DNA of 64,000 nt, from NCBI RefSeq assembly GCF_016900775.1, contig NZ_JACJKN010000001.1, positions 186,001-250,000 on the forward strand, in the 5' to 3' direction. This stretch comes from Olsenella uli. GTDB taxonomy: Bacteria > Actinomycetota > Coriobacteriia > Coriobacteriales > Atopobiaceae. Positions 1 to 64,000 of the stretch are shown here, one piece after another. A program made the position numbers and the translations under genes. The first letter of the stretch is position 1; every line of letters starts with the position of its first letter. Under the pieces are notes generated by a model. That model searched no databases. It saw only the letters and a program-made list of their open reading frames with translations, and had not been told where the DNA came from.

Positions 1-13
1 AAACGGTGGCGAA

Positions 14-30
14 ATAAACCGGTTTATAAT
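14..30 (+). promoter_or_regulatory. LacI-type operator over a -10 box
   Basis: A perfect 14-bp palindrome, ATAAACCGGTTTAT, occupies 14-27 and overlaps a consensus -10 hexamer TATAAT at 25-30. The CG-centred form is typical of LacI/GalR-family operators. The same AAACCGGTTT core lies in the promoter of the kduD gene at 10614-10623, so both arms of the locus probably answer to one repressor, which is not encoded in this window. The -35 at about 2-7 is weak. Confidence 0.7.
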
Positions 31-84
31 AAGCTGGACCGGAAAGAAGCGGGAAGTGGAACGAGGCAGGAAGGGACGGTAGGG

Positions 85-1272
85 ATGGCTCACGTGCACA
101 CGGAGAAGATCGCCGATCGCGAGCGCTGGCTCTCGGTCGAGCCGCTCACCAAGGAGGAGGTCGATCGCGGCCTGGCCTGCTGCCTCGCCCAGATTGACGC
201 CAACATGGAGGCCTTCGGCACGAGGTTTCCCTGGTCTGCCACCAAGGGCCTTGAGTACCCGGTCATTGACTGCATCGAGTGGACCGACGGCTTCTGGACC
301 GGCCTTCTCTGGCTCGCCTACGAGGTGACGGGGGACGAGAAGTACCGCGACCGCGCCCTCGAGAACGTCCAGAGCTTCAAGCACCGCGTCGAGAACCGCA
401 TCGAGCTCGATCACCATGACCTCGGCTTCCTCTATGTGCCCTCCTGCGTGGCGGCCTATCGCCTCACCGGCAGCGAGGACGCCCGCACCGCCGCCCTTCT
501 CGCCGCCGACAAGCTCATGGAGCGCTGGCAGCCCAAGGGCAAGTTCCTGCAGGCCTGGGGCCCCATGGACAGCCCCGAGCACTACCGCTTCATCATTGAC
601 TGCATGCTCAACCTGCCGATTCTCTACTTCGCCACGGAGGAGACCGGCGACACGCACTACCGCGACGTCTGCCGCATGCACTTTGACACCACGGTCAACA
701 ACATCATCCGCGAGGACGGCAGCGCCTTCCACACCTTCTATATGAACCCCGAGACCGGCGGCCCCGACCACGGCGCCACCCGTCAGGGCTACTCCGACGA
801 CTCCGCGTGGGCCCGTGGCCAGGCCTGGGGCATCTACGGTATCCCGCTGAACATGCGTCACCTGAACGACCGCAAGTACCTCGACACCTGGCGCGCGATG
901 GCGAACTACTTCATCAACCGCCTTCCCGAGGACTCCATCTGCTACTGGGACCTCATCTTCGGCGACGGCTCCGGCCAGTCCCGCGACTCCAGCGCCGCCG
1001 CCGCGGCCGCCTGCGGGTTCATGGAGGTCGCGCCCATGCTTCCCGTTGACGACCCCGACGCGCCCGTCTATGCCGGCGTCACCGCGCAGATGATGCGCTC
1101 CCTCATCAACTCGTACACCTCCGAGGACCACGCGCCCCTGCGCCCCATCCTCTATCACGGCGTCTACAGCTGGCACTCCGGCAAGGGCGTCGACGAGGGC
1201 AACATCTGGGGCGACTACTACTTCATGGAAGCCCTGGTTCGCAGCGCCAAGAGCTGGAACCCGTACTGGTAG
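85..1272 (+). CDS. ugl: Unsaturated glucuronyl hydrolase (GH88)
   Basis: This 395-residue protein hydrolyses the unsaturated uronic acid from disaccharides made by glycosaminoglycan lyases, releasing the amino sugar and a 4-deoxy-hexosulose uronate. It has no signal peptide, so it acts in the cytoplasm after PTS uptake. The family signature GYSDDSAWARGQAWG is present near residue 240. Asp112 (in HHDLGF) and Asp172 (in IIDCMLN) fall three residues from the catalytic Asp115 and Asp175 of the streptococcal enzyme, which supports full activity. It is the first gene of an operon with PTS IIB only 9 bp downstream and two lyases further on. Length is normal for the family. Confidence 0.95.
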   Translation: MAHVHTEKIADRERWLSVEPLTKEEVDRGLACCLAQIDANMEAFGTRFPWSATKGLEYPVIDCIEWTDGFWTGLLWLAYEVTGDEKYRDRALENVQSFKHRVENRIELDHHDLGFLYVPSCVAAYRLTGSEDARTAALLAADKLMERWQPKGKFLQAWGPMDSPEHYRFIIDCMLNLPILYFATEETGDTHYRDVCRMHFDTTVNNIIREDGSAFHTFYMNPETGGPDHGATRQGYSDDSAWARGQAWGIYGIPLNMRHLNDRKYLDTWRAMANYFINRLPEDSICYWDLIFGDGSGQSRDSSAAAAAACGFMEVAPMLPVDDPDAPVYAGVTAQMMRSLINSYTSEDHAPLRPILYHGVYSWHSGKGVDEGNIWGDYYFMEALVRSAKSWNPYW

Positions 1273-1281
1273 GAGGAAGAA

Positions 1282-1776
1282 ATGGCAACACCCAACATCG
1301 TTATGACCCGCATTGACGAGCGTCTCGTCCACGGTCAGGGCCAGCTCTGGATCAAGTCCCTGGGAGTCAACACCGTCATCGTGGCCAACGACGAGGCGGC
1401 AGGTGACAAGATGGCCCAGACCCTCATGAAGACGGTCATCCCCGGCAACATCGCCATGCGCTTCTTCACGCTGCAGAAGACGATTGACATTATCCACAAG
1501 GCCGCTCCCGCGCAGCGCATCTTCCTGCTCGTGAAGAACCCGGCCGACGCGCTCACCCTCGTCGAGGGCGGCGTGCCCGTGACCGAGATCAACGTCGGCA
1601 ACATCCACAACGCCGACGGCAAGGAGAAGGTCACTCGCTCCATCTTCGTTGGCGCCGAGGACAAGGCCGCCATTCTCGCCATGGCCGACAAGGGCGTCAA
1701 GTTCAACACCAAGACCACCCCGTCCGGCGCTGACGGCGCGGCCGAGGTCGACATCGTGGAGTTCTGCAGGAAGTAG
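1282..1776 (+). CDS. PTS mannose-family EIIB, glycosaminoglycan disaccharide
   Basis: A 164-residue cytoplasmic EIIB of the mannose/fructose/sorbose family. The phosphorylated histidine is His17 in the motif RIDERLVHGQ. It passes phosphate from EIIA to the sugar entering through the IIC-IID pair encoded next. An AGGAGGAAG ribosome site lies just before the ATG, right after the ugl stop. The context (ugl, PL8, heparinase-like lyase) indicates an unsaturated hyaluronan or chondroitin disaccharide as substrate, as in streptococcal clusters. No mannose-type EIIA is encoded in this locus; it probably lies upstream of the window. Confidence 0.92.
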   Translation: MATPNIVMTRIDERLVHGQGQLWIKSLGVNTVIVANDEAAGDKMAQTLMKTVIPGNIAMRFFTLQKTIDIIHKAAPAQRIFLLVKNPADALTLVEGGVPVTEINVGNIHNADGKEKVTRSIFVGAEDKAAILAMADKGVKFNTKTTPSGADGAAEVDIVEFCRK

Positions 1777-1845
1777 CCCCTGCTGAGCATACCGCCCGCC
1801 AAGGGGAGGGCGGAACGTAGTGTCAGGTAGGAAAAAGGAGGGAAC

Positions 1846-2634
1846 GTGGAGATCTCGTTCATCCAGGCCATTCTGATTGGCCTCTGGACAGCTGTCTGCT
1901 GGAGCGGCATGCTGTTCGGAATCTACACCAACCGCAGCCTCGTGCTGGCGTTCGGTGTGGGCGTCATCCTCGGCGACATCCCGACGGCGCTTGGCGTCGG
2001 CGCGGTGGCCGAGCTCGCATTCATGGGCTTTGGCGTCGGTGCCGGCGGCACCGTCCCGCCCAACGCCATCGGCCCCGGCATCGTGGGCACCCTGATGGCC
2101 ATCACCACCGAGGGCGTCACCCCGGAGAGCGCGCTTGCCCTCTCCATCCCGTTCGCGGTTGCCATTCAGTTCCTGCAGACCGCCATCTACACGGCCTGCT
2201 CCGGTAACCAGGAGGCCGCTGCCCGCGCCCTCGCCGCCAACAAGCTTGGCAAGTACCGCTTCGTCTGCAACATCACCGTGATCCTGTTCGCCGTGGGCGG
2301 CTTCCTGCTCGGCTTCTTCGCCGCCTTCGCAATGCCGGCCCTCCAGGTCGTCATCGAGGCCATCCCCGAGTGGCTTACCTCGGGCCTCTCCGTCGCCGGC
2401 GGCATGCTGCCCGCCATCGGCTTCGCGATGATCATGAGCGTCATGCTCACCAAGGAGTTCATCCCCTTCGCGCTGCTCGGCTACATCTGCGCCGGCTACC
2501 TCGGGATCCCGACGGTCGGCATCGCCATGGTTGGCCTCGTGTTCGCCCTCAAGCACTACTTTGAAGTGAAGAAGCAGGAGGAGCTCGCTCCCGCTGCCGC
2601 CACCGAGGAGGTCAGCCACGATGACTGGATCTAA
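1846..2634 (+). CDS. PTS mannose-family EIIC
   Basis: A 262-residue integral membrane protein of the EIIC mannose/sorbose family. It begins at GTG with a strong AAAGGAGGG ribosome site, and no ATG is better placed. Hydrophobic helices alternate with the Gly-rich family segments LGDIPTALGVG and SVAGGMLPAIGFAM. With the following IID gene it forms the transmembrane sugar channel. Its last 14 bp overlap the IID start, which suggests translational coupling. Confidence 0.92.
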   Translation: MEISFIQAILIGLWTAVCWSGMLFGIYTNRSLVLAFGVGVILGDIPTALGVGAVAELAFMGFGVGAGGTVPPNAIGPGIVGTLMAITTEGVTPESALALSIPFAVAIQFLQTAIYTACSGNQEAAARALAANKLGKYRFVCNITVILFAVGGFLLGFFAAFAMPALQVVIEAIPEWLTSGLSVAGGMLPAIGFAMIMSVMLTKEFIPFALLGYICAGYLGIPTVGIAMVGLVFALKHYFEVKKQEELAPAAATEEVSHDDWI

Positions 2635-3445
2635 CGAGAAGAAGCTCGTCAAGGGCGATTACACCAAGACGATGATTCGTGCCTGGCTGCTGCAGAACGG
2701 CTTCAACTACAGCAACTACCAGGGCAATGGCTACTCCTATGTCGTCTATCCCGCTCTCAAGAAGATTCACGGCAGCAACAAGGAGGCCCTGTGCAAGGAC
2801 CTCGCCGACAACTGCGAGTTCTACAACACGAACCCGAACCTGCTGCCGTTTGTGACGTCGCTTCACCTGGCCATGGCCGACGAGGGCGTCCCCTACAGCG
2901 AGATCCGTGGTCTCAAGATGGCCCTCATGGGCCCGCTCGCCGGCATCGGTGACTCGCTCTCCCAGTTCTGCCTCGCCCCGCTCTACTCGACGATCTTCTC
3001 GTCGCTTGCCATGCAGGGCATGGCCTTTGCGCCGGTGGGCTTCTTCCTCGCCATCAACGCGACGCTGCTCGCCATCAAGTACGTGATGATGAACCTGGGC
3101 CACAAGCTCGGCACCTCCGTCATCGACACGCTGTCCAAGTCCATGGGCCTCATCTCCGAGTGCGCCAGCATGGTCGGCGTCACGGTCATCACCGGCCTCG
3201 CCGCCACGTTCGTCAAGATGAACGTGAACATCGAGTTCGCGGCTGGAGCCGCCGAGGAGGGCGTCAAGCAGTCCACCGTGAGCATCCAGGGCATGCTCGA
3301 CAACATCGCCCCGAAGCTGCTCCCGATGCTGTACCTGCTCCTCATGTACTACCTCATCAAGAAGCGCAACTGGAACACCTACCAGCTCGTCATCCTGACG
3401 ATCGTCGTCGGCGTGGTGCTTTCCGTCTGCGGCATCCTCGTCTAG
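2621..3445 (+). CDS. PTS mannose-family EIID
   Basis: A 274-residue EIID protein, the second membrane half of the mannose-family permease. Family hallmarks are visible: an N-terminal amphipathic part with FNYSNYQGNGYSYVVYPAL, the segment MGPLAGIGDSLSQ around residue 105, and C-terminal membrane helices. It overlaps the IIC gene by 14 bp. A 12-bp stem follows the stop, which may reduce readthrough into the surface lyase. Confidence 0.92.
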   Translation: MTGSNEKKLVKGDYTKTMIRAWLLQNGFNYSNYQGNGYSYVVYPALKKIHGSNKEALCKDLADNCEFYNTNPNLLPFVTSLHLAMADEGVPYSEIRGLKMALMGPLAGIGDSLSQFCLAPLYSTIFSSLAMQGMAFAPVGFFLAINATLLAIKYVMMNLGHKLGTSVIDTLSKSMGLISECASMVGVTVITGLAATFVKMNVNIEFAAGAAEEGVKQSTVSIQGMLDNIAPKLLPMLYLLLMYYLIKKRNWNTYQLVILTIVVGVVLSVCGILV

Positions 3446-3465
3446 TCGGCTAGCCGAGAACTTGA

Positions 3466-3506
3466 CAAGGGGGGCGCTTCGCCGCTGGTGCGGGGCGTCC
3501 CCCTTG
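3466..3506 (+). terminator. Hairpin between IID and the PL8 lyase
   Basis: Arms CAAGGGGGGCGC (3466-3477) and GCGTCCCCCTTG (3495-3506) pair over 12 bp with one G-U pair and an 17-nt loop. There is no T run after it, so it may be an mRNA processing or stability element or a weak attenuator rather than a full terminator. Confidence 0.45.
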
Positions 3507-3582
3507 GCATACCGATGAAGTGCCTGTTGACTGTCGGAAAGGGAGCAGAGGAGCCCCTCCGACACGAAATGAAGGGGAGAGT

Positions 3583-6500
3583 ATGGAGCAAGTTACATTT
3601 AGGGTCGGCTGGCGACCCAGCCTATGCCGTGCGGGAGCAGTTGGCCTGCTGACGCTTTCTCTTGCGGGTGCCGGAGTTGCGCTCGCGCCCGTGACCGCCC
3701 TTGCCGAGGGGGAGACGGAGGGGATCGTTGAGACCCACGGCCTCGAGCAGAGCATGTCGCTGACCACGCGCCAGTTCCGCTTTGCAGACGACGGCGGCCA
3801 GGATGCGGGCTCGCTTGTCTGGGAGAGCTCCGATGAGGCGGTTGCCACGGTAAACGAGGAGGGCCTCGTCACCGCTGTTGCGCCGGGCACGGCGACCATT
3901 ACCGCCTCTGGCGAGTCGGGGGTTGTTTCCACGACTGAGGTTACCGTCGCCGAGCCTGAATACAGCGCGGATTATGATCTTATGCAGGACCGCTGGCTGC
4001 GCCGCATCGTGGGCTCCGCGCCGAGCGAGGGTCCGCTCGACATGTCCGATGACGCCCTGGTGGCCTACGCCAACAAGCAGCTTGCCGACGCGCAGGGCAA
4101 CTGGGACACGGTCGAGAGGGACGAGGACGGCAACGCCACGTGCTGGGAGAGAATCGCCTCTGACAGCGATTCGGCGAACTTCACCTCGCAGCTCAAGAAG
4201 CTCCGCCCGCTCGTCATCGCCTTTGGCATGAACCTCGAGGGCAACGACCTCTACCAGAATCGTGCGCTCTACGAGGACATCATGAGCGTGCTCGACTACT
4301 TCGTGAGCCCCGAGGGCATGGACTACGGCTCCCAGACGAAGGACTGGACGGAGTTCAACAGCACCGGCGTGGTCAGCAACTGGTGGGACTGGCAGATCGG
4401 CTGCCCCGGCCGCCTCGCCGACATGCTCATCGTCATGTCCGACTACTGCGACTACGAGGCCATCGAGCCCGTCGTTGACGCGGTGGGCAAGTACTGCGTC
4501 GAGCCTGAGAAGCAGCTCAATGCCGCCAGCGGCTGGGTCACCTCCACCGGCTCCAACCGCACCGACATCGCCAACGCCATGATGGGCATGGCCATCGTGT
4601 CCCATGATGGCGCCGAGAAGCTCTCCCTCGTGGACAGCCAGGTGCCCACGGTCCTGCAGGAGGTCACCACCGGCGACGGCATCTATGCCGACGGCTCCAT
4701 CGTGCAGCACACCGCCCAGGCCTACACCGGCAGCTACGGCAACGAGCTCATCAAGGGCGTTGCCAAGATCACGGCCATCCTCGCGGACACCGAGTGGGCC
4801 TTCAACGATCCGGGAATCTACAACCTCTACAATGCCGTGTCCACGGGCTACATCCCGCTCATGCACGGCTCCGAGATGATGTCGATGGTCAACGGCCGCG
4901 CCGCGGCGCGCGTCCAGGACACCGCCCCCTACAGCTCCGAGAAGTACTGGGGCAACGAGACCATCGCGAACCTGCTCAACATCGCCCAGTCTGCGCCGGA
5001 GCCCTACAAGACGGAGTTCCTCTCCACCATCAAGGGCTGGCTGCTCGACGCTGGTGACTTCTACTTCGATAACGCGCGCGACTTCGACGCGATGCTTCTC
5101 GCCAAGGACCTTCTCAACGACTCAAGCATCGCGGCGACGACCTACGAGGGCATGCGCGTCTTCGGCTCGATGGACCGCGTGGTCCAGCAGACCGAGAGCT
5201 ACGCCGCGGGCCTCAGCATGTACTCCACGCGCATCTACAACTACGAGTGCATGAACGGCGAGAACAAGCACGGCTGGCACCAGGGCGACGGCGTGCTCTA
5301 CGTCTATACCGACGATGACACCTATGACATCGGCTACTGGGCGACGGTTGACCCGTATCGCCTGCCGGGCACCACGGTCGACACGCGCGAGCTTCCGAGC
5401 GACCTGGACATCCCCATGTACTCCACCCAGGATTGGGTTGGCGGCGTGACCGACGGCACCAATGGCGCGGCTGGCATGAGCTTCGATACCTCCAACCTCG
5501 TCGATGCGGAGAAGAACAACCTCGGCATGGATCTTGTGGCCAAGAAGTCCTACTTCTTCCTCGACGGCAAGATCGTCGAGCTGGGCGCCGGCATCACCGG
5601 AACCACTGACGCCACGATCGAGACCACGGTCGAGAACCGCATGATGACCGCGGGCGACGCCGCCGTGACCGTTGACGGCACCGCTTGGAACGGCGAGAAG
5701 AACGTCGAGCTCGAGGACGGCAGCTATGTGACGCTCGCCGGCACCACCGGCAGCTCGAGCATGGGCTACTACTTCATCGACGGTACGCCCGTCGAGATGT
5801 CCAAGGAGACGAACACCGGCTCCTACGCCGAGATCAACGACTCCTTCCCGTATGCCGAGGAGTTCACGCGCTCCTACTTCAAGCTCGGCATCAACCACGG
5901 CAAGTCCGTCGAGAACGGCACCTACGGCTTCATCGTGATGCCCGGCGCCACGACCGACTCCATGGCCGCCTATGCCGCCAACCCCACGGTCGAGGTTCTC
6001 GCGAACACCTCCGAGGTGCAGGCGGTTCGCGATAGCGCCACCGGCGCCATCGCCGCCAACGTGTGGGCTGAGGGCGGAGCAACTGTTGGCGGAATCACCG
6101 TCAACGGCCCTGCCTCCATCTATGCCGTCGAGCAGGATGGCGCCCTCAAGGTTTACGTGAGCGATCCGACCCACCTTTCCAGCAGCGTGACCGTCAAGGT
6201 GGATAACGTTGTCGGCACCGTCTCTCTTGACGACACCGTGACCGACAACCTTGACGGCACCTATACGGCGAGCGTTGACGGCACGGCTGGCGCCACGCAC
6301 GCGTTCGAGGTCCGACTCGCCGAGCAGGTGAGCACCGACGACCTCGAGGCCGCCATCGACCAGGCGGGCTCGCTCAACGCCGCCGACTACACGCCCGAGT
6401 CCTGGGCCGCGTTCCAGGCCGCCCTTGCGCAGGCGAACGCCGCCCTCGTCTCCGGTGACCAGGCTGCCATTGACGGCGCGCTTGTCACCCTGAACAATGC

Positions 6501-6747
6501 TATGTCCGCCCTCAAGCCCGCCGGCACCACGACCGACGACACCCAGAAGCCGGGCGGCAACGGGGGCGCGGGGTCCAGCGACAGGCCGGCCGGCACGACC
6601 GATTCCGGAACGGCGAACGGCAAGCCCGGCGAGGGCAAGGTTCCCGAGACCGGGGACGCGCTCGTCTCCGCCGCGCCGATTGCGGCCGTGGGGGCCGTCG
6701 CCCTTGTCGCCGCCTGGGGCGCCCGCAAGGCCGGCAAGCACGAGTAG
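3583..6747 (+). CDS. Cell-wall-anchored PL8 hyaluronate/chondroitin lyase
   Basis: A 1054-residue exported polysaccharide lyase. The chosen ATG follows GAAGGGGAG; an in-frame upstream ATG at 3520 lacks a good site and would put a charged leader before the signal peptide. Order of parts: signal peptide (about 1-42, ending ALA), Ig-like Big2 domain (about 50-120), PL8 alpha/alpha toroid with NWWDWQIG at 266-273, then the beta-sandwich domains, a FIVAR-type helical repeat (about 930-985), a Pro/Gly/Thr spacer, VPETG at 1020-1024, a hydrophobic segment and a basic tail. Asn325, His376 and Tyr385 match the Asn/His/Tyr catalytic set of PL8. VPETG is a variant sortase motif, so the enzyme is probably anchored on the surface and feeds the PTS upstream. 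Confidence 0.93.
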   Translation: MEQVTFRVGWRPSLCRAGAVGLLTLSLAGAGVALAPVTALAEGETEGIVETHGLEQSMSLTTRQFRFADDGGQDAGSLVWESSDEAVATVNEEGLVTAVAPGTATITASGESGVVSTTEVTVAEPEYSADYDLMQDRWLRRIVGSAPSEGPLDMSDDALVAYANKQLADAQGNWDTVERDEDGNATCWERIASDSDSANFTSQLKKLRPLVIAFGMNLEGNDLYQNRALYEDIMSVLDYFVSPEGMDYGSQTKDWTEFNSTGVVSNWWDWQIGCPGRLADMLIVMSDYCDYEAIEPVVDAVGKYCVEPEKQLNAASGWVTSTGSNRTDIANAMMGMAIVSHDGAEKLSLVDSQVPTVLQEVTTGDGIYADGSIVQHTAQAYTGSYGNELIKGVAKITAILADTEWAFNDPGIYNLYNAVSTGYIPLMHGSEMMSMVNGRAAARVQDTAPYSSEKYWGNETIANLLNIAQSAPEPYKTEFLSTIKGWLLDAGDFYFDNARDFDAMLLAKDLLNDSSIAATTYEGMRVFGSMDRVVQQTESYAAGLSMYSTRIYNYECMNGENKHGWHQGDGVLYVYTDDDTYDIGYWATVDPYRLPGTTVDTRELPSDLDIPMYSTQDWVGGVTDGTNGAAGMSFDTSNLVDAEKNNLGMDLVAKKSYFFLDGKIVELGAGITGTTDATIETTVENRMMTAGDAAVTVDGTAWNGEKNVELEDGSYVTLAGTTGSSSMGYYFIDGTPVEMSKETNTGSYAEINDSFPYAEEFTRSYFKLGINHGKSVENGTYGFIVMPGATTDSMAAYAANPTVEVLANTSEVQAVRDSATGAIAANVWAEGGATVGGITVNGPASIYAVEQDGALKVYVSDPTHLSSSVTVKVDNVVGTVSLDDTVTDNLDGTYTASVDGTAGATHAFEVRLAEQVSTDDLEAAIDQAGSLNAADYTPESWAAFQAALAQANAALVSGDQAAIDGALVTLNNAMSALKPAGTTTDDTQKPGGNGGAGSSDRPAGTTDSGTANGKPGEGKVPETGDALVSAAPIAAVGAVALVAAWGARKAGKHE

Positions 6748-6759
6748 CGGGGGAACGTT

Positions 6760-8739
6760 ATGAACCTTGAAGCGATCCGAAAGAGGCTGCGGCGGGCCGC
6801 CCGCCTCATGCGCGTGAGCGAGATGGGCGAGCGGCTGCACGGCCGCGACCTCTCCGTTCTTCTCGCCCGCGCGGACGAGGTCATGGCGGACACCTACACC
6901 TTCTCCAAAACGTGGGACATGGAGCGCTGCCGCGTGCCCTTCACGCTGCCGGCCGGCGCCTATGACTGGAACGTCGTCAACAACGACGACGAAGAGTGGT
7001 GCTTCATGCTCAACCGCATGGACTACCTCGAGGACCTGGCGCTCGCCTCTCTGGTGACGGGGGACGAGAAGTACGCGCGCAAGGCAGCCGAGCTCATCGG
7101 CTCCTGGGTGGACGCGCACCCCACGATCGTGCCCGAGCTCTCCACGCGCACGCTCGACACCGGCATCCGCATCCGCTCCATGGTGTGCGTGCTGCCCGCG
7201 CTGGACGCCGTTGGCGTCCTTGCGGACGAGCTGCTGGAGAAGACGGTCGCGAGCGTGCGCGACCAGATCGCGTCGCTGCGCGAGCGCTACCTCCCCAAGT
7301 ACGAGACCAGCAACTGGGGCAGCATCCAGACGCTCGCCATCCTCACGGTCCTGGCCACGCTCGAGGACGACCCCGCTTCCGACCCCGACTGGGCCTGGGC
7401 GGCCGGGCGCGCCGAGTCCCAGATGGCCGCGCAGGTCTACCCTGACGGCATCGACTGGGAGCAGTCCACGATGTACCACGTCGAGGTGCTGCTGTACTCG
7501 CTCCGCGCCCTCCACGTGCTGGAGGCGCAGGGCGCCCCGGTCCCGCGTGGGCTGCGCGGTGCGGCAGAGCGGCTCTCCCGCGCCCTTGCGGCGCAGATGA
7601 TGCCCAACGGCTGTATCGACGCCCAGGGCGACTCCGACCGCACGGACGTCCGGGGCCTCATGGCCCTCTGCGCGGGCGTGCTCGGTGACACGGCGCTCGC
7701 CGTGGCGTCCGGCCGCACGGAGCTCGATCCGGGCGACGTCTTTGCCTTTGGCTGCGACGTCGAGGACGCCCTCGTGGCGTGCGCGGGCGAGAAGGGCGCC
7801 GAGCTGCCGCTCGTCTTTGACGGCATGGACTCCGGCCTCTTTGTGGCCCGCTCCTCATGGGATGCGGACGCCAACCTCACCGAGTTCTCCTCCGGGCCCC
7901 TGGGCTCTGGCCACGGGCACTCGGACAACCTGCACGTGACCGCCGTCTATCATGGCGCGCCCGTGCTTGTTGACGGCGGGCGCTACACCTACCGCGAGGA
8001 CTCGCCGGAGCGGCCGTACCTCAAGGGGCCGCTCGCCCACAACGTGCCGCTGCTGGACGGCCGCTCGAGCTGCGCGCCCAAGGGCAGCTGGGGGTACTCC
8101 GACTTTGGCTACCCGCTCAAGACCTACGCCCGTCACGCGGATGGCGCCCACTACTTCGAGGGTGCTCTCGTGGGGCACGACCCGATGCACGTGCTCGTGC
8201 GCAAGCTCGTGGCGCTGGACTGCGGCATCTGGGTCTGCGCGGACGAGGCCCTGGCCGAGGGGAAGCACGAGCTGGTCTCGCGGTTCCACCTCGATCCCGA
8301 GGCGCGCGTGGAGGCTGCGGAGGGCGGCTGCCGCGTCATCTGCCCGGCGGGCGAGCTGACGCTCGGCTCCACGGGCGCGCTGACGCTCGGCTCCGAGCAG
8401 ATCTCGCTCGACTACAATGCCCTGTCCGACGCCGCCCTCGTCGAGGCGCGCGCCGCGGTTTCCGAGAGGGGTGGCCAGCTCTGGTGGCTCGCCCCGGCGG
8501 ACGTGCGCGTGAGTCCCGCCCAGGTGCTCCGCGGCGGCTCCGAGCCCGTGGACCCGGCGCTTGCCGAGGCCGTGCGCTTTGAGCTTCCCGGCGGGGAGTT
8601 CTACACCGTGGCGTTCTTCCACGGTGAGGTCTACACCGGCGTGAAGGCGTTCGCCCTCGAGGGCGTCTCCTTCCACGCTAAGGCCGTCGTCGTCCACGGC
8701 GCGGGCGACGCGCGCGACCTCACCGTCCTGCGCGCCTAG
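6760..8739 (+). CDS. Heparinase II/III-family polysaccharide lyase
   Basis: A 659-residue protein starting 12 bp after the PL8 gene. The N-terminal half is an alpha/alpha toroid with YETSNWGSIQTLAI near 185; the C-terminal half has the heparinase II/III beta-sandwich signature HGHSDNLHV near 387 and DGGRYTY. There is no signal peptide, so it probably acts in the cytoplasm on oligosaccharides brought in by the PTS, or is exported by an unseen route. Families PL12, PL15, PL21 and PL33 share this fold; PL33-like action on hyaluronan or chondroitin oligosaccharides fits the neighbours but cannot be fixed from sequence alone. Confidence 0.82.
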   Translation: MNLEAIRKRLRRAARLMRVSEMGERLHGRDLSVLLARADEVMADTYTFSKTWDMERCRVPFTLPAGAYDWNVVNNDDEEWCFMLNRMDYLEDLALASLVTGDEKYARKAAELIGSWVDAHPTIVPELSTRTLDTGIRIRSMVCVLPALDAVGVLADELLEKTVASVRDQIASLRERYLPKYETSNWGSIQTLAILTVLATLEDDPASDPDWAWAAGRAESQMAAQVYPDGIDWEQSTMYHVEVLLYSLRALHVLEAQGAPVPRGLRGAAERLSRALAAQMMPNGCIDAQGDSDRTDVRGLMALCAGVLGDTALAVASGRTELDPGDVFAFGCDVEDALVACAGEKGAELPLVFDGMDSGLFVARSSWDADANLTEFSSGPLGSGHGHSDNLHVTAVYHGAPVLVDGGRYTYREDSPERPYLKGPLAHNVPLLDGRSSCAPKGSWGYSDFGYPLKTYARHADGAHYFEGALVGHDPMHVLVRKLVALDCGIWVCADEALAEGKHELVSRFHLDPEARVEAAEGGCRVICPAGELTLGSTGALTLGSEQISLDYNALSDAALVEARAAVSERGGQLWWLAPADVRVSPAQVLRGGSEPVDPALAEAVRFELPGGEFYTVAFFHGEVYTGVKAFALEGVSFHAKAVVVHGAGDARDLTVLRA

Positions 8740-8747
8740 GTGTTAGT

Positions 8748-8857
8748 TGTGTTAGTTGGGGACAGTCCCCAACTAACACACACTTTTGATGAAGCGGGCC
8801 ACCGAGAGGAACCTCGGCGGCCCGCTCTGTTAATTGGGGACTGTCCCCAACTAACAG
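8748..8857. repeat. REP pair around a hairpin (GGGGACNGTCCCC family)
   Basis: Two related palindromes, 8748-8780 (TGTTAGTTGGGGAC arm) and 8827-8857 (TGTTAATTGGGGAC arm), flank a GC-rich hairpin at about 8791-8824. The set separates two convergent operons and probably ends both transcripts. The right palindrome contains the stop codon of the minus-strand gene (8851-8853). The same core recurs at 50021, 50061 and 63460. Confidence 0.8.
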
Positions 8858-9651
8858 GTCAGGGCGCCCATGACGATGAGCTGGGTGAGGGCGGGGAACT
8901 CCGCCGGGTCATCGGCCTTCACCATGTCGGAGAGGCGGATCCACTCGATGTCGCGGCCGCCCTCGCCGAGGGAGAAGCGCTGGGGGACGCCCGTCTTCTC
9001 CAGGTGCACGGTGAGCTCGAATCCGTCCGAGCAGGTGAGCTTTGCCTGCTCCCACCAGCTGTCGTGTGGGAAGTCCGCGCGCAGGACGAGCATGGCCTCC
9101 TCGGCGTGGACCGGCCGCCCAAAGTCCACCTGGAGCCAGGCGTCGTCACGCCCGTTGATGCCCCAGGACTCGTAGGGCCAGCGTCCGTGGTGGATGCTCT
9201 GCCAGGTGCCGTCGATCGCGTTGCGGGCGATGAAGCGCGGGTTGGTGGCACCGGAGTTGGTCGTGGCATGCGGGTAGACGCCCGTGGTGCCCTCGAGGTC
9301 ATGCGAGTTGAGGGCGAGGTTTCGCCAGGTGGCGCGCTCGCGGGGGTCGAGTACGCGCGCATAGCCCCAGTGGGTGTCGCCGAGGAAGGCGTGGCTGGGG
9401 TACGAGTCGCGGGCGGACTCGAAGGGAATCGGGAACTCGAGGCGTCCCTCGGTCAGATAGACAACGCTCGGGGGCAGGGACTCGTCGAGCATGACCTCGA
9501 GCTCCACGTTCTTCTCGTCCGAGGTGAGGACGAGGACGTCGCCGGGCTGATATTCGGCATAGCGGGTGTCGAGCTGGACAAGGTCCTCGCCGGTCGAGGT
9601 TCCGCGCGCGACGCCGTCGGCGCCGACGAGGCTGAGGGTGAGCTGGGGCAT
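8851..9651 (-). CDS. Cytosolic discoidin-like protein of the glycosaminoglycan locus
   Basis: A 266-residue protein of unknown function, start set by AAAGGAG before the ATG at 9651. The N-terminal 100 residues are beta-rich with no clear family. The rest resembles a discoidin / F5-8 type C fold: NPRFIARNAIDG, then DAWLQVDFGRP and a C-terminal SDGFELTVHLEKT strand. There is no signal peptide, unlike most carbohydrate-binding discoidin proteins. It sits 79 bp downstream of kduD under the same operator, so it likely works in uronate metabolism. One possibility, offered as inference, is the isomerase step that feeds KduD, since no kduI or dhuI gene is present in the window. A sugar-binding or accessory role is equally open. 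Confidence 0.7.
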   Translation of the reverse strand: MPQLTLSLVGADGVARGTSTGEDLVQLDTRYAEYQPGDVLVLTSDEKNVELEVMLDESLPPSVVYLTEGRLEFPIPFESARDSYPSHAFLGDTHWGYARVLDPRERATWRNLALNSHDLEGTTGVYPHATTNSGATNPRFIARNAIDGTWQSIHHGRWPYESWGINGRDDAWLQVDFGRPVHAEEAMLVLRADFPHDSWWEQAKLTCSDGFELTVHLEKTGVPQRFSLGEGGRDIEWIRLSDMVKADDPAEFPALTQLIVMGALTC

Positions 9652-9730
9652 GGGTGCTCCTTTCGCTATGAAAAACCGCAGGCCGCTCGTGGAGCGAACC
9701 TGCGGCGCAAGGGGACGGATGGCGCGCTGC

Positions 9731-10564
9731 CTACTGCGGCTGCTTGCCGATGTAGGCGAGGATGCCGCCGTCGACGTAGACGACCTGGCCGTTGACGAAG
9801 TTGGAGGCGTCGGAGGCCAGGAAGACCGCGGTGCCCATGAGGTCGATCGGGGTGCCCCAGCGGGCGGCCGGCGTCTTGGCGACGATGAACTGGTCGAACG
9901 GGTGACGGGAGCCGTCGGGCTGGACCTCGCGTAGCGGCGCGGTCTGCGGGGTGGCGATGTAGCCCGGCCCGATGCCGTTGCACTGGATGTTGTGCTCGCC
10001 GAACTCGGAGCAGATGTTGCGGGTGAGCATCTTGAGGCCACCCTTGGCGGCGGCGTAGCCGGCGACGGTCTCGCGGCCGAGCTCGCTCATCATGGAGCAG
10101 ATGTTGATGATCTTGCCGTGGCCCTTCTCGATCATGCCGGGCAGGACCGCCTTGGAGACGATGAAGGGGGCGTTGAGGTCAACGTCCACGACCTGGCGGA
10201 AGTCCTCGGCGCTCATCTCGAGCATGGGGATGCGCTTGATGATGCCGGCGTTGTTGACGAGGATGTCCGGCGTGGTGCCGAAGTCGGCCTTGATGTCGGC
10301 GATAAGCTGCTCGACCTGGTCGACCTTGGTGACGTCGGCCACGTAGCCCTTGGCCTCGATGCCCTCGGCGGCGTAGGCCTTCTCGCCCATCTCGGCCTTC
10401 TCGGCGTTGAGGTCGTTGAAGGCGATCTTGGCGCCGGCCTTGGCGAGCGCGGTGGCGATGGCGAAGCCGATGCCGTAGGAGGCGCCGGTGACCAGGGCGA
10501 CCTTGCCGTCGAGGCGGAAGCTGTCCATGCTGAACGTGCTGGGATCTGCGTACTGCTCTGCCAT
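9731..10564 (-). CDS. kduD: 2-dehydro-3-deoxy-D-gluconate 5-dehydrogenase, SDR family
   Basis: A 277-residue classical short-chain dehydrogenase. It reduces 3-deoxy-D-glycero-2,5-hexodiulosonate to 2-keto-3-deoxygluconate, the step after isomerisation of the unsaturated uronate product of Ugl. Visible motifs: cofactor site TGASYGIG (26-33), NNAG (104-107), and Tyr170/Lys174 in YAAAK. Gluconate 5-dehydrogenase belongs to the same family, but the Ugl/PL8 context favours the uronate role (KduD or streptococcal DhuD equivalent). Transcription starts from a strong promoter with the AAACCGGTTT operator in its spacer. Confidence 0.88.
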   Translation of the reverse strand: MAEQYADPSTFSMDSFRLDGKVALVTGASYGIGFAIATALAKAGAKIAFNDLNAEKAEMGEKAYAAEGIEAKGYVADVTKVDQVEQLIADIKADFGTTPDILVNNAGIIKRIPMLEMSAEDFRQVVDVDLNAPFIVSKAVLPGMIEKGHGKIINICSMMSELGRETVAGYAAAKGGLKMLTRNICSEFGEHNIQCNGIGPGYIATPQTAPLREVQPDGSRHPFDQFIVAKTPAARWGTPIDLMGTAVFLASDASNFVNGQVVYVDGGILAYIGKQPQ

Positions 10565-10600
10565 GTGTCCTCCTTGTTGGATGGCCGTTCGTTGAGTCTC

Positions 10601-10629
10601 AGTTAAGGACAGTAAACCGGTTTTGTCAA
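10601..10629 (-). promoter_or_regulatory. kduD promoter with LacI-type operator in the spacer
   Basis: On the minus strand, TTGACA (10629-10624), a 17-nt spacer and TTAACT (10606-10601) form a near-consensus promoter. The palindrome AAACCGGTTT (10614-10623) fills the spacer, so a bound repressor would block RNA polymerase. The core matches the operator before ugl at 14-27. Confidence 0.75.
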
Positions 10630-11203
10630 CAGTAAAGGCCTAGCGGTCTCCGCGAGCGGTTGAGTTCAAATAATCTCTACAGTTCTTCTGCATTCCTCAA
10701 GCTAATCGGCACATAAGGGCGAGGTAAACCAATTTGTCAGAAACTGCTCTCGCCGGCCGGCGGCGGGTCTGTGACGTGCCTGTGAGCAGGCGGTCGCGAA
10801 GATTTGACGGCAGGGTGGCCGTAAAGCTGCGTGCCGGTGAGCGGCATGGCCCCAGCATCATCCGCGTTTGTGGGTGGCCGATCTTCTTGAGAGTGATTTG
10901 GTGGGTGCCGCCATTGTGGAGGCTGGCAGCTGCTATGCCGGGGATCGTGACTCCACCGAGGGGCATCGCAGGACGCTCGACTGACGAGGGGTTCATGGGG
11001 CGCATGGCGGCCTGTCGTGACCCGCGCCGGTTTTCCTATATGAAGGAGTTGGGGATGGGCAATTGGCGCTACGCCCTCGTGTGCCTCAACAGTGGCGACA
11101 CCCACTTCCGGCCCGAGGATGCCGGTGCGCATGTGATGCCGTTCGCAGGGTAAGTCGGGCACTCCGACGTTTTGCATCGACTTGGGCCGACGCCCCCACC
11201 TTT
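10630..11203. other. Gene-free gap with one degenerate operator
   Basis: No coding region is supported here. Short open frames exist on both strands but overlap each other and lack ribosome sites and recognisable motifs. At 10724-10739, GTAAACCAATTTGTCA closely resembles the kduD operator (GTAAACCGGTTTTGTCA), 112 bp further out, and could be an auxiliary operator. The rest may be decayed coding sequence; a stretch near 10877-10985 reads with few stops in one frame but matches nothing I know. Confidence 0.4.
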
Positions 11204-11330
11204 CCGTTTCTAGGTGTTTTTTCGGGTCGCTTCGGAGTATTGCTTGAATCTCAGATTACGTTATCGCAGGTAAATCGCACGCGGTGGTCAAGAGCTACTT
11301 TGTAGTGACGAAAAGTAACACCTAGAAACG
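11204..11330. repeat. Inverted-repeat element A (CGTTTCTAGGTGTT family)
   Basis: The element begins with CCGTTTCTAGGTGTTTTTT (11204-11222) and ends with the inverted AACACCTAGAAACG (11317-11330), about 127 bp in all. A second element with the same ends lies at 12510-12636, so the two bracket the gene at 11524. The size and terminal repeats resemble a MITE. An RNA hairpin is the alternative. Confidence 0.7.
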
Positions 11331-11523
11331 TCACCTCTGCCTTCTGCGCCGCTCGCGGGCGGATGTTGCCGCTCAGCTCGTAAAAACGTGATTCTCTTAT
11401 GTGCTCGGAGTTCTTTTAGCCTTTCTACCTCAGACGTCAGCTTGGCGTCAGCTGACGGATAGGCCAGGGGGGGCGGTGCTTGGATACAGTCTTCCAACTA
11501 TTGGATGGCTGGAGGAGGCGCCT

Positions 11524-12489
11524 ATGTCACTGTTTCTGAGCCACGATTCTGCGCTGCGCTATTGGCTGACCAAAGGAGGGGACGAATGCGTTCCCGATGT
11601 CGCTTCCATTGGCAGCCTTGCTCAGGCGAGTGCCTCGGCGCGAGAGCTTGGCAAGGCGCTCCTCCCCATTGACTATTCGGAGGCCTGTCCTGTTCACCTG
11701 CTTGTTTGCGACCCTGCGAGTCTGCACTCCTCCGGCTTGGTGATACCCCACCTATGGACTGGCCCCGTGCCCGACGGCTCCTTTAGCGAGCTTTCTGGAG
11801 CAAACTATGTGAGCGCGCCGGAATTTACCTTCGTGCAGGCTGCAGCAAAGAGGGACCTAATCGCGACTCTTGAGATAGGACTCTATCTCTGCGGGGTTTT
11901 TTCGATTGGCGATGAGGGCTATGGTTACGTGGGGCAGCGGATGGCCCTGACAACGCCGGAGGAGCTTGCGAGCTTTATTGGCAGGACGGCGGGCGCATAT
12001 GGAGTGAAGAAGGCTCGCGCCTCGTTGCGCTATGTGCTTGCCCGGGCTGCATCTCCCATGGAGGTGCTGCTCATTCTTGCCTTTGTGCTTCCGCCCCGCT
12101 TGGGCGGCTGGGGGTTTCCCAGGGTTGTCCCCAACGAGCGGATTGATGTGGACAAAAGGCTGCAAGAGGTGGCAGGGGCCGATCATTTTGTCGGAGACGT
12201 CTATATTCCCTTCGTCAGGGGAGACATGGAATATGACAGCGAGGAGTTCCGCACGGGACGCTGGCGTGCCGACCATACCCAAGCACGGCGAAACATTCTT
12301 GAGGTGATGGGCGTCAAGACCATGTCGGCCACCTGGCACCAGATTGATACGTTTGAGAAATTTAAGACATTCATCTGGATGGTTAAGGAGCGCTTTGGAA
12401 TTCCCCATCGTGACTACACCCCTGAGGAGACCATGGCACAGATCTCCCTCTATGAGCGCCTGACAGACTTTCGGCGAAGGCTCTTTTGA
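11524..12489 (+). CDS. AbiEi-like protein with a PD-(D/E)XK nuclease-like C-terminus
   Basis: A 321-residue protein; the ATG follows GGAGGAGG, so the longer upstream frame is not used. Residues 55-150 (VHLLVCDPASLHSSG, then a SAPEFTFVQAA segment) resemble the C-terminal part of AbiEi-type antitoxin/regulators. Residues 215-290 contain DVYIPF, MEYDSEEF and a GVKTMSATW strand, the layout of DUF559/Vsr-like endonuclease folds (D, then E-x-D). Base use is clearly less GC-rich than in neighbours, and inverted-repeat elements stand on both sides, which suggests transfer. A defence or toxin role is inference. No AbiEii-type partner is adjacent. Confidence 0.6.
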   Translation: MSLFLSHDSALRYWLTKGGDECVPDVASIGSLAQASASARELGKALLPIDYSEACPVHLLVCDPASLHSSGLVIPHLWTGPVPDGSFSELSGANYVSAPEFTFVQAAAKRDLIATLEIGLYLCGVFSIGDEGYGYVGQRMALTTPEELASFIGRTAGAYGVKKARASLRYVLARAASPMEVLLILAFVLPPRLGGWGFPRVVPNERIDVDKRLQEVAGADHFVGDVYIPFVRGDMEYDSEEFRTGRWRADHTQARRNILEVMGVKTMSATWHQIDTFEKFKTFIWMVKERFGIPHRDYTPEETMAQISLYERLTDFRRRLF

Positions 12490-12509
12490 ATGCGCTTTTG
12501 CTGGGTCTT

Positions 12510-12636
12510 CCGTTTCTAGGTGTTTTTTGAGGGATGGGGCGAGTAGCCAGGATACGGCCAGATCCTTGACCTGCTCGTTTGCCCCTCCATGTGTGGGCGC
12601 TACTGTGACTTCCGCCGAAAAAACACCTAGAAACGG
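12510..12636. repeat. Inverted-repeat element B (CGTTTCTAGGTGTT family)
   Basis: CCGTTTCTAGGTGTTTTTT at 12510-12528 and its exact inverse at 12618-12636 enclose about 90 bp. The arms are a perfect 19-bp match and equal the left end of element A. It lies between the AbiEi-like gene and the end of the helicase gene and could also act as a bidirectional terminator. Confidence 0.75.
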
Positions 12637-12661
12637 AAAACGATCCTGTTATGTCCAACCG

Positions 12662-15253
12662 CTACTCGTCGTCCACGAAGCCCACGCGGTAGGCGGAGAA
12701 CACCACGGCGCCCTCGTCCTGCGTGGCGTCGAGGTCCACGTCTCCCCAGATGCCGAAGTCGCGGTCGTCGTCGGAGTCGCGGAACGTCTGGTGGACGTGC
12801 CACACGTGTGCCGACTTCTCATCCTTCTCGTCAATCGAGAGGTATGCGGCGCTGCGGGCGTCCGCGTCCAGCAGGATCTCCTCGTGCTCCTCGAAGAAGC
12901 GGTCGAGCGCGCGCCGCCACACGGGAGCGCGCCAGCCCCACTCGGCGTCGAGCTTGCCGAGCTCGTCGGTCGCCTCGTGCGCCGCCAGCCGTACGCGGGC
13001 GAAGAGCGCGTTTCGCACGAGCAGCGTGAGGCCGCGGCGGTCGCGTACGACCTCCTCGGCCGCGGGCGGGGCGGCATCGAGGCCCTCCGAGGAGCCCTCC
13101 CCGGCGGCCGCCCACTCGTCCACGAGCGAGGAGTCCACCGTGCGCACCACCAGGCCCAGCCACGCGATGATGTCGCGCAGGCGCTCGTCGCGCTTCTCGA
13201 GCGGCACGGTGCGGTCGAGGGCGCGGAACGCCTCGGAGAGGTAGCGCAGGAGGAGCCCCTCGGAGCGGGCCACGTTGTAGCGGCCCACGTACTCCTTGAA
13301 GTCGCTCGCGGTCTCCACCATGTCGCGCAGGACGGACTTGGGCGAGAGCGCAAAGTCGCGCGCCCACGGCACCTGCTCGCAGTACTGCTCGAAGGCGGGC
13401 TCCAGCAGCTCCTCGAGCGGCTTGGGGTAGGTGACCTCCTGCAGGCGCTCCATGCGCTCGTCGTAGTCTATGCCCTCGGCCTTCATCTCGCTCATCGCGC
13501 GGTCGCGCGCCACGCGCTGCTGCGCGCGCAGGATCTGCCAGGGGTCCTCGAGCGTGGCCTCGGCCATGGAGATGACGTCGAGCGCATAGGTATCCGACTC
13601 CGGGTCCAGGAGCTCGAGCGCCGCCAGTAGGAACGGCGAGAGCGGCTGGTCCAGCGCAAAGTCGTCCGGAAGGTCCACGGTCGTGCTCCACGAGACCCCC
13701 CCGTCCGGGCCCTCCTCGCGCGTGACCACGCCCGCGTCCTGCAGCGTGGCAAAGATCTCGTCTGCGCGGGTGGCGAGCGCGGCCTTCTCCTCGGCGGGCT
13801 GGGCGGACTCCTCCACGAGCGCGTGGACGCGCGCCCAGGCGTCCCCGCCCTGCTCCACCTCGGCAAGCACCATCGAGTGCGTGACCTTCATGCGCGGGCG
13901 CAGCGGCTCCGGCACGGCGGCGATCAGCCGCTCGAAGGTCTGCTTGTTCCAGCCCACAAAGCCCTCGGGGGGCTTCTTGGTCTTGATCTTGCGCGCCTTC
14001 TTGGGGTCGCCACCCGCCTTGCGCAGGGCCCGGGCGTTCTCGATGTCGTACTCGGTGGCCTCGGCGATGACGTGGCCCTCGGTGTCAAAGCCGGCGCGCC
14101 CGGCGCGGCCGACGATCTGGTGGAACTCGCGCGCGTTGAGGTGGCGCATGCGCCGGCCGTCAAACTTGGAGAGCGCGGTGAGCACCACGGTGTGAATGGG
14201 CACGTTGATGCCCACGCCGAGCGTGTCCGTGCCGCAGATGACCGGCAGCAGGCCCTGCTGCGCGAGCTTCTCCACGAGCAGGCGGTAGCGCGGCAGCATG
14301 CCCGCGTGGTGCACGCCCACGCCGCAGCCCAGGAGGCGCTGGAGCGTCTTGCCAAAGGTCGTGGTGAAGCGCGTGCCCTTGATGGCCTCCTTCACGGCCT
14401 CGCGCTGCTCCTTGGTGGAGACGCCGTAGCTGGCCAGGCTCTGCGCGCTCGTGAGGGCCGCGTCCTGCGAGAAGTGCACGACGTAGAGCGGCGCCTCGCC
14501 GGCGCGCAGCGCCAGCTCGACGGTGCCCTCGAGCGCCGTGTCAACGAACTCGTAGGAGAGCGGCACCGGGCGCGGGGCGTCTGCGATGGTGTCCACGGTG
14601 CGCCCGCCGGTATGCTCGGAGAGCGACTCCGCGATGGCGGTGGTGTCCCCCAGCGTGGCGCTCATGAGCAGGAACTGCGTGTGGGGGAGCGTGAGCAGCG
14701 GCACCTGCCAGGCCCAGCCGCGGTCCGGGTCCGCGTAGAAGTGGAACTCGTCCATGGCCACGCAGCCCACGTCGCACTTCTCGCCCTCGCGCAGCGCCTG
14801 GTTGGCGAGGATCTCCGCGGTGCAGCAGATAATGGGCGCCTCCGCGTTGATGGCCGCGTCGCCAGTGATCATGCCCACGTTCTCGCGGCCGAAGAGCTCG
14901 ACGAGGTCAAAGAACTTCTCGCTCACCAGCGCCTTGATGGGGGCGGTGTAGTAGGCGCGCCTATCCGTGCAGACGCTCATGAAGCACATGCCCAGCGCCA
15001 CCATGGACTTGCCCGACCCCGTGGGCGTGCCCAGGATCAGGTGGTCTCCCGCCGCAAGCGACAGCAGGGCCTCCTCCTGGTGCGGCCAGAGCTCGATCCC
15101 GCGCGACTCCACCCAGCCGAGGAAGAGGTCGAGCGCCTCCTCGGCGGGGATGTTGGGATAGGTCTCCTCGTCCGGCCAGGGGATGAGGCGTCCCAGCGAC
15201 CCGGGGGCGTTGGGCCCCTCGTCGACGGACTCGGATGTGGGGAATGCGGGCAT
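12662..15253 (-). CDS. Ski2/HelY-like DEAD/DEAH-box RNA helicase (DUF3516)
   Basis: An 863-residue helicase; the start at 15253 has GAGGAGG before it, and the long frame upstream of it is not coding. Motifs: Walker A GTPTGSGKS (about residues 68-76), DEFH (motif II) near 157, SATLGD (motif III), and the second RecA domain with GVGINVPIHTV and QIVGRAGRAG. The C-terminal 350 residues form the actinobacterial DUF3516 region. Members resemble mycobacterial HelY and the exosome-associated Mtr4/Ski2 helicases and probably unwind RNA. It is monocistronic. Confidence 0.88.
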   Translation of the reverse strand: MPAFPTSESVDEGPNAPGSLGRLIPWPDEETYPNIPAEEALDLFLGWVESRGIELWPHQEEALLSLAAGDHLILGTPTGSGKSMVALGMCFMSVCTDRRAYYTAPIKALVSEKFFDLVELFGRENVGMITGDAAINAEAPIICCTAEILANQALREGEKCDVGCVAMDEFHFYADPDRGWAWQVPLLTLPHTQFLLMSATLGDTTAIAESLSEHTGGRTVDTIADAPRPVPLSYEFVDTALEGTVELALRAGEAPLYVVHFSQDAALTSAQSLASYGVSTKEQREAVKEAIKGTRFTTTFGKTLQRLLGCGVGVHHAGMLPRYRLLVEKLAQQGLLPVICGTDTLGVGINVPIHTVVLTALSKFDGRRMRHLNAREFHQIVGRAGRAGFDTEGHVIAEATEYDIENARALRKAGGDPKKARKIKTKKPPEGFVGWNKQTFERLIAAVPEPLRPRMKVTHSMVLAEVEQGGDAWARVHALVEESAQPAEEKAALATRADEIFATLQDAGVVTREEGPDGGVSWSTTVDLPDDFALDQPLSPFLLAALELLDPESDTYALDVISMAEATLEDPWQILRAQQRVARDRAMSEMKAEGIDYDERMERLQEVTYPKPLEELLEPAFEQYCEQVPWARDFALSPKSVLRDMVETASDFKEYVGRYNVARSEGLLLRYLSEAFRALDRTVPLEKRDERLRDIIAWLGLVVRTVDSSLVDEWAAAGEGSSEGLDAAPPAAEEVVRDRRGLTLLVRNALFARVRLAAHEATDELGKLDAEWGWRAPVWRRALDRFFEEHEEILLDADARSAAYLSIDEKDEKSAHVWHVHQTFRDSDDDRDFGIWGDVDLDATQDEGAVVFSAYRVGFVDDE

Positions 15254-15586
15254 GCGGCCTCCTCGATAGACAGACCCCCATTCTAGCGTGCGGCGGGGGA
15301 GCGTGCGGCCCGCCCAGCCGCGTGAGCGTCTCAGCCTGCCAATCGTGTCGCATAACCGTCCAGTTGCGACGAAGCTGCCGCGGCGTGCGCGCGGCGGCAT
15401 ACCATGAAGCCAACGGGGGTGCCCTCGCCCGCGGACGCAGATGCGATGCGCCGCTCCTCCCCTTCCTTCCCGGCCCCGCCCGGCGAGGGCGCCCCTCTCT
15501 CCCTGTGGGAGGCCGCCGCCGACCGGTGCCCCGCCACGGCGCACCGTGCGGCTATACTTTCCGAAACTACGTGAGGAGGGACTCCC
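15254..15586. promoter_or_regulatory. Divergent promoter region, helicase and nitroreductase
   Basis: The 333-bp gap holds the outward promoters of the two flanking genes. For the plus strand, a TATACT -10 box lies at 15553-15558, about 29 bp before the nitroreductase ATG, with GAGGAGGG as ribosome site. I see no small gene or repeat in the rest. Confidence 0.5.
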
Positions 15587-16102
15587 ATGACCGACTTCCA
15601 GCAGCTCGCGCACGACCGCTACTCCTGCAGGTCCTTCTCGGACCGCCCGGTGGAGGGCGAGAAGATCGATGTGCTTCTCGACGTGGCACTGGCCGCGCCC
15701 ACGGCCGTCGACAAGCAGCCGTGGCACATGTGGGTCGTCGAGAGCTCGGAGGCCGTCGCCCGGCTTGCGGCGCACACGCGCTTCGACTTTGGCGCGCAGG
15801 TCATCCTCGTGCTGGGCGCGGCGCCGGAGGAGGCGTGGGTCCGCAAGTACGACGGCCGCAACTTCGCCGACGTCGACGCCTCCATCGTGGGGACGCACGT
15901 CATGCTGGCCGCCCACGACCTCGGGCTCGGTACCACCTGGGTGGGGCACTTCGACGCCCCCGCCGTGAAGGAGGAGTTCCCGGAGATGGAGCCCTACGAC
16001 CTTGTGGCGCTCTTTCCGCTGGGCTATCCCGCCGAGGACGCGGAGCCGGCGGTGATGCACTTCAAGCGGCGGCCTGCGGGGGAGCTCGTGAGCCGCGTCT
16101 AG
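15587..16102 (+). CDS. Nitroreductase-family oxidoreductase
   Basis: A 171-residue FMN-dependent nitroreductase-family protein. The N-terminal FMN-phosphate motif RYSCRSFSDRPV, the PTAVDKQPWHMWVV segment and the C-terminal LGYPAED are standard for the short family members. It likely uses NAD(P)H to reduce nitro or quinone-like compounds; the physiological substrate cannot be told. It stands alone with its own promoter. Confidence 0.88.
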   Translation: MTDFQQLAHDRYSCRSFSDRPVEGEKIDVLLDVALAAPTAVDKQPWHMWVVESSEAVARLAAHTRFDFGAQVILVLGAAPEEAWVRKYDGRNFADVDASIVGTHVMLAAHDLGLGTTWVGHFDAPAVKEEFPEMEPYDLVALFPLGYPAEDAEPAVMHFKRRPAGELVSRV

Positions 16103-16324
16103 GGGCGCCCTTCGGGGCCCTCGCGCGCGGGCCTTCCGCCCTGGGCGCCGGGCGTTGAGGGCCGAGAATCGAATGTGTAAATTGTCGTGCACCTCTGGTT
16201 GCATGACGGTTCCGTCACGGTTGCCCGCCGTGCGAACTGGTACCCTTGAACGTGCGCGGAGCCGCGTCGCGAGCGGTAAACACAACAAAGAGTCGAAACC
16301 TTCCCCGCGCAGACGGATGGCACC

Positions 16325-17818
16325 ATGACCAGCAGAAACAACGCCCAGCGCCCGCACCCCCGCACGCGGGGCGCGCAGGCATCAAATTCCCACATGCGCC
16401 CCATCGACCTTTCGGGGGCGGCGCCCACACATGCGGCGGGCGCCCCGCGCGATGCGCGGCCCCATGCCCGAACGACCCGCCAGGCCGGCCACGAGCGGCG
16501 CGGCCATCAGGAGGCCCCGGCCCCGCAGGGCGGGATCGGCCCCTCCCGGCAGCCCGAGCCCGACTGGCAGGCGCCTGTCCCGCGGCAGCGCGCCCCGCGC
16601 AGCCGCTACAAGAAGCGGCGCGAGGGGAGGGGCGTCACCATCGTGGCCCTTCTCGTCGTCGTGGCGATCGTGGGCGGCGGCGTGTGGCTGTGGCTCAACC
16701 GGACGGTCAACGTGAGCATCAACGGCGAGCGCGCCGACGTTCGCGTGGGGTCCACGCTCGAGGAGATCGTGAAGAGCGAGGAGCTCTCGCCCAAGCCGGG
16801 CAACCTCGTCTCCGTGAGCGGGAACGTCATCACGGAGGGTGGCGGCGACGCGTTCTCGGCCACGGTCAACGGCGCGCAGCTGGACGCCGCCGGCCGCGAC
16901 GCGTTCCGCGCGGAGGGCAACGAGGAGATCACCTTCGGGGACGGCGCGGACGTGACCGAGGCCTCGCACGAGGAGGAGCGTGAGATCCAGCCCCTGCTCG
17001 AGCCGCCCGACTCGGTGGGCTCGGTGACCTTTGTCTCCCAGTATGGCAAGACGGGCAGGCAGAAGTTCGTGGTTGGCGACACCTCGGGAGAGTCGGTTCC
17101 CGGAGACGTCGTCGAGCCCGCGCAGAACGTGAAGCTCATGAGCATCAACCCGAAGGCGGACGACGGCCACAAGCTCATCGCGCTCACCTTCGATGACGGC
17201 CCGAGCAAGTACACCCAGCAATACCTCGACATCCTCACGGAGCACGGCATCCACGCCACGTTCTTCTGCCTCGGCTCCGCGGCGGCCAACAACCCCGACC
17301 TCGTCAAGGCGATCAAGGACCAGGGCTCGCAGGTCGCGTCCCACACCATGAACCACCAGCAGCTCACGGCCGTCGATCAGACGACGCTGCAGTCGGAGAT
17401 CACGGAGGCGTTCTCCGCCATCTCCGGCGCGGGCGGCGGGGACACCTCGGTCATCCGCCCGCCCTACGGCTCCTTTGACACGTCGACGTGGCTGGCCTCG
17501 GGCGGCACGCTCTCGGCCTCGGTGATCTGGAACCTGGACAGCCTGGACTGGGAGCTGCCCGGGGCGGACGCCATCGTGAACAACTGCACGAGCGGCGCCT
17601 TTTCCGGCAGCATCATCCTCATGCACGACGGTGGCGGCAACCGCGACCAGGACCTCGAGGCGCTGCCCCGCATCATCGAGCAGCTCCAGGGAGAGGGCTA
17701 CGAGTTCGTGACCGTGGCGGAGCTCATGGCGTCCGACAGCCGCATCCCCGCCGAGGTGGCCGCCGGCAACGCTCACATCCCCGAGGGCTATACCTGGGCG
17801 ACGGAGCTCGCTGAGTAG
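16325..17818 (+). CDS. Membrane-anchored polysaccharide deacetylase (CE4)
   Basis: A 497-residue protein with a basic, Pro/Arg-rich cytoplasmic tail (about 1-95), a membrane helix (about 100-122, VALLVVVAIVGGGVWLWL), a linker with beta-rich domain, and a NodB catalytic domain from about residue 290. Motifs: TFDDGPS (metal-binding Asp pair), SHTMNHQQL (metal His pair) and RPPYGSF. The likely role is N-deacetylation of peptidoglycan or another surface glycan outside the membrane, which gives lysozyme resistance in relatives. The long cytoplasmic tail is unusual for the family and may recruit cell-wall partners. Confidence 0.88.
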   Translation: MTSRNNAQRPHPRTRGAQASNSHMRPIDLSGAAPTHAAGAPRDARPHARTTRQAGHERRGHQEAPAPQGGIGPSRQPEPDWQAPVPRQRAPRSRYKKRREGRGVTIVALLVVVAIVGGGVWLWLNRTVNVSINGERADVRVGSTLEEIVKSEELSPKPGNLVSVSGNVITEGGGDAFSATVNGAQLDAAGRDAFRAEGNEEITFGDGADVTEASHEEEREIQPLLEPPDSVGSVTFVSQYGKTGRQKFVVGDTSGESVPGDVVEPAQNVKLMSINPKADDGHKLIALTFDDGPSKYTQQYLDILTEHGIHATFFCLGSAAANNPDLVKAIKDQGSQVASHTMNHQQLTAVDQTTLQSEITEAFSAISGAGGGDTSVIRPPYGSFDTSTWLASGGTLSASVIWNLDSLDWELPGADAIVNNCTSGAFSGSIILMHDGGGNRDQDLEALPRIIEQLQGEGYEFVTVAELMASDSRIPAEVAAGNAHIPEGYTWATELAE

Positions 17819-17931
17819 GGCATTTGGGGGCGGGCTTTCCCTCTCAGAGAGTTTGGGACAGGCCGGGGGCCATTATTGCGCCCCCGGCCTGTCCCAAACT
17901 CTCTGAGAGGGAAAGCCCGCCCCCAAATGCC
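17819..17931. terminator. 52-bp perfect inverted repeat between convergent genes
   Basis: Arms 17819-17870 and 17880-17931 are exact reverse complements over 52 bp with a 9-nt loop. The palindrome begins one base after the deacetylase stop and ends two bases before the pyrE stop. It must end both transcripts and may have arisen by inverted duplication. See findings. Confidence 0.9.
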
Positions 17932-17933
17932 GG

Positions 17934-18596
17934 CTACTTCACGCCGTACTGCTCGTAGTAGGCGTCGATTGCGGCCTTGAGCTCGGGCGTGATGACGGTG
18001 CCGTCGAGGGCCTCCACGACGTCTGCCATGGAGACGATGCTCGCCACGGGGAAGCCGTACTTCTCCTGGATTTCCTGCTGGGCGGTCACCTTGCCGCCCT
18101 TGCCGACCTCCATGCGGTTGAGGCTCACGATGAGGCCCTTGACCTCCACGTCGGCGGCGCCGGTGACCTTGGGGTAGGTCTCGTCGATGGACTTGCCCGA
18201 GGTGGTCACGTCCTCGATCATGACCACGCGGTCGCCGTCGGCGAGCTTGGTGCCGAGCAGGCCGCCCTTGTCGGCGCCGTGGTCCTTCTCCTCCTTGCGG
18301 TCGGAGCAGTAGCGGACCTCCTTGCCGTAGAGCTCGTGGAGGGCGATCGCGGTGGTCACGGCCAGCGGGATGCCCTTGTACGCCGGCCCGAAGAGCACGT
18401 CGAAGTCCAAGCCGAAGTTGTCGTTGATGGCGTGCGCGTAGTACTCGCCCAGGCGCTTGAGCTGGGAGCCCGTCACGTAGGCGCCCGCGTTCATGAAGAA
18501 CGGGGACTTGCGGCCGCTCTTGAGGGTGAAGTCGCCGAACTTCAGGACGTTTGCCTCCACCATGAAGTCGATGAACTCGCGCTTGTAGGCTTCCAT
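17934..18596 (-). CDS. pyrE: Orotate phosphoribosyltransferase
   Basis: A 220-residue enzyme of pyrimidine synthesis that joins orotate to PRPP to give orotidine 5'-phosphate. The PRPP-binding motif VVMIEDVTTSG and the N-terminal FTLKSGRKSPFFMN segment are typical of the short bacterial form, and the flexible loop YCSDRKEEKDHG carries the catalytic lysines. No other pyrimidine gene is adjacent; the DUF4143 ATPase gene lies upstream on the same strand. Confidence 0.95.
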   Translation of the reverse strand: MEAYKREFIDFMVEANVLKFGDFTLKSGRKSPFFMNAGAYVTGSQLKRLGEYYAHAINDNFGLDFDVLFGPAYKGIPLAVTTAIALHELYGKEVRYCSDRKEEKDHGADKGGLLGTKLADGDRVVMIEDVTTSGKSIDETYPKVTGAADVEVKGLIVSLNRMEVGKGGKVTAQQEIQEKYGFPVASIVSMADVVEALDGTVITPELKAAIDAYYEQYGVK

Positions 18597-18637
18597 GTGT
18601 GCTCCTTCCGGGGGCGTTCCGTGTGCGTAGCTCGATT

Positions 18638-20011
18638 TTACTTATCCGAGGAGGTCACGTTGCCCGAGAGAAGCCACTTCCACGCGGGTGTCTGCGTGAT
18701 GCGGCCCGCCTCTGACTCATACGTTTTCTCGGGGCCGTTTCCCACAACGATGATGCCCTCGTCAAGGTGTGACTCCCTCATCGCTTCCCAGAGCGCACGC
18801 GTCTCCCTCTCCACGGTCTCCGGCTCGTCCATGCGCTCCGTGACTTGAATGAGCCGGTATGGGGCGCCGTCGAGAACGTCTCCAACGACGAAGTCTATTT
18901 CGTAGCCGTGCTCGCGGGTGCGAAGCGTGGAGATGGTCCCCTCGCGCGCCGACGGATTTTGCCTGCGCAGCTCAAGGTAGACGGCATCCTCTAGTCTCTG
19001 GCCTCGGTCGCTTGCTCCTGCCCTGCTGCTGGCGAGCGCAAGCCCGGGGTCTATTGCATAGATTTTGGGCTGTGAGGTCGTGGTCTCGGAGAGCGAGCGC
19101 GAGAACTCCTTCACCTGAAAGAGAAGGTACGCCTCCTCGAAGTACGAGACGAGTCCCGCAAGGTACCCCCGTCCCGTGAAGAGGCCTGCCGAGCGCAGGT
19201 CGTTCTCGATCTTTCTTACCGAGAGCTGCCGGGCGTTGAGCCCGAGGAGCCTTGTTGCCAGGGCTGATGCGACGCGCAGCCGGGACAGATTGTGGCGCTC
19301 CACCACGTCTTTGGCGACGACTCGCTGGGCGTATGACTGGAGCAGCGCGTTTGCCCTCGGTCGGGGCAGGTCCTGGACGGCGGGGAATCCCCCCTTGTCA
19401 AGGTATGCGTCGAGAAGCGCCTGGAGCTGCGCCTGGTGCGACGGTGCATGGACAGGGTCGCCCCGACGTGCAGCAAGCGAGGGTTCGAGCGAGACGACCT
19501 CGCCAAAGGAGAAGGGAAGTAGCTCAAAGTCGAGCGCGCGCCCACGAAACTCCGTGGAGATCTCCCTTGAAAGCATCTTGGAGGACGATCCCGTCACATA
19601 GATGGTCGCGCGCGTGGTGTCGACGATGCGGCGAAGCCATCTGCCCCAGCCATCCATCTCCTGAAGCTCGTCAAGAAAGAGATAGAGGCCCTCCTCGGGG
19701 GACGTTTCTGGATTGAGGTAGCGAAACGCCTCGAGGAGGTCGTCTCCCGTGCCCGGAGTCACGGGACCCAATCGATCGTCATCAAAGTTGAAGTAGCAGA
19801 TGCGCCTCTGGGGGACGCCGGAGCTGATGAGAGCGTCCATCTCCTGAAAGAGCCGGTAGGACTTGCCCGAACGGCGCATGCCCGTGACAACCTTGACAAG
19901 GTTGCCTGCGCGCGGGACGAGGGGCTCGCCAAGGTCGAGGTCGCGCGGCACGATGGGTCGATAGAGGTCGAGGGAGAACTCTTTGAGGATGGCCGCAATA
20001 GTTTCGTTCAT
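18638..20011 (-). CDS. AAA+ ATPase with DUF4143 domain
   Basis: A 457-residue protein of the AAA_14/DUF4143 family. Walker A GMRRSGKS lies near residue 44, Walker B LYLFLDELQEM near 107, and the C-terminal nuclease-like DUF4143 region includes the GYEIDFVVGD segment. Function is unknown; relatives occur in variable copy number in anaerobes and are often horizontally moved. The promoter region has three AAACTGGTAA-like boxes at exact 32-bp spacing, suggesting autoregulation or a DNA-binding partner. Confidence 0.85.
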   Translation of the reverse strand: MNETIAAILKEFSLDLYRPIVPRDLDLGEPLVPRAGNLVKVVTGMRRSGKSYRLFQEMDALISSGVPQRRICYFNFDDDRLGPVTPGTGDDLLEAFRYLNPETSPEEGLYLFLDELQEMDGWGRWLRRIVDTTRATIYVTGSSSKMLSREISTEFRGRALDFELLPFSFGEVVSLEPSLAARRGDPVHAPSHQAQLQALLDAYLDKGGFPAVQDLPRPRANALLQSYAQRVVAKDVVERHNLSRLRVASALATRLLGLNARQLSVRKIENDLRSAGLFTGRGYLAGLVSYFEEAYLLFQVKEFSRSLSETTTSQPKIYAIDPGLALASSRAGASDRGQRLEDAVYLELRRQNPSAREGTISTLRTREHGYEIDFVVGDVLDGAPYRLIQVTERMDEPETVERETRALWEAMRESHLDEGIIVVGNGPEKTYESEAGRITQTPAWKWLLSGNVTSSDK

Positions 20012-20023
20012 GGCTTGCTCTCC

Positions 20024-20100
20024 AAAACTGGTAACTTTATATTACTAATAATAACAAAACTGGTAATTCGATATGACCAGTTCTTCGAAAATTGGTAATG
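20024..20100. promoter_or_regulatory. Three direct repeats with a 32-bp period
   Basis: AAAACTGGTAA-like boxes begin at 20024, 20056 and 20088, each 32 bp (about three helical turns) apart. Between the second and third, ACCAGTT at 20076-20082 faces AATTGGT at 20090-20096, making an inverted pair. The AT-rich block lies directly upstream of the DUF4143 ATPase start and contrasts with the high-GC surroundings. Confidence 0.65.
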
Positions 20101-20225
20101 CAAAATAGCCAGATTGATTCCACGGTTCTTTTCCGCCCCCCAAGCGCTGTGAGCGCCGTCTAGCTCGTTGCGCTAGAGTGAGACCGGCATATCGAGAAGA
20201 ACCTCGTCTCGCAAAAGGAGTACCC

Positions 20226-21629
<1,404 letters not shown>

Positions 21630-21632
21630 ACG

Positions 21633-21678
21633 GTGACAGGGGGACGGAGGCATTGTCGCCGCTCCGTCCCCCTGTCAC
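21633..21678. terminator. 17-bp inverted repeat after asnS
   Basis: GTGACAGGGGGACGGAG (21633-21649) and its exact inverse (21662-21678) form a strong hairpin with a 12-nt loop, four bases after the asnS stop. There is no clear T run. It belongs with the gene-end palindromes of this genome. Confidence 0.75.
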
Positions 21679-21723
21679 GCTCGCGTCGGCTATCCTAGGG
21701 GCAACCTGACCCGAGGAGCAGTC

Positions 21724-22911
21724 ATGTCCGAGCGTCGCGCCCCCTTCGCAGAACGCCCCCTCACCCGTCGCGGGTTTCTCGCCGCGTCGGTGGCGGGCGC
21801 CGGCATGCTCGCGGGCTGCTCCGCGACGCCCGACGCGCCGCGGGCAGACGAGCTGCGCCCCGCGCAGACCATCCTCGACGACCCCGCGCCCGCGCCCGAG
21901 CGCTCCGAGGTCACCATCCTCATGGTGGGCGACGTCCTCGTGCACGAGGGCGTCTGGAAGAGCGGCGAGCGCGAGGACGGCACGCGCGACTACGAGCACC
22001 TCTTCGCGCACGTCGCGGATGCCGTGGCGAGGGCGGACGTGGCGATCGTGGACCAGGAGACCATCCTCGGCGGGACGGCGCTTGGGCTCTCCAGCTACCC
22101 GACCTTCAACAGCCCGCAGGAGATCGGCGCCGCGGAGGCGGCCGCCGGCTTTGACGTGGTGCTCCACGCCAACAACCACGCCCTCGACAAGGGCATGGCG
22201 GGCATCGAGGCCGAGCTTGCGTTCTGGCGCGCGGAGCATCCCGAGGTGGCGGTCACGGGCATGGCGGACAGCGAGGAGGCGGCGGCCGAGATCCCCCTCC
22301 TCGAGCGGGGCGACCGGCGCATCGCCGTGCTCGCCTACACGTACGGCACGAACGGCATCCCGCTGCCGGCCGACGCGCCCTGGGCGGTGAGGATGCTCGA
22401 TGACGCGCGGGTCGAGCGCGACTTCGCGCTGGCGCGGGAGCGCGGCGCGGACGCCGTCGTGGTCTGCCCCCACTGGGGGACGGAGTACGCGGCGGGCCCG
22501 GACGAGGGGCAGCGCCGCTGGGCGGAGCGCTTCGTGGAGCTGGGGGCGGACGTCATCCTGGGCTGTCACCCGCATGTCCTGCAGCCGGTCGAGGAGCTCG
22601 CCGCCCCGGACGGGCGCGCGGTGCCCGTGTTCTGGTCCCTGGGGAACTTCGTCTCCGGGCAGGCGCGCAAGGACACCATGGTGGGAGGCCTCGCGCAGGT
22701 GACGCTTGCCTTCGAGGGCGACGAGCGACGCGTGGCGTCGTGGCAGCTCACGCCGCTCGTGACGCACCGCGCCTCGGGGACGGACTACACCACGTACCCC
22801 CTTGCCGACTACACCGAGGAGCTCGCGGCGGCCAACCACATCCGCACGGTGTCCGGGCAGACGGACTTCTCGTACCAGTGGTGCGTCGACTTCTGCGCCA
22901 ACCGCCTGTGA
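21724..22911 (+). CDS. CapA-family lipoprotein (poly-gamma-glutamate synthesis-like)
   Basis: A 395-residue protein of the CapA / metallophosphoesterase-like family. The N-terminus has a twin-arginine-like RRGFLAASVAGAGMLAGCS with a lipobox cysteine, so it is probably an exported lipoprotein. Family motifs are present: MVGDVLVH near 69, NNHALDKG, VVCPHWGTEY and GCHPHVLQPVE. CapA takes part in poly-gamma-glutamate capsule formation in Bacillus, but most actinobacterial homologues have no such neighbours, and none are here. The stop codon lies within the left arm of a palindrome shared with glpK. Confidence 0.85.
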   Translation: MSERRAPFAERPLTRRGFLAASVAGAGMLAGCSATPDAPRADELRPAQTILDDPAPAPERSEVTILMVGDVLVHEGVWKSGEREDGTRDYEHLFAHVADAVARADVAIVDQETILGGTALGLSSYPTFNSPQEIGAAEAAAGFDVVLHANNHALDKGMAGIEAELAFWRAEHPEVAVTGMADSEEAAAEIPLLERGDRRIAVLAYTYGTNGIPLPADAPWAVRMLDDARVERDFALARERGADAVVVCPHWGTEYAAGPDEGQRRWAERFVELGADVILGCHPHVLQPVEELAAPDGRAVPVFWSLGNFVSGQARKDTMVGGLAQVTLAFEGDERRVASWQLTPLVTHRASGTDYTTYPLADYTEELAAANHIRTVSGQTDFSYQWCVDFCANRL

Positions 22912-22960
22912 TTTGAGGACGGGTTATCTCTGTCCGAAATAGCCCGTCCCCAAATCACAG
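22906..22960. terminator. Palindrome that carries both flanking stop codons
   Basis: Arms of 22 bp (starting CTGTGATTTG, ending CAAATCACAG) with two mismatches. The CTGTGA at the left end gives the Leu-stop of the CapA-like gene, and the inverse at the right end gives the Leu-stop of glpK. It is a convergent terminator or REP element set exactly on the two gene ends. Confidence 0.8.
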
Positions 22961-24451
22961 AACGCGTCTCACGGCGTCGTGCCAGCCGGCGAGGAGGGCG
23001 TCGACCCGCGTGGGGTCCATCTGCCGGCGGAAGGTGTCGTCCGCAGCCCGGAGGCCGCGCAGCTCGTCCGTGCCGCCCCAGAAGCCCGTGGCGAGCCCGG
23101 CGAGAAACGCGGCACCGAGCGCGGTGGTCTCGGTGTTGGCGGGACGGCGCAGCTCGCAGCCAAGAAGGTCAGCCTGGAACTGCATGAGAAAGTCGTTTGC
23201 CGAGGCGCCCCCGTCCACGTTGAGGACGGAGAGCGGCCCTCCCGCGTCCGCCGCCATGGCGTCCGCGAGGTCGCGGATCTGGTAGGCGAGCGCCTCCAGC
23301 GCCGCCCGTGCCAGGTGGGCCCGGCTCGTCCCGCGCGTGAGTCCGAGGATGGCGCCGCGCGCCTCGGGCTGCCACCAGGGCGCCCCGAGCCCCGTGAAGG
23401 CGGGGACCACGTAGACGCCGCCCGTGTCCGGCACGCTTCTCGCCAGCGCCTCGGTCTCGGCGGCCGTCTGGACGATGCCCAGCTCGTCGCGCAGCCACTG
23501 GATGAGCGCGCCGGCCACGAAGACCGAGCCCTCGAGGGCGTACTGCGTGCCCGGGGCCTCGGGCGCCGCCGCGGCGATGGTGGTCACGAGGCCGTGCTCG
23601 CTTGCGCGCGGCACGCCGCCGGTGTTGAGGAGCATGAAGCAGCCGGTCCCGTAGGTGTTCTTGGCCTGGCCGGGCTCAAAGCAGCACTGGCCGAAGAGGG
23701 CCGCCTGCTGGTCGCCGGCCACGCCCGCGATGGGGATGCCCGCCGGCAGCCCCGGGTAGCTTGTCTCGCCGAAGGGGCCGGAGCTGGGGCGCACCTCGGG
23801 CAGCATGCACGCGGGGATGTCAAAGAGCGCGAGCAGCTCCTCGTCCCAGCGCCCCTCGTGGATGTTGTAGAGCATCGTGCGACATGCGTTGGTGGGGTCG
23901 GTCGCGTGGACGCGCCCGCCGGTGAGCGTCCAGACGAGCCAGGCGTCCACGGTCCCAAAGAGCAGCTCGCCCTCCTGCGCCCGCTCCCGCGCGCCCGGCA
24001 CGTGGTCCAGAATCCACGCGATCTTGCTTGCCGAGAAGTACGGGTCGGGGAGCAGCCCGGTCTTCTCACGTACCAGCGTGCGCACCTCGGGCGTGCCGCA
24101 GACGCGCTCGACCATCTCCGCCGTGCGGCGGCACTGCCAGACGATGGCGTTGGACACCGGGACGCCCGTCGAGCGGTCCCACACGATCGTGGTCTCACGC
24201 TGGTTGTCGATGCCGATGGCGTTGATGTCCCGGGCGGTGAGGCCGTGGCGCACCACGAGCTCGGAGAGCGTGCCCAGCTGGGAGAAGACGATCTCCTGCG
24301 GGTTGTGCTCCACCCAGCCGGGACGGGGGTAGGTCTGCTGGAACGTCCGCTGGGCGACGTCCACCATGCGTCCCGCGCGGTCGACGAGCACCGCGCGCGA
24401 GGACGTGGTCCCCTGGTCGAGCGCGATGACGTAGCTCCCGTCCCTGTTCAT
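22955..24451 (-). CDS. glpK: Glycerol kinase
   Basis: A 498-residue FGGY-family kinase that converts glycerol to glycerol 3-phosphate using ATP. The start at 24451 gives the normal length and the N-terminal motif ALDQGTTSSRAVLVD; the longer frame upstream is not coding. FGGY motifs are seen at GVAGDQQAALFGQ and in the C-terminal NVDGGASANDFLMQ segment. No glpF, glpD or regulator is adjacent, so control and partners are elsewhere. Confidence 0.94.
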   Translation of the reverse strand: MNRDGSYVIALDQGTTSSRAVLVDRAGRMVDVAQRTFQQTYPRPGWVEHNPQEIVFSQLGTLSELVVRHGLTARDINAIGIDNQRETTIVWDRSTGVPVSNAIVWQCRRTAEMVERVCGTPEVRTLVREKTGLLPDPYFSASKIAWILDHVPGARERAQEGELLFGTVDAWLVWTLTGGRVHATDPTNACRTMLYNIHEGRWDEELLALFDIPACMLPEVRPSSGPFGETSYPGLPAGIPIAGVAGDQQAALFGQCCFEPGQAKNTYGTGCFMLLNTGGVPRASEHGLVTTIAAAAPEAPGTQYALEGSVFVAGALIQWLRDELGIVQTAAETEALARSVPDTGGVYVVPAFTGLGAPWWQPEARGAILGLTRGTSRAHLARAALEALAYQIRDLADAMAADAGGPLSVLNVDGGASANDFLMQFQADLLGCELRRPANTETTALGAAFLAGLATGFWGGTDELRGLRAADDTFRRQMDPTRVDALLAGWHDAVRRVL

Positions 24452-24598
24452 GCCGGCTCCTCCCCACGGTGCCCCCAAGTATCCACCACTCCCGCGAACC
24501 GCGGCCCCGCTGCCCGCTGACCGACCGAGCGCGACCGCTCGCGTTGCGCTACCATTCCGAGAGACAAATCCGCCGCGACGCCGCCCGAGGAGGACCCG

Positions 24599-24853
24599 AT
24601 GGGATTTCGCTGCGCCGACTGCGTGTTCGGCTCGTTCGCCTATCACGAGCGCTCGGGGCTGTACCAGGGCGTGTGCAGCCGCGGCTACACCCTGACCAAC
24701 CCGCACGTCCACACGAGTCCCGAGGACCACTTCGCCCAGGACCCGCGTGAGCTCGTCCCCACGGTGGACCCCTTCGGCGAGGAGTACCTGCGCACCTCCT
24801 ACGTGTGCGAGCGCTTCGAGCGGCCGGGCGCGTCCCACGACGCCCGCCGATAG
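24599..24853 (+). CDS. Small cysteine-containing protein, unknown
   Basis: An 84-residue protein beginning MGFRCADCVF, with a GAGGAGG ribosome site. It has cysteines at 5, 8, 26 and 69, the first two as CxxC, which could bind a metal. It also has an acidic C-terminal half and no membrane segment. Unrecognised. The clear ribosome site and codon use similar to neighbours support a real gene; it may share a transcript with the TetR gene 106 bp downstream. Confidence 0.6.
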   Translation: MGFRCADCVFGSFAYHERSGLYQGVCSRGYTLTNPHVHTSPEDHFAQDPRELVPTVDPFGEEYLRTSYVCERFERPGASHDARR

Positions 24854-24959
24854 CCTGCGGACGGTAGCGCCATCCCCCTTTCCCGCCAGAGCCGGGTTGT
24901 CGGATAATCGTGCTCACGAAAACCGGCCGGACTCGTTTATCGGGGAAACGGGGGCTGCC

Positions 24960-25577
24960 ATGACACGGGAGCGAGAAGAGCGTGAGGTCGCGGGCACGAG
25001 GGAGAACCTCGTCAGGGCGGCCCTGCAGGAGTTTGCGACGAGGGGCTATGACGGGTCGTCCGTGCGGGGGATCTGCGCCGCGGCGGGGGTGACCACGGGC
25101 GCCCTCTACTTCTTCTTCAAGAACAAGGAGAACCTCTTTCGGGAGGTGATCGCGCCCGTCATGGGACCGCTTGAGGACCTCATCTGGAGCGTGGGGTCCG
25201 AGCGGGCGAGCGCCTACGCCCTCGGGAACGCCGCGTCCGAGTCGGGGCTCCCGGACCGCGCGCGCCGCTTCCTCGAGCTCTGCGAGGAGCGCAGCGACGT
25301 GGTGGCCGTGCTCGAGAAGAACCGCGCGAGCTCCGTCATGGAGAAGGTGCGCGCGGAGCATGTCGTCGCCCTTGCGCAGACCATCCGCTCCTTCCTGCGC
25401 GCGAGCGGCAAGCCGGAGGTCGCGGAGGACGACTTCGTGGTGGGCTGGCTGGCCAACGTCGCCCTGCGCTCGATCATCGTGGTGGTCGAGCGCAGCGACA
25501 GCCTGGAGGACGCGCTCCGGCACCTGCGCACCGTCTCGGGGTTCATCTCGGCGGGCGTGCTCTCCCTGCGGTGCTGA
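24960..25577 (+). CDS. TetR-family transcriptional regulator
   Basis: A 205-residue regulator. The N-terminal helix-turn-helix is clear: AALQEFATRGYDGSSVRGIC followed by AGVTTGALYFFFKNKENLF, ending near residue 60. The C-terminal ligand domain is not diagnostic. A perfect hairpin follows the stop. No efflux or enzyme gene is divergent from it, so the target is unknown; the glpK gene is upstream on the opposite strand with the small cysteine gene between. Confidence 0.9.
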   Translation: MTREREEREVAGTRENLVRAALQEFATRGYDGSSVRGICAAAGVTTGALYFFFKNKENLFREVIAPVMGPLEDLIWSVGSERASAYALGNAASESGLPDRARRFLELCEERSDVVAVLEKNRASSVMEKVRAEHVVALAQTIRSFLRASGKPEVAEDDFVVGWLANVALRSIIVVVERSDSLEDALRHLRTVSGFISAGVLSLRC

Positions 25578-25614
25578 GGCGCATGGCCGCCCCCGACGAG
25601 GGCGGCCATGCGCC
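25578..25614 (+). terminator. Terminator-like hairpin after the TetR gene
   Basis: Perfect 15-bp arms GGCGCATGGCCGCCC (25578-25592) and its inverse (25600-25614) with a 7-nt loop follow the stop at once. No T run follows. Confidence 0.7.
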
Positions 25615-25715
25615 CCGTCCGCCGGACGTCGCCGCGGAGTTGCTGCGAAGCGTCGCGCGATGCGGTAGCCTTCAGAGTGGGTTCAGTTTCTGACCAAACG
25701 GGACAAGGAGGCGCC

Positions 25716-26648
25716 ATGCGGCGTACGAGAATCGGCATCCTGGCAATCGCGGCGGCACTTGCGGCGTCGCTCGGGGCCTGCGGCGGCGGGTCGGGCGGCG
25801 TGGACATTCCGTCGCTCGAGTCCCTCAAGGAGGGGTTCGTCGGCACGTGGGAGATCGAGTCGGCTACGTCCACGGACGGCGACATCACCGCCGAGGACAT
25901 CGACGCGATGAACGAGCTGGGGATGAACGTGACGGTTGACCTCGGCGATGACGGGACGATGCTCATCGACGTCTTTGGCGACCAGACCACGGGTACGTGG
26001 GAGATCAAGGACGAGGACACCCTCACGCTCTCCATCGAGGACGAGCCGCTCGACGCGCCGGTCGCGGACGGCACGCTCACGCTCTCCTACGAGGGCCAGA
26101 CCATGACCTTCGAGAAGGCCGACGACGAGCCCAATATGGACCGCGACCCCTCTGAGAACTCGGGCGGCGTCGAGGGCATGGAGGACGAGCTGGAGGACCA
26201 GCTCGAGGACGTCGATGACGTCTCGGACGTGGGCTCGGACATGGAGGAGCTCTTCTCCCCGGAGTCCGACCTCGCGATGACCGCGTACGCTGAGGGCGTT
26301 ACCGTGGACGCGCCGCTCGACATCACGGTGGCCGACGACGAGACCGCGCTCATCAAGGTCACGGGCGTCGGGACCGACTACGAGGGCGACACGGGCTACC
26401 TCGTGACCGTGGAGAACCGCACGGGCGCGAACTTCGTGGCCATGAACTTCGAGACCGCCGTCGACGGCCAGTACGTGGACGACTACGCCACGCTCGTGAG
26501 GCCCGTCCCGGCGGGGGAGAGCAGGGCGGCGTTCTTCTTCTTCGACGCGAGCGCCGTGAGCGTCTCGGCGGACTCCTCCTGCACCGCCACGATCATGCTC
26601 TTCGACGAGTCGCTCAATCCCGTGGGGATGTACGACCTCGCCATCTAG
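25716..26648 (+). CDS. Secreted lipoprotein, unknown
   Basis: A 310-residue protein with a lipoprotein signal peptide (MRRTRIG...AASLGAC; Cys near residue 22). The start is set by AAGGAGGC. Residues 35-140 form a beta-rich domain with GTWEIE and GTWEIKDEDTLTLS, similar to lipocalin-like or DUF5640-type folds that test for a fit of a regular beta-barrel. A highly acidic linker follows (about 150-190), then a second beta domain resembling those of DUF4352-like proteins. Function unknown. Probably displayed on the outer face of the membrane. Confidence 0.75.
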   Translation: MRRTRIGILAIAAALAASLGACGGGSGGVDIPSLESLKEGFVGTWEIESATSTDGDITAEDIDAMNELGMNVTVDLGDDGTMLIDVFGDQTTGTWEIKDEDTLTLSIEDEPLDAPVADGTLTLSYEGQTMTFEKADDEPNMDRDPSENSGGVEGMEDELEDQLEDVDDVSDVGSDMEELFSPESDLAMTAYAEGVTVDAPLDITVADDETALIKVTGVGTDYEGDTGYLVTVENRTGANFVAMNFETAVDGQYVDDYATLVRPVPAGESRAAFFFFDASAVSVSADSSCTATIMLFDESLNPVGMYDLAI

Positions 26649-26784
26649 GGCGTCTTGCGCCCCGGGGGCCGATGCGGCCGACGGGGCGGTTGACCTCGTC
26701 GTTCCAGGCAGCGGCAGGGTATGATAGGGCCGGGGCGCCTCCGTGGCGTCCCGGCCCAGACGTGAGCGCAGAAACGGGGGAACC

Positions 26785-27753
26785 ATGCCAGACACCACGA
26801 GAGACCTCATCTTCCCGACGCCGATCTTCCACGAGAAGATCTGGGGCGGTCGCAAGCTGGCCGAGGACTTCGGCTATGAGATTCCCGACGGCCCCATCGG
26901 CGAGTGCTGGGCCATCAGCGCCCATCCCAACGGCGATTGCGTGGTCAGCGGGGGCGCCTGGGACGGCAGGCACCTCTCCGAGCTCTGGGACCAGCATCGC
27001 GAGCTCTTTGGCAACGAGCCCGGCGATCGCTTCCCGCTGCTCGTCAAGATCATCGACGCCAAGGACAACCTCTCCGTGCAGGTGCACCCCGACGACGCCT
27101 ACGCCGCCGAGCACGAGAACGGCAGCCTCGGCAAGCGCGAGTGCTGGTACGTGCTCGCCGCGGACCCGGGCACCCAGATTGTCATCGGCCAGCGCGCGCA
27201 CGACCGCGCCGAGCTCGCGGGCATGATCGACGAGGGTCGCTGGGACGACATGCTCAACCTCGTGCCCTGCCACGTGGGCGACTTCTTCCCCATCGAGCCG
27301 GGCACCGTGCACGCCATCCAGGGCGGCACGCTCATCCTGGAGACCCAGCAGTCCTCCGACGTCACCTACCGCGTCTATGACTACGACCGCGTGGGCGACG
27401 ACGGCAAGCCGCGCGAGCTGCACATCCAGCAGAGCCTCGACGTGGTGGACTACGCGGCCGAGGCCCCTGCGTCCGGAGAGGTCACGGCGCCCGAGGTCGA
27501 CGGCGTGACCGAGCTCATGGAGTGCCCCAACTTCGTCGTGGACCGCGTCCGCGTGTCTGGCGAGAAGGACGTGGCCGAGGACTGGCCGTTCCTGTGCGTG
27601 AGCGTGATCGAGGGCTCCGGCACCGTGTGCGCGGCCGAGGCCGGCGTCACCCACAAGATCGCCCGGGGTGCGCACTTCCTGGCCCCCGCCGGCTGCGGCA
27701 CGCTGTCCTTCGTGGGCGACATGACCCTCGTGACCTCCCACCTGCCGAAGTAG
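26785..27753 (+). CDS. manA: Mannose-6-phosphate isomerase, class I
   Basis: A 322-residue cupin enzyme that interconverts mannose 6-phosphate and fructose 6-phosphate. The N-terminal WGGRKLAEDFGY, zinc-binding VQVHPDDAYA and EPGTVHAIQGG motifs are all present, as in the short Firmicute/Actinobacterial type. The start at 26785 is used rather than the in-frame codon 42 bp earlier because it gives the conserved N-terminus. It is not in an operon with a mannose transporter. Confidence 0.92.
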   Translation: MPDTTRDLIFPTPIFHEKIWGGRKLAEDFGYEIPDGPIGECWAISAHPNGDCVVSGGAWDGRHLSELWDQHRELFGNEPGDRFPLLVKIIDAKDNLSVQVHPDDAYAAEHENGSLGKRECWYVLAADPGTQIVIGQRAHDRAELAGMIDEGRWDDMLNLVPCHVGDFFPIEPGTVHAIQGGTLILETQQSSDVTYRVYDYDRVGDDGKPRELHIQQSLDVVDYAAEAPASGEVTAPEVDGVTELMECPNFVVDRVRVSGEKDVAEDWPFLCVSVIEGSGTVCAAEAGVTHKIARGAHFLAPAGCGTLSFVGDMTLVTSHLPK

Positions 27754-27763
27754 GCCCGCGACT

Positions 27764-27856
27764 CCTGACAAAGGTGACAGGGGAAACTGTCAGAAGCGCC
27801 GTCCGGCGGGATGCCGGGCGGCGCTCATGACAAACGACCCTGACACCTTTGTCAGG
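27764..27856. repeat. Two inverted REP copies (CTGACAAAGGTG family) around a hairpin
   Basis: A copy of the 30-bp REP at 27764-27793 and an inverted copy at 27828-27856 flank a GC-rich hairpin (27796-27824, GCGCCGTCCGGC arms). The set separates the convergent manA and mscL genes and starts immediately after the mscL stop. Other copies are at 32232, 48869, 56304, 56333 and 58911. Confidence 0.8.
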
Positions 27857-27857
27857 T

Positions 27858-28334
27858 TTAGGCCTCGATCTTCTCGCCGCAGTGCGGGCAGCGGGTGGCG
27901 CCGGCCTTGACCTCCTCGAGGCAGTAGGGACAGTGCGGGGCGGCGGCCTCCTCGGCAGCCTCCTCGTCGGCCTCCTTCTTGGCCAGGGCGTCCATCTTCT
28001 CGCGCATGGTGTTCAGGGCCTTGACCAGGCAGAAGACCACGAAGGCGATGATCAGGAAGTTGATCACGGCCGAGATGAAGGCGCCGAGGTCGATGAACTG
28101 GTCGGTGCCGGGGACGGCCCAGCGCAGGCCGTTGATGACCTCCGTGGCGCCGTCGGAGGCGCCGCCGGTGATGGTGCTCGTGGAGGTGGTCACGAGGGTG
28201 ATCAGCGGGTTGATGAGGTTGCTCACGAGCGAGTTGACGATGGCGGTGAACGCGCCGCCGACGATGATACCGACGGCCATGTCCATCACGTTGCCGCGGG
28301 CGATGAACTCCTTGAACTCGTCGACGATCTTCAT
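27858..28334 (-). CDS. mscL: MscL mechanosensitive channel with C-terminal zinc ribbon
   Basis: A 158-residue large-conductance mechanosensitive channel that opens under hypo-osmotic stress. The N-terminal part has FKEFIARGNVMDMAVGIIVG (TM1 and its amphipathic start) and a second helix near 70-95. The usual cytoplasmic helix follows, but the C-terminus adds CPYC and CPHC motifs, spaced as a rubredoxin-type zinc ribbon. Most MscL proteins end about 20 residues earlier without it. Start at 28334 follows AAAGG. Confidence 0.92.
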   Translation of the reverse strand: MKIVDEFKEFIARGNVMDMAVGIIVGGAFTAIVNSLVSNLINPLITLVTTSTSTITGGASDGATEVINGLRWAVPGTDQFIDLGAFISAVINFLIIAFVVFCLVKALNTMREKMDALAKKEADEEAAEEAAAPHCPYCLEEVKAGATRCPHCGEKIEA

Positions 28335-28397
28335 GCGGGAACCTTTCTGCCTGGGGATAAAATCCGAGAGATTGTAGCAGGGTGCCCCAAGGTCGCA

Positions 28398-28871
28398 TCA
28401 ACCCTGTGTTGAGCCCCAGCCCAGCTCATCGGTATCGAGCAGGACCGTGAAGGGCCCGTCGTTCACCAGGCTCACGCGCATGTCCGCCCCAAAGACGCCG
28501 CGGCTCACGCGCTCCGCGCCGAGCTGCTCCTCCGCGAGGGCGCAGAAGCGCTCGTACAGGCGCTCGGCGAGCTCGGGGCCGGCCGCGCCCGTGAACGAGG
28601 GGCGGTTGCCGCGCCGCGCGTCGGCGTAGAGGGTGAACTGGCTCACCACGAGCACGGCGCCTCCGGTGTCCACGAGCGAGCGGTTGGTCTTGCCCGCGTC
28701 GTCCGCGCAGATGCGCAGCGCGGCGACCTTGCGCCACAGCCGCTCGGCCAGCGCCTCGTCATCGCCGGGCGCGATGCCCAGCAGTATGAGGTAGCCTGTG
28801 CCGCAGCTGCCCACCACGGCGCCGCCCACCTCCACGGATGCCCGCTCAACGCGCTGTATGAGTGCCCTCAT
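28398..28871 (-). CDS. dtd: D-aminoacyl-tRNA deacylase
   Basis: A 157-residue DTD enzyme that removes D-amino acids (and glycine) from tRNA, a quality control of translation. The two catalytic motifs SQFTLYAD and NDGPFT are intact, and the length is normal. It lies between mscL and the M32 peptidase on the same strand but is separated from both by palindromes or spacing. Confidence 0.94.
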   Translation of the reverse strand: MRALIQRVERASVEVGGAVVGSCGTGYLILLGIAPGDDEALAERLWRKVAALRICADDAGKTNRSLVDTGGAVLVVSQFTLYADARRGNRPSFTGAAGPELAERLYERFCALAEEQLGAERVSRGVFGADMRVSLVNDGPFTVLLDTDELGWGSTQG

Positions 28872-28896
28872 GCGCCCCTCCCGTCGTCCCCTCTAA

Positions 28897-28943
28897 CCTG
28901 TCCCGTTTTCTCTGAGAGAAAAAACACGTCCCCAAATTACAGG
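28897..28943. repeat. Gene-end palindrome after the M32 peptidase
   Basis: CCTGT and ACAGG ends with an inner hairpin GTTTTCTCTGAGAGAAAAAAC. The stop codon of the M32 gene (TAA at 28939-28937) is in the right arm. It resembles the longer 17819 palindrome, with which it shares CTCTCAGAGA-type and GGGGAC parts. Confidence 0.55.
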
Positions 28944-30481
28944 CGGTAGAGGGCGGAGAACTTCTCCGTGAGGTAGTCGGTGTAGTAGGCGGGCGAGAAG
29001 GGCTCGCCGCACGCGGCCTCGATGAGCTCCTCGGAGTCCTTGGCGCGGCCCCAGCGCCAGATGTTGTCGCGCAGCCAGGCGCGCACGGGGGCGAGGTCGC
29101 CCGCGGCGCACGCGGCGTCAAAGTCCGTCCCGCCGCGCACCATGGCGGCCTTGAGCTGGGCGCCGAAGGCCGAGCCGAGCGCATAGGTGGGGAAGTAGCC
29201 GAAGGAGCCGCCGGACCAGTGGGTGTCCTGGAGCGCGCCGCGCGCGTCGTCGGGAACGGTGACGCCGAGGTACGCGCGGTACTTCTCGGCCCAGAGGCCC
29301 GGGACGTCCGCCGCCGTGGCCTCGCCCGAGAAGAGCAGCTGCTCGATCTCGTAGCGCACGAGGATGTGGAGCGGGTAGGTGAGCTCGTCAGCCTCGGTGC
29401 GGACGAGCCCCGGCTCGGCGCAGTTCTCGGCGAGGTAGAGCTGGTGCGCGGTCACGCGGCCGAACTGCCCGGGGAAGTGGCGGCGCAGCACCTCGAGCAG
29501 CGGCCCGGCAAAGGCCTCGGAGCGGCCCACGAGGTTCTCGAAGAAGCGCGACTGCGCCTCGTGCATGCCCATCGAGGTGCCCCCGGCAAGCGAGGTCCCC
29601 GCGTAGGCGGCATCGACGTTCTGCTCGTAGAGCGCGTGGCCGCCCTCGTGCAGGATGGAGAACACGTTGGAGAGCACGTTGTCGGCGTAGGCGTGCCCGG
29701 TCACGATGACAAAGTCGCGGGAGAGGCCGCTCGTGAAGGGGTGCTCGGTGCGGCCGATCCACAGGGCGTCGGCGTCGAGCCCCTCAAGGCGCACGAGGTC
29801 CTCGGCGAGGCGCCACTGGCGCTCCTCGTCAAAGGTGCCGTCCACGCAGGCGTGGCTCGGCTTGTGCCGGCTTGCCATGCAGTCGGCCAGAAGCGGCACC
29901 ACGCACTCCCTCACCTGCGAGAAGAACCGGTCGTAGAAGGCGCGGTCGGTGCCCTTCTCATACTCGTCCAGCCAGACGTCGTACGGGTCCTTCTCGGCGT
30001 CCTTGCAGGCGGCCATGCGCCTGAGCGCGTCGACGATGCGGTCCACGTAGGGCTCGAAGGAGGCCCAGTCGTTGGCGGCCTTGGCGCGGCGCCAGACGTC
30101 GTTGGCCTCCACGGTGAGGCGGCTGAAGGCGGCCTGCTCCTCGGCGGGCACGTCCACGAGCGAGGCGCGGTCGCGCTTGAGGACGCGCACCTGCGCCATG
30201 CGGGTCTCGCCCAGGAGCTCGGGCTGCTGCTCCAGGCGGTCGAGCAGCGGGCCCACCGCGGGGTCGCAGAGCGCCCGCACGCTCATCTCCTGGAGGTTGG
30301 CCACGGCCTCGGCGCGCTGGGCCGTGGCGCGCGGCGGGTCGATCACCTGGCCGAGGGAGTCGATCTCGCCCATGGCGTAGCCGAGCGAGAAGAGCGTGCG
30401 CTCGAGGGCGCAGAGCGCCTCCATGTCCGCGCGCGGGTTGGGGAGAGCGGCGTTGAACTGCGTGTTGTCCGTGGGTGCCAT
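28937..30481 (-). CDS. Carboxypeptidase Taq, M32 metallopeptidase
   Basis: A 514-residue M32 zinc carboxypeptidase that removes C-terminal residues from peptides. The zinc motif HEGGHALYEQN (HExxH type) lies near residue 282, and the family motif DEADEL-like region with LVRTEADELTYPLHI near 388 supplies the third ligand. No signal peptide, so it is cytoplasmic and probably a peptide scavenger. Length is normal for the family. Confidence 0.92.
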   Translation of the reverse strand: MAPTDNTQFNAALPNPRADMEALCALERTLFSLGYAMGEIDSLGQVIDPPRATAQRAEAVANLQEMSVRALCDPAVGPLLDRLEQQPELLGETRMAQVRVLKRDRASLVDVPAEEQAAFSRLTVEANDVWRRAKAANDWASFEPYVDRIVDALRRMAACKDAEKDPYDVWLDEYEKGTDRAFYDRFFSQVRECVVPLLADCMASRHKPSHACVDGTFDEERQWRLAEDLVRLEGLDADALWIGRTEHPFTSGLSRDFVIVTGHAYADNVLSNVFSILHEGGHALYEQNVDAAYAGTSLAGGTSMGMHEAQSRFFENLVGRSEAFAGPLLEVLRRHFPGQFGRVTAHQLYLAENCAEPGLVRTEADELTYPLHILVRYEIEQLLFSGEATAADVPGLWAEKYRAYLGVTVPDDARGALQDTHWSGGSFGYFPTYALGSAFGAQLKAAMVRGGTDFDAACAAGDLAPVRAWLRDNIWRWGRAKDSEELIEAACGEPFSPAYYTDYLTEKFSALYRL

Positions 30482-30674
30482 GACTGCTCCTTGTGGTTTC
30501 TCGTGGGGTGCGCGGCCGCGGCGTGCCGCCGGGCCTCCCTCACAGTCTACCCGTCCTACCGGTCATGACAGAACAGTTGCAATCTGCGCCCAAAACGCCC
30601 ACGATGCCGAGTGGAGACCGTATCATCTGTGGTACGGAAATGCAGGCGCGACCCCGTGGGGCAAGGAGGCACCA

Positions 30675-31646
30675 ATGGAAGCGGTTCTTGGCATCGACGT
30701 CGGCGGGACGAGCATCAAGGCGGGGCTCTTCACCCCGTCGGGCGAGCTCCTCGAGGAGCGCAAGATCCCCACGCCCGAGCTCGTGACCGAGGAGGCATAC
30801 GCGGTCGTGACCAGCGGCATCGAGAAGATCCTCGCCGCGCACGACGCCACGGCAGGAGACGTCATCGCCTGCGGCCTGGACATCCCCGGGCCCGTGGCCG
30901 ACGACGGCACGGTGGGCGTCCTCGCCAACATCAAGCTCGACCCGGAGGGCATGGTGGGCGCGCTGACCGCCGCCTTCCCCAACGCGACGGTCGCCTTTAT
31001 CAACGACGCCAACGCGGCCGCGCTCGGCGAGATGTGGGCGGGCGTGGCGCAGCAGGTCTCGAGCTACGTGCTCATCGCCCTGGGCACGGGCGTGGGCGCG
31101 GGCGTCGTCGCCAACGGCAAGCTCGTGGCGGGCGCCTTTGGCGCCGGCGGTGAGATCGGGCACATCACGGTCAACCGCGAGGAGACCCTGACCTGCGGCT
31201 GCGGACGGCGCGGCTGCCTCGAGCAGTACGCCTCGGCCAAGGGCATCGTCCGCCTCTACCTCGAGGAGTGCGAGCGCCGCGGCGTGACGCCCGTGTCCGT
31301 GGAGCACGCCACCGACACCCTCTCCGTCTTCCGCGCGCTCGCGGGCGGTGACGAGTGCGCCCGCGTGGCGGTGCACAAGATGTGCGACTACCTGGCCCAG
31401 GCCATGGCGCAGATCTCCTGCGTGGCCGACCCCGCGATGTATCTCATCGGCGGCGGCGTGGCGGGGGCGTTTGCGACCTTCGCCCCGGAGCTGCGCAAGC
31501 TCTTCGCCGAGTACGCCTTCCCGGCGAGCAGGGAGGCCCGCATCGAGGCGGCGAGCCTCGGCAACCAGGCCGCCATGTACGGCTGCGCGTACGAGGCGCT
31601 CCGCCTGCGCCGGGAGGCCCTGCGCCTCGATGCCGACGCATCGTAA
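30675..31646 (+). CDS. ROK-family sugar kinase (glucokinase-like)
   Basis: A 323-residue ROK protein without a DNA-binding domain, so a kinase. The start is set by AAGGAGG. Motifs: ATP-binding LGIDVGGTSIKAG at the N-terminus, catalytic FINDANAAALGE near 118, and the zinc cluster CGCGRRGCLEQYAS near 176. It probably phosphorylates glucose or a related hexose with ATP. The fructose-type EIIA gene follows at 123 bp. Confidence 0.9.
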   Translation: MEAVLGIDVGGTSIKAGLFTPSGELLEERKIPTPELVTEEAYAVVTSGIEKILAAHDATAGDVIACGLDIPGPVADDGTVGVLANIKLDPEGMVGALTAAFPNATVAFINDANAAALGEMWAGVAQQVSSYVLIALGTGVGAGVVANGKLVAGAFGAGGEIGHITVNREETLTCGCGRRGCLEQYASAKGIVRLYLEECERRGVTPVSVEHATDTLSVFRALAGGDECARVAVHKMCDYLAQAMAQISCVADPAMYLIGGGVAGAFATFAPELRKLFAEYAFPASREARIEAASLGNQAAMYGCAYEALRLRREALRLDADAS

Positions 31647-31769
31647 TGCGCTCGCCCCGAACTGCCGTCGCGGTGGTATCCTAGGTACGTTACGTGCGAA
31701 CAAGCCGCCCCAACCGGAAAGGACGTCGCGCGGGGCGATAAGAACGTTGATTGTGAGTGAGGAGTCATC

Positions 31770-32228
31770 ATGAGCGATTTTGTCTCTGCGTCCCACGTTG
31801 TTCTCGACTGCTCGGCCTCCACGGTCGACGAGGTCCTGAAGCTCCTTTCCGAGCAGGCGGCCTCCTTCGGCATCGCCGATGACGCCGACGCGCTCTTCGA
31901 GGCCTTCAAGGCCCGCGAGGCAGAGGGCACCACGGGCATGATGGGCGGCTTTGCCATCCCGCACGCCAAGAGCGATGCCGTCAAGCAGTCCGCCATCATC
32001 GTCGACAAGTTCGCAGAGGGCGTGGCCTGGCCGTCCATGGACGACGCCCCGATCACCTGCGCCATTGCGCTGCTCACCCCCGCCTCCGAGGCGGGCACCA
32101 CCCACCTGCAGCTCCTCTCCAAGGTCGCCGTGCTGCTCATGGACGAGGGCTTCCGCTCGAGCGTCCAGGCGGCCGACGACGCGGCCAAGATCGCCGAGCT
32201 CATCAACGCCGGCATCGACGCGGAGTAG
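31770..32228 (+). CDS. Stand-alone fructose/mannitol-type PTS EIIA
   Basis: A 152-residue EIIA of the fructose-mannitol (PTS_EIIA_2) family. His65 in GGFAIPHAKS is the phosphorylation site. No IIB or IIC of this family is next to it. It may serve a distant permease or act as a phosphorylation-dependent regulator; neither can be told here. A REP copy and a strong terminator hairpin follow the stop. Confidence 0.9.
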   Translation: MSDFVSASHVVLDCSASTVDEVLKLLSEQAASFGIADDADALFEAFKAREAEGTTGMMGGFAIPHAKSDAVKQSAIIVDKFAEGVAWPSMDDAPITCAIALLTPASEAGTTHLQLLSKVAVLLMDEGFRSSVQAADDAAKIAELINAGIDAE

Positions 32229-32231
32229 CCA

Positions 32232-32294
32232 CCTGACAAAGGTGTCAGGGCATTTTGTCATGAAGCGGGGCCCGGTGCTGCACCGGGCCCCGCT
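32232..32294. terminator. REP copy plus perfect 14-bp terminator hairpin
   Basis: CTGACAAAGGTG-family REP at 32232-32260 is followed by AGCGGGGCCCGGTG (32264-32277), a 3-nt loop, and its exact inverse (32281-32294). The pair separates the convergent EIIA and aldolase genes. Confidence 0.8.
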
Positions 32295-32362
32295 CGCATA
32301 TGGGTGCGGCCGCCCTCCGGAGAGGACGGTCGCACCGTGGGCTATCTGGTGGTCGCGCGCCC

Positions 32363-33214
32363 CTAGGCCCTGTTGACGGAGCCGAGGTTGGTCATGCGGA
32401 TCTTGACGAGGTTGGTGATCTCCTCCATGCCGGGCTTGTTGGCCTTCTTGGGGTCAAAGACGCCGGGGTTCTCGCCCATGAAGCCCATGAAGCCGCGCAT
32501 GAACGCCTGGCGGAGCTCCGTGGCGTAGTTGACCTTGCAGATGCCGTTCTTCACGGCCTCGGCCACCTGGTCGTCGGGCACGCCGGAGGTGCCGTGGAGC
32601 ACGAGCGGCACGTCCACGACGGAGCGGATGGCCTTGACCACGTTCTGCTCGATGTGCGGGGTCTCGGTGTAGACGCCGTGCGCGGTGCCCACGCCGATGG
32701 CAAGGGAGGTGCAGCCGGTGCGCTCGACGAACTCGCGCGCCTCCTCCGGGTCGGTGTAGGGGTTCTCGCCCTCGACGGCCGGGCCGTCGTCCTCCTTGCC
32801 GCCCACCTTGCCAAGCTCGGCCTCCACGGGGATGCCGAGGGGCTTGGCGACCTTGGTCACGGAGGCGGTGAGGGCGATGTTGTCCTCGAAGGCGTCGTGG
32901 GAGCCGTCGATCATGACGGAGGTGTAGCCGGCCTTCATGGCCTGGACGCAGCGGTCGAAGCCGTCGCCGTGGTCGAGGTGGATGGCCACGGGCACGCTCG
33001 CCTGCTCGGCGGCAACGCGGCACATGGCGGCAAAGTAGTCGAGGTTGGCGTACTTCACGGTGCCGGGCGTGGTCTGCATGATGACGGGGGAGCGCAGCTC
33101 CTCGGCGGCCTTCACGACGGCCATGACAAACTCGAGGCTCTCGACGTTGAACGCGCCGACGGCATAGTGGTCGGCCTGGGCGTCGAGCAGCATCTCCTTG
33201 GTGGTGACGAGCAT
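32363..33214 (-). CDS. Class II aldolase, fructose/tagatose-bisphosphate type
   Basis: A 283-residue zinc aldolase of the FbaA/GatY/KbaY family. Metal and substrate motifs are visible: HLDHGDGFDRC near 82, the catalytic-site IDGSHDAFEDN, AELGKVGG, and VLHGTSGVPDD. It cleaves fructose 1,6-bisphosphate, tagatose 1,6-bisphosphate, or both. Lone class II aldolases of this length serve glycolysis in many Coriobacteria. It could also complete the tagatose pathway begun by lacABC at 40211-42982, which has no aldolase of its own. Assignment between the two is not possible from sequence. Confidence 0.88.
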   Translation of the reverse strand: MLVTTKEMLLDAQADHYAVGAFNVESLEFVMAVVKAAEELRSPVIMQTTPGTVKYANLDYFAAMCRVAAEQASVPVAIHLDHGDGFDRCVQAMKAGYTSVMIDGSHDAFEDNIALTASVTKVAKPLGIPVEAELGKVGGKEDDGPAVEGENPYTDPEEAREFVERTGCTSLAIGVGTAHGVYTETPHIEQNVVKAIRSVVDVPLVLHGTSGVPDDQVAEAVKNGICKVNYATELRQAFMRGFMGFMGENPGVFDPKKANKPGMEEITNLVKIRMTNLGSVNRA

Positions 33215-33390
33215 CGTTGCTCCCTTCGTCGCGCCGGGTCATCCCGGCTCCAGCTCCTGCAACGCCATTGTAGGGCGGCGCGTCCTCCCTCGGGTCCCAC
33301 GAGGGCCGCGGGCGGTCCCGCGGGGGTCGTCAAAAGGAAAGCAAAGGCAGGGGCGGGGCGCTCTCGTCCCGCGGGCCCTGCCGCGTGCCC

Positions 33391-33665
33391 GGTTAGGAAA
33401 TGCCGGTCGTTGCTGGGATTCGGTAGAGGTTGGTTAGAAAAGCGGGGTCGTTGCGGGCGAGCTGCGCCGACCGCTTGGAAAACGGCGGTCGTTGCGCCGC
33501 ACTGGGCCGTTCTTCTCGCCATGGCGAGAAGAACGCGCAGCTGGCGAATGGGCTTGCATGGGGAGAGGCGGTTCTGCGCCGCGCGCGGGCCCCCGGGTCC
33601 TGCAGCGGCTGCGATTCTCTAACGGGCCTGCGTGTCGTGGGCGCAACGACCGCGATTCCCTAACC
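33391..33665. repeat. Repeat cluster with a 28-bp perfect palindrome
   Basis: The 632-bp gap between the aldolase and a DeoR gene holds three direct GGTCGTTGC-type repeats (33391-33414, 33432-33455, 33475-33496), each preceded by GGTTAG/TTGGAAAA-like bases, and two inverted ones (33608-33623, 33642-33665). A perfect palindrome of CGTTCTTCTCGCCA arms lies at 33508-33535. The GGCGAGAAGAACG arm recurs at 40086 and 60575. No gene is supported in the gap. Confidence 0.65.
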
Positions 33666-33846
33666 GAGGGCCCGGCCGGGGACGCCGGCTCCCCGCGTCA
33701 CCCGCCCGCGCCGGGAGCCCCCGCATCCCAGACTTTTCAAAAGAAAAGAAAAGGCACTGTGTTAGATTGTCTTTAGGGAAAGCAAAGGAAACATATTCTG
33801 CTCACAATTCGCGGGGGAGCGTCCGTTGGGCGGAGGGAGGCTCGCG

Positions 33847-34614
33847 ATGCCGATGTCGTCCGAGGAGCGCCGCTCGGCCATCCTCTCCATGCTCGACCGC
33901 GCCGCGTCCGTGCAGGTGACGCAGCTCGCCGACGCCTTTGGCGTGAGCCGCGTGACGGCCCGCGCGGACCTCGACGCCCTCGCGCGAGACGGCAAGCTGC
34001 GCCGCACGCATGGCGGCGCCGTCTCGCTCTCCAAGACGCTCACCGTCTCCGTGCAGGAGCGGCGCATCAACGTGAACGTGGAGGCCAAGCGCGCCATCGC
34101 GCGGCTCGCGGCGCCGCTCGTGGAGGACGGCGACTCCGTGCTCGTGGACTCGGGCACGACGGCGCTCGAGCTCGTGCGCGCCATCTCGGGCCGCGCGGGC
34201 GTGACCGTGGTGACCGACGACTTCACGATCGCCGACTACGTGGACCGCTCCGCGCCCTCGCTCGACGTCATCATGCTCGGGGGGAGCCTGCGCAAGGGCC
34301 ACCGCTACACGGCCGGGCCGCTCGCCATGCGCACGCTCGAGGTGCTCCACCCCCGCAAGGCCTTCGTCACGCCCACCTCCTACGTCCCCGGGCGCGGCCT
34401 CATGACCAACAACCAGGACATGGCCGAGCTCAAGCGGGCCTATCTGGCCTGCGCGGACAGGACGTTCGTGCTCATGGACCAGAGCAAGGTGGGCTCGCCG
34501 GGGCTGCTCTGGTTTGGCACGCTCGCGGGCGTCGAGGCCGTGGTCATGGATGACGACCCGGGCGGCCTTGTTGCCGGGGACGCCGCCGAGCAGGGGTGCC
34601 GCGTCATATACTAG
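33847..34614 (+). CDS. DeoR-family transcriptional regulator
   Basis: A 255-residue DeoR/GlpR-type repressor. The winged helix is at residues 5-60 (SSEERRSAILSMLDRAASVQ, then FGVSRVTARADLDALARDGK with the family's HGGAV after it). The C-terminal sugar-phosphate domain has DSGTTALELV and VVTDDF. The HAD phosphatase gene follows 60 bp later, so the pair likely governs a sugar-phosphate pathway, possibly with the divergent aldolase. Confidence 0.9.
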   Translation: MPMSSEERRSAILSMLDRAASVQVTQLADAFGVSRVTARADLDALARDGKLRRTHGGAVSLSKTLTVSVQERRINVNVEAKRAIARLAAPLVEDGDSVLVDSGTTALELVRAISGRAGVTVVTDDFTIADYVDRSAPSLDVIMLGGSLRKGHRYTAGPLAMRTLEVLHPRKAFVTPTSYVPGRGLMTNNQDMAELKRAYLACADRTFVLMDQSKVGSPGLLWFGTLAGVEAVVMDDDPGGLVAGDAAEQGCRVIY

Positions 34615-34674
34615 GCCGGGGCGCCGCAGGGTCGGGGCGCCCGCGGGTCCAGCCCCGGGCGAAGGGAGAAGAAC

Positions 34675-35475
34675 GTGGCCGTGAAGCTCATCCTCACCGA
34701 CATCGACGGGACCATCCTGCCGCGGGGCCGCCGGCGCGTCTCCGCGCGCACCGTCTCCGCGTTTCACGCGGCGCTCGACGCGGGGATTGCCGTGGGACCC
34801 GCGAGCGGCCGCGGCTACTCGTGGATTCCGGGCTTCTTTGGCGGGGACGCGGCCTGCTGCGCCACGGCGCTCGCGACCAACGGCATGCAGGTCTACCTCG
34901 GCGGCGAGAAGGTCATGGAGCAGACGCTCGACCCGGGCGCCCTCGAGGCGCTGCGCGCGATCGTGGCGCAGACGCCGGGGGCGGGCCTGGTCTGCTTTGA
35001 CGGCGCGACGCCGCTTCTGGTGGAGGGCGAGCTCGAGGTGCTGGCCGCGCACTTCCCTGCCTATGCCGAGCGCTGCCGCGTGACCCGGGCGCTGCCGGAC
35101 TTTCCCGTGGTGAAGGCCAACGTCTTCACCGGGGCGGGGGAGGGCGCGGCGGCGGAGCTGGTCGCGCGCCTGAACGCCGAGGTTCCCGAGCTTGACGTCG
35201 ACCGTGCGATGCCCACCTACTCCAACATCATGCCGCGCGGCTGGAACAAGGGCGCCGCGGTTACGTGGCTGGCCGAGCGCCTGGGCCTGGACCTTGACGA
35301 GGTCGTGGTCTTTGGAGACGCGGACAACGACCTTCCCCTGTTCGCCGCGGTGCCCAACTCCGTCGCGGTGGCGGGGGCGACGGGCGAGGCCGCGGCCGCC
35401 GCGCGCTGGCACATCGGCGCCTGCGAGGACGACGCCGTGGCGGCGGCGATCGAGGCGCTGGCCGCCGGCGGGTGA
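34675..35475 (+). CDS. HAD-superfamily Cof-type sugar phosphatase
   Basis: A 266-residue Cof/YidA-like HAD hydrolase that starts with GTG. The nucleophile Asp9 and general acid Asp11 lie in LTDIDGTIL, motif III Lys is in PRGWNKGAAV, and motif IV is VVFGDADNDLPLF. Such enzymes dephosphorylate sugar phosphates or flavin precursors. It probably shares a transcript with the DeoR gene before it. Confidence 0.88.
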   Translation: MAVKLILTDIDGTILPRGRRRVSARTVSAFHAALDAGIAVGPASGRGYSWIPGFFGGDAACCATALATNGMQVYLGGEKVMEQTLDPGALEALRAIVAQTPGAGLVCFDGATPLLVEGELEVLAAHFPAYAERCRVTRALPDFPVVKANVFTGAGEGAAAELVARLNAEVPELDVDRAMPTYSNIMPRGWNKGAAVTWLAERLGLDLDEVVVFGDADNDLPLFAAVPNSVAVAGATGEAAAAARWHIGACEDDAVAAAIEALAAGG

Positions 35476-35511
35476 CCGTTTGCGGGATAGGGCCTCCGCG
35501 CCCCCTGCCCC

Positions 35512-35670
35512 CTCCGGGTACGTACGCGCCTCCTCCGGGTACGTACACGTTTTCCTGATTGATGTTCTTCTCGATAGCTCCTCTACCTGCGGCGCGCACT
35601 TTGCAAGGTACCAAACAAATAATTGAATCTCGTACGTACCCGGAAGGGGAGTGTACGTACCCGGAGGGGG
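35512..35670. repeat. Paired inverted-repeat element (CCGGGTACGTAC family)
   Basis: Two direct copies of CTCCGGGTACGTAC (35512-35526, 35532-35548) face two inverted copies (35631-35647, 35652-35670). The arms together form a long hairpin about 160 bp across with an AT-rich centre. It resembles a MITE and lies directly before the response-regulator promoter. Confidence 0.75.
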
Positions 35671-35684
35671 GCGGCGCTCAGGGC

Positions 35685-35697
35685 TATACTCGTGCCA
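35685..35697 (+). promoter_or_regulatory. -10 box for a possibly leaderless transcript
   Basis: TATACT at 35685-35690 is seven bases before the A of the response-regulator ATG at 35697, and no ribosome site lies between. Transcription would begin at or next to the start codon. A longer protein from an upstream start is the alternative. Confidence 0.5.
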
Positions 35698-36407
35698 TGA
35701 AGACGGGGCCTGACACCTTCCGCGTCCTCGTGGTCGAGGACGACGCCGCGCTCTCCGAGGTGGTCTGCACCTTCCTCGGGGGCGAGGGGTACGCGTGTAC
35801 CCCGGCATTCTCCGGCACCGAGGCGCTGCTGCTCGCCGAGCGCGCGGGCGAGAAGAACCTGCGCTTCGACCTCGTCATCCTTGACCTCATGCTGCCCGGC
35901 ATGCCGGGCGAGGAGCTCATCGGGCGCCTCCGCGCGTCCGGCGTGGGGGCGCCCGTGATCGTGACCTCCGCCAAGTCGGCCGTGACGGACCGCGTGGGGC
36001 TGCTCCGCCTGGGGGCGAGCGACTACCTGGTCAAGCCCTTCGACCTTGACGAGCTGCTCGCGCGCGTGGAGGTGCAGCTGCGCGACCGCGGCCCCGGGGC
36101 CCGCCCGGAGGGGCTGCTGCGCTTTGGCCGCTGGGCGCTCGACCCGGCCGCGCGGACGTTTTCCGTGGACGGCGCCGCCCTGCGCCTCACGCGCACCGAG
36201 TTTGACCTCCTCGCCGCCATGATGCGCGAGCCGAGCCGCGTCTTCACCAAGCAGGCCCTCTTCGAGATAGTCCGCAACGAGGAGGCCCTCGCGGAGGAGC
36301 GCACCATCTCGACGCACGTGAGCAACCTGCGCGCCAAGCTGCGCCCCTCCGGCACGGACTCCTACCTCCAGACCGTCTGGGGCATTGGCTTCAAGCTCTC
36401 CGCGTAG
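35697..36407 (+). CDS. OmpR/PhoB-family response regulator
   Basis: A 236-residue regulator. The receiver domain has the acidic pair EDD near 14, the phosphorylated Asp in VILDLMLPGM near 63 and Lys in YLVKPFD near 112. The C-terminal winged helix (about 140-236) has LTRTEFDLLAAMM and TISTHVSNLRAKLR. The histidine kinase of this cluster lies three genes downstream, after the ABC transporter it probably controls. Confidence 0.93.
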   Translation: MKTGPDTFRVLVVEDDAALSEVVCTFLGGEGYACTPAFSGTEALLLAERAGEKNLRFDLVILDLMLPGMPGEELIGRLRASGVGAPVIVTSAKSAVTDRVGLLRLGASDYLVKPFDLDELLARVEVQLRDRGPGARPEGLLRFGRWALDPAARTFSVDGAALRLTRTEFDLLAAMMREPSRVFTKQALFEIVRNEEALAEERTISTHVSNLRAKLRPSGTDSYLQTVWGIGFKLSA

Positions 36408-36525
36408 CGCTGCGCAAGGGGGGCGGTCACCCCTCTCGCACTCCTTGTCGAAGTCTTGTAAGTCTCTGAAGGGTTTCCCCATGCCTGCCGGGTAGTCTTG
36501 GGATAACTCGAGGATGGGAGGTCCC

Positions 36526-37500
<975 letters not shown>

Positions 37501-37505
37501 GCGCC

Positions 37506-38270
37506 ATGACCAACCTTGCCAACCAGCTCCGTGCCGCGTTCTTTCTTGCCTCGCGCGATGCCTACGTGAAGGGCGCCTTCGTGCTGCCGGCGTTGCTCGC
37601 CGTGTCGACCATCCTGCTGGTGCTGCTCTTCCCTGACGCCAACATGCACGTGATGTTTGAGTCGGGCCTCCTCGGCATCGTCCGCACGGGTGCCCTCTTC
37701 GGTACTTGCCTCGCCATGGCGGGGATCGTCACGCACGACGTCTCGTCGGGCGGCCTGCGCGCGGCCGTCCTCGTGGGGCGCGGGCGAGAGGGGTACGTGG
37801 CCTCCCGGGCGATCCTGGCGTTGGTGCTCGCGGTTCTTCTCGGCCTGTGGTCGGTGCTGCTGGGCATGGCGCCGCTTCTTGGCCCTCGCGTGGTCTTCGA
37901 GGGGATGCCTGCGGGCGAGCTGGCGCTCCGCGTGGCGGCCCACATCCTGGTGGGCTGGACGTACGCCGTCTTTGGCATGCTGCTCCTGTGGCTCGCCCGG
38001 AGCCCCCGTGGCTTTGCCTCAGCGTTCTTCGCGGCGGTCATCCTGGGCGCGGGGGTGCTCAACGCGCTGCTCCTCGTGCTGGTGGCGGTGCTCATCCCGC
38101 TCTCCCAGGAGCTCGCCTTCGGGGCGTTCCAGCTTATCGTTCCCATCTTGCCGAGCAGCCTGCTCGGCGACGCCTTCGTGGCCGACGCCCGCCTCGTCGT
38201 GCTGCCCGTCGCCTACGTCATCGTCTTCTGGGCGCTCTCGCGCCGCGTGATGGTGCGGGCCCCGCTCTAG
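37506..38270 (+). CDS. ABC-2-type permease, first subunit
   Basis: A 254-residue membrane protein with about six helices, of the ABC-2/LanE-like type. The ATG at 37506 is chosen; a GTG at 37497 that overlaps the ATPase stop is also possible. It shares its opening residues NLANQLRAAFF with the next gene's ANQLRAALY, so the two permeases arose by duplication. Confidence 0.85.
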   Translation: MTNLANQLRAAFFLASRDAYVKGAFVLPALLAVSTILLVLLFPDANMHVMFESGLLGIVRTGALFGTCLAMAGIVTHDVSSGGLRAAVLVGRGREGYVASRAILALVLAVLLGLWSVLLGMAPLLGPRVVFEGMPAGELALRVAAHILVGWTYAVFGMLLLWLARSPRGFASAFFAAVILGAGVLNALLLVLVAVLIPLSQELAFGAFQLIVPILPSSLLGDAFVADARLVVLPVAYVIVFWALSRRVMVRAPL

Positions 38271-38289
38271 ACCAAAAGGAGGTCCCACC

Positions 38290-39051
38290 ATGGCAAACCA
38301 GCTTCGCGCCGCACTCTATGCGCTCGTGCGCAACTACCGGACGTGGGTCGCGCTCGCTCTCGTCGTGCTCGGCAAGGCGTATGCCGCCTGGAGCGTGACG
38401 CAGGGGGTGACCTACGGCCTGCAGGACTCGCTCTTCCGCGACAAGGCGCTCCTGCTCGTCGTCCTCTTTGCGGGGGCGGGGGTCGCGGCCTTCGACCAGC
38501 GCGGTGGCGCCCTGCGCTCGGCGTGCTGCACGGAGCGCGGACGGGCGGGCTATGTGGCCTCGCGCTTCGTGGCGGCGGCCGCGCTCGCCCTGGGCCTGCT
38601 CGCAGTGGCGGCGGCGCTGGACGTAATCGCCGGCGCGCTGGTGCCGGGCGCGTCCGTCATCGCCGCGTCCCCGGCGATGTGCGCCCCGGGCCGGGTGCTC
38701 GCCGGCGTGCTCACGTACCTCACGGTCGCGGAGGTCGGCTTTGTGGCGGGCCTCGTCACGAGGAGCCAGAGCGCGATTGCGGCAACGGGCCTCGTTGTCG
38801 TGGCATTCCTCGTGCTCTGCGTGCTCGTGCTGATCGTCGTGCCGGAGGGCTCGCCCACGCCCCTTGGGATGACGCTCTCCGAGGCCATCGGCTTCGCGCT
38901 GCCCCTCGAGGGCCTCAAGGCCGACGTGATGTTCGCGATGGCCGCGCGGCTCATGCCGCTCGACCCCCTGCGCGCCTTCGTGGTGCCCCTGGCGTGGCTG
39001 GCGGGACTCCTCGCGCTGGCGCGCTCCGCAATGGCGAGAAGGACGGTGTGA
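38290..39051 (+). CDS. ABC-2-type permease, second subunit
   Basis: A 253-residue membrane protein with about six helices, paralogous to the gene before it. AAAAGGAGG precedes the ATG. Together the two probably form a heterodimeric channel, as LanE and LanG do in lantibiotic immunity. The stop overlaps the region of the kinase start, indicating coupling. Confidence 0.85.
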   Translation: MANQLRAALYALVRNYRTWVALALVVLGKAYAAWSVTQGVTYGLQDSLFRDKALLLVVLFAGAGVAAFDQRGGALRSACCTERGRAGYVASRFVAAAALALGLLAVAAALDVIAGALVPGASVIAASPAMCAPGRVLAGVLTYLTVAEVGFVAGLVTRSQSAIAATGLVVVAFLVLCVLVLIVVPEGSPTPLGMTLSEAIGFALPLEGLKADVMFAMAARLMPLDPLRAFVVPLAWLAGLLALARSAMARRTV

Positions 39052-39053
39052 CG

Positions 39054-39914
39054 ATGAGAGGGGACGGCCTCCTCTCGGCTCGTGCCCGCGACCTCGCGCG
39101 GCTGGCGGAGCTGCTCGATCGCGCCGCCGTCTCTCCCGCCCCTCGTGCGCGCCTGGAGTCCGCGGACCCGGCGGTGGTGGCGCTCGCCCGGGCGGTGGAC
39201 CGCCACCTGGACGCGGACCTCGAGCGAGACCTGGAGCGTCGTCGTGCGGACGAGCGCTTCCGCGAGCAGCTCGCGGCGCTCAGCCACGACATCCGCACGC
39301 CGCTCGCCGGCGCCCAGGGCTATCTGCAGCTCGCCCGCCGCACTGCTGACCCGGAGCGTGCCGTCCGCTACCTCGAGGGTGCCGAGAAGCGCCTCGCGGC
39401 CATGCGCGTGCTCGTGGACGACCTCTTCACCTACGCCCGCGCCGCAGACCCGTCCTGGCGGCCCGAGCTCGTCCCGTGCGACCTCGCCGTCACGGTGACG
39501 GACGCGCTTGCCGCCCGATACGAGGACTTTTCCGCGCGCGGCTGGGATCCGGACGTGCGCCTGGGACGGAGCGAGCTCGTGCTCGCGGCTCCCGACGCGC
39601 TTACCCGGGTGGTGGGCAACCTGCTGGAGAACGCGCTTGCCCACGGCAGCGGCGCCCCGCTCGTCCGTCTGGAAGGAACGGCTCTCACGGTGGAGAATCC
39701 CGTTGCGCCCGCCGACGCCGCCCGGATAGACCCCGCGCGCCTGACGGAGCGCTTCTACCAGGGGGACGCCTCGCGCAGCGCCGGCGGCAGCGGCCTGGGC
39801 CTTGCCGTCGCTCGCTCGCTTGCGGAGGCGATGGGCGGCACGCTGACGGTGGGCGTGGACGCGGGGGACGCGCCGTTCTTCTCGGCACGGCTCGAGCTGC
39901 GGCCTGCCCCCTAG
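39054..39914 (+). CDS. Membrane-less sensor histidine kinase
   Basis: A 286-residue kinase. The H-box ALSHDIRTPLAG lies near residue 81, with the N-box NLLENALAHG and G-box GGSGLGLAVARSLAEAMGG after it. The first 65 residues are charged and helical, with no membrane segment or PAS/GAF domain visible. It must therefore sense through a partner, most simply the permeases encoded just upstream. Its response regulator is at 35697. The ATG at 39054 follows the permease stop directly; GTG at 39048 is an alternative. Confidence 0.88.
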   Translation: MRGDGLLSARARDLARLAELLDRAAVSPAPRARLESADPAVVALARAVDRHLDADLERDLERRRADERFREQLAALSHDIRTPLAGAQGYLQLARRTADPERAVRYLEGAEKRLAAMRVLVDDLFTYARAADPSWRPELVPCDLAVTVTDALAARYEDFSARGWDPDVRLGRSELVLAAPDALTRVVGNLLENALAHGSGAPLVRLEGTALTVENPVAPADAARIDPARLTERFYQGDASRSAGGSGLGLAVARSLAEAMGGTLTVGVDAGDAPFFSARLELRPAP

Positions 39915-39925
39915 GGAGGGGCCGC

Positions 39926-40016
39926 GCCGCCGGAAAGCGCGCCCGCTGCGGAGGGTGCGCTGTGTCATGTGGGAAGACGCGGCCGGTTTGGCGCAGAGGG
40001 TGCGCTTTCCGGCGGC
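39926..40016. repeat. Inverted-repeat element (GCCGCCGGAAAGCGC ends)
   Basis: Perfect 15-bp ends, GCCGCCGGAAAGCGC (39926-39940) and its inverse (40002-40016), enclose about 60 bp just after the kinase stop. The GGAAAGCGCGCCC end recurs at 60535 before pgi. Confidence 0.65.
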
Positions 40017-40036
40017 GTGCGAGCCAGAGGAGCCCG

Positions 40037-40185
40037 CGGTTGGGTGGCATCCTTGATGGAGCGCCCCCGGTGCCCGCATCCACAAGACCGCCCGGCGAGA
40101 AGAACGTCTCTGCAGGTCGTTCTTCTCGCCGGGCGGTCATTGTGGTCCGGATGGATGCCCATGCATCAAGGGTGCCACCCAATCG
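40037..40185. repeat. GATTGGGTGGCAT element with nested 21-bp hairpin
   Basis: Outer ends at 40037-40058 and 40164-40185 are near-perfect inverted repeats containing TTGGGTGGCA. Inside, a 21-bp perfect hairpin (40086-40106 / 40118-40138, GGCGAGAAGAACG core) could end transcripts from the kinase gene and from lacC. Related ends occur at 41762-41914. Confidence 0.75.
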
Positions 40186-40210
40186 GAGGGTGGTTGCGCT
40201 GGTGCCGGCT

Positions 40211-41146
40211 CTACGCTACGCGCTCCACGCTGGTGCCCGCGCGCAGCTCGTCGGCCACGGCCATGTCGAAGTGGCCGGTCGAGGGGGTGAGGCAGTTGGC
40301 GGAGGCGCAGGCCATGGCAAAGGCGAGCTGGTCCTCCACGGCCATGCCGCGCGCCATGGCCACGGCGAAGGCGCCCACCATCGTGTCGCCGGAGCCCACG
40401 GGGTTCACCACGTCGATCTTAGGAGCCCGCCCGCGGAAGACGCCGTCCGCGCAGGCCATCACGGAGCCGTCGCCGCCCAGGGAGACCACGACCTTTTCGA
40501 TGCCGTAGGTCTCGTGCACCTCGCGCGCGGCGGCGTAGATCTCGTCGATGGACTCGGGCTTGCGGCCCAGAATCGCCTGGATCTCGTCCGTGTTGGGCTT
40601 GATCATCGCGGGCCGCGCGGGAAGGCTGCCCACGAGGAGGGCCCCCGAGGTGTCCAGGATCGCCGGCTTGCCCGCCGCGCGCACGATCTCCACGAGCTCG
40701 CGGTAGATGGCGTCGCCGCAGCCCTTGGGCACGCTTCCGTTGAAGGTCACCACGTCGGCGCGCGCGGCGATCTGGCCGACCTTCTCGCGCACGGCGGCGA
40801 CCTCGTCGGCCGTCACGGGGCGACCGGGCTCGAGGAACTCCGTCGAGCGCCCGTCGGGCTCCAGGACGTTGATGCAGCAGCGCGTCTCGGTGGCCACGTG
40901 GACGAAGTCGTGCTCGATGCCGTCGGCGTCCAGGAGCTCGCAGAGGAGCCGGCCGTTGTTGCCGCCCACAAAGCCCGTGGCCACGATCTTCTCGCCGCAG
41001 GTGGCCACCGCGCGGGCGGCGTTGAGTCCCTTGCCGCCGGCGTTGTCGATGCACGTCTCAACGCGCATGACGGTGCCGTCGACGAGCGGGCAGGAAAGCT
41101 GGTAGGCCTTGTCGATGGAGCTGTTGAGCGTGACGGTAGAGATCAT
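40211..41146 (-). CDS. lacC: Tagatose-6-phosphate kinase, PfkB family
   Basis: A 311-residue PfkB/1-phosphofructokinase-type kinase. It has the N-terminal TVTLNSSIDKAY, the GGKGLNAARAV glycine motif and the catalytic GSGDTMVGAF near 252. FruK has similar sequence, but the neighbours lacB and lacA point to tagatose 6-phosphate, phosphorylated to tagatose 1,6-bisphosphate. GAAGGAG precedes the ATG at 41146. The orphan EIIB gene starts divergently 104 bp away. Confidence 0.82.
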   Translation of the reverse strand: MISTVTLNSSIDKAYQLSCPLVDGTVMRVETCIDNAGGKGLNAARAVATCGEKIVATGFVGGNNGRLLCELLDADGIEHDFVHVATETRCCINVLEPDGRSTEFLEPGRPVTADEVAAVREKVGQIAARADVVTFNGSVPKGCGDAIYRELVEIVRAAGKPAILDTSGALLVGSLPARPAMIKPNTDEIQAILGRKPESIDEIYAAAREVHETYGIEKVVVSLGGDGSVMACADGVFRGRAPKIDVVNPVGSGDTMVGAFAVAMARGMAVEDQLAFAMACASANCLTPSTGHFDMAVADELRAGTSVERVA

Positions 41147-41250
41147 GGCGTCTCCTTCTGGGTCATTGCGGCGTGTCCTCACTGCATCTTATCCCGTTGC
41201 GTGCGGGTAAGATAGAAACCACTGGGGTACCACTGGGAGAAAGGCCGGAA

Positions 41251-41724
41251 ATGACGGGGCCCGACGGCACGTTCGTGCGCATCGACAGCCGCCTCGTGCA
41301 CGGGCAGGTGGCGGCCGCGTGGGTGCGCGCGCTCGGTGCGCGCCGCATCGTCGTGGCCAACGACGAGGTCGCCGCCAACCCCATGCGGCAGCGCGTGATG
41401 CGCATGGCCGTCCCCCAGGGGGTCGAGGCGCTCTTCCAGGGCGTGGCCGAGGCGGCGGGCACGCTCCGGGCGTCAGGCGGTACCCCGACGCTCGCGGTGG
41501 TGGAGACGCCCGCGGATGCCCTCGCGCTCGTGGAGGCGGGGGTGCGCCCGCGGGCGGTCAACGTGGGCAACCTGCACATGGCGGCCGGCAAGCGCCGGGT
41601 TGCCCCGGCGGTGGCCGTTGACGAGCGCGACCTCGCCGCCCTGCGCGCCCTGCGCGAGCGCGGCGTTGAGCTGACGGCGCGGCGCACCCCCGCGTCGCCG
41701 TCTGCCGGGCTCGACTGGCTGTAG
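41251..41724 (+). CDS. Orphan PTS mannose-family EIIB
   Basis: A 157-residue EIIB with the phosphorylation site His17 in RIDSRLVHGQ. The ATG at 41251 follows GGGAGAAAGG; the frame upstream is not used. There is no IIC or IID gene adjacent: it stands alone, divergent from lacC and convergent with lacB. It may serve the permease at 45656-47298 as a second IIB, or act as a regulatory phosphocarrier. The C-terminus is shorter and more Arg/Ala-rich than that of the other two IIB proteins here. Confidence 0.85.
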   Translation: MTGPDGTFVRIDSRLVHGQVAAAWVRALGARRIVVANDEVAANPMRQRVMRMAVPQGVEALFQGVAEAAGTLRASGGTPTLAVVETPADALALVEAGVRPRAVNVGNLHMAAGKRRVAPAVAVDERDLAALRALRERGVELTARRTPASPSAGLDWL

Positions 41725-41761
41725 CGGGCGCGCCGCGCGTCACCCCCGCAGAACCCGGGTG

Positions 41762-41914
41762 CGATTGGGTGGCATGTTTGATGTCCCCGCCGGCTCTTCG
41801 CCGAGTTCTTCTCGCTTTTTAATGCGATGGTTTATTGTTCTGCGCTGTTTTGGCGTCGATTGGGTGGCATATCTTATAAAGAAACGGATTGATATAAGGA
41901 ATGCCACCCAATCG
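41762..41914. repeat. GATTGGGTGGCAT repeats in an AT-rich gap
   Basis: CGATTGGGTGGCAT occurs directly at 41762 and 41857 and inverted at 41901-41914. The last two form a hairpin (41857-41878 / 41893-41914). The interior is much more AT-rich than the rest of the window. It separates the orphan EIIB from lacB and matches the element at 40037. Confidence 0.75.
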
Positions 41915-41969
41915 CCAGAGGTTTGCGTTCGACGGCGGCCTGCGGGCGACGCCGGGGAGAGCGCGGGGG

Positions 41970-42491
41970 CTAGTCGTGGTACTCGCCGCGGTCCCACTTC
42001 TCCAGGAACTCGTCAAAGAAGTGCGGGTCCGCCTGGGCCTCGGCGTCGCAGCCGGCCTCGATGGCGTCGATCTTGGCGACGAGGGCGTCGCGCTCGGGCG
42101 TGGGCTGGTAGCTCGCGGCGAGGAACGCGTCCACGATGTCGGCGATGAGGAACTCGCCGGTGATCTTGCCGCCAAAGCCGATGACGTTGGCGTTCAGGCA
42201 CTCGCGGGCGTGCACGGCGGTGGACATGTCGCGGACGAGCGCGCAGCGGGCGCCCGGGACCTTGTTCACGGCGTTGGTGATGCCCACGCCCGTGCCGCAC
42301 ATGACCACGCCGGCGTCGGCCTCGCCGGAGGCGACCTTCTCGCCCACGGCCTTGCCGTAGATGGGGTAGTGGGTGCGCGCGTGATCGTAGGTGCCGCAGT
42401 CGATGACGGTGTGGCCGCAGGCCTTGAGGTGGTCGGAGATGGCCATCTTCTCGTTGGTGACAATATGATCGCAGCCGATCGCGATGATCAT
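41970..42491 (-). CDS. lacB: Galactose-6-phosphate isomerase subunit B
   Basis: A 173-residue RpiB/LacAB-family isomerase subunit. The N-terminal [20 protein letters not shown] and the segments [18 protein letters not shown] and [15 protein letters not shown] are specific to LacB, as is the C-terminal [12 protein letters not shown]. With LacA it converts galactose 6-phosphate to tagatose 6-phosphate. AAGGAGG precedes the ATG at 42491, 62 bp after lacA. Confidence 0.93.
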
Positions 42492-42553
42492 GGTGAGTCC
42501 TCCTTGGGTCTTGGGTCTTGGGTCTTGGCGCCGGAGCTGGGTCAACGCGCCTG

Positions 42554-42982
42554 CTAGGCCATCTTGTTGAGCATGTCCACGCGGATCTGGTGGCGGCCGC
42601 CGGCGTAGGGCTCAGACAGGAACTCGCGCACGATCCCGCGGGCGATCTCGTCGCCCACGACGGCAGAGCCCATGGTGATGAGGCGCGCGTTGTTGTGCTG
42701 GCGCGTCATGAAGGCGGAGCGCTCGTCGGAGCACTCGCAGGCAACCATGCCCTTGACCTTGCAGGCGGCCATGTAGGAGCCGTCGCCGTAGCGGTCGAAG
42801 GCAAAGCCGAGGCTGTCGGGGTTCTCAAGCAGGTCGCGCGCGACAGCGAGGGTGGAGTCCACGAGGTCCGCGGCCGGCTCCTCGCTCTTGTCCACGACCT
42901 CGTGACCGAGCTCCGCGAGGTAGGCCTTGACCGTCTCCTTGAGCGGCATGCCCTCAGCGTCAGATCCGATGACGATTCTCAT
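42554..42982 (-). CDS. lacA: Galactose-6-phosphate isomerase subunit A
   Basis: A 142-residue LacA subunit. It begins [11 protein letters not shown] and ends [14 protein letters not shown], both typical of Lac[18 protein letters not shown] lies in the middle. It forms the active enzyme with LacB. Upstream at 43059-43066 lies TTCGAACA, shared with the promoters of the DeoR repressor and the PTS operon. Confidence 0.93.
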
Positions 42983-43058
42983 AGCTGTCCTTTCCCCAGG
43001 ATGGCCTGCAAAGGTGAATCTGCGAGAAGTGTACTCGATTTCATTTGCTTCAAACAGA

Positions 43059-43066
43059 TTCGAACA
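43059..43066. promoter_or_regulatory. Candidate DeoR operator before lacA
   Basis: TTCGAACA, inside the AT-rich patch 43038-43070, lies about 77 bp before the lacA start. A TACACT-like -10 is at 43033-43028 on the minus strand. The same octamer is in the DeoR promoter at 44257-44264. Confidence 0.5.
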
Positions 43067-43117
43067 AATTGGCACGATGCCGCTGTGGGGAGGATTCCGC
43101 CGGCGGCTGCGGGGCCG

Positions 43118-43420
43118 CCGTGCGGCGGGCGCGGTTCGGGGAACGTCGCGACGGCTCCGCACAGCGGTTGCGCGGAGGTTTGGCGACGGATGCGGCGAGA
43201 AGAACGTCGCGGCCGCTCCACACAGCCTTCCGCGGAGGTTTGGCGACAAACGCGGCGTGGGGAACGTCGCATCCGCTCCGCATAGCGGACGTGCGGGGGT
43301 TCGGCGACGGATGCGGTGTGGGGGACGTCGCGGCGGCCCCGCACAGCGGACGTGCGGAGGCCTGGCGACAAACGCGGCGAGAAGAACGTCGCCACGGCCC
43401 CGCACAGCGGCGCGCAGGGA
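43118..43420. repeat. Tandem 60-61-bp repeats
   Basis: Four units begin at 43178, 43238, 43299 and 43360, each with GGCGAC near the start, GAACGTCGC or GGACGTCGC in the middle, and CGCACAGCGGA-like ends. A degenerate fifth lies at 43118-43177. Units differ by several bases. They occupy the gap between lacA and the DeoR stop. The frame is not conserved as protein. Confidence 0.8.
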
Positions 43421-43463
43421 GCCTGCCGGCAGCCGGGTTCTTCTCGCCGTCTGGGCGCGTGCC

Positions 43464-44228
43464 CTAGAACAGCACCCGCGCGTGCGCGCGGAGCGCCTCG
43501 AGCTCCTCGGGGTCCACGCCGTCGTCGCAGATCACGGTGTCCTCGGGCCTGAGCGAGAAGAAGGAGTAGAACCCGCGCGAGCCGATCTTGCTGCTGTCGG
43601 CGAGCACGAAGCACTCCGTGGCGTGGTCGAAGACGGTGCTGTAGAGCCTGCCGGCGTCGAGCGTGCTCGTGAAGAGCCGGCCGTCGCGCAGGGCGTCGAC
43701 GCCGATGAAGGCCTTGTCAAAGCCGAGCGAGGCGAGCGCGTTCTCGGTGATGGGCCCCATGAAGGTGCCGGACCTTGGGCGATAGGTGCCGCCGAGCATG
43801 ATGATCTCGCGGATGTCGCCGTCGACGAAGAGATTGAAGATCGGAAGGCTGTTGGTCACGATGCGCAGCGGGATGACGGGCAGAAACTGCGCGGCGAGCT
43901 CGACGGTGGTGCTGGAGCCCAGAAAGATCGTGTCCCCCTCGCTCACGAGCGAGGCCGCGACCTTGGCGATCTTGGTCTTCTCCTCTATGTGGAGAAGCTG
44001 GCGCTCAAGGTGGGCGGACTCGCGGATGAGCGCCCGGTCGCGCACGCCCTCGGACGTCTTGGCCCCGCCCCTCAGGCGCTCGATGCGCCCCTCGTCCGAG
44101 AGCTCCTCGAGGTCGCGCCGCACGGTCATGTCCGAGACGCCGAGCGTGGTGGCGATCTCGTGCACCGAGACGGTGCCGCGTACGCGGCACATCTCTACGA
44201 TCCGGTCCTGTCGCTCGGCCTTGAGCAT
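43464..44228 (-). CDS. DeoR-family repressor (LacR-like)
   Basis: A 254-residue DeoR/LacR-type repressor; the ATG at 44228 gives the usual [12 protein letters not shown] start, and a GTG five codons earlier is possible. The winged helix is at 1-60 ([21 protein letters not shown]) and ends with [10 protein letters not shown]. The C-terminal sugar-phosphate domain has [12 protein letters not shown] and IVTNSL. It lies between lacAB and the PTS operon and probably controls both, with tagatose 6-phosphate as the expected inducer by analogy with LacR. Confidence 0.9.
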
Positions 44229-44243
44229 GGGGTCTTCCGTCAC

Positions 44244-44500
44244 CTCCGCATGACTGTTCGAACAACACTATACCGGGCGAGTCGCACATCGCGTCCGCAA
44301 GCTGACAACTTTTGACAACTTGCAGATTTTCCTTCGAGCGGCAGCTCTATCGGTACGGTCGCCGACGATTCCCTACCGTCCGCCCCCATTCTTACGCTGA
44401 GATGACGAGTTACACACACAAATTCCGAACATTTGGATACCATCATTCCGAACAGAAACGAACAATTTAAATCCAATTCTGTTCTGTTATGAAAAAAGAG
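44244..44500. promoter_or_regulatory. Divergent control region with TTCGAACA-type operators
   Basis: A perfect palindrome TGTTCGAACA lies at 44255-44264, next to TATAGT (minus strand) and close to the DeoR start. On the PTS side, TTCCGAACA occurs at 44423-44431 and 44446-44454, 23 bp apart, with ACGAACA at 44458-44464. The AT-rich stretch is unlike the surrounding DNA. Together with 43059 they suggest one DeoR regulon. Confidence 0.6.
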
Positions 44501-44534
44501 CGGCCGCACGGCCGCGCGGAGGAGAGGAAGCACC

Positions 44535-44975
44535 ATGAGGGTAGGCGTCATCGTTGCGAGCCACGGCGAGTTTGCGCGGGCGGCGCTCGGCAGCGTCGAG
44601 ATGGTCGCCGGCCCCCAGCAGGACGTGCGCGCGCTCGCGCTCACGGCGAACAAGTCGGCCGAGGCGTTCGAGGCGGAGTTCGCCCAGGCCTACGAGGAGC
44701 TCAGGGCCACCTGCGACCTCATCGTCACCATCTGCGACATCCATGGCGGCACCCCGTTCAACGTCATCTCGCGCAGCATCCTCAAGGGCATGGATATGGT
44801 CGCCTTCACCGGCCTGAGCCTGCCCGTCCTCATAGAGCTCCTGCTCTCCCGCGACCAGGCCGCGGACGCCGACGAGATTCGCCAGCTCATCGAGGCGGCG
44901 CACGCCCAGACCCTCGCCGAGATCAAGGTCGAGATGGCCCAGGACGGCTCTGACGAGGACGACCTCGACCTCTAG
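44535..44975 (+). CDS. PTS mannose-family EIIA
   Basis: A 146-residue EIIA (AgaF/ManX type). The phosphorylation site is His10 in VIVASHGEFA, and the CDIHGGTPFNV segment is typical. It is the first gene of the sulfatase-PTS operon and may also supply the upstream glycosaminoglycan PTS, which lacks its own EIIA in this window. AGGAGAGGAAG precedes the ATG. Confidence 0.93.
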   Translation: MRVGVIVASHGEFARAALGSVEMVAGPQQDVRALALTANKSAEAFEAEFAQAYEELRATCDLIVTICDIHGGTPFNVISRSILKGMDMVAFTGLSLPVLIELLLSRDQAADADEIRQLIEAAHAQTLAEIKVEMAQDGSDEDDLDL

Positions 44976-45061
44976 CCCGCGCGCCACCGGCACCAGGCCC
45001 GTCCGGAGCGCCCCGCGGGCCCCAGGCACCAAACGAAAGCCCCAGAGAAAGGGAGAAGAAC

Positions 45062-45550
45062 ATGGCACTCAAGCTCGTTGACATCGATGACCGCCTCATC
45101 CACGGCCAGCTGGCGTCCACGTGGATCCCGGACAACAGCATCGAGTCCGTGATCATCGTGGATGACAAGGTCGCCAACGACCCGGTGCAGAAGTCCGTCG
45201 CGGGGCTTGCCGTCCCCAAGGTCAAGGTCTCGGTCTTTGGCGTCGACAAGTTCATCGACGTCCTCAAGAAGACCACGCTCAAGAAGGTGACGATGGTGCT
45301 CTTCACCAACCCCATCGACGCCCTCAGGATGCACGAGAACGGCCTGCCGTTCGACTACCTCAACGTCTCCGGCATGCGCTACAACGACCAGCGCACGCGC
45401 CTGCACAAGAACATGTCCGTGACCCCCGAGGAGCGCGCGGCGTTTGAGCAGCTCATCGCCATGGGCGTCGAGTGCTGGATGCAGCCCACCACGCGCGACC
45501 CCAAGGTCTCCGTCTCCGAGCTGCTCACCGGCGCGCACGCGGAGGCCTAG
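45062..45550 (+). CDS. PTS mannose-family EIIB
   Basis: A 162-residue EIIB with His14 in DIDDRLIHGQ. It transfers phosphate to the sugar entering through IIC-IID. Same operon as EIIA with 86 bp between. Of the three IIB proteins in the window this is the one nearest a full permease of its own. Confidence 0.93.
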   Translation: MALKLVDIDDRLIHGQLASTWIPDNSIESVIIVDDKVANDPVQKSVAGLAVPKVKVSVFGVDKFIDVLKKTTLKKVTMVLFTNPIDALRMHENGLPFDYLNVSGMRYNDQRTRLHKNMSVTPEERAAFEQLIAMGVECWMQPTTRDPKVSVSELLTGAHAEA

Positions 45551-45655
45551 CGCCGCCCCCGCGCGGCCGGGCCCGGCGGCCGGGCACCACAAGGCACCGT
45601 CGGCGCGGAGAGGGCGCGCCGTCAGCATGCGACGACTTCGTCAGAAGGAGGAGAA

Positions 45656-46465
45656 ATGATCCAAGCACTGCTGCTTGCCATCTGGGCGGGTCTTTGTACC
45701 TGGGACCAGTTTGGCCCGCACCTCGGATTCAGAAAGCCGCTGCTCGCCTCGGTGGGCGTCGGCATCATCCTTGGTGACATGCCCACGGCCATCATGATTG
45801 GCGCCACGATGGAGCTCATGTGGCTCGGCGTCAACAACATCGGCGCCTACGTGCCGCCCGACGTCATCTCCGGCACGATCGTGGGCGCGGCCCTCGGCAT
45901 CATGTCCGGCGGCGACACCGCGAGCGCCATCGCCCTGGCCGTGGCCATCGGCATCCCCACCGCCACGCTCGTCCAGCAGCTCAACATCCTCGTGATGACC
46001 ACCAACATCACGTTCCTGCACGGCGCCGACAAGGCGGCCGAGAGCGGCGAGTTCAGGTCCGTCAACAAGTACTTCTGGGCCGGCGCCGCCTGCTTCTTCC
46101 TGACCCGCGCCGTCCCGGTGTTCATCGCCACGGGCATCGGCTCGGTCGTGGTCGAGAGCATCATGAGCTTCCTGCAGAACCAGGTGCCCTGGGTCCTCTC
46201 CGCCTTCTCGACCGCGGGCGGCATGATGCCCGCCGTCGGCCTCGCGATGCTGCTCACCATGATGATGAAGAAGAACATGTGGATCTTCCTCATCTGCGGC
46301 TTTGTGCTCGCGGCCTTCCTCAAGGTCCCGACGATCGGCATCGCCCTCGTGGCCGCCGCTGCCGCGGGCTTCTATGACTTCGTCGTCGAGGGAACCAAGA
46401 AGCCCCAGGCCACCGCAGCCGTCGACGCCCCTGTCAGCGACGAGGACGAGGAGTATGATCTCTAA
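45656..46465 (+). CDS. PTS mannose-family EIIC
   Basis: A 269-residue membrane protein with family segments LGDMPTAIMIGATMELMWLG and the C-terminal FSTAGGMMPAVGLAM. Its stop shares one base with the start of the IID gene. Forms the sugar channel with IID. Confidence 0.93.
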   Translation: MIQALLLAIWAGLCTWDQFGPHLGFRKPLLASVGVGIILGDMPTAIMIGATMELMWLGVNNIGAYVPPDVISGTIVGAALGIMSGGDTASAIALAVAIGIPTATLVQQLNILVMTTNITFLHGADKAAESGEFRSVNKYFWAGAACFFLTRAVPVFIATGIGSVVVESIMSFLQNQVPWVLSAFSTAGGMMPAVGLAMLLTMMMKKNMWIFLICGFVLAAFLKVPTIGIALVAAAAAGFYDFVVEGTKKPQATAAVDAPVSDEDEEYDL

Positions 46466-47298
46466 TGGGTAAGATTTCCAAGAAGACGCTCAACCGGGTT
46501 CTCCTGAGGACCCAGGGCTGCCAGTTCGCCCACAACTACGAGCGCATGCAGTCTCTCTCGCTCACCTACTGCGTCTCCCCGGTCCTCGAGGAGCTCTACA
46601 AGGACGCCCCCAAGGAGCAGCGCGTCAAGGCGATGCAGCGCTACCTCGAGTACTTCAACACGCACCCCATCGCGATTCCGTTCATCCTCGGCATTGCCAC
46701 GGCGGTTGAGGAGAACACCGACGAGGACCACAAGGACACCGTCACCGCGATCAAGACCTCGCTCATGGGCCCCTTCGCCGGCATCGGCGACTCGCTGCTC
46801 AACCTCACGTGGTTCCCGATCGCGGGCTCCATCGGCGCCTCCCTGTGCGTCGACAACGGCAGCCTCATCGGCCCGCTCGTGATGTTCCTGCTCATCAACC
46901 TCCTGTACTGGCCGCTCAAGTACTTCGGCCTGCACAAGGGCTACGAGTCCGGCATGGCGCTCGTCGACAAGTTCGGCGTCGAGGTCTTCGACCGCCTCGG
47001 CGACGCCGCCAACGTCCTCGGCGTCATGGTCACCGGCGGCCTCATCGCCACGACGGTCAAGCTCAAGACCGCCATCGAGTTCTCCTTCGGCGAGGGCGAC
47101 CCGCTCGTGCTCCAGACCCAGCTCGACTCCGTCCTGCCGTGCCTGCTGCCGATCATCGTGACCTTCATCTGCTACCGACTCCTGAAGAAGGGGCAGGGCA
47201 AGAACTCCGCCCAGATCATCCTCGGCATCATCGCCGTGTGCCTGGCGCTCTTCGCCCTCAACTACTACATCCCCGGCTTCCCCAAGATCTTCTCGTAA
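46465..47298 (+). CDS. PTS mannose-family EIID
   Basis: A 277-residue EIID. The segment MGPFAGIGDSLLNLTWFPIAG near residue 95 is the family hallmark. Start codon overlaps the IIC stop by one base. The two cytosolic sulfatases and their activator are encoded next, which suggests a sulfated sugar as transport substrate. Confidence 0.93.
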   Translation: MGKISKKTLNRVLLRTQGCQFAHNYERMQSLSLTYCVSPVLEELYKDAPKEQRVKAMQRYLEYFNTHPIAIPFILGIATAVEENTDEDHKDTVTAIKTSLMGPFAGIGDSLLNLTWFPIAGSIGASLCVDNGSLIGPLVMFLLINLLYWPLKYFGLHKGYESGMALVDKFGVEVFDRLGDAANVLGVMVTGGLIATTVKLKTAIEFSFGEGDPLVLQTQLDSVLPCLLPIIVTFICYRLLKKGQGKNSAQIILGIIAVCLALFALNYYIPGFPKIFS

Positions 47299-47314
47299 GA
47301 CGCGCCCTGCCCGC

Positions 47315-47342
47315 CGCCCCGCCCACCCCTCTGGGCGGGGCG
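47315..47342 (+). terminator. Hairpin between EIID and the first sulfatase
   Basis: Arms CGCCCCGCCC (47315-47324) and GGGCGGGGCG (47333-47342) with an 8-nt loop. No T run follows directly. It may lower sulfatase expression relative to the PTS rather than end the operon. Confidence 0.55.
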
Positions 47343-47367
47343 CCTCGTATCAATTTTCGGAGGACCC

Positions 47368-48867
47368 ATGAGAACCGTACTCGTCCTGATGGATACGCTG
47401 CGCCGGGACGCGCTCGGGTGCTACAACCCCGGAGGCAGCGCGCGAACCCCGAACCTCGACGCCTTCTCGAGCGAGGCGGTCACCTTCGACAACCACTGGA
47501 TCGGCTCGGCGCCCTGCATGCCGGCCCGACGCGACATCATGTGCGGGCGCTACAACTTCCTCGAGCGTCCCTGGGGCCCGATCGAGCCCTTTGACGTGAC
47601 GCTCGTGGACTGCCTGCGCGCCGGGGGCGTCCGCACGCACATCTCAACGGACCACTGCCACTACGCGCGCACCGGCGGCGAGGGCTACCTGCAGCTCTTC
47701 AACACCTTCGAGTTCTTCCGCGGCCAGGAGGGCGACCCGTGGGTGAGCCGCATCGACGAGCCGGACAACATGCCCGAGACCTTCTATGGCCGCGTGCGCG
47801 AGCAGTACCAGAAGAACCGCCTCAGGTGGCCCAGCGAGGAGGACATGCCCTCCCCGAGGACCTTCCGCTCCGCGTGCGAGTTCATCGACCAGAACGAGGG
47901 GAAGGACGACTTCTTCCTCATGGTCGAGGCCTTCGACCCGCACGAGCCCTTCGACGTGCCCGACCGCTACATGGACGAGTACGGCGGCTCCGAGGGGCTT
48001 GACCGCGACTACTTTGAGATCCCGCCCTACAAGCGCGTCTCCGACACCGACATCCCCGAGAGCGCCGTCGACTACGTGCAGCGCCGCTACAAGGCGCTCG
48101 TCACGATGACCGACCACTGGTTCGGAACCCTCGTCGACAAGCTCAAGGAGAAGGGCATGTACGAGGGAACGACCGTCATCGTGACCACGGACCACGGCTA
48201 CTTCCTCGGGAGCCGCGACTACCTGGGCAAGAACTACATGCACATGTACAACGAGATGGCCCACCTGCCGCTGATCGTGAAGTTCCCCCACGGGGAGCGC
48301 GCGGGCGAGCGGGCCCACCAGCTCACCCAGGCCATCGACCTCATGCCCACCGTGCTCGAGGCCCACGGCTGCCCCGTGCCCGAGACCGTCATGGGCACCT
48401 CGCTCATGCCGCTCGCCACGGACGCCGCGGCGCCCACGCGCGACTACGCCCTCTACGGCGTCCACGCCATGACGGTCAACGTGACCGACGGCCGCCACAC
48501 CTACTTCCGCGCGCCCGTGCCGGGCAACCAGCCCTGCTACGAGTACGCGGCGATCCCGCACACCATCCGCAAGAAGATGGGCACCGACTGCGTGGATGAG
48601 ATCGAGATGGGCCGCTTCCTCTCGTGGACGGACTACCCCGTCTACAGGTTCCCGTGCAGGAAGCCCGCCAACATCGACCAGCGCGAGGACTGCCTCGAGG
48701 AGGTCCACGACTCGATGCTCTTCGACCTGGAGGCGGACTACGGCCAGACCGTGAACCTCGTGGGCAGGGACGCCGCCGCGGAGGAGCGCATGATCGGGCT
48801 GCTCAGGCGCGGCCTCGCCGAGCACGGCGCCCCCGCCGAGCAGTTCGCCCGCCTCGGCCTTGCGTAA
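47368..48867 (+). CDS. Cytosolic sulfatase (Cys-type)
   Basis: A 499-residue alkaline-phosphatase-fold sulfatase. The formylglycine site is Cys50 in CMPARRDIMCGR (C-x-P-x-R), which needs post-translational oxidation by the activator encoded next. Other active-site parts are LMDTLRRDALGC near the N-terminus (metal Asp) and TTDHGYFLG near 270. There is no signal peptide, so it acts inside the cell, unlike most bacterial sulfatases. It likely removes sulfate from a sugar or sugar phosphate brought in by the PTS upstream. Confidence 0.92.
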   Translation: MRTVLVLMDTLRRDALGCYNPGGSARTPNLDAFSSEAVTFDNHWIGSAPCMPARRDIMCGRYNFLERPWGPIEPFDVTLVDCLRAGGVRTHISTDHCHYARTGGEGYLQLFNTFEFFRGQEGDPWVSRIDEPDNMPETFYGRVREQYQKNRLRWPSEEDMPSPRTFRSACEFIDQNEGKDDFFLMVEAFDPHEPFDVPDRYMDEYGGSEGLDRDYFEIPPYKRVSDTDIPESAVDYVQRRYKALVTMTDHWFGTLVDKLKEKGMYEGTTVIVTTDHGYFLGSRDYLGKNYMHMYNEMAHLPLIVKFPHGERAGERAHQLTQAIDLMPTVLEAHGCPVPETVMGTSLMPLATDAAAPTRDYALYGVHAMTVNVTDGRHTYFRAPVPGNQPCYEYAAIPHTIRKKMGTDCVDEIEMGRFLSWTDYPVYRFPCRKPANIDQREDCLEEVHDSMLFDLEADYGQTVNLVGRDAAAEERMIGLLRRGLAEHGAPAEQFARLGLA

Positions 48868-48868
48868 A

Positions 48869-48899
48869 CCTGACAAAGGTGACAGGGTAGTTTGTCAGG
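48869..48899. repeat. REP copy (CTGACAAAGGTG family)
   Basis: A palindromic copy with CCTGACAAAGGTGACAGGG and inverted TTTGTCAGG follows the sulfatase stop by two bases and precedes the activator start. It may dampen readthrough or stabilise the upstream mRNA. Confidence 0.75.
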
Positions 48900-48927
48900 T
48901 TTTGGGCCGCGTGACGGGTGGAGAGAC

Positions 48928-50049
48928 GTGAAGTACATCAGCTTCCTCATAAAGCCGGCGTCGAGCGCGTGCGACATGCGCTGCTCGTACTGCTTCTACC
49001 GTGACGTCGCGGACCACCGCGCGCACGCGGTGAGGGAGCGCATGTCGGAGGGGACCGTGCGCGCGCTCGTGGACCGGGCCCTCGGGCTCGGCCCGGACGC
49101 GCAGGTGACCTTTGCCTTCCAGGGCGGCGAGCCCACGCTCGCAGGGCTCGACTTCTTCCGCGCGTTCACGGCCTACGTGGACGCGCGCCGCACCAACCAG
49201 ACCGTGAGCTACGCGCTTCAGACCAACGGCCACTCCCTCACGCCCGAGTGGGCGGCCTTCTTCCGGGAGCACGGCTTTCTCGTGGGCGTCTCCGTCGACG
49301 CCTACCGCGAGCTCCACGACAGCCTTCGCGGCGACATCCGCCTGGGGCCCACGCACGCGCGCGTCATGGAGTCCATCCGGATGCTCCGCGAGGCGGGCGT
49401 CGAGTTCAACGTGCTCACGGTGCTCTCGGCGCAGCTCGCCCGGCACCCGCAGCGGGTGTTCAAGTTCTACCAGCGCGAGAAGATCGACTACGTGCAGCTC
49501 ATCCCGTGCCTGGCGGGCTTCGACGGGGAGGGGGAGGAGTACGCCCTCACCCCGCGCGCGTTCTTCTCGTTCTACCGCACGTTCTTCGACCTTTGGCTGC
49601 GCGAGGCACGCGCCGGGCGCGCCTTCTCGGTGGGGCTCTTTGACAACGTGATGCAGCTCTCGCTGGGCCAGTGGCCCCAGGCCTGCGGGATGCTCGGCCG
49701 ATGCGCCCCCCAGTTCGTCGTTGAGAGCAACGGCGACGTCTATCCCTGCGACTTCTATGCCCTCGACGAGTACCGCTGCGGCAACATTAGGGAGGACTCG
49801 CTCGAGGAGATGGCCTCCTGCGCGGTCATGCGCGGGTTTCTGGCAGAGCCGCGCCGGGAGTGCGCGGCCTGCGCCGACTGCCCGTTCGAGGGGATCTGCC
49901 ATCGGAACTGCAAGCGCCTCAACGCCTCGTACTATGACGAGACGTATTGCGGCTACCGGGAGTTTCTCGAGCACGCGTACAAGCCTCTCGCCGAGATGGC
50001 CCACGCGCTCGTGCGCCAGCGAATTGGGGACAGTCCCCAATTCACATAA
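48928..50049 (+). CDS. Anaerobic sulfatase-maturating enzyme, radical SAM
   Basis: A 373-residue anSME that converts the active-site cysteine of sulfatases to formylglycine without oxygen. The start is GTG at 48928 after GGTGGAGAG. The radical SAM cluster is C15-x3-C19-x2-C22 (CDMRCSYC), followed by FAFQGGEPTL. The C-terminal SPASM region has the expected cysteines (CAACADCPFEGICHRNC). It sits between two Cys-type sulfatase genes and serves both. The last nine residues (RIGDSPQFT) and the stop are encoded by a REP palindrome. Confidence 0.93.
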   Translation: MKYISFLIKPASSACDMRCSYCFYRDVADHRAHAVRERMSEGTVRALVDRALGLGPDAQVTFAFQGGEPTLAGLDFFRAFTAYVDARRTNQTVSYALQTNGHSLTPEWAAFFREHGFLVGVSVDAYRELHDSLRGDIRLGPTHARVMESIRMLREAGVEFNVLTVLSAQLARHPQRVFKFYQREKIDYVQLIPCLAGFDGEGEEYALTPRAFFSFYRTFFDLWLREARAGRAFSVGLFDNVMQLSLGQWPQACGMLGRCAPQFVVESNGDVYPCDFYALDEYRCGNIREDSLEEMASCAVMRGFLAEPRRECAACADCPFEGICHRNCKRLNASYYDETYCGYREFLEHAYKPLAEMAHALVRQRIGDSPQFT

Positions 50050-50087
50050 AACGTTTCTGCAAATCGGGGACTGTCCCCAATTCACAG
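50021..50087. repeat. Two GGGGACNGTCCCC REP copies at the end of the anSME gene
   Basis: Palindromes GAATTGGGGAC-type at 50021-50043 and 50061-50087. The first encodes the end of the activator protein and its stop lies in its right flank (50047-50049). The second directly precedes the ribosome site of the second sulfatase. Confidence 0.8.
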
Positions 50088-50100
50088 ACAGGGAGGACTG

Positions 50101-51588
50101 ATGGCAGGCATTTCTGATGACGGCCTCGAGAGCCGCCGTCCCAACGTCGTCCTGATCATGTGCGACCAGTTCAGGGGGGACTGCCTCGGCTTTGACGGCC
50201 ACCCCGACGTGAAGACGCCCTATCTGGACACGCTCGCCGCGCAGGGCACCTACTTCGAGAACGCCCACGCCGCGTGCCCGAGCTGCATCCCGGCGCGCGC
50301 GTCGCTGCTCACGGGCACCACGCCGGCCACCAACGGCCGCGTGGGCTACCAGGACGGCGTCCCCTGGCGCTACGAGCACATGATGCCGGAGGAGTTCTCG
50401 GCCGCCGGGTACCAGACGGCGATGGTGGGCAAGATGCACGTGCACCCGCCGCGCCTGGCCTGCGGCTTCCAGCACCTGCGCCTGCACGACGGCTACATCG
50501 GCCACTACCGCAAGGCCAACCTCCCGCACTGGATGCACCAGGACGTCTCTGACGACTACCTGCGCTTCCTCCGCTCCGAGCTGGGCCCTGAGGCCGATGT
50601 CAACGGCACGGGCGTGGAGAACAACTCCTGGATCGCGCGTCCCTGGGTCTACGAGGAGCGCCTGCACCCCACCAACTGGGTCGTCGACGAGTCCATCCGC
50701 TTCCTCGAGACACGCGACCGCACCCGCCCGTTCTTCCTCATGGCGAGCTTCGTGCGCCCGCACCCGCCCTTCGACGCCCCCGCGGCCTACTACCAGCCGT
50801 ACCTCGACCGTAAGCTGCGCGAGCCGGCGCACGGCGACTGGGACGACGCCGAGGCCACCGAGCGCGACGGCATGGTCCTCGACAGCCCGCACGGCTGCCG
50901 CGACGCCACGCTGCGCCACGAGGCCATGGCGGGCTACTACGGCTGCATCACGCACCTCGACCACCAGATCGGCCGGCTCATCACGGCGCTCGAGAACGAC
51001 GAGACCTACGAGAACACCGTGGTGCTCTTCACGGCCGACCACGGCGAGATGCTCTTCGACCACAGCTCGTTTCGCAAGGTCCTGCCCTACGAGGGGAGCG
51101 CGCGCATCCCCCTCATCGTGCGCGTGGGCTCCAAGGTGCTGCCGGGGGGCCGGCCGGCGCCCCGGCGTTCGGACGCGGTGGTCGAGCTCATGGACGTCAT
51201 GCCCACCCTGCTCGACCTCGTGGGCGCCGAGGTGCCCGATACCGTGGAGGGCTCCTCGCTCAGAGGTGAGATCACGGGCGAGAAGAACCTCGAGCGCGCC
51301 TATCTCCACGGCGAGCACGCCGGCAGCCGCGAGCAGTCCAACCAGTGGATCTTGACCGGGCACGACAAGTACGTCTGGTTCACCCAGACGGGCGTGGAGC
51401 GCTACTTCGACCTCGACGCCGACCCGCGCGAGGAGCACGATCTTTCCCGCGACCCGGCCCATGCCGAGCGCGTGGCGGAGCTCCGTGCCATACTCATAGA
51501 CGAGCTGCGCGGCCGCGAGGAGGGCTACGTCGCAAACGACGAGCTCGTCGTGGGCAGGACGCCGCGCACCGTGCTCGGGAGGGACTAG
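50101..51588 (+). CDS. Second cytosolic sulfatase (Cys-type)
   Basis: A 495-residue sulfatase of the arylsulfatase fold. The formylglycine site is Cys62 in CIPARASLLTG (C-x-P-x-R). Metal-binding parts are VVLIMCDQFRGD near 17 and FTADHGEM near 311. It has no signal peptide. It differs strongly from the first sulfatase, so the two probably attack different positions or sugars. Coupled to the activator by the REP gap, and followed by the membrane/TPR gene at 33 bp. Confidence 0.92.
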   Translation: MAGISDDGLESRRPNVVLIMCDQFRGDCLGFDGHPDVKTPYLDTLAAQGTYFENAHAACPSCIPARASLLTGTTPATNGRVGYQDGVPWRYEHMMPEEFSAAGYQTAMVGKMHVHPPRLACGFQHLRLHDGYIGHYRKANLPHWMHQDVSDDYLRFLRSELGPEADVNGTGVENNSWIARPWVYEERLHPTNWVVDESIRFLETRDRTRPFFLMASFVRPHPPFDAPAAYYQPYLDRKLREPAHGDWDDAEATERDGMVLDSPHGCRDATLRHEAMAGYYGCITHLDHQIGRLITALENDETYENTVVLFTADHGEMLFDHSSFRKVLPYEGSARIPLIVRVGSKVLPGGRPAPRRSDAVVELMDVMPTLLDLVGAEVPDTVEGSSLRGEITGEKNLERAYLHGEHAGSREQSNQWILTGHDKYVWFTQTGVERYFDLDADPREEHDLSRDPAHAERVAELRAILIDELRGREEGYVANDELVVGRTPRTVLGRD

Positions 51589-51620
51589 GGCGCCCAGCGG
51601 GGCGCCGGGAGGAGAGGCAC

Positions 51621-52232
51621 ATGGACCTCAGGCTGATCGGAATCATCGTGGTGGCGCTCTGCGTCATCTCGCTCGTCTACACCGAGGTCCAGAAGCGCCT
51701 CATCTTCTCGCGCTACGAGAAGCTCTTCGAGCAGGGCGACTTCGAGGGCTGCCTGCGCGTCCTTGACGGGCCGGTCGCCAGAGTCGTCTACCCGCGCTAC
51801 AACCAGCTCTACATGCGCCTCAACGCGCAGATGTGCCTCTCGGACGCCGAGGCGGCGCGCGCCACCATCGACGAGATGCTCGCCCTGGGCTCGAGCGACA
51901 AGCAGCGGCTCGTGCTGCTCCTGCGCGCCTTCAACTTCTTCGTGGAGCAGGAGGACTACGACCGCGCGGGCGAACTGCTCGGGGAGCTGCGCGAGAAGGC
52001 CTCGCCCGAGCAGCTCGCCGGGTGCGAGCGCACCTACGCGATCTTTGCCGAGAAGAGCTCGGCCTACATCGACCAGATGGAGGCCGAGCTCAAGGACGCC
52101 ACGGGGCCGGAGCGGACCACGCTGCTCTACCTGCTCTCCGTGCAATACGAGAACAAGGGGGACACCCAGCGCGCGAACGCGTACCTCGAGCAGGTGCGCG
52201 ACGTCTTCGAGGCGAGCCCTCCCGACGCATAG
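51621..52232 (+). CDS. Membrane-anchored helical-repeat protein, unknown
   Basis: A 203-residue protein, ATG after GGGAGGAGAGG. One N-terminal membrane helix (about 3-20, RLIGIIVVALCVISLVY) precedes paired helices that look like TPR or related repeats (EKLFEQGDFEGCLRVLDG, then EEDYDRAGELLGELREKA-like and DTQRANAYLEQVRDVFE). I do not recognise a function. Position between sulfatase 2 and the anion exporter suggests it could belong to the desulfation pathway, but it could also be unrelated. Confidence 0.7.
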   Translation: MDLRLIGIIVVALCVISLVYTEVQKRLIFSRYEKLFEQGDFEGCLRVLDGPVARVVYPRYNQLYMRLNAQMCLSDAEAARATIDEMLALGSSDKQRLVLLLRAFNFFVEQEDYDRAGELLGELREKASPEQLAGCERTYAIFAEKSSAYIDQMEAELKDATGPERTTLLYLLSVQYENKGDTQRANAYLEQVRDVFEASPPDA

Positions 52233-52304
52233 GCCCTCCCGTCGGCTGGCTCCCGCCCCGCCTGAGGAGGGGGCGTTCCGTTTTGCAACCATGAGGAGTG
52301 AGGC

Positions 52305-53102
52305 ATGAGCCTTCAGTTTGTCCCCGTCTTTGTTGTCTGCTTCCTCGCGTCCCTCCTCGGCCCGCTCTGCGGGATAGGGGGCGGCGTGATCATCAAGCCC
52401 ATCGTCGACGCGATGGGGGTCATGAGCGTGAGCGCCGTGAGCTTTCTCTCGAGCGTCTCCGTGCTCGTGATGTCCCTTTCGACGCTTATCCAGAACGCCG
52501 CGACACACTCGTCCTCGATCGACTCCCGGAGGCTCGTCCCCATTGCCGCGGGCTCCGCGGTGGGAGGGGTCTGCGGCAAGGTCGTGTTCAACCAGCTGAG
52601 CGCGGTCTTCCCCGACGCCGACCTCGTGGGCGCCGTCCAGGCCGCGGTGCTCATCGCCCTCTCCGTTCTGGTGCTGGCCTACACCCTCAACAAAGCCCGC
52701 ATCGAGGGCATGAGGCTGGAGAGCCCGGCGGCCCAGGCCGTCATCGGCTTTCTGGCCGGCGCGTGCTGGTCTTTTCTGGGCATTGGCGGCGGCCCCTTCA
52801 ACCTGGCCATCCTCGTGTTCTTCTTCGCCATGGAGAGCAAGGTGGCGGCCCAGGCGTCGCTCTTCATCATCGCGTTCTCGCAGTCCGCGAGCCTGCTCTA
52901 CTCGCTTGCGAGTGGCGTCATGCCGGAGTTCGAGATCGCCGTGCTCGTGGGGATGTGCCTCATGGCGGTGCTCGGGTCCGTCGTGGGGCGCAAGCTGCTG
53001 AGGCACATGGACGGCTCGGCCGTCGACCGGCTCTACATCTTCGCGCTGCTGCTCATCATCGTCATCTGCGCGTACAACTTCGTGCGCTTCGCGCTCCTCT
53101 AG
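52305..53102 (+). CDS. TauE/SafE-family sulfite/sulfate exporter
   Basis: A 265-residue membrane protein with about eight helices. The family motif GPLCGIGGGVIIKPI near 18 and the second repeat FLAGACWSFLGIGGGPFN near 150 are clear. TauE/SafE proteins move sulfite, sulfoacetate and related anions. Next to two intracellular sulfatases, its simplest role is to expel the sulfate freed from sugar; this is inferred from gene order. Confidence 0.85.
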   Translation: MSLQFVPVFVVCFLASLLGPLCGIGGGVIIKPIVDAMGVMSVSAVSFLSSVSVLVMSLSTLIQNAATHSSSIDSRRLVPIAAGSAVGGVCGKVVFNQLSAVFPDADLVGAVQAAVLIALSVLVLAYTLNKARIEGMRLESPAAQAVIGFLAGACWSFLGIGGGPFNLAILVFFFAMESKVAAQASLFIIAFSQSASLLYSLASGVMPEFEIAVLVGMCLMAVLGSVVGRKLLRHMDGSAVDRLYIFALLLIIVICAYNFVRFALL

Positions 53103-53220
53103 GAACTCGACCCCCCTCGGCGCCCCGCCGTCTTCCTAACGGTTTCTTCACGTTGCCCGGCGGCCGTCACCTGCGGCGCGTTGCCGGGTATCATGGTCAA
53201 AAGGGCGGACGGAGGTGGCA

Positions 53221-54546
53221 ATGCAGCTTCACGGCGGGAGACGGGCGCGTCCCAGGAGGCGGCGGAGCCTGCTGTTTGCCCTGCTCGTCACCGTGGTCCT
53301 GCTCGACAGCGCCACGCTTGCCGGTGCCGCGGTGCTGCACGCCCGCCGCATCGAGCAGGCGACGGGCACCAACGCGGTGATCGCGCCCGAGGTCAGCGCC
53401 GTGGAGCGCCCCTCGTCGTTCACGACGAGCATCGAGTACGCCGCCCTCTTCTCGGGGGAGGGCCACCAGGTCAGCTCCTCGGTCGTGTGGGACGACGAGT
53501 GGTTCTTCCAGGACCCCACCGCCTACAACCAGGAGCTCGCGCACACCTGCGCCGTCCTGTCCGCCGTGGCCAACGCGGAGAGCGCGTACTACCAGCAGGG
53601 CTCGACCGCGCCCGCCTTTGCGGAGAACGCGTTTGCGAGCCTGGGCTTCGACGAGGTCTCCACGGCGTCCTATCGATATCGCAGCGAGGTGCTCGACGAG
53701 CTGAGGGGGCTTCTCGACGGGACCGATGTCGTCGCCTACACCCTTGCGACCAAGCGCCTGCGCTCCCGGGAGACCGGGGCCGAGAAGGAGCTCTGCGTCG
53801 TGGTGGTGCGCGGGTCATATGGGTCCGAGTGGCTCTCCAACGTTCGGATCGAGGGGACCTCCGACGTGGCGAGCGAGCTGGGGGATGCCGACCACCTCGG
53901 CTTCACGCTCGCCGCCGCGGAGATCGTCGCCGACCTCGAGGCGCGCGCCGCCGAGCTCGAGCCCGGGGTGGAGCGGAGCTACCTCTTCTGCGGGCACAGC
54001 CGCGGCGGCGCGGTGGCCAACCTCCTGGCGAGCTACGCGGACGGCGCCGCCGGGGCCCACGGCGCGATTCCCTCCGCCAGCGACGTGCGGGCGTACACCT
54101 TTGCCACGCCCAACTGCACCTCCGCGGACGATGCGCGCGGGTCCGCCTACGACAACATCTTCAACGTGCTCAACCCCTCCGACCTCGTGCCGCGCCTGCC
54201 CCTCTCGGGGTGGGGCTACGGGCGCTACGGGCAGGACGTGTGGCTGCCCGCGGAGGGGCAGGAGGGGTTTGGCCGCGCGTATGCCGCCATGCGCTCGTCG
54301 TATGAGGGGAGCATGGGGGCGGAGTGCCCATACGACCCGTCCGATCGAGAGACGGTGGAGCGGGTGGTCAACGAGCTTGCCGGGGAGGTCTCGAGCTTCG
54401 AGGAGCTGACGTCGCCCGCGGGCCTGCTCACGCTGACGCGGCTCTGCCTGAGCGTCGACGTGGGGCGCCTCCTCGCCAGCCACTATCCCAACACCTACAT
54501 CGCATGGCTCGACGCCGCGGACGCCTCCGCCCTGACGTTCTCGTAG
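53221..54546 (+). CDS. Exported lipase/esterase-like protein
   Basis: A 441-residue protein with a basic N-terminus and a membrane or signal segment (about 17-38). The ATG at 53221 follows GGAGGTGG. The nucleophile elbow GHSRGGAVANLLA (Ser in G-x-S-x-G, near residue 262) and FCGHS before it show an alpha/beta hydrolase like class 3 lipases. The following TFATPNCTS segment is consistent. Substrate unknown; probably a surface lipase or esterase. Not part of the sulfatase operon by spacing. Confidence 0.75.
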   Translation: MQLHGGRRARPRRRRSLLFALLVTVVLLDSATLAGAAVLHARRIEQATGTNAVIAPEVSAVERPSSFTTSIEYAALFSGEGHQVSSSVVWDDEWFFQDPTAYNQELAHTCAVLSAVANAESAYYQQGSTAPAFAENAFASLGFDEVSTASYRYRSEVLDELRGLLDGTDVVAYTLATKRLRSRETGAEKELCVVVVRGSYGSEWLSNVRIEGTSDVASELGDADHLGFTLAAAEIVADLEARAAELEPGVERSYLFCGHSRGGAVANLLASYADGAAGAHGAIPSASDVRAYTFATPNCTSADDARGSAYDNIFNVLNPSDLVPRLPLSGWGYGRYGQDVWLPAEGQEGFGRAYAAMRSSYEGSMGAECPYDPSDRETVERVVNELAGEVSSFEELTSPAGLLTLTRLCLSVDVGRLLASHYPNTYIAWLDAADASALTFS

Positions 54547-54582
54547 CAGCTGGCTTGGTGCGGGCGCGAGGGGGTCCGTTTC

Positions 54583-54816
54583 TGCGCAATTGGGGCCTTG
54601 GTGCGAATCGTTTGGTCCCGCCTGCGCAATCAGCGCCTTGGTGCGAAGCCATTTCGCTCAGGCATGCGCCCTGCGACCGCCCGCTGATGCTTTCATCTCA
54701 CATAATCGCAGGTGGCCGGAAGGCGCCTTTCCTCCATAGGGTGAAAAACCCTTCGCACCAAGGCTCTGATTGCGCGGGCGGGGCTCGATTCTTCGCACCA
54801 AGGGGGTAATTGCGCA
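54583..54816. repeat. Paired inverted-repeat element (TTCGCACCAAGG family)
   Basis: Two direct TGCGCAAT...CCTTGGTGCGAA units (54583-54607, 54623-54647) face two inverted units (54752-54775, 54792-54816). The architecture equals that of the 35512-35670 element. It lies between the lipase-like gene and the pheS leader. Confidence 0.75.
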
Positions 54817-54865
54817 TGGAGGTGCGTCGCCTGCCTGGCTGTGCTACCATGTCACGCTAGGCGAT

Positions 54866-55208
54866 GACGGAGAGGTCTGGGCGTCGCGTTGCCAGCGGAC
54901 AAGAGATGGGGGTCACCGGCTGAGAGCCCCCTCCAAGGCAGAGGCCCGGAGTTCACTCCACCAGCCGCGACCTGAACGGTCGTGCGGCGCGCAGAGGGGA
55001 CAGTCACTTCTGCACGCTCGGACGGTCACGCGCGACACGCGCGAAAGCGACCGCCCCCTCCGCACGCTCAGTAGGGAAGCCGGGGGTCCCACGGAACGGG
55101 GCATAACGAGAGGGCGTGCGGGAGAGAAAACCCGCCCGTCAACCGAGGTGGTACCGCGGAGCATTCCGTCCTTGGGCAGCAGCATGGCTGCCGGAGGGCG
55201 GCTTTTTA
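54866..55208 (+). promoter_or_regulatory. T-box leader of pheST, tRNA-Phe responsive
   Basis: The leader has the conserved T-box core GGTGGTACCGCG at 55147-55158. A phenylalanine specifier codon TTC is seen at 54952-54954 in the stem I loop (GGAGTTCACTCC). A terminator follows with arms near 55167-55181 and 55188-55202 and the run TTTTT. Uncharged tRNA-Phe should pair with the leader and allow transcription of pheS. Confidence 0.88.
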
Positions 55209-55227
55209 GTAGAGAAGGGATTGCACG

Positions 55228-56307
55228 ATGTCGATGTCCGACGACCTCAAGGCGATTGAGGCTCAGTTCCAGCAGGGGCTCGCCGCCGCCGAGACCATGG
55301 AGGCCCTCGAGGCCCTGCGCGTGAGCGTGCTCGGCAAGAAGGGCTCGCTCACCCAGATCATGCGCTCCATGGGCAAGGTTGCCCCCGAGGAGCGCCCGGC
55401 CATGGGCCAGCTTGCCAACACCGTGCGCGGCAACGTGGACGCCGCGCTCAAGGCACGCCGCGAGGAGCTCTCCGCCGCGCTCCTGGAGCAGAAGATGGCC
55501 GCCGACGCCGTCGACGTGACGCTGCCGGGCCGCCGCCTCTCCCAGGGCACCCAGCACCTCATCAGCCAGATCCGCGAGGAGGTCGAGGACATCTTCGCGG
55601 GGCTCGGCTACACCGTCGAGGACGGCCCCTACGTGGAGACCACCTGGTACAACTTCACCGCGCTCAACGCCCCGGAGGACCACCCCAGCCGCTCGGCCAA
55701 GGACACCTTCTACCTCGTGGATAACGCCCCGGGCACCGTGGCGCACGCCGAGGAGACCAACGTCCAGGGTGAGTCCGACATCCTGCTGCGCACCCAGACC
55801 TCCGGCGTCCAGGTGCACGTGATGGAGAACAAGAAGCCGCCCATCTACATGATCTGCCCGGGCACGGTTTTCCGCCCGGACACGGCCGACGCCAACCACC
55901 TTCCGCAGTTCACGCAGATCGAGGGCCTGGTCGTGGACGAGGGCATCACCTTCGGCGACTTCAAGGGCACGATGGACTACTTCCTGCGCCAGATCTTCGG
56001 CAAGGACCGCGCCACGCGCTACCGCCCGCACTTCTTCCCCTTCACCGAGCCCTCCTGCGAGGTCGACGTCTCCTGCGGCGTCTGCGGCGGCAAGGGCTGC
56101 CGCTTCTGCAAGGGCACCGGCTGGCTCGAGATCCTGGGCGCCGGCATGGTCGACCCCAACGTGCTCGAGTACTGCGGCATCGATGCGGAGAAGTACACCG
56201 GGTTCGCGTTCGGCATGGGCGTCGAGCGCATCGCGTGCCTGCGCTACGACCTGCCCGACCTTAGGATGCTCATGACTGGCGACATGCGCTTCCTCCGTCA
56301 GTTCTGA
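55228..56307 (+). CDS. pheS: Phenylalanyl-tRNA synthetase alpha subunit
   Basis: A 359-residue class II synthetase alpha chain; it forms an alpha2-beta2 enzyme with PheT. An N-terminal coiled coil (about 1-85) binds tRNA. The catalytic domain carries the motif 2 region RPHFFPFTEPSCEVDV and motif 3 GFAFGMGVERIACLRY near the end. The stop codon TGA is the first TGA of a CTGACAAAGGTG repeat. Confidence 0.96.
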   Translation: MSMSDDLKAIEAQFQQGLAAAETMEALEALRVSVLGKKGSLTQIMRSMGKVAPEERPAMGQLANTVRGNVDAALKARREELSAALLEQKMAADAVDVTLPGRRLSQGTQHLISQIREEVEDIFAGLGYTVEDGPYVETTWYNFTALNAPEDHPSRSAKDTFYLVDNAPGTVAHAEETNVQGESDILLRTQTSGVQVHVMENKKPPIYMICPGTVFRPDTADANHLPQFTQIEGLVVDEGITFGDFKGTMDYFLRQIFGKDRATRYRPHFFPFTEPSCEVDVSCGVCGGKGCRFCKGTGWLEILGAGMVDPNVLEYCGIDAEKYTGFAFGMGVERIACLRYDLPDLRMLMTGDMRFLRQF

Positions 56308-56362
56308 CAAAGGTGCCGGGGCATTTTGTCATGATGACAAAGGTGACCGGGGAGATTGTCAT
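56304..56362. repeat. Two tandem REP copies between pheS and pheT
   Basis: CTGACAAAGGTGCCGGGG...TTTTGTCA (56304-56333) and a second copy TGACAAAGGTGACCGGGG...ATTGTCA (to 56362). The first contains the pheS stop. They may tune pheT translation relative to pheS. Confidence 0.75.
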
Positions 56363-56444
56363 CATTCGCACCAATCTCAGGCACCAGTGAAACCCTCAGA
56401 ACCAGCGGAAACATGTTTCGAATCGCGCGAGAAGGAGAAGAAGA

Positions 56445-58910
56445 ATGCGCGTCTCATATGAGTGGCTCAAGAGCATGGTCGACGTGCCGGCGGACCCCGC
56501 CGAGCTCGTGGCCGAGTTCACCCGCACCGGCACCGAGGTCGAGGGCGTGGAGAAGGTCGGCGCCAACCTCGAGCACGTGGTCACGGCCCAGGTCGTGAGC
56601 AAGAAGCCCCACCCCGACTCCGACCACATGTGGCTCTGCCAGGTCAGCGTTGGCGACAAGAACGTGGATGCGGACGGCAATCCCGTTCCCCTGCAGATCG
56701 TCTGCGGCGCCCAGAACTTCAACGAGGGCGACCACATCGTCACCGCCATGATCGGCGCGGTGCTGCCCGGCGACTTCAAGATCAAGAAGAGCAAGCTGCG
56801 CGGCGTCGAGTCCTGCGGCATGAACTGCTCGGCCCGCGAGCTGGGCCTCGGCAACGACCACGAGGGCATCATGATCCTGCCCGAGGACGCCCCGGTGGGT
56901 ATGGACTTCACCGACTACCTCGGCATGTCCGACACCGTGATCGACTGCGAGATCACGCCCAACCGCCCCGACTGCCTCTCCATGACCGGCATCGCCGCCG
57001 AGGTCGCCGCCATCCTGGACGAGGACACCCACATCGAGCTGCCGAGCGTCAAGGTCGAGCAGGGCCCCAACGCCGCCGACCTCGTCGACGTGACGATCGC
57101 CGACCCCGAGCTCTGCCCGCGCTACACCGCGCGCGTCGTGCGCAACGTGAAGATCGGCCCCTCGCCCGACTGGCTCGCCCAGCGCGTGGCCGCCGCCGGC
57201 GGGCGCTCGATCAACAACGTTGTGGACGTGACCAACTACGTGATGTACCTCACGGGCCAGCCGCTCCACGCCTTCGACCTGGGCAAGCTCACCGAGCGCG
57301 ACGGACGCCGCCACATCGTGGTGCGCGCCGCGGCGGACGGCGAGCGCCTGACGACGCTCGACGGCCAGGAGCGCGTGCTCACGCACGACATGTGCCTCAT
57401 CACCGACGACGGCGCGACCCCGATCGCCCTTGCCGGCGTCATGGGCGGCCTCGACTCCGAGATCACGGAGGAGACCGTGGACGTCCTTCTCGAGAGCGCG
57501 AACTTCTCGAGCGGCCACACCTCCCGCACGAGCCGCAACCTCGACCTCATGAGCGAGGCCTCCATCCGCTACGAGCGCAAGGTCGACGGCACCAACTGCG
57601 CCAACGTTGCCGAGATCGCGGCGGCGCTCTTCGAGGAGTGCTGCGGCGCCGAGGTCTGCCCCGGCATCGTGGACGTCTATCCCGGCGAGGCCGACGACGC
57701 GCCGGTCAAGATCAACTTCCGCCCGTACCGCGCCCGCGCGCTCGCCGGCGCCCCCATCACCAACTCGTTCATGATGTCGCGCCTCGAGCGCCTCGGCTGC
57801 ACGGTCGAGAAGAACGACATCGCGCACTACGTCGTGACCGCCCCGACCAACCGCCCCGACCTCACCCGCGAGGTCGACCTCATCGAGGAGGTCGTGCGCC
57901 TCTGGGGCGAGGGCGACATCGAGCCCACCATCCCCGCCGCGAAGAACCACGCCGGCGGCCTCACGCCCGAGCAGCGCCGCGTGCGCAAGATCGGCCAGGT
58001 CCTGCGCGCCTGCGGCCTCTCCGAGACCTCCACGTACTGCTTCGCCGCGCCGGACGACCTCGCTCGCCTGGGCATCCCCGAGACCGGCCGCGGCGTGCCC
58101 GTGAAGATCATCCGCCCGCTCGTGGCCGAGCAGTCCGAGATGCGCCGCGACATGCTCCCGGGCCTGCTGCGCTCGGTGGCGTACAACCTCGACCACGGCG
58201 TCTCGAACGTGGCGCTCTACGAGATCGGCCGCGTCTTCTTTGGCAAGGAGCACGCGAGCCTGCCCGACGAGCCGAGCTACGTCTGCGGCGTCCTGTGCGG
58301 CAAGCGCGCCGACGACGCCTGGAACCAGCGCTTCGACGAGTATGACTTCTTCGACGCCAAGGGCGTGGTCGAGGAGCTCCTGGACGCCCTGCGTCTCACG
58401 AAGGTCCGCTTCAAGGTGGCCGACCCCAAGCAGTACCCGTGGCTCCAGCCCGGCCGCGCCGCCGAGGTGCTCTCGCGCGGCGAGGTCATCGGCTGGGTGG
58501 GCAACGTCCACCCGCGCGGCCTCAAGGCCATGGGCGTGGACGAGCCCGTGGTGGCCTTCGAGCTCTCCCAGGCGGCGCTCTTGCGCCTCTCCGCGGACGA
58601 GCTGCCCTACGAGGACGTGCCCACGCTGCCAGGCGTGGACGTGGACCTCGCCATCGTCGTGGACGAGTCCGTGACCTGCGAGACCCTCATGCAGCGCATC
58701 ACCTCCGCCGGCGGCAAGCTGCTCGCCGACGCCCGCCTCTTCGACGTCTACCGCGATGACGAGCGCGTGGGCAAGGGCAAGAAGTCCATGGCCTTCTCGC
58801 TCACCTACCGCGCGGCCGACCGCACCCTCACCTCCGACGAGGTGGAGAAGGCGCACGCCAAGCTCGTGACCAAGGTCTGCAAGGCCACCGGCGGCGAGGT
58901 CCGCAGCTAA
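56445..58910 (+). CDS. pheT: Phenylalanyl-tRNA synthetase beta subunit
   Basis: An 821-residue beta subunit. It has the tRNA-binding EMAP-like domain (about 40-155), B3/B4 editing region, B5 and the C-terminal ferredoxin-fold anticodon-binding domain (about 725-820, with KGKKSMAFSLTYRAADRTL). Shares the T-box-controlled transcript with pheS; 137 bp separate the genes because of the repeats. Confidence 0.95.
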   Translation: MRVSYEWLKSMVDVPADPAELVAEFTRTGTEVEGVEKVGANLEHVVTAQVVSKKPHPDSDHMWLCQVSVGDKNVDADGNPVPLQIVCGAQNFNEGDHIVTAMIGAVLPGDFKIKKSKLRGVESCGMNCSARELGLGNDHEGIMILPEDAPVGMDFTDYLGMSDTVIDCEITPNRPDCLSMTGIAAEVAAILDEDTHIELPSVKVEQGPNAADLVDVTIADPELCPRYTARVVRNVKIGPSPDWLAQRVAAAGGRSINNVVDVTNYVMYLTGQPLHAFDLGKLTERDGRRHIVVRAAADGERLTTLDGQERVLTHDMCLITDDGATPIALAGVMGGLDSEITEETVDVLLESANFSSGHTSRTSRNLDLMSEASIRYERKVDGTNCANVAEIAAALFEECCGAEVCPGIVDVYPGEADDAPVKINFRPYRARALAGAPITNSFMMSRLERLGCTVEKNDIAHYVVTAPTNRPDLTREVDLIEEVVRLWGEGDIEPTIPAAKNHAGGLTPEQRRVRKIGQVLRACGLSETSTYCFAAPDDLARLGIPETGRGVPVKIIRPLVAEQSEMRRDMLPGLLRSVAYNLDHGVSNVALYEIGRVFFGKEHASLPDEPSYVCGVLCGKRADDAWNQRFDEYDFFDAKGVVEELLDALRLTKVRFKVADPKQYPWLQPGRAAEVLSRGEVIGWVGNVHPRGLKAMGVDEPVVAFELSQAALLRLSADELPYEDVPTLPGVDVDLAIVVDESVTCETLMQRITSAGGKLLADARLFDVYRDDERVGKGKKSMAFSLTYRAADRTLTSDEVEKAHAKLVTKVCKATGGEVRS

Positions 58911-58940
58911 CCTGACAAAGGTGTCAGGGTCGTTTGTCAT
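58911..58940. repeat. REP copy after pheT
   Basis: CCTGACAAAGGTGTCAGGG...GTTTGTCAT immediately follows the pheT stop. Same family as 27764, 32232, 48869 and 56304. Confidence 0.8.
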
Positions 58941-59023
58941 GGTCGCGGCCGGGCGCACAACGCGTCCGGCCGCGCCGCGTTAGGGTTACACTGTTTCTAC
59001 GAGTGATGCTGCGAGGAGGGCCT

Positions 59024-59845
59024 ATGTTCTGCACCAACTGCGGCGCCGAGGTTTCCGACGGCGCAAAGTTCTGCGACACGTGCGGCGCCCCCGTCGGCGC
59101 GGGCGACGCTGACAAGACCGCCGTCGCCCCTCCGGGCGCGCCTACGCCGCCCGCCTCCCCGACGCCCGAGCAGGGCTCCCCCGCGCCGCGTACCCACGGC
59201 AGCTCCGTCGTGGCCGTCGTCATGTCCGTCGTCGCGCTCGTCGCGGTGGTCGCGCTCGTCGTGGTGGTGGCCAACCCCTTTGGCGCCGGCTCGCAGCCCG
59301 CGTCCGAGCAGCCGGCGCAGGAGCAGCCGGCGGACGGCGCGGACCCCGCCGAGGAGCCGTCGAGCGCGGGCGAGAAGGACGACGAGGGCGCCGCGCAGGA
59401 CGCCGGCCCCGAGGACGACGCGGGCGCCGATGACGCCGCGGCGGATGAGGCGGACGCCGCAGCCGGCACGCAGCAGAACAACGTCGTCGTGGTGGTGGAG
59501 GGCAACGACCACGCGCCCGCCCCGCCCCGCTCGACCGTCGTGCACACGAGCTCCGACGACTACATCCTCCCGTACAGCGCAACGTACGAGTACTCCACGA
59601 GCGAGATCTCCCACCTGAGCGACTGGGAGCTCTACCTCGCGAGAAACGAGATCTACGCCCGTCACGGCCGCGAGTTCAGAAACGACGACCTCGTCCGCTA
59701 CTTCGGTGACAAGTCCTGGTACACCCCGCTCTACTCCCCGGATGACTTCGACGCGCGCGTGGACTCGTTTCTCAGCTACACCGAGCAGCGCAACGCCGCG
59801 ACGATCCTCTCGCTCGAGCAGTCGCGCGGCTCCGCCTACATCTAG
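59024..59845 (+). CDS. Zinc-ribbon membrane protein with YARHG domain
   Basis: A 273-residue protein. The N-terminus has a zinc ribbon CTNC...CDTC (residues 3-22), then a Pro-rich linker, a membrane helix (about 65-88), a long acidic Ala/Glu-rich stretch and a C-terminal YARHG domain with the motif NEIYARHGREF near 214 and SWYTPLYSPDDF after it. YARHG proteins are extracellular in most cases. GAGGAGGG precedes the ATG. Function unknown; a sensor or cell-envelope role is possible. Confidence 0.8.
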   Translation: MFCTNCGAEVSDGAKFCDTCGAPVGAGDADKTAVAPPGAPTPPASPTPEQGSPAPRTHGSSVVAVVMSVVALVAVVALVVVVANPFGAGSQPASEQPAQEQPADGADPAEEPSSAGEKDDEGAAQDAGPEDDAGADDAAADEADAAAGTQQNNVVVVVEGNDHAPAPPRSTVVHTSSDDYILPYSATYEYSTSEISHLSDWELYLARNEIYARHGREFRNDDLVRYFGDKSWYTPLYSPDDFDARVDSFLSYTEQRNAATILSLEQSRGSAYI

Positions 59846-59857
59846 CCCGGAGGTTCC

Positions 59858-60523
59858 ATGCCAAGCTGGAACATACATGTCGCGCACGTGGAGCGTCTGC
59901 TCCGGGAGGAGGGTGCGGCCGCCCTTGGCGTCCGCGACCCCAACGCGTTTCTCATGGGCAACCTCGCGCCGGACATCTACGTGGGCTACATGGTGCCCGA
60001 CATCACGTATCGCATCGACTACAAGCTCACGCACCAGGCGTTGCGCGAGCACATCCCGCTGCCCAGCTACGACGAGTTCTGGAGCTTCTACGTGGCGCGC
60101 CAGGAGCGGGTGAGCGACCTTGCGCTCGGCGCGTGGGCGCATCTCGTGACCGACCACGTCTACAACGCCCACACGCGCCGCTACCTGGAGCTCATCGGCG
60201 TGAAGCCCGGCGAGCGGGCGCGCATCGGCAAGCAGGCGGACTTCGCGCTCTTTGGGCGCACGCTCGACATCTCTATGGTCCCGAGCGTCGGCGAGTCCCT
60301 GCTCGAGCAGTGCGCCGCCTTCCCGCCGTACACGATCCTCGAGCGCGACGCGCGCGCCGCCGCGGACGTGGCCCGACGGATCGTCGAGAAGAACTGCGAG
60401 GAGCACGTGAGCGGCGTACCCGTCTACCAGCTGCTCAGCGCGGAGTTCTTCGAAACGGCCCGCCAGGAGGCGCATGACACCATCGTGCGCGGCCTGCGCT
60501 TGTTCGCCGGCCGCCGAGGCTAG
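59858..60523 (+). CDS. Zinc-dependent phospholipase C-like protein
   Basis: A 221-residue protein of the Zn_dep_PLPC family. It has SWNIHVAHVERLL at the N-terminus and a core GAWAHLVTDHVYNAH near 95-105, where conserved His and Asp residues bind metal in this family. No signal peptide is seen, so it may be cytoplasmic. GGAGG precedes the ATG, and 12 bp separate it from the YARHG gene. The activity of bacterial members is mostly untested. Confidence 0.75.
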   Translation: MPSWNIHVAHVERLLREEGAAALGVRDPNAFLMGNLAPDIYVGYMVPDITYRIDYKLTHQALREHIPLPSYDEFWSFYVARQERVSDLALGAWAHLVTDHVYNAHTRRYLELIGVKPGERARIGKQADFALFGRTLDISMVPSVGESLLEQCAAFPPYTILERDARAAADVARRIVEKNCEEHVSGVPVYQLLSAEFFETARQEAHDTIVRGLRLFAGRRG

Positions 60524-60534
60524 TCCCGGCACGG

Positions 60535-60605
60535 GAAAGCGCGCCCCCTGCGCGGCCCTTCTCGCATTGCCGCAGATGGCGAGAAGAACGTGGCACAGGG
60601 GGCGT
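60535..60605. terminator. Hairpin element between convergent genes
   Basis: CGCCCCCTG (60542-60550) pairs with CAGGGGGCG (60596-60604), and inside CCTTCTCGCAT faces ATGGCGAGAAG. GGAAAGCGCGCCC at the left end recurs at 39932 and GGCGAGAAGAACG at 33508 and 40086. Confidence 0.6.
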
Positions 60606-60630
60606 GCCTGAGGGGGCGTGCGGCGCTGCC

Positions 60631-61920
60631 CTAGGGGCGTCCGAGCGTGCGGAACATGAGCCGCTTGTAGGCCTCCACCCCCGGCTGGTCGAAGGGGTTG
60701 ACGTCGAGCAGGCTCGCCGAGAGGTAGCACGAGAACATGAGGAAGTAGAGGAGCCTTCCCAGGTGCTCGGCGTCCAGGCGGTCGAGCTCGATGGTGGGGC
60801 AGGGGAGCGTCGGCGCGTGCGCGGCGCGCGTGGCCGCGAAGCTCGCTTTGTTGATGTCCCAGAAGTCGGCGCCGTCGAGGTAGCCGAAGCGGTCGTCGAT
60901 GTCCGAGCCCCCCAGGACGAGGGAGTCTCCCTCGCCGGGCTCGACGACGTCGAGGAAGGTCTCCATGAGCTGGCGGGTTCCGTCCTGGACGTACTGTCCC
61001 AGGCTGTGGAGCTCCTCGGAGTACTCGGCCGAGGCGGGGAAGAGGCCACGTCCGCGCTTGCCCTCGCTCTCGGCAAAGAGCTGCTCGTACCATTTGGAGA
61101 GCCACCGGAAGCGTGGCTCGAAGAAGCTCAGGAGCTCCACGCGCAGCCCCGCGTCCCAGGCGAGCCTGCGGATGAGCGCGTAGCGCCAGGCGGCGTTTGC
61201 CAGGGGGTCCCCCGTGCCGTCGCGCAGGAGCGCCTCCTCGGAGCGGGCGCCGGCCACGAGGGCGCGGACGTCGGCGCCGGCGAAGGCGAGCGGCAGGAGG
61301 TGCACCTCGGTGAGCGCGGTGAATCGGCCGCCCACGGGCTCGGGGAAGGTCGTGAACGCGTAGCCGTGGGCGTGGCAGAGCCCCTCGAGGTGCGAGCCCG
61401 GCGTGCCGCAGCAGACGATGCGCGACGCCGCGTCCTTCTCGCCATATCTCCTGTCGAGCCATTGTCGCAGCAGCCGGAAGGACGAGCCGGGCTCCAGCGT
61501 CTCGAAGTTCTTGGCCACGCAGTCGATGACGACCTCGTGACCCTCCAGGTCCTCCAGGACGCGCCGCAGCTCAAAGGCGGAGAGCGTGTTGCCCGCATAG
61601 ATGATGCGGTGCGCCCCGTCGAGCGAGCCGTCCCGGGCGCCCAGGGCGGCGAGCACCGCGCGGGTGGCGTTGTTGGAGCCGCCGACGCCAATGAGGACGA
61701 AGGTGTCCGCCCTCTCGCGCAGCTGCGCGGCAAGGCTCTCGATCTGGGCGATCTTCTCGTCCGAGGCCCAGTTATCCACGTGGAGCCAGCCGAGCGATCC
61801 CGCGTGGCGCTCTTCGCCTGCCTGGCAGCGCGCGAGCACGTCCGCGCGCTCGACCGAGGCCCGGGTGACCTCCTCCGAGCTCACCCGGGCGCCGAGATAC
61901 GTCTCGTTAAGCCGAAGCAT
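60631..61920 (-). CDS. pgi: Glucose-6-phosphate isomerase
   Basis: A 429-residue isomerase of the short bacterial/Gram-positive type. It interconverts glucose 6-phosphate and fructose 6-phosphate. The SIS-fold phosphate site is VLIGVGGSNNATRAVLAAL and the catalytic region GRFTALTEVHLLPLAFAG, with QYVQDGTRQLMETFL and DVNPFDQPGVEAYK at the C-terminus. It lies ten bases after the LarA-family gene on the same strand and probably shares a transcript. Confidence 0.93.
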   Translation of the reverse strand: MLRLNETYLGARVSSEEVTRASVERADVLARCQAGEERHAGSLGWLHVDNWASDEKIAQIESLAAQLRERADTFVLIGVGGSNNATRAVLAALGARDGSLDGAHRIIYAGNTLSAFELRRVLEDLEGHEVVIDCVAKNFETLEPGSSFRLLRQWLDRRYGEKDAASRIVCCGTPGSHLEGLCHAHGYAFTTFPEPVGGRFTALTEVHLLPLAFAGADVRALVAGARSEEALLRDGTGDPLANAAWRYALIRRLAWDAGLRVELLSFFEPRFRWLSKWYEQLFAESEGKRGRGLFPASAEYSEELHSLGQYVQDGTRQLMETFLDVVEPGEGDSLVLGGSDIDDRFGYLDGADFWDINKASFAATRAAHAPTLPCPTIELDRLDAEHLGRLLYFLMFSCYLSASLLDVNPFDQPGVEAYKRLMFRTLGRP

Positions 61921-61929
61921 CCGCTGTGC

Positions 61930-63426
61930 CTAACAGCCGCAGGGGTGCGCGGGGGCGTCGTCGCGGAAGTGGCTGTTCTGGGACGGGTCCTTCATGCAGA
62001 GGTGCGGCACGGCGCGGTTGTAGGCGTGCGGCAGCGCCAGGATGGTGGGGTTGCCGTCGGTGAACTTGCGCGTGGCGTCGGCGATGGCCTCCTCGAAGGT
62101 CGGGCGGGTCTTGAGGCCCATGGTGCGGGCGATGCCGGGCTTCTGCGCGCCCACGATGTAGGTGGCGCTGAGGTACTTCTCGGCAAGGTTTCCGCAGGTC
62201 ATCATGCTGAAGCCGTGGAACGGGTGGAAGGCGCCCGCAAAGCGGTACTTGCGGATGTACTCCTCGTTGGTGGCGAAGTACTCGCCGTACTTGATCATCT
62301 CGTCGAGGGTGTTCATCTTGTCTGACTGCCAGAGCTCCCACTGCTCGCGCAGGTAGGGCCAGCGCTCGTCGTGGAACCAGCCGTTGCAGTAGCTGGCGAT
62401 GACAAAGACGCAGTGGTCGGAGAGGATGCGCTTGTGGCGGATGACCTGGGCGGAGACGGCCTGCATCATCTGGATGGGGTTGGTGCCCATGCCGTCGCCG
62501 TAGTGGAAGTTGGTGGGCATGCCCATGACCACGATGTCGTACTTCTTCTCGGCCCAGTGCACGTAGGTGCGCTTGTCGGCGAGCTTCCAGGAGACGGGCT
62601 GCATCTCGGCGGCGTAGCCGGAGAAGATGGCGATCTGGCGGCTCCAGGTGTCGAGCACGGCGTCCACGCAGAAGAACTTCTTGCCCATCTTCTCTTCCAT
62701 GAACATGCCCTGCTGGTCGAACTTGTCGCGCATAAGGGAGGAGGTGGAGACGGGGACGAAGTCCGGGCGGCTCATGACGCGCGGCACGTGGTGCGCGCTG
62801 ATGGAGCGCCAGTGGGTGATGCCGGTGGCGCAGTGCTTGTAGCCGCCCGAGTAGCCACCGTAGGGGTTGCCCTGCGTGTGGCCGATGAGGATGGCGATGT
62901 CGGCGTCATAGACGTACTTGTTCATGATCACGTGGTCGCCCTGCGGCGTGAAGCCGAGGTCGACGAGGTGGTCGTAGTCCTCGGAGTCGTGGCTCGTGAT
63001 CTGCCCCGTGCCCTCGAACTCGCTGTAGAGCTCCTCGCCCAGGATGAGCCTGGCCTCGGCGGTGGAGGTGCGGGGGTGCAGGCCGTTGGAGAAGAGCAGG
63101 AGCACGTCGTCGTGGGAGACGCCGTTGGCGAAGAGCTCGTCGAGGCAGGCGCGGATGGCCACCTTGCGGTGCGCGGTGGGCTGCGTGCCGCCCTTCACGA
63201 TGTCGGGGATGACGATGACGACCTTGGCGCCGGGGTGCGCGAGGTCGGCGAGCGGCTCCATGCCGATGGGGTTGCGGATGCTCTCGAGCGTGGCGTTATA
63301 GAGGCTGTCCCAGTCCTGGGGCAGGCACTCGGGGTCCTTGACGGTCTCGCCGGTGACGAAGACGTCGGTGCTGTCGGGCAGCTCGGCCCCGAGCATGCCG
63401 TTGCCGTACTCAAAGTCCAGATGCAT
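61930..63426 (-). CDS. LarA-family nickel-pincer racemase/epimerase homologue
   Basis: A 498-residue DUF2088/LarA-family protein. LarA uses a nickel-pincer nucleotide to racemise lactate; homologues act on other 2-hydroxy acids. Typical parts include LFSNGLHPRTSTAEARLILG near 115, the histidine-rich GGYSGGYKHCATGITHWRS near 200, and the C-terminal TILALPHAYNRAVPHL. The start at 63426 follows GAAAGGAAACCC. Substrate unknown. No larB, larC or larE cofactor genes are adjacent. The neighbours are a TIM-family isomerase and pgi, which hints at sugar or sugar-acid metabolism. Confidence 0.85.
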   Translation of the reverse strand: MHLDFEYGNGMLGAELPDSTDVFVTGETVKDPECLPQDWDSLYNATLESIRNPIGMEPLADLAHPGAKVVIVIPDIVKGGTQPTAHRKVAIRACLDELFANGVSHDDVLLLFSNGLHPRTSTAEARLILGEELYSEFEGTGQITSHDSEDYDHLVDLGFTPQGDHVIMNKYVYDADIAILIGHTQGNPYGGYSGGYKHCATGITHWRSISAHHVPRVMSRPDFVPVSTSSLMRDKFDQQGMFMEEKMGKKFFCVDAVLDTWSRQIAIFSGYAAEMQPVSWKLADKRTYVHWAEKKYDIVVMGMPTNFHYGDGMGTNPIQMMQAVSAQVIRHKRILSDHCVFVIASYCNGWFHDERWPYLREQWELWQSDKMNTLDEMIKYGEYFATNEEYIRKYRFAGAFHPFHGFSMMTCGNLAEKYLSATYIVGAQKPGIARTMGLKTRPTFEEAIADATRKFTDGNPTILALPHAYNRAVPHLCMKDPSQNSHFRDDAPAHPCGC

Positions 63427-63459
63427 GGGTTTCCTTTCTGTGGGGGGTGGCGTGCGAAA

Positions 63460-63494
63460 GTGACTCAAAAGGGGACTGTCCCCTTTTGAGTCAC
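63460..63494. repeat. REP palindrome between the TIM-family and LarA-family genes
   Basis: GTGACTCAAAAGGGGACTGTCCCCTTTTGAGTC-type perfect palindrome with the GGGGACNGTCCCC core. The stop codon of the TIM-family gene (63493-63491) lies in the arm. Confidence 0.8.
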
Positions 63495-64000
63495 GAGAGG
63501 TAGAGGTCGACGATCTGGGCGTACTCGTCGGGGTAGAAGCCGATCTCGCCGGTGAAGCGCGTGAGGGCGATGAGGCCGCCGTCGACCTCAGGGATGCCGG
63601 CGAGCATCTCGGCGTTGTCGGCCTTGAGGCCGCCGCCGTAGACCACGTCGACGCCGGGCACGACGCCCTTGACGAGGCGGGCGACCTTGGCGATGTAGGG
63701 CGCGTCGGCGGGCGTCTTGCCGGGGCCGATGCTCCAGACGGGCTCGTAGGCTATGCGCACGCCGGAGAGGTCCGCGCCCTCGAGGCCCTGGGTCAGCTGG
63801 GCGGTGAGGACGGCCTCCCAGTCGTCGACCTCCTCCTCGCGCTCGCCCATGCAGAAGAGCACCTTGAGGCCGGCCGCCTGCGCGGCGCGGACCTCGCGGG
63901 AGAGGATGCGGCTCACGGCGGCCTCCACCTCGGCCGGGTCCGCCCCGACCTCGCCGAGGATCGCGCGGAGGTTCATGCGCTCCTCGCAGTGGCCGACGAG
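63491..64000 (-). CDS. Triosephosphate-isomerase-family protein, C-terminal part
   Basis: The last 170 residues of a TIM-barrel isomerase; the N-terminus is beyond the window. The catalytic Glu is in AYEPVWSIGPGK, and YGGGLKADNAEMLA holds the phosphate-binding loop. The segment equal to GHSERR of true TPI reads GHCEERMN, so the Ser and one Arg are changed. This variation is common in TIM paralogues that act on tetrulose or other ketose phosphates (LerI/EryH type). A paralogue is more likely than housekeeping TPI, but the missing half prevents a firm call. Confidence 0.8.
   Translation of the reverse strand, partial: LVGHCEERMNLRAILGEVGADPAEVEAAVSRILSREVRAAQAAGLKVLFCMGEREEEVDDWEAVLTAQLTQGLEGADLSGVRIAYEPVWSIGPGKTPADAPYIAKVARLVKGVVPGVDVVYGGGLKADNAEMLAGIPEVDGGLIALTRFTGEIGFYPDEYAQIVDLYLS

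Follow-up and report, generated by a model that had tools for sequence, protein, structure and literature searches.

Here we describe a gene for a 321-aa protein, P0001, which is framed by two elements with the same ends, facing each other, in a 64,000-nucleotide stretch of Olsenella uli DNA (the window) belonging to the draft genome G000 (2.48 Mb, 66 contigs). Together with the roughly 129-bp elements exemplified by the framing copies, P0001 may constitute one co-evolving system, similar to REPIN-RAYT but built on an unrelated protein, and we give such a mechanism roughly even chances. The closest named relatives of the gene are found in Olsenella, Atopobium, Atopobiaceae, Thermophilibacter and Tractidigestivibacter records, and a literature search of partial coverage returned no account that we recognised of this gene-element system.

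The first element (130 bp, 11203..11332, forward strand) runs from its left arm with the T-tract, from 11203, to the end of its right arm at 11332, contains the AGTA motif and has its core, GCAGGTAAAT, at 11266-11275. The gene, an open reading frame at 11524..12489 on the forward strand, is followed by the second element (129 bp, 12509..12637, reverse strand), which has the opposite orientation, with its first base 19 bp past the P0001 stop codon and the complement of its core, ACCTGC, at 12569-12574. A covariance model matched the two elements at E 4.4e-18 and E 2.4e-23, respectively, values that have to be read with both elements being part of its training alignment. The 21-bp end TTCCGTTTCTAGGTGTTTTTT is present twice, at 11202-11222 and 12508-12528, and its inverted partners lie at 11317-11330 and 12622-12635; together with the model matches, these confirm the two elements with the same ends that a preliminary description of this DNA had placed around the gene. 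The 12-mer TTTCTAGGTGTT had 14 matches in the genome and its reversed control 0, so the repeat is not due to chance. The lower G+C content reported earlier for the gene region also held, at 56-59% across 11000-12749 (500-bp windows) versus 66-73% over 8000-10249 and 68-72% beyond 12750; the sequence just upstream, 10250-11249, is low as well (58-63%). By eye, the neighbours in the window resemble a DUF362-type remnant and a helicase, the former at 10734-11153, adjoining element 1, which we take to be what is left of a DUF362-type gene. The same locus in genome G098 holds a 340-aa open frame, without the nuclease gene and without both elements there.

P0001 is predicted to combine a part like the AbiEi C-terminal domain (residues 1-172) with a Vsr/EDxHD-like nuclease part (residues 176-294). 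The protein was aligned with 29 relatives (24-77% identity), and AlphaFold2 modelling of the whole of P0001 with that alignment gave a pLDDT of 91 and a pTM of 0.89. In the predicted structure, the best match of residues 176-294 is to I-Bth0305I, an EDxHD homing endonuclease (Z 9.9, rmsd 2.5 over 96 aligned residues), and NGO0050, which is Vsr-like (Z 9.5), Vsr (Z 7.5) and TnsA (Z 6.2) also match, as do two T. gondii mitoribosomal chains (Z 9.0 and 8.9); these residues are alike in fold to Vsr/I-Bth0305I/TnsA, yet only 8-13% identical in sequence. Foldseek with the P0001 model against the PDB returned nothing at E ≤ 0.001, the P0001 sequence matched no PDB sequence up to E 10, and the best PHROGs match was at E 0.28. 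P0001 itself had no profile match in Pfam, NCBIfam or PADLOC, and in the C-terminal part of a G000 paralogue weak nuclease matches were obtained to PF18741 (E 1.4e-4) and DUF559 (E 0.0019), both below the curated cut-offs; the profile check proposed at the outset gave no match for P0001 and weak ones for its paralogue. Within the nuclease-like part, E180, D225, E236, D238 and D250-H251 were invariant across 17 sequences; in 30 sequences E180, E236 and D238 were invariant and D225 was at least 90% conserved, the conserved set in P0001 being E180, D225, E236, D238, D250, H251 and R256. P0001 has the predicted fold and conserved acidic residues of a Vsr/EDxHD-like (PD-(D/E)XK) nuclease with putative cleavage activity. 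The dN/dS ratios of about 0.09, 0.10, 0.06 and 0.15 in four pairs of relatives indicate that P0001 is under purifying selection.

The N-terminal part, modelled alone (pLDDT 90.5), matched residues 67-195 of S. agalactiae AbiEi (6y8q; Z 8.1, rmsd 3.7 over 120) and residues 97-240 of Rv2827c (1zel; Z 5.3 over 118), with an apparently unrelated helical protein (Z 6.7) ranking between them. Set against the AbiEi layout of an N-terminal winged helix and a C-terminal domain (PMC7319586), residues 1-172 are predicted to correspond to the C-terminal half of the antitoxin, and P0001 differs from AbiEi antitoxins in that the winged helix is unmatched and a nuclease-like domain is fused in the same chain. 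Neither a winged helix nor another known DNA-reading domain was found in the P0001 models. The predicted structures thus support the earlier assignment of an AbiEi-like and nuclease-like protein, except that its AbiEi part is the C-terminal domain and not the DNA-binding winged helix.

Each element has inverted arms of 14-20 bp that terminate in a T-tract, an AGTA-like motif on either side at a fixed spacing, about 13 nt inward, from the T/A tract, and an asymmetric GCAGGT-like core near GCAAAAnnGCAGGTAGA that is common to the elements. The interiors of the two window copies are otherwise unlike by eye, and ten G000 copies, which had been found by their arms, showed 88% arm identity versus 29-33% for interior positions outside the motifs. 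Inspection by eye revealed no target-site duplication. An internal RNA fold was considered and no claim is made for it, because Rfam gave no match up to E 1 in window positions 11000-12800 and, among some thousands of interior column pairs, none stood out beyond the arms (best z 2.8); individual copies do allow hairpins to be drawn by eye. Among 79 model-found elements, 1086 of the 1106 arm pairs were Watson-Crick, 7 were G-U, 2 were A-C and 11 were other, counts that do not decide between RNA and DNA, and the absence of one-sided arm changes is partly built into sequences selected as inverted repeats.

The covariance model was trained on 44 elements picked by inverted repeats or by arm pattern, 28 of which were gene-adjacent copies first found by a plain inverted-repeat scan. 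It identified 15 distinct elements in G000 at E ≤ 0.01, comprising ten of CTAGG type, one of decayed CTAGG type, three of GTCGG type (with 13-15 of 16 arm bases paired) and one other. Thirteen of the 15 lie away from the gene, and the six of these that were viewed are all intergenic, one overlapping an rsmJ-like 3' end; judged by their translations, the genes beside dispersed copies are guaA/rsmJ, murI/degV, feoB/ZIP and xth. At G000:C46:74218-74521, between what we take to be feoB-like and ZIP-like genes, two elements of different arm types lie 45 bp apart. The preliminary description had also suggested a small mobile cassette with the repeats as its two ends; taken literally, this idea fails, since each repeat is an entire element, about 129 bp long, and the genome search placed the repeats mostly away from the gene.

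All 31 genomes of the genus had model matches (2-48 per genome, strands not collapsed). Across the family, where at most 24 candidates per genome were scored, 69 of 140 genomes had matches at E ≤ 1e-4, namely 30 of 31 in g1, eight of eight in g34 and 31 genomes in nine other genera with 1-13 matches each, mostly weaker. Homologues of P0001 of any degree occur in 131 of the 140 genomes, and close homologues (E < 1e-60) occur in the same two genera, g1 (23 of 31) and g34 (7 of 8). A full-length homologue (37% identical, E 3e-54) is present in G044 of genus g23, a genome absent among those listed with elements.

A homologue search yielded 31 loci, of which the 29 with an intact gene end were counted; L115, a distant paralogue without an element, and L114, a broken gene with one element on either side, were set aside. 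At 28 of the 29 intact loci an element starts 5-62 bp after the stop codon, and L087 has an upstream element only; this adjacency of elements and close gene extends over two genera. Ten of the 29, the top-listed full-length genes L085-L094, have an upstream element; none was found upstream in L095-L113. Element lists reaching to about E 3e-4 were used for homologue adjacency, and among the elements listed, two of the ten homologue places in the complete genome G112, both close homologues, and one of ten in G088 adjoin an element. G098, G085 and G107, which have no close gene, showed no homologue beside an element among those listed. Distant homologues do not adjoin elements, among those listed to about E 3e-4. 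At the helicase locus, ten complete loci without the gene there also lack the element; in an eleventh, that of G106, a contig end cuts the locus and the match is at E 0.0097. An apparent inversion of the gene between its elements relative to its neighbours was rejected because the compared loci had not been strand-oriented. Eight of the 31 genus genomes have no close gene, four with few element matches (G090 3, G100 11, G104 2, G106 2) and four with many (G085 35, G094 23, G098 27, G107 24), strands not being collapsed in these counts.

The arms that flank the gene differ widely by species, being CGTTTCTAGGTGTTTTTT in G000, CAGTTTTAGGCAGTTTG in G112 and G086, TTGTAGGTCGTTTTTT in G109, ACGGTTGGTGGCAGTTT in G117 and TCATTTGTAGGGTACTTTTT in G101. 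Dispersed elements were compared with these arms in 18 genomes, using 73 elements (60 from 17 genomes and 13 from G112) found by the model and not by arm pattern, which are the best-scoring among the matches listed and not a random sample. The arms of the gene in their own genome were matched by 44 of the 73 at at least 8 of 9 bases, versus 13.5% for the gene arms of other genomes, and 0 of 5000 label shuffles reached the observed mean. The comparison did not include the close-gene genomes G000 and G110, whose copies were found by arm pattern, nor G084, G089, G091, G092, G093, G099, G115, G116, G119 and G121. The remaining 29 elements mismatch the arms of the intact resident gene, including six of six in G097, three of four in G113 and eight of 13 in G112; four further mismatches, in G111, carry the arm type that brackets the broken gene L114 in that genome and were counted as mismatches. 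Agreement of arms within a genome is partly due to common descent, so that this comparison alone is no proof of a functional link. Recognition of the repeats by the protein is the option of the preliminary description that fits best, although the binding itself is a step that we infer; the dispersed repeats do not refute it, given the element after the gene at 28 of 29 loci and the 44 of 73 arm matches.

Changes of arm type at fixed sites were followed in G098, the genome most like G000 at guaA-rsmJ (91% over all 2030 bases); in the helicase gene G098, G107 and G113 are each 92% identical to G000. Four of five sampled G098 elements lie at the same sites as G000 elements, and the fifth has no counterpart among the G000 loci compared. 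At the four common sites both arms are of the CGATTGTCGG type (GTCGG) in G098 versus the CGTTTCTAGG type (CTAGG) in G000, with the exceptions in G000 of one arm CGGTTCTTGG and one arm CACTTCTAGG; the G098 arm is CGATTGTCGGTGATTTTT. Between the two genomes, the interiors at these sites are 79, 64, 58 and 69% identical and the 100-bp flanks 67-90%, and independent replacement of the element is possible at the least similar site. With arms alike, interiors diverged and arms switching in place, the arms are held or renewed independently of the rest of the element. At guaA-rsmJ, G110 and G109 also carry an element with arms like those of their own species. The usual gene locus of G098 is empty, and this genome has coherently changed, or retained, its arms with no close gene; the gene may have been lost recently or be hidden in an assembly gap, or else the arms are read by a different factor.

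Some of the elements have also been copied. Twenty within-genome pairs are similar enough for an alignment at E < 1e-12, most of them with 72-83% identity, which means that the members of these pairs were once copied. In 14 of the alignments the similarity ends about 11 bp or less from the element ends; six continue for at least 15 bp past them, including a G101 pair (97% over 186 bp) and the copies that frame the gene in G117 and G118 (99-100% over 158-159 bp). No G000 copies aligned with each other at E < 1e-12. The guaA-rsmJ site is occupied in five of 27 genomes, including a G084 copy with a different arm type, and is without an element of this type in 22; four further genus genomes were not comparable there. 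Where others have the element, the guaA-rsmJ gaps L251 and L255 contain an apparently unrelated long hairpin, CGAGTGTGC...GCACACTCG.

RAYT genes are framed by their repeats and act through HUH/Y1 chemistry, and REPs are extragenic, with counts per genome far above 15. The P0001 gene is similarly adjoined by its own repeat copies (at 28 of 29 intact loci), and inverted-repeat copies are likewise dispersed, with 15 in G000 and all six viewed being intergenic. Unlike REPs, the elements described here are about 129 bp long, with arms of 14-20 bp, a T-tract, AGTA motifs and a GCAGGT-like core. One account (PMC3116915) describes REPIN-RAYT systems as made up of short inverted-repeat elements that are non-autonomous and scattered through the genome, with a distinctive gene for each element family, the RAYTs being single copy and derived from an IS200-like ancestor. 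P0001 differs in its predicted AbiEi-like and Vsr/EDxHD-like parts; an IS200-like (HUH/Y1) fold is not among the matches of its model, and the two predicted domains leave little room for one. By analogy, the system would thus work like REPIN-RAYT and would not be a member of it. P0001 would recognise the element arms, its nuclease part would nick or cut there, and this would initiate the copying of elements into new positions, their repair with one another as templates, or both. The arms within a genome would thus keep matching the resident protein even as the interiors diverge, and the gene would not leave its conserved loci, where its own elements frame or follow it in the way that REPs do a RAYT gene.

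The elements might instead be functional binding sites selected in place, serving chromosome organisation, transcript ends or local regulation, and rarely or never mobilised by P0001 or another binder. This would accommodate arms rewritten in place at common sites, conserved arms around nearly random interiors, as expected under selection, and the persistence of elements in G085, G098 and G107 without a close gene; the binding of another protein could also lie behind the shared arm changes. On the other side, the neighbouring genes have no evident theme, only five of 27 genomes have an element at the one site that was compared throughout the genus, the 20 closely aligned pairs were once copied, and the putative catalytic residues of P0001 are conserved. 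We regard selection in place as unlikely. It is the genomes rich in elements but lacking a close gene (G085, G094, G098, G107) that leave it at this level and hold the REPIN-RAYT-like mechanism to even odds.

That the elements are ordinary MITEs of an unrelated transposase, with P0001 a passenger framed by accident, is very unlikely. MITEs and ERIC/NEMIS-type elements measure about 100-400 bp and have terminal inverted repeats, according to the same account (PMC3116915). The present elements resemble them in size, terminal repeats and intergenic position, and the arms of 29 of 73 dispersed copies are unlike those of the intact resident gene. They differ in adjoining a nuclease-like gene with matching arms, an element following the close gene at 28 of 29 intact loci, and in the concerted evolution of their arms: gene-adjacent arms differ by species yet often agree with dispersed copies, and a dead MITE offers no reason for concerted changes in place at four sites. 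We know of no parent transposon for these elements.

A toxin-antitoxin or abortive-infection locus, in which a single protein joining AbiEi-like and nuclease parts would regulate its own gene through the inverted repeats on either side, would agree with the AbiEi-like N-terminal part and with the binding of promoter inverted repeats by autoregulating AbiEi proteins (PMC7319586), but is very unlikely, as the AbiEi winged-helix part is unmatched in P0001, the constant element sits past the stop codon with none found upstream in L095-L113, 13 of 15 G000 copies are elsewhere in the genome, and P0001 belongs to no PADLOC family. No adjacent nucleotidyltransferase gene, as in AbiEi type IV systems, was noticed by eye among the window neighbours. 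The defence role proposed earlier found no backing in PADLOC, where P0001 has no family and 17 homologues gave only PglZ in two, at a best E of 0.011.

Other repeats were observed near paralogues. A second case of a gene framed by elements, which speaks for the REPIN-RAYT-like reading, is the paralogue L075 (G000:C1:68744-70053), with two copies of another palindromic element type, TCGCACCTAGT, of 77 bp each as delimited by pattern; this pattern has two copies in G000, five in G110, four in G103 and one in G091, and is absent from the other 27 genus genomes. By eye, the G000 paralogues L072, L073, L076, L079, L080 and L081 have flanking inverted repeats, e.g. GGGGTTATGGCAG and GGCCGCACTCGCG. 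The 9-mer TTCTTCTCG / CGAGAAGAA, often seen as GCGAGAAGAAC, occurs 26 times in the window (e.g. at 33510-33533) versus 0.41 expected from shuffles. It is likewise found close to several paralogue genes, and the excess may be due in part to codon use. Its inclusion in the system was dropped because it is common throughout the window.

More tentatively, and with less confidence than we attach to the REPIN-RAYT-like mechanism itself, it is possible that AbiEi-CTD/Vsr-like nucleases form a superfamily in the Atopobiaceae, and perhaps throughout the Coriobacteriia, with palindromic elements private to every paralogue, and that nuclease-driven gene conversion limited to the arms switches the recognition sequence of a whole element population in step with its protein. 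Under this wider reading, REPIN-like sequence populations would have evolved independently a second time, as a class of their own, and their recognition code would be readable from natural protein/arm pairs. To our knowledge, REPIN-RAYT is the main known instance in which populations of short bacterial sequences are tied to one gene that is itself non-mobile. An unrelated protein with the same layout would show that the arrangement arose more than once, and the reasons for its persistence could be tested independently. The coordinated arm switch at common sites would be a natural record of a recognition sequence changing genome-wide, and with many arm types and their proteins available, a specificity code can be tested directly.
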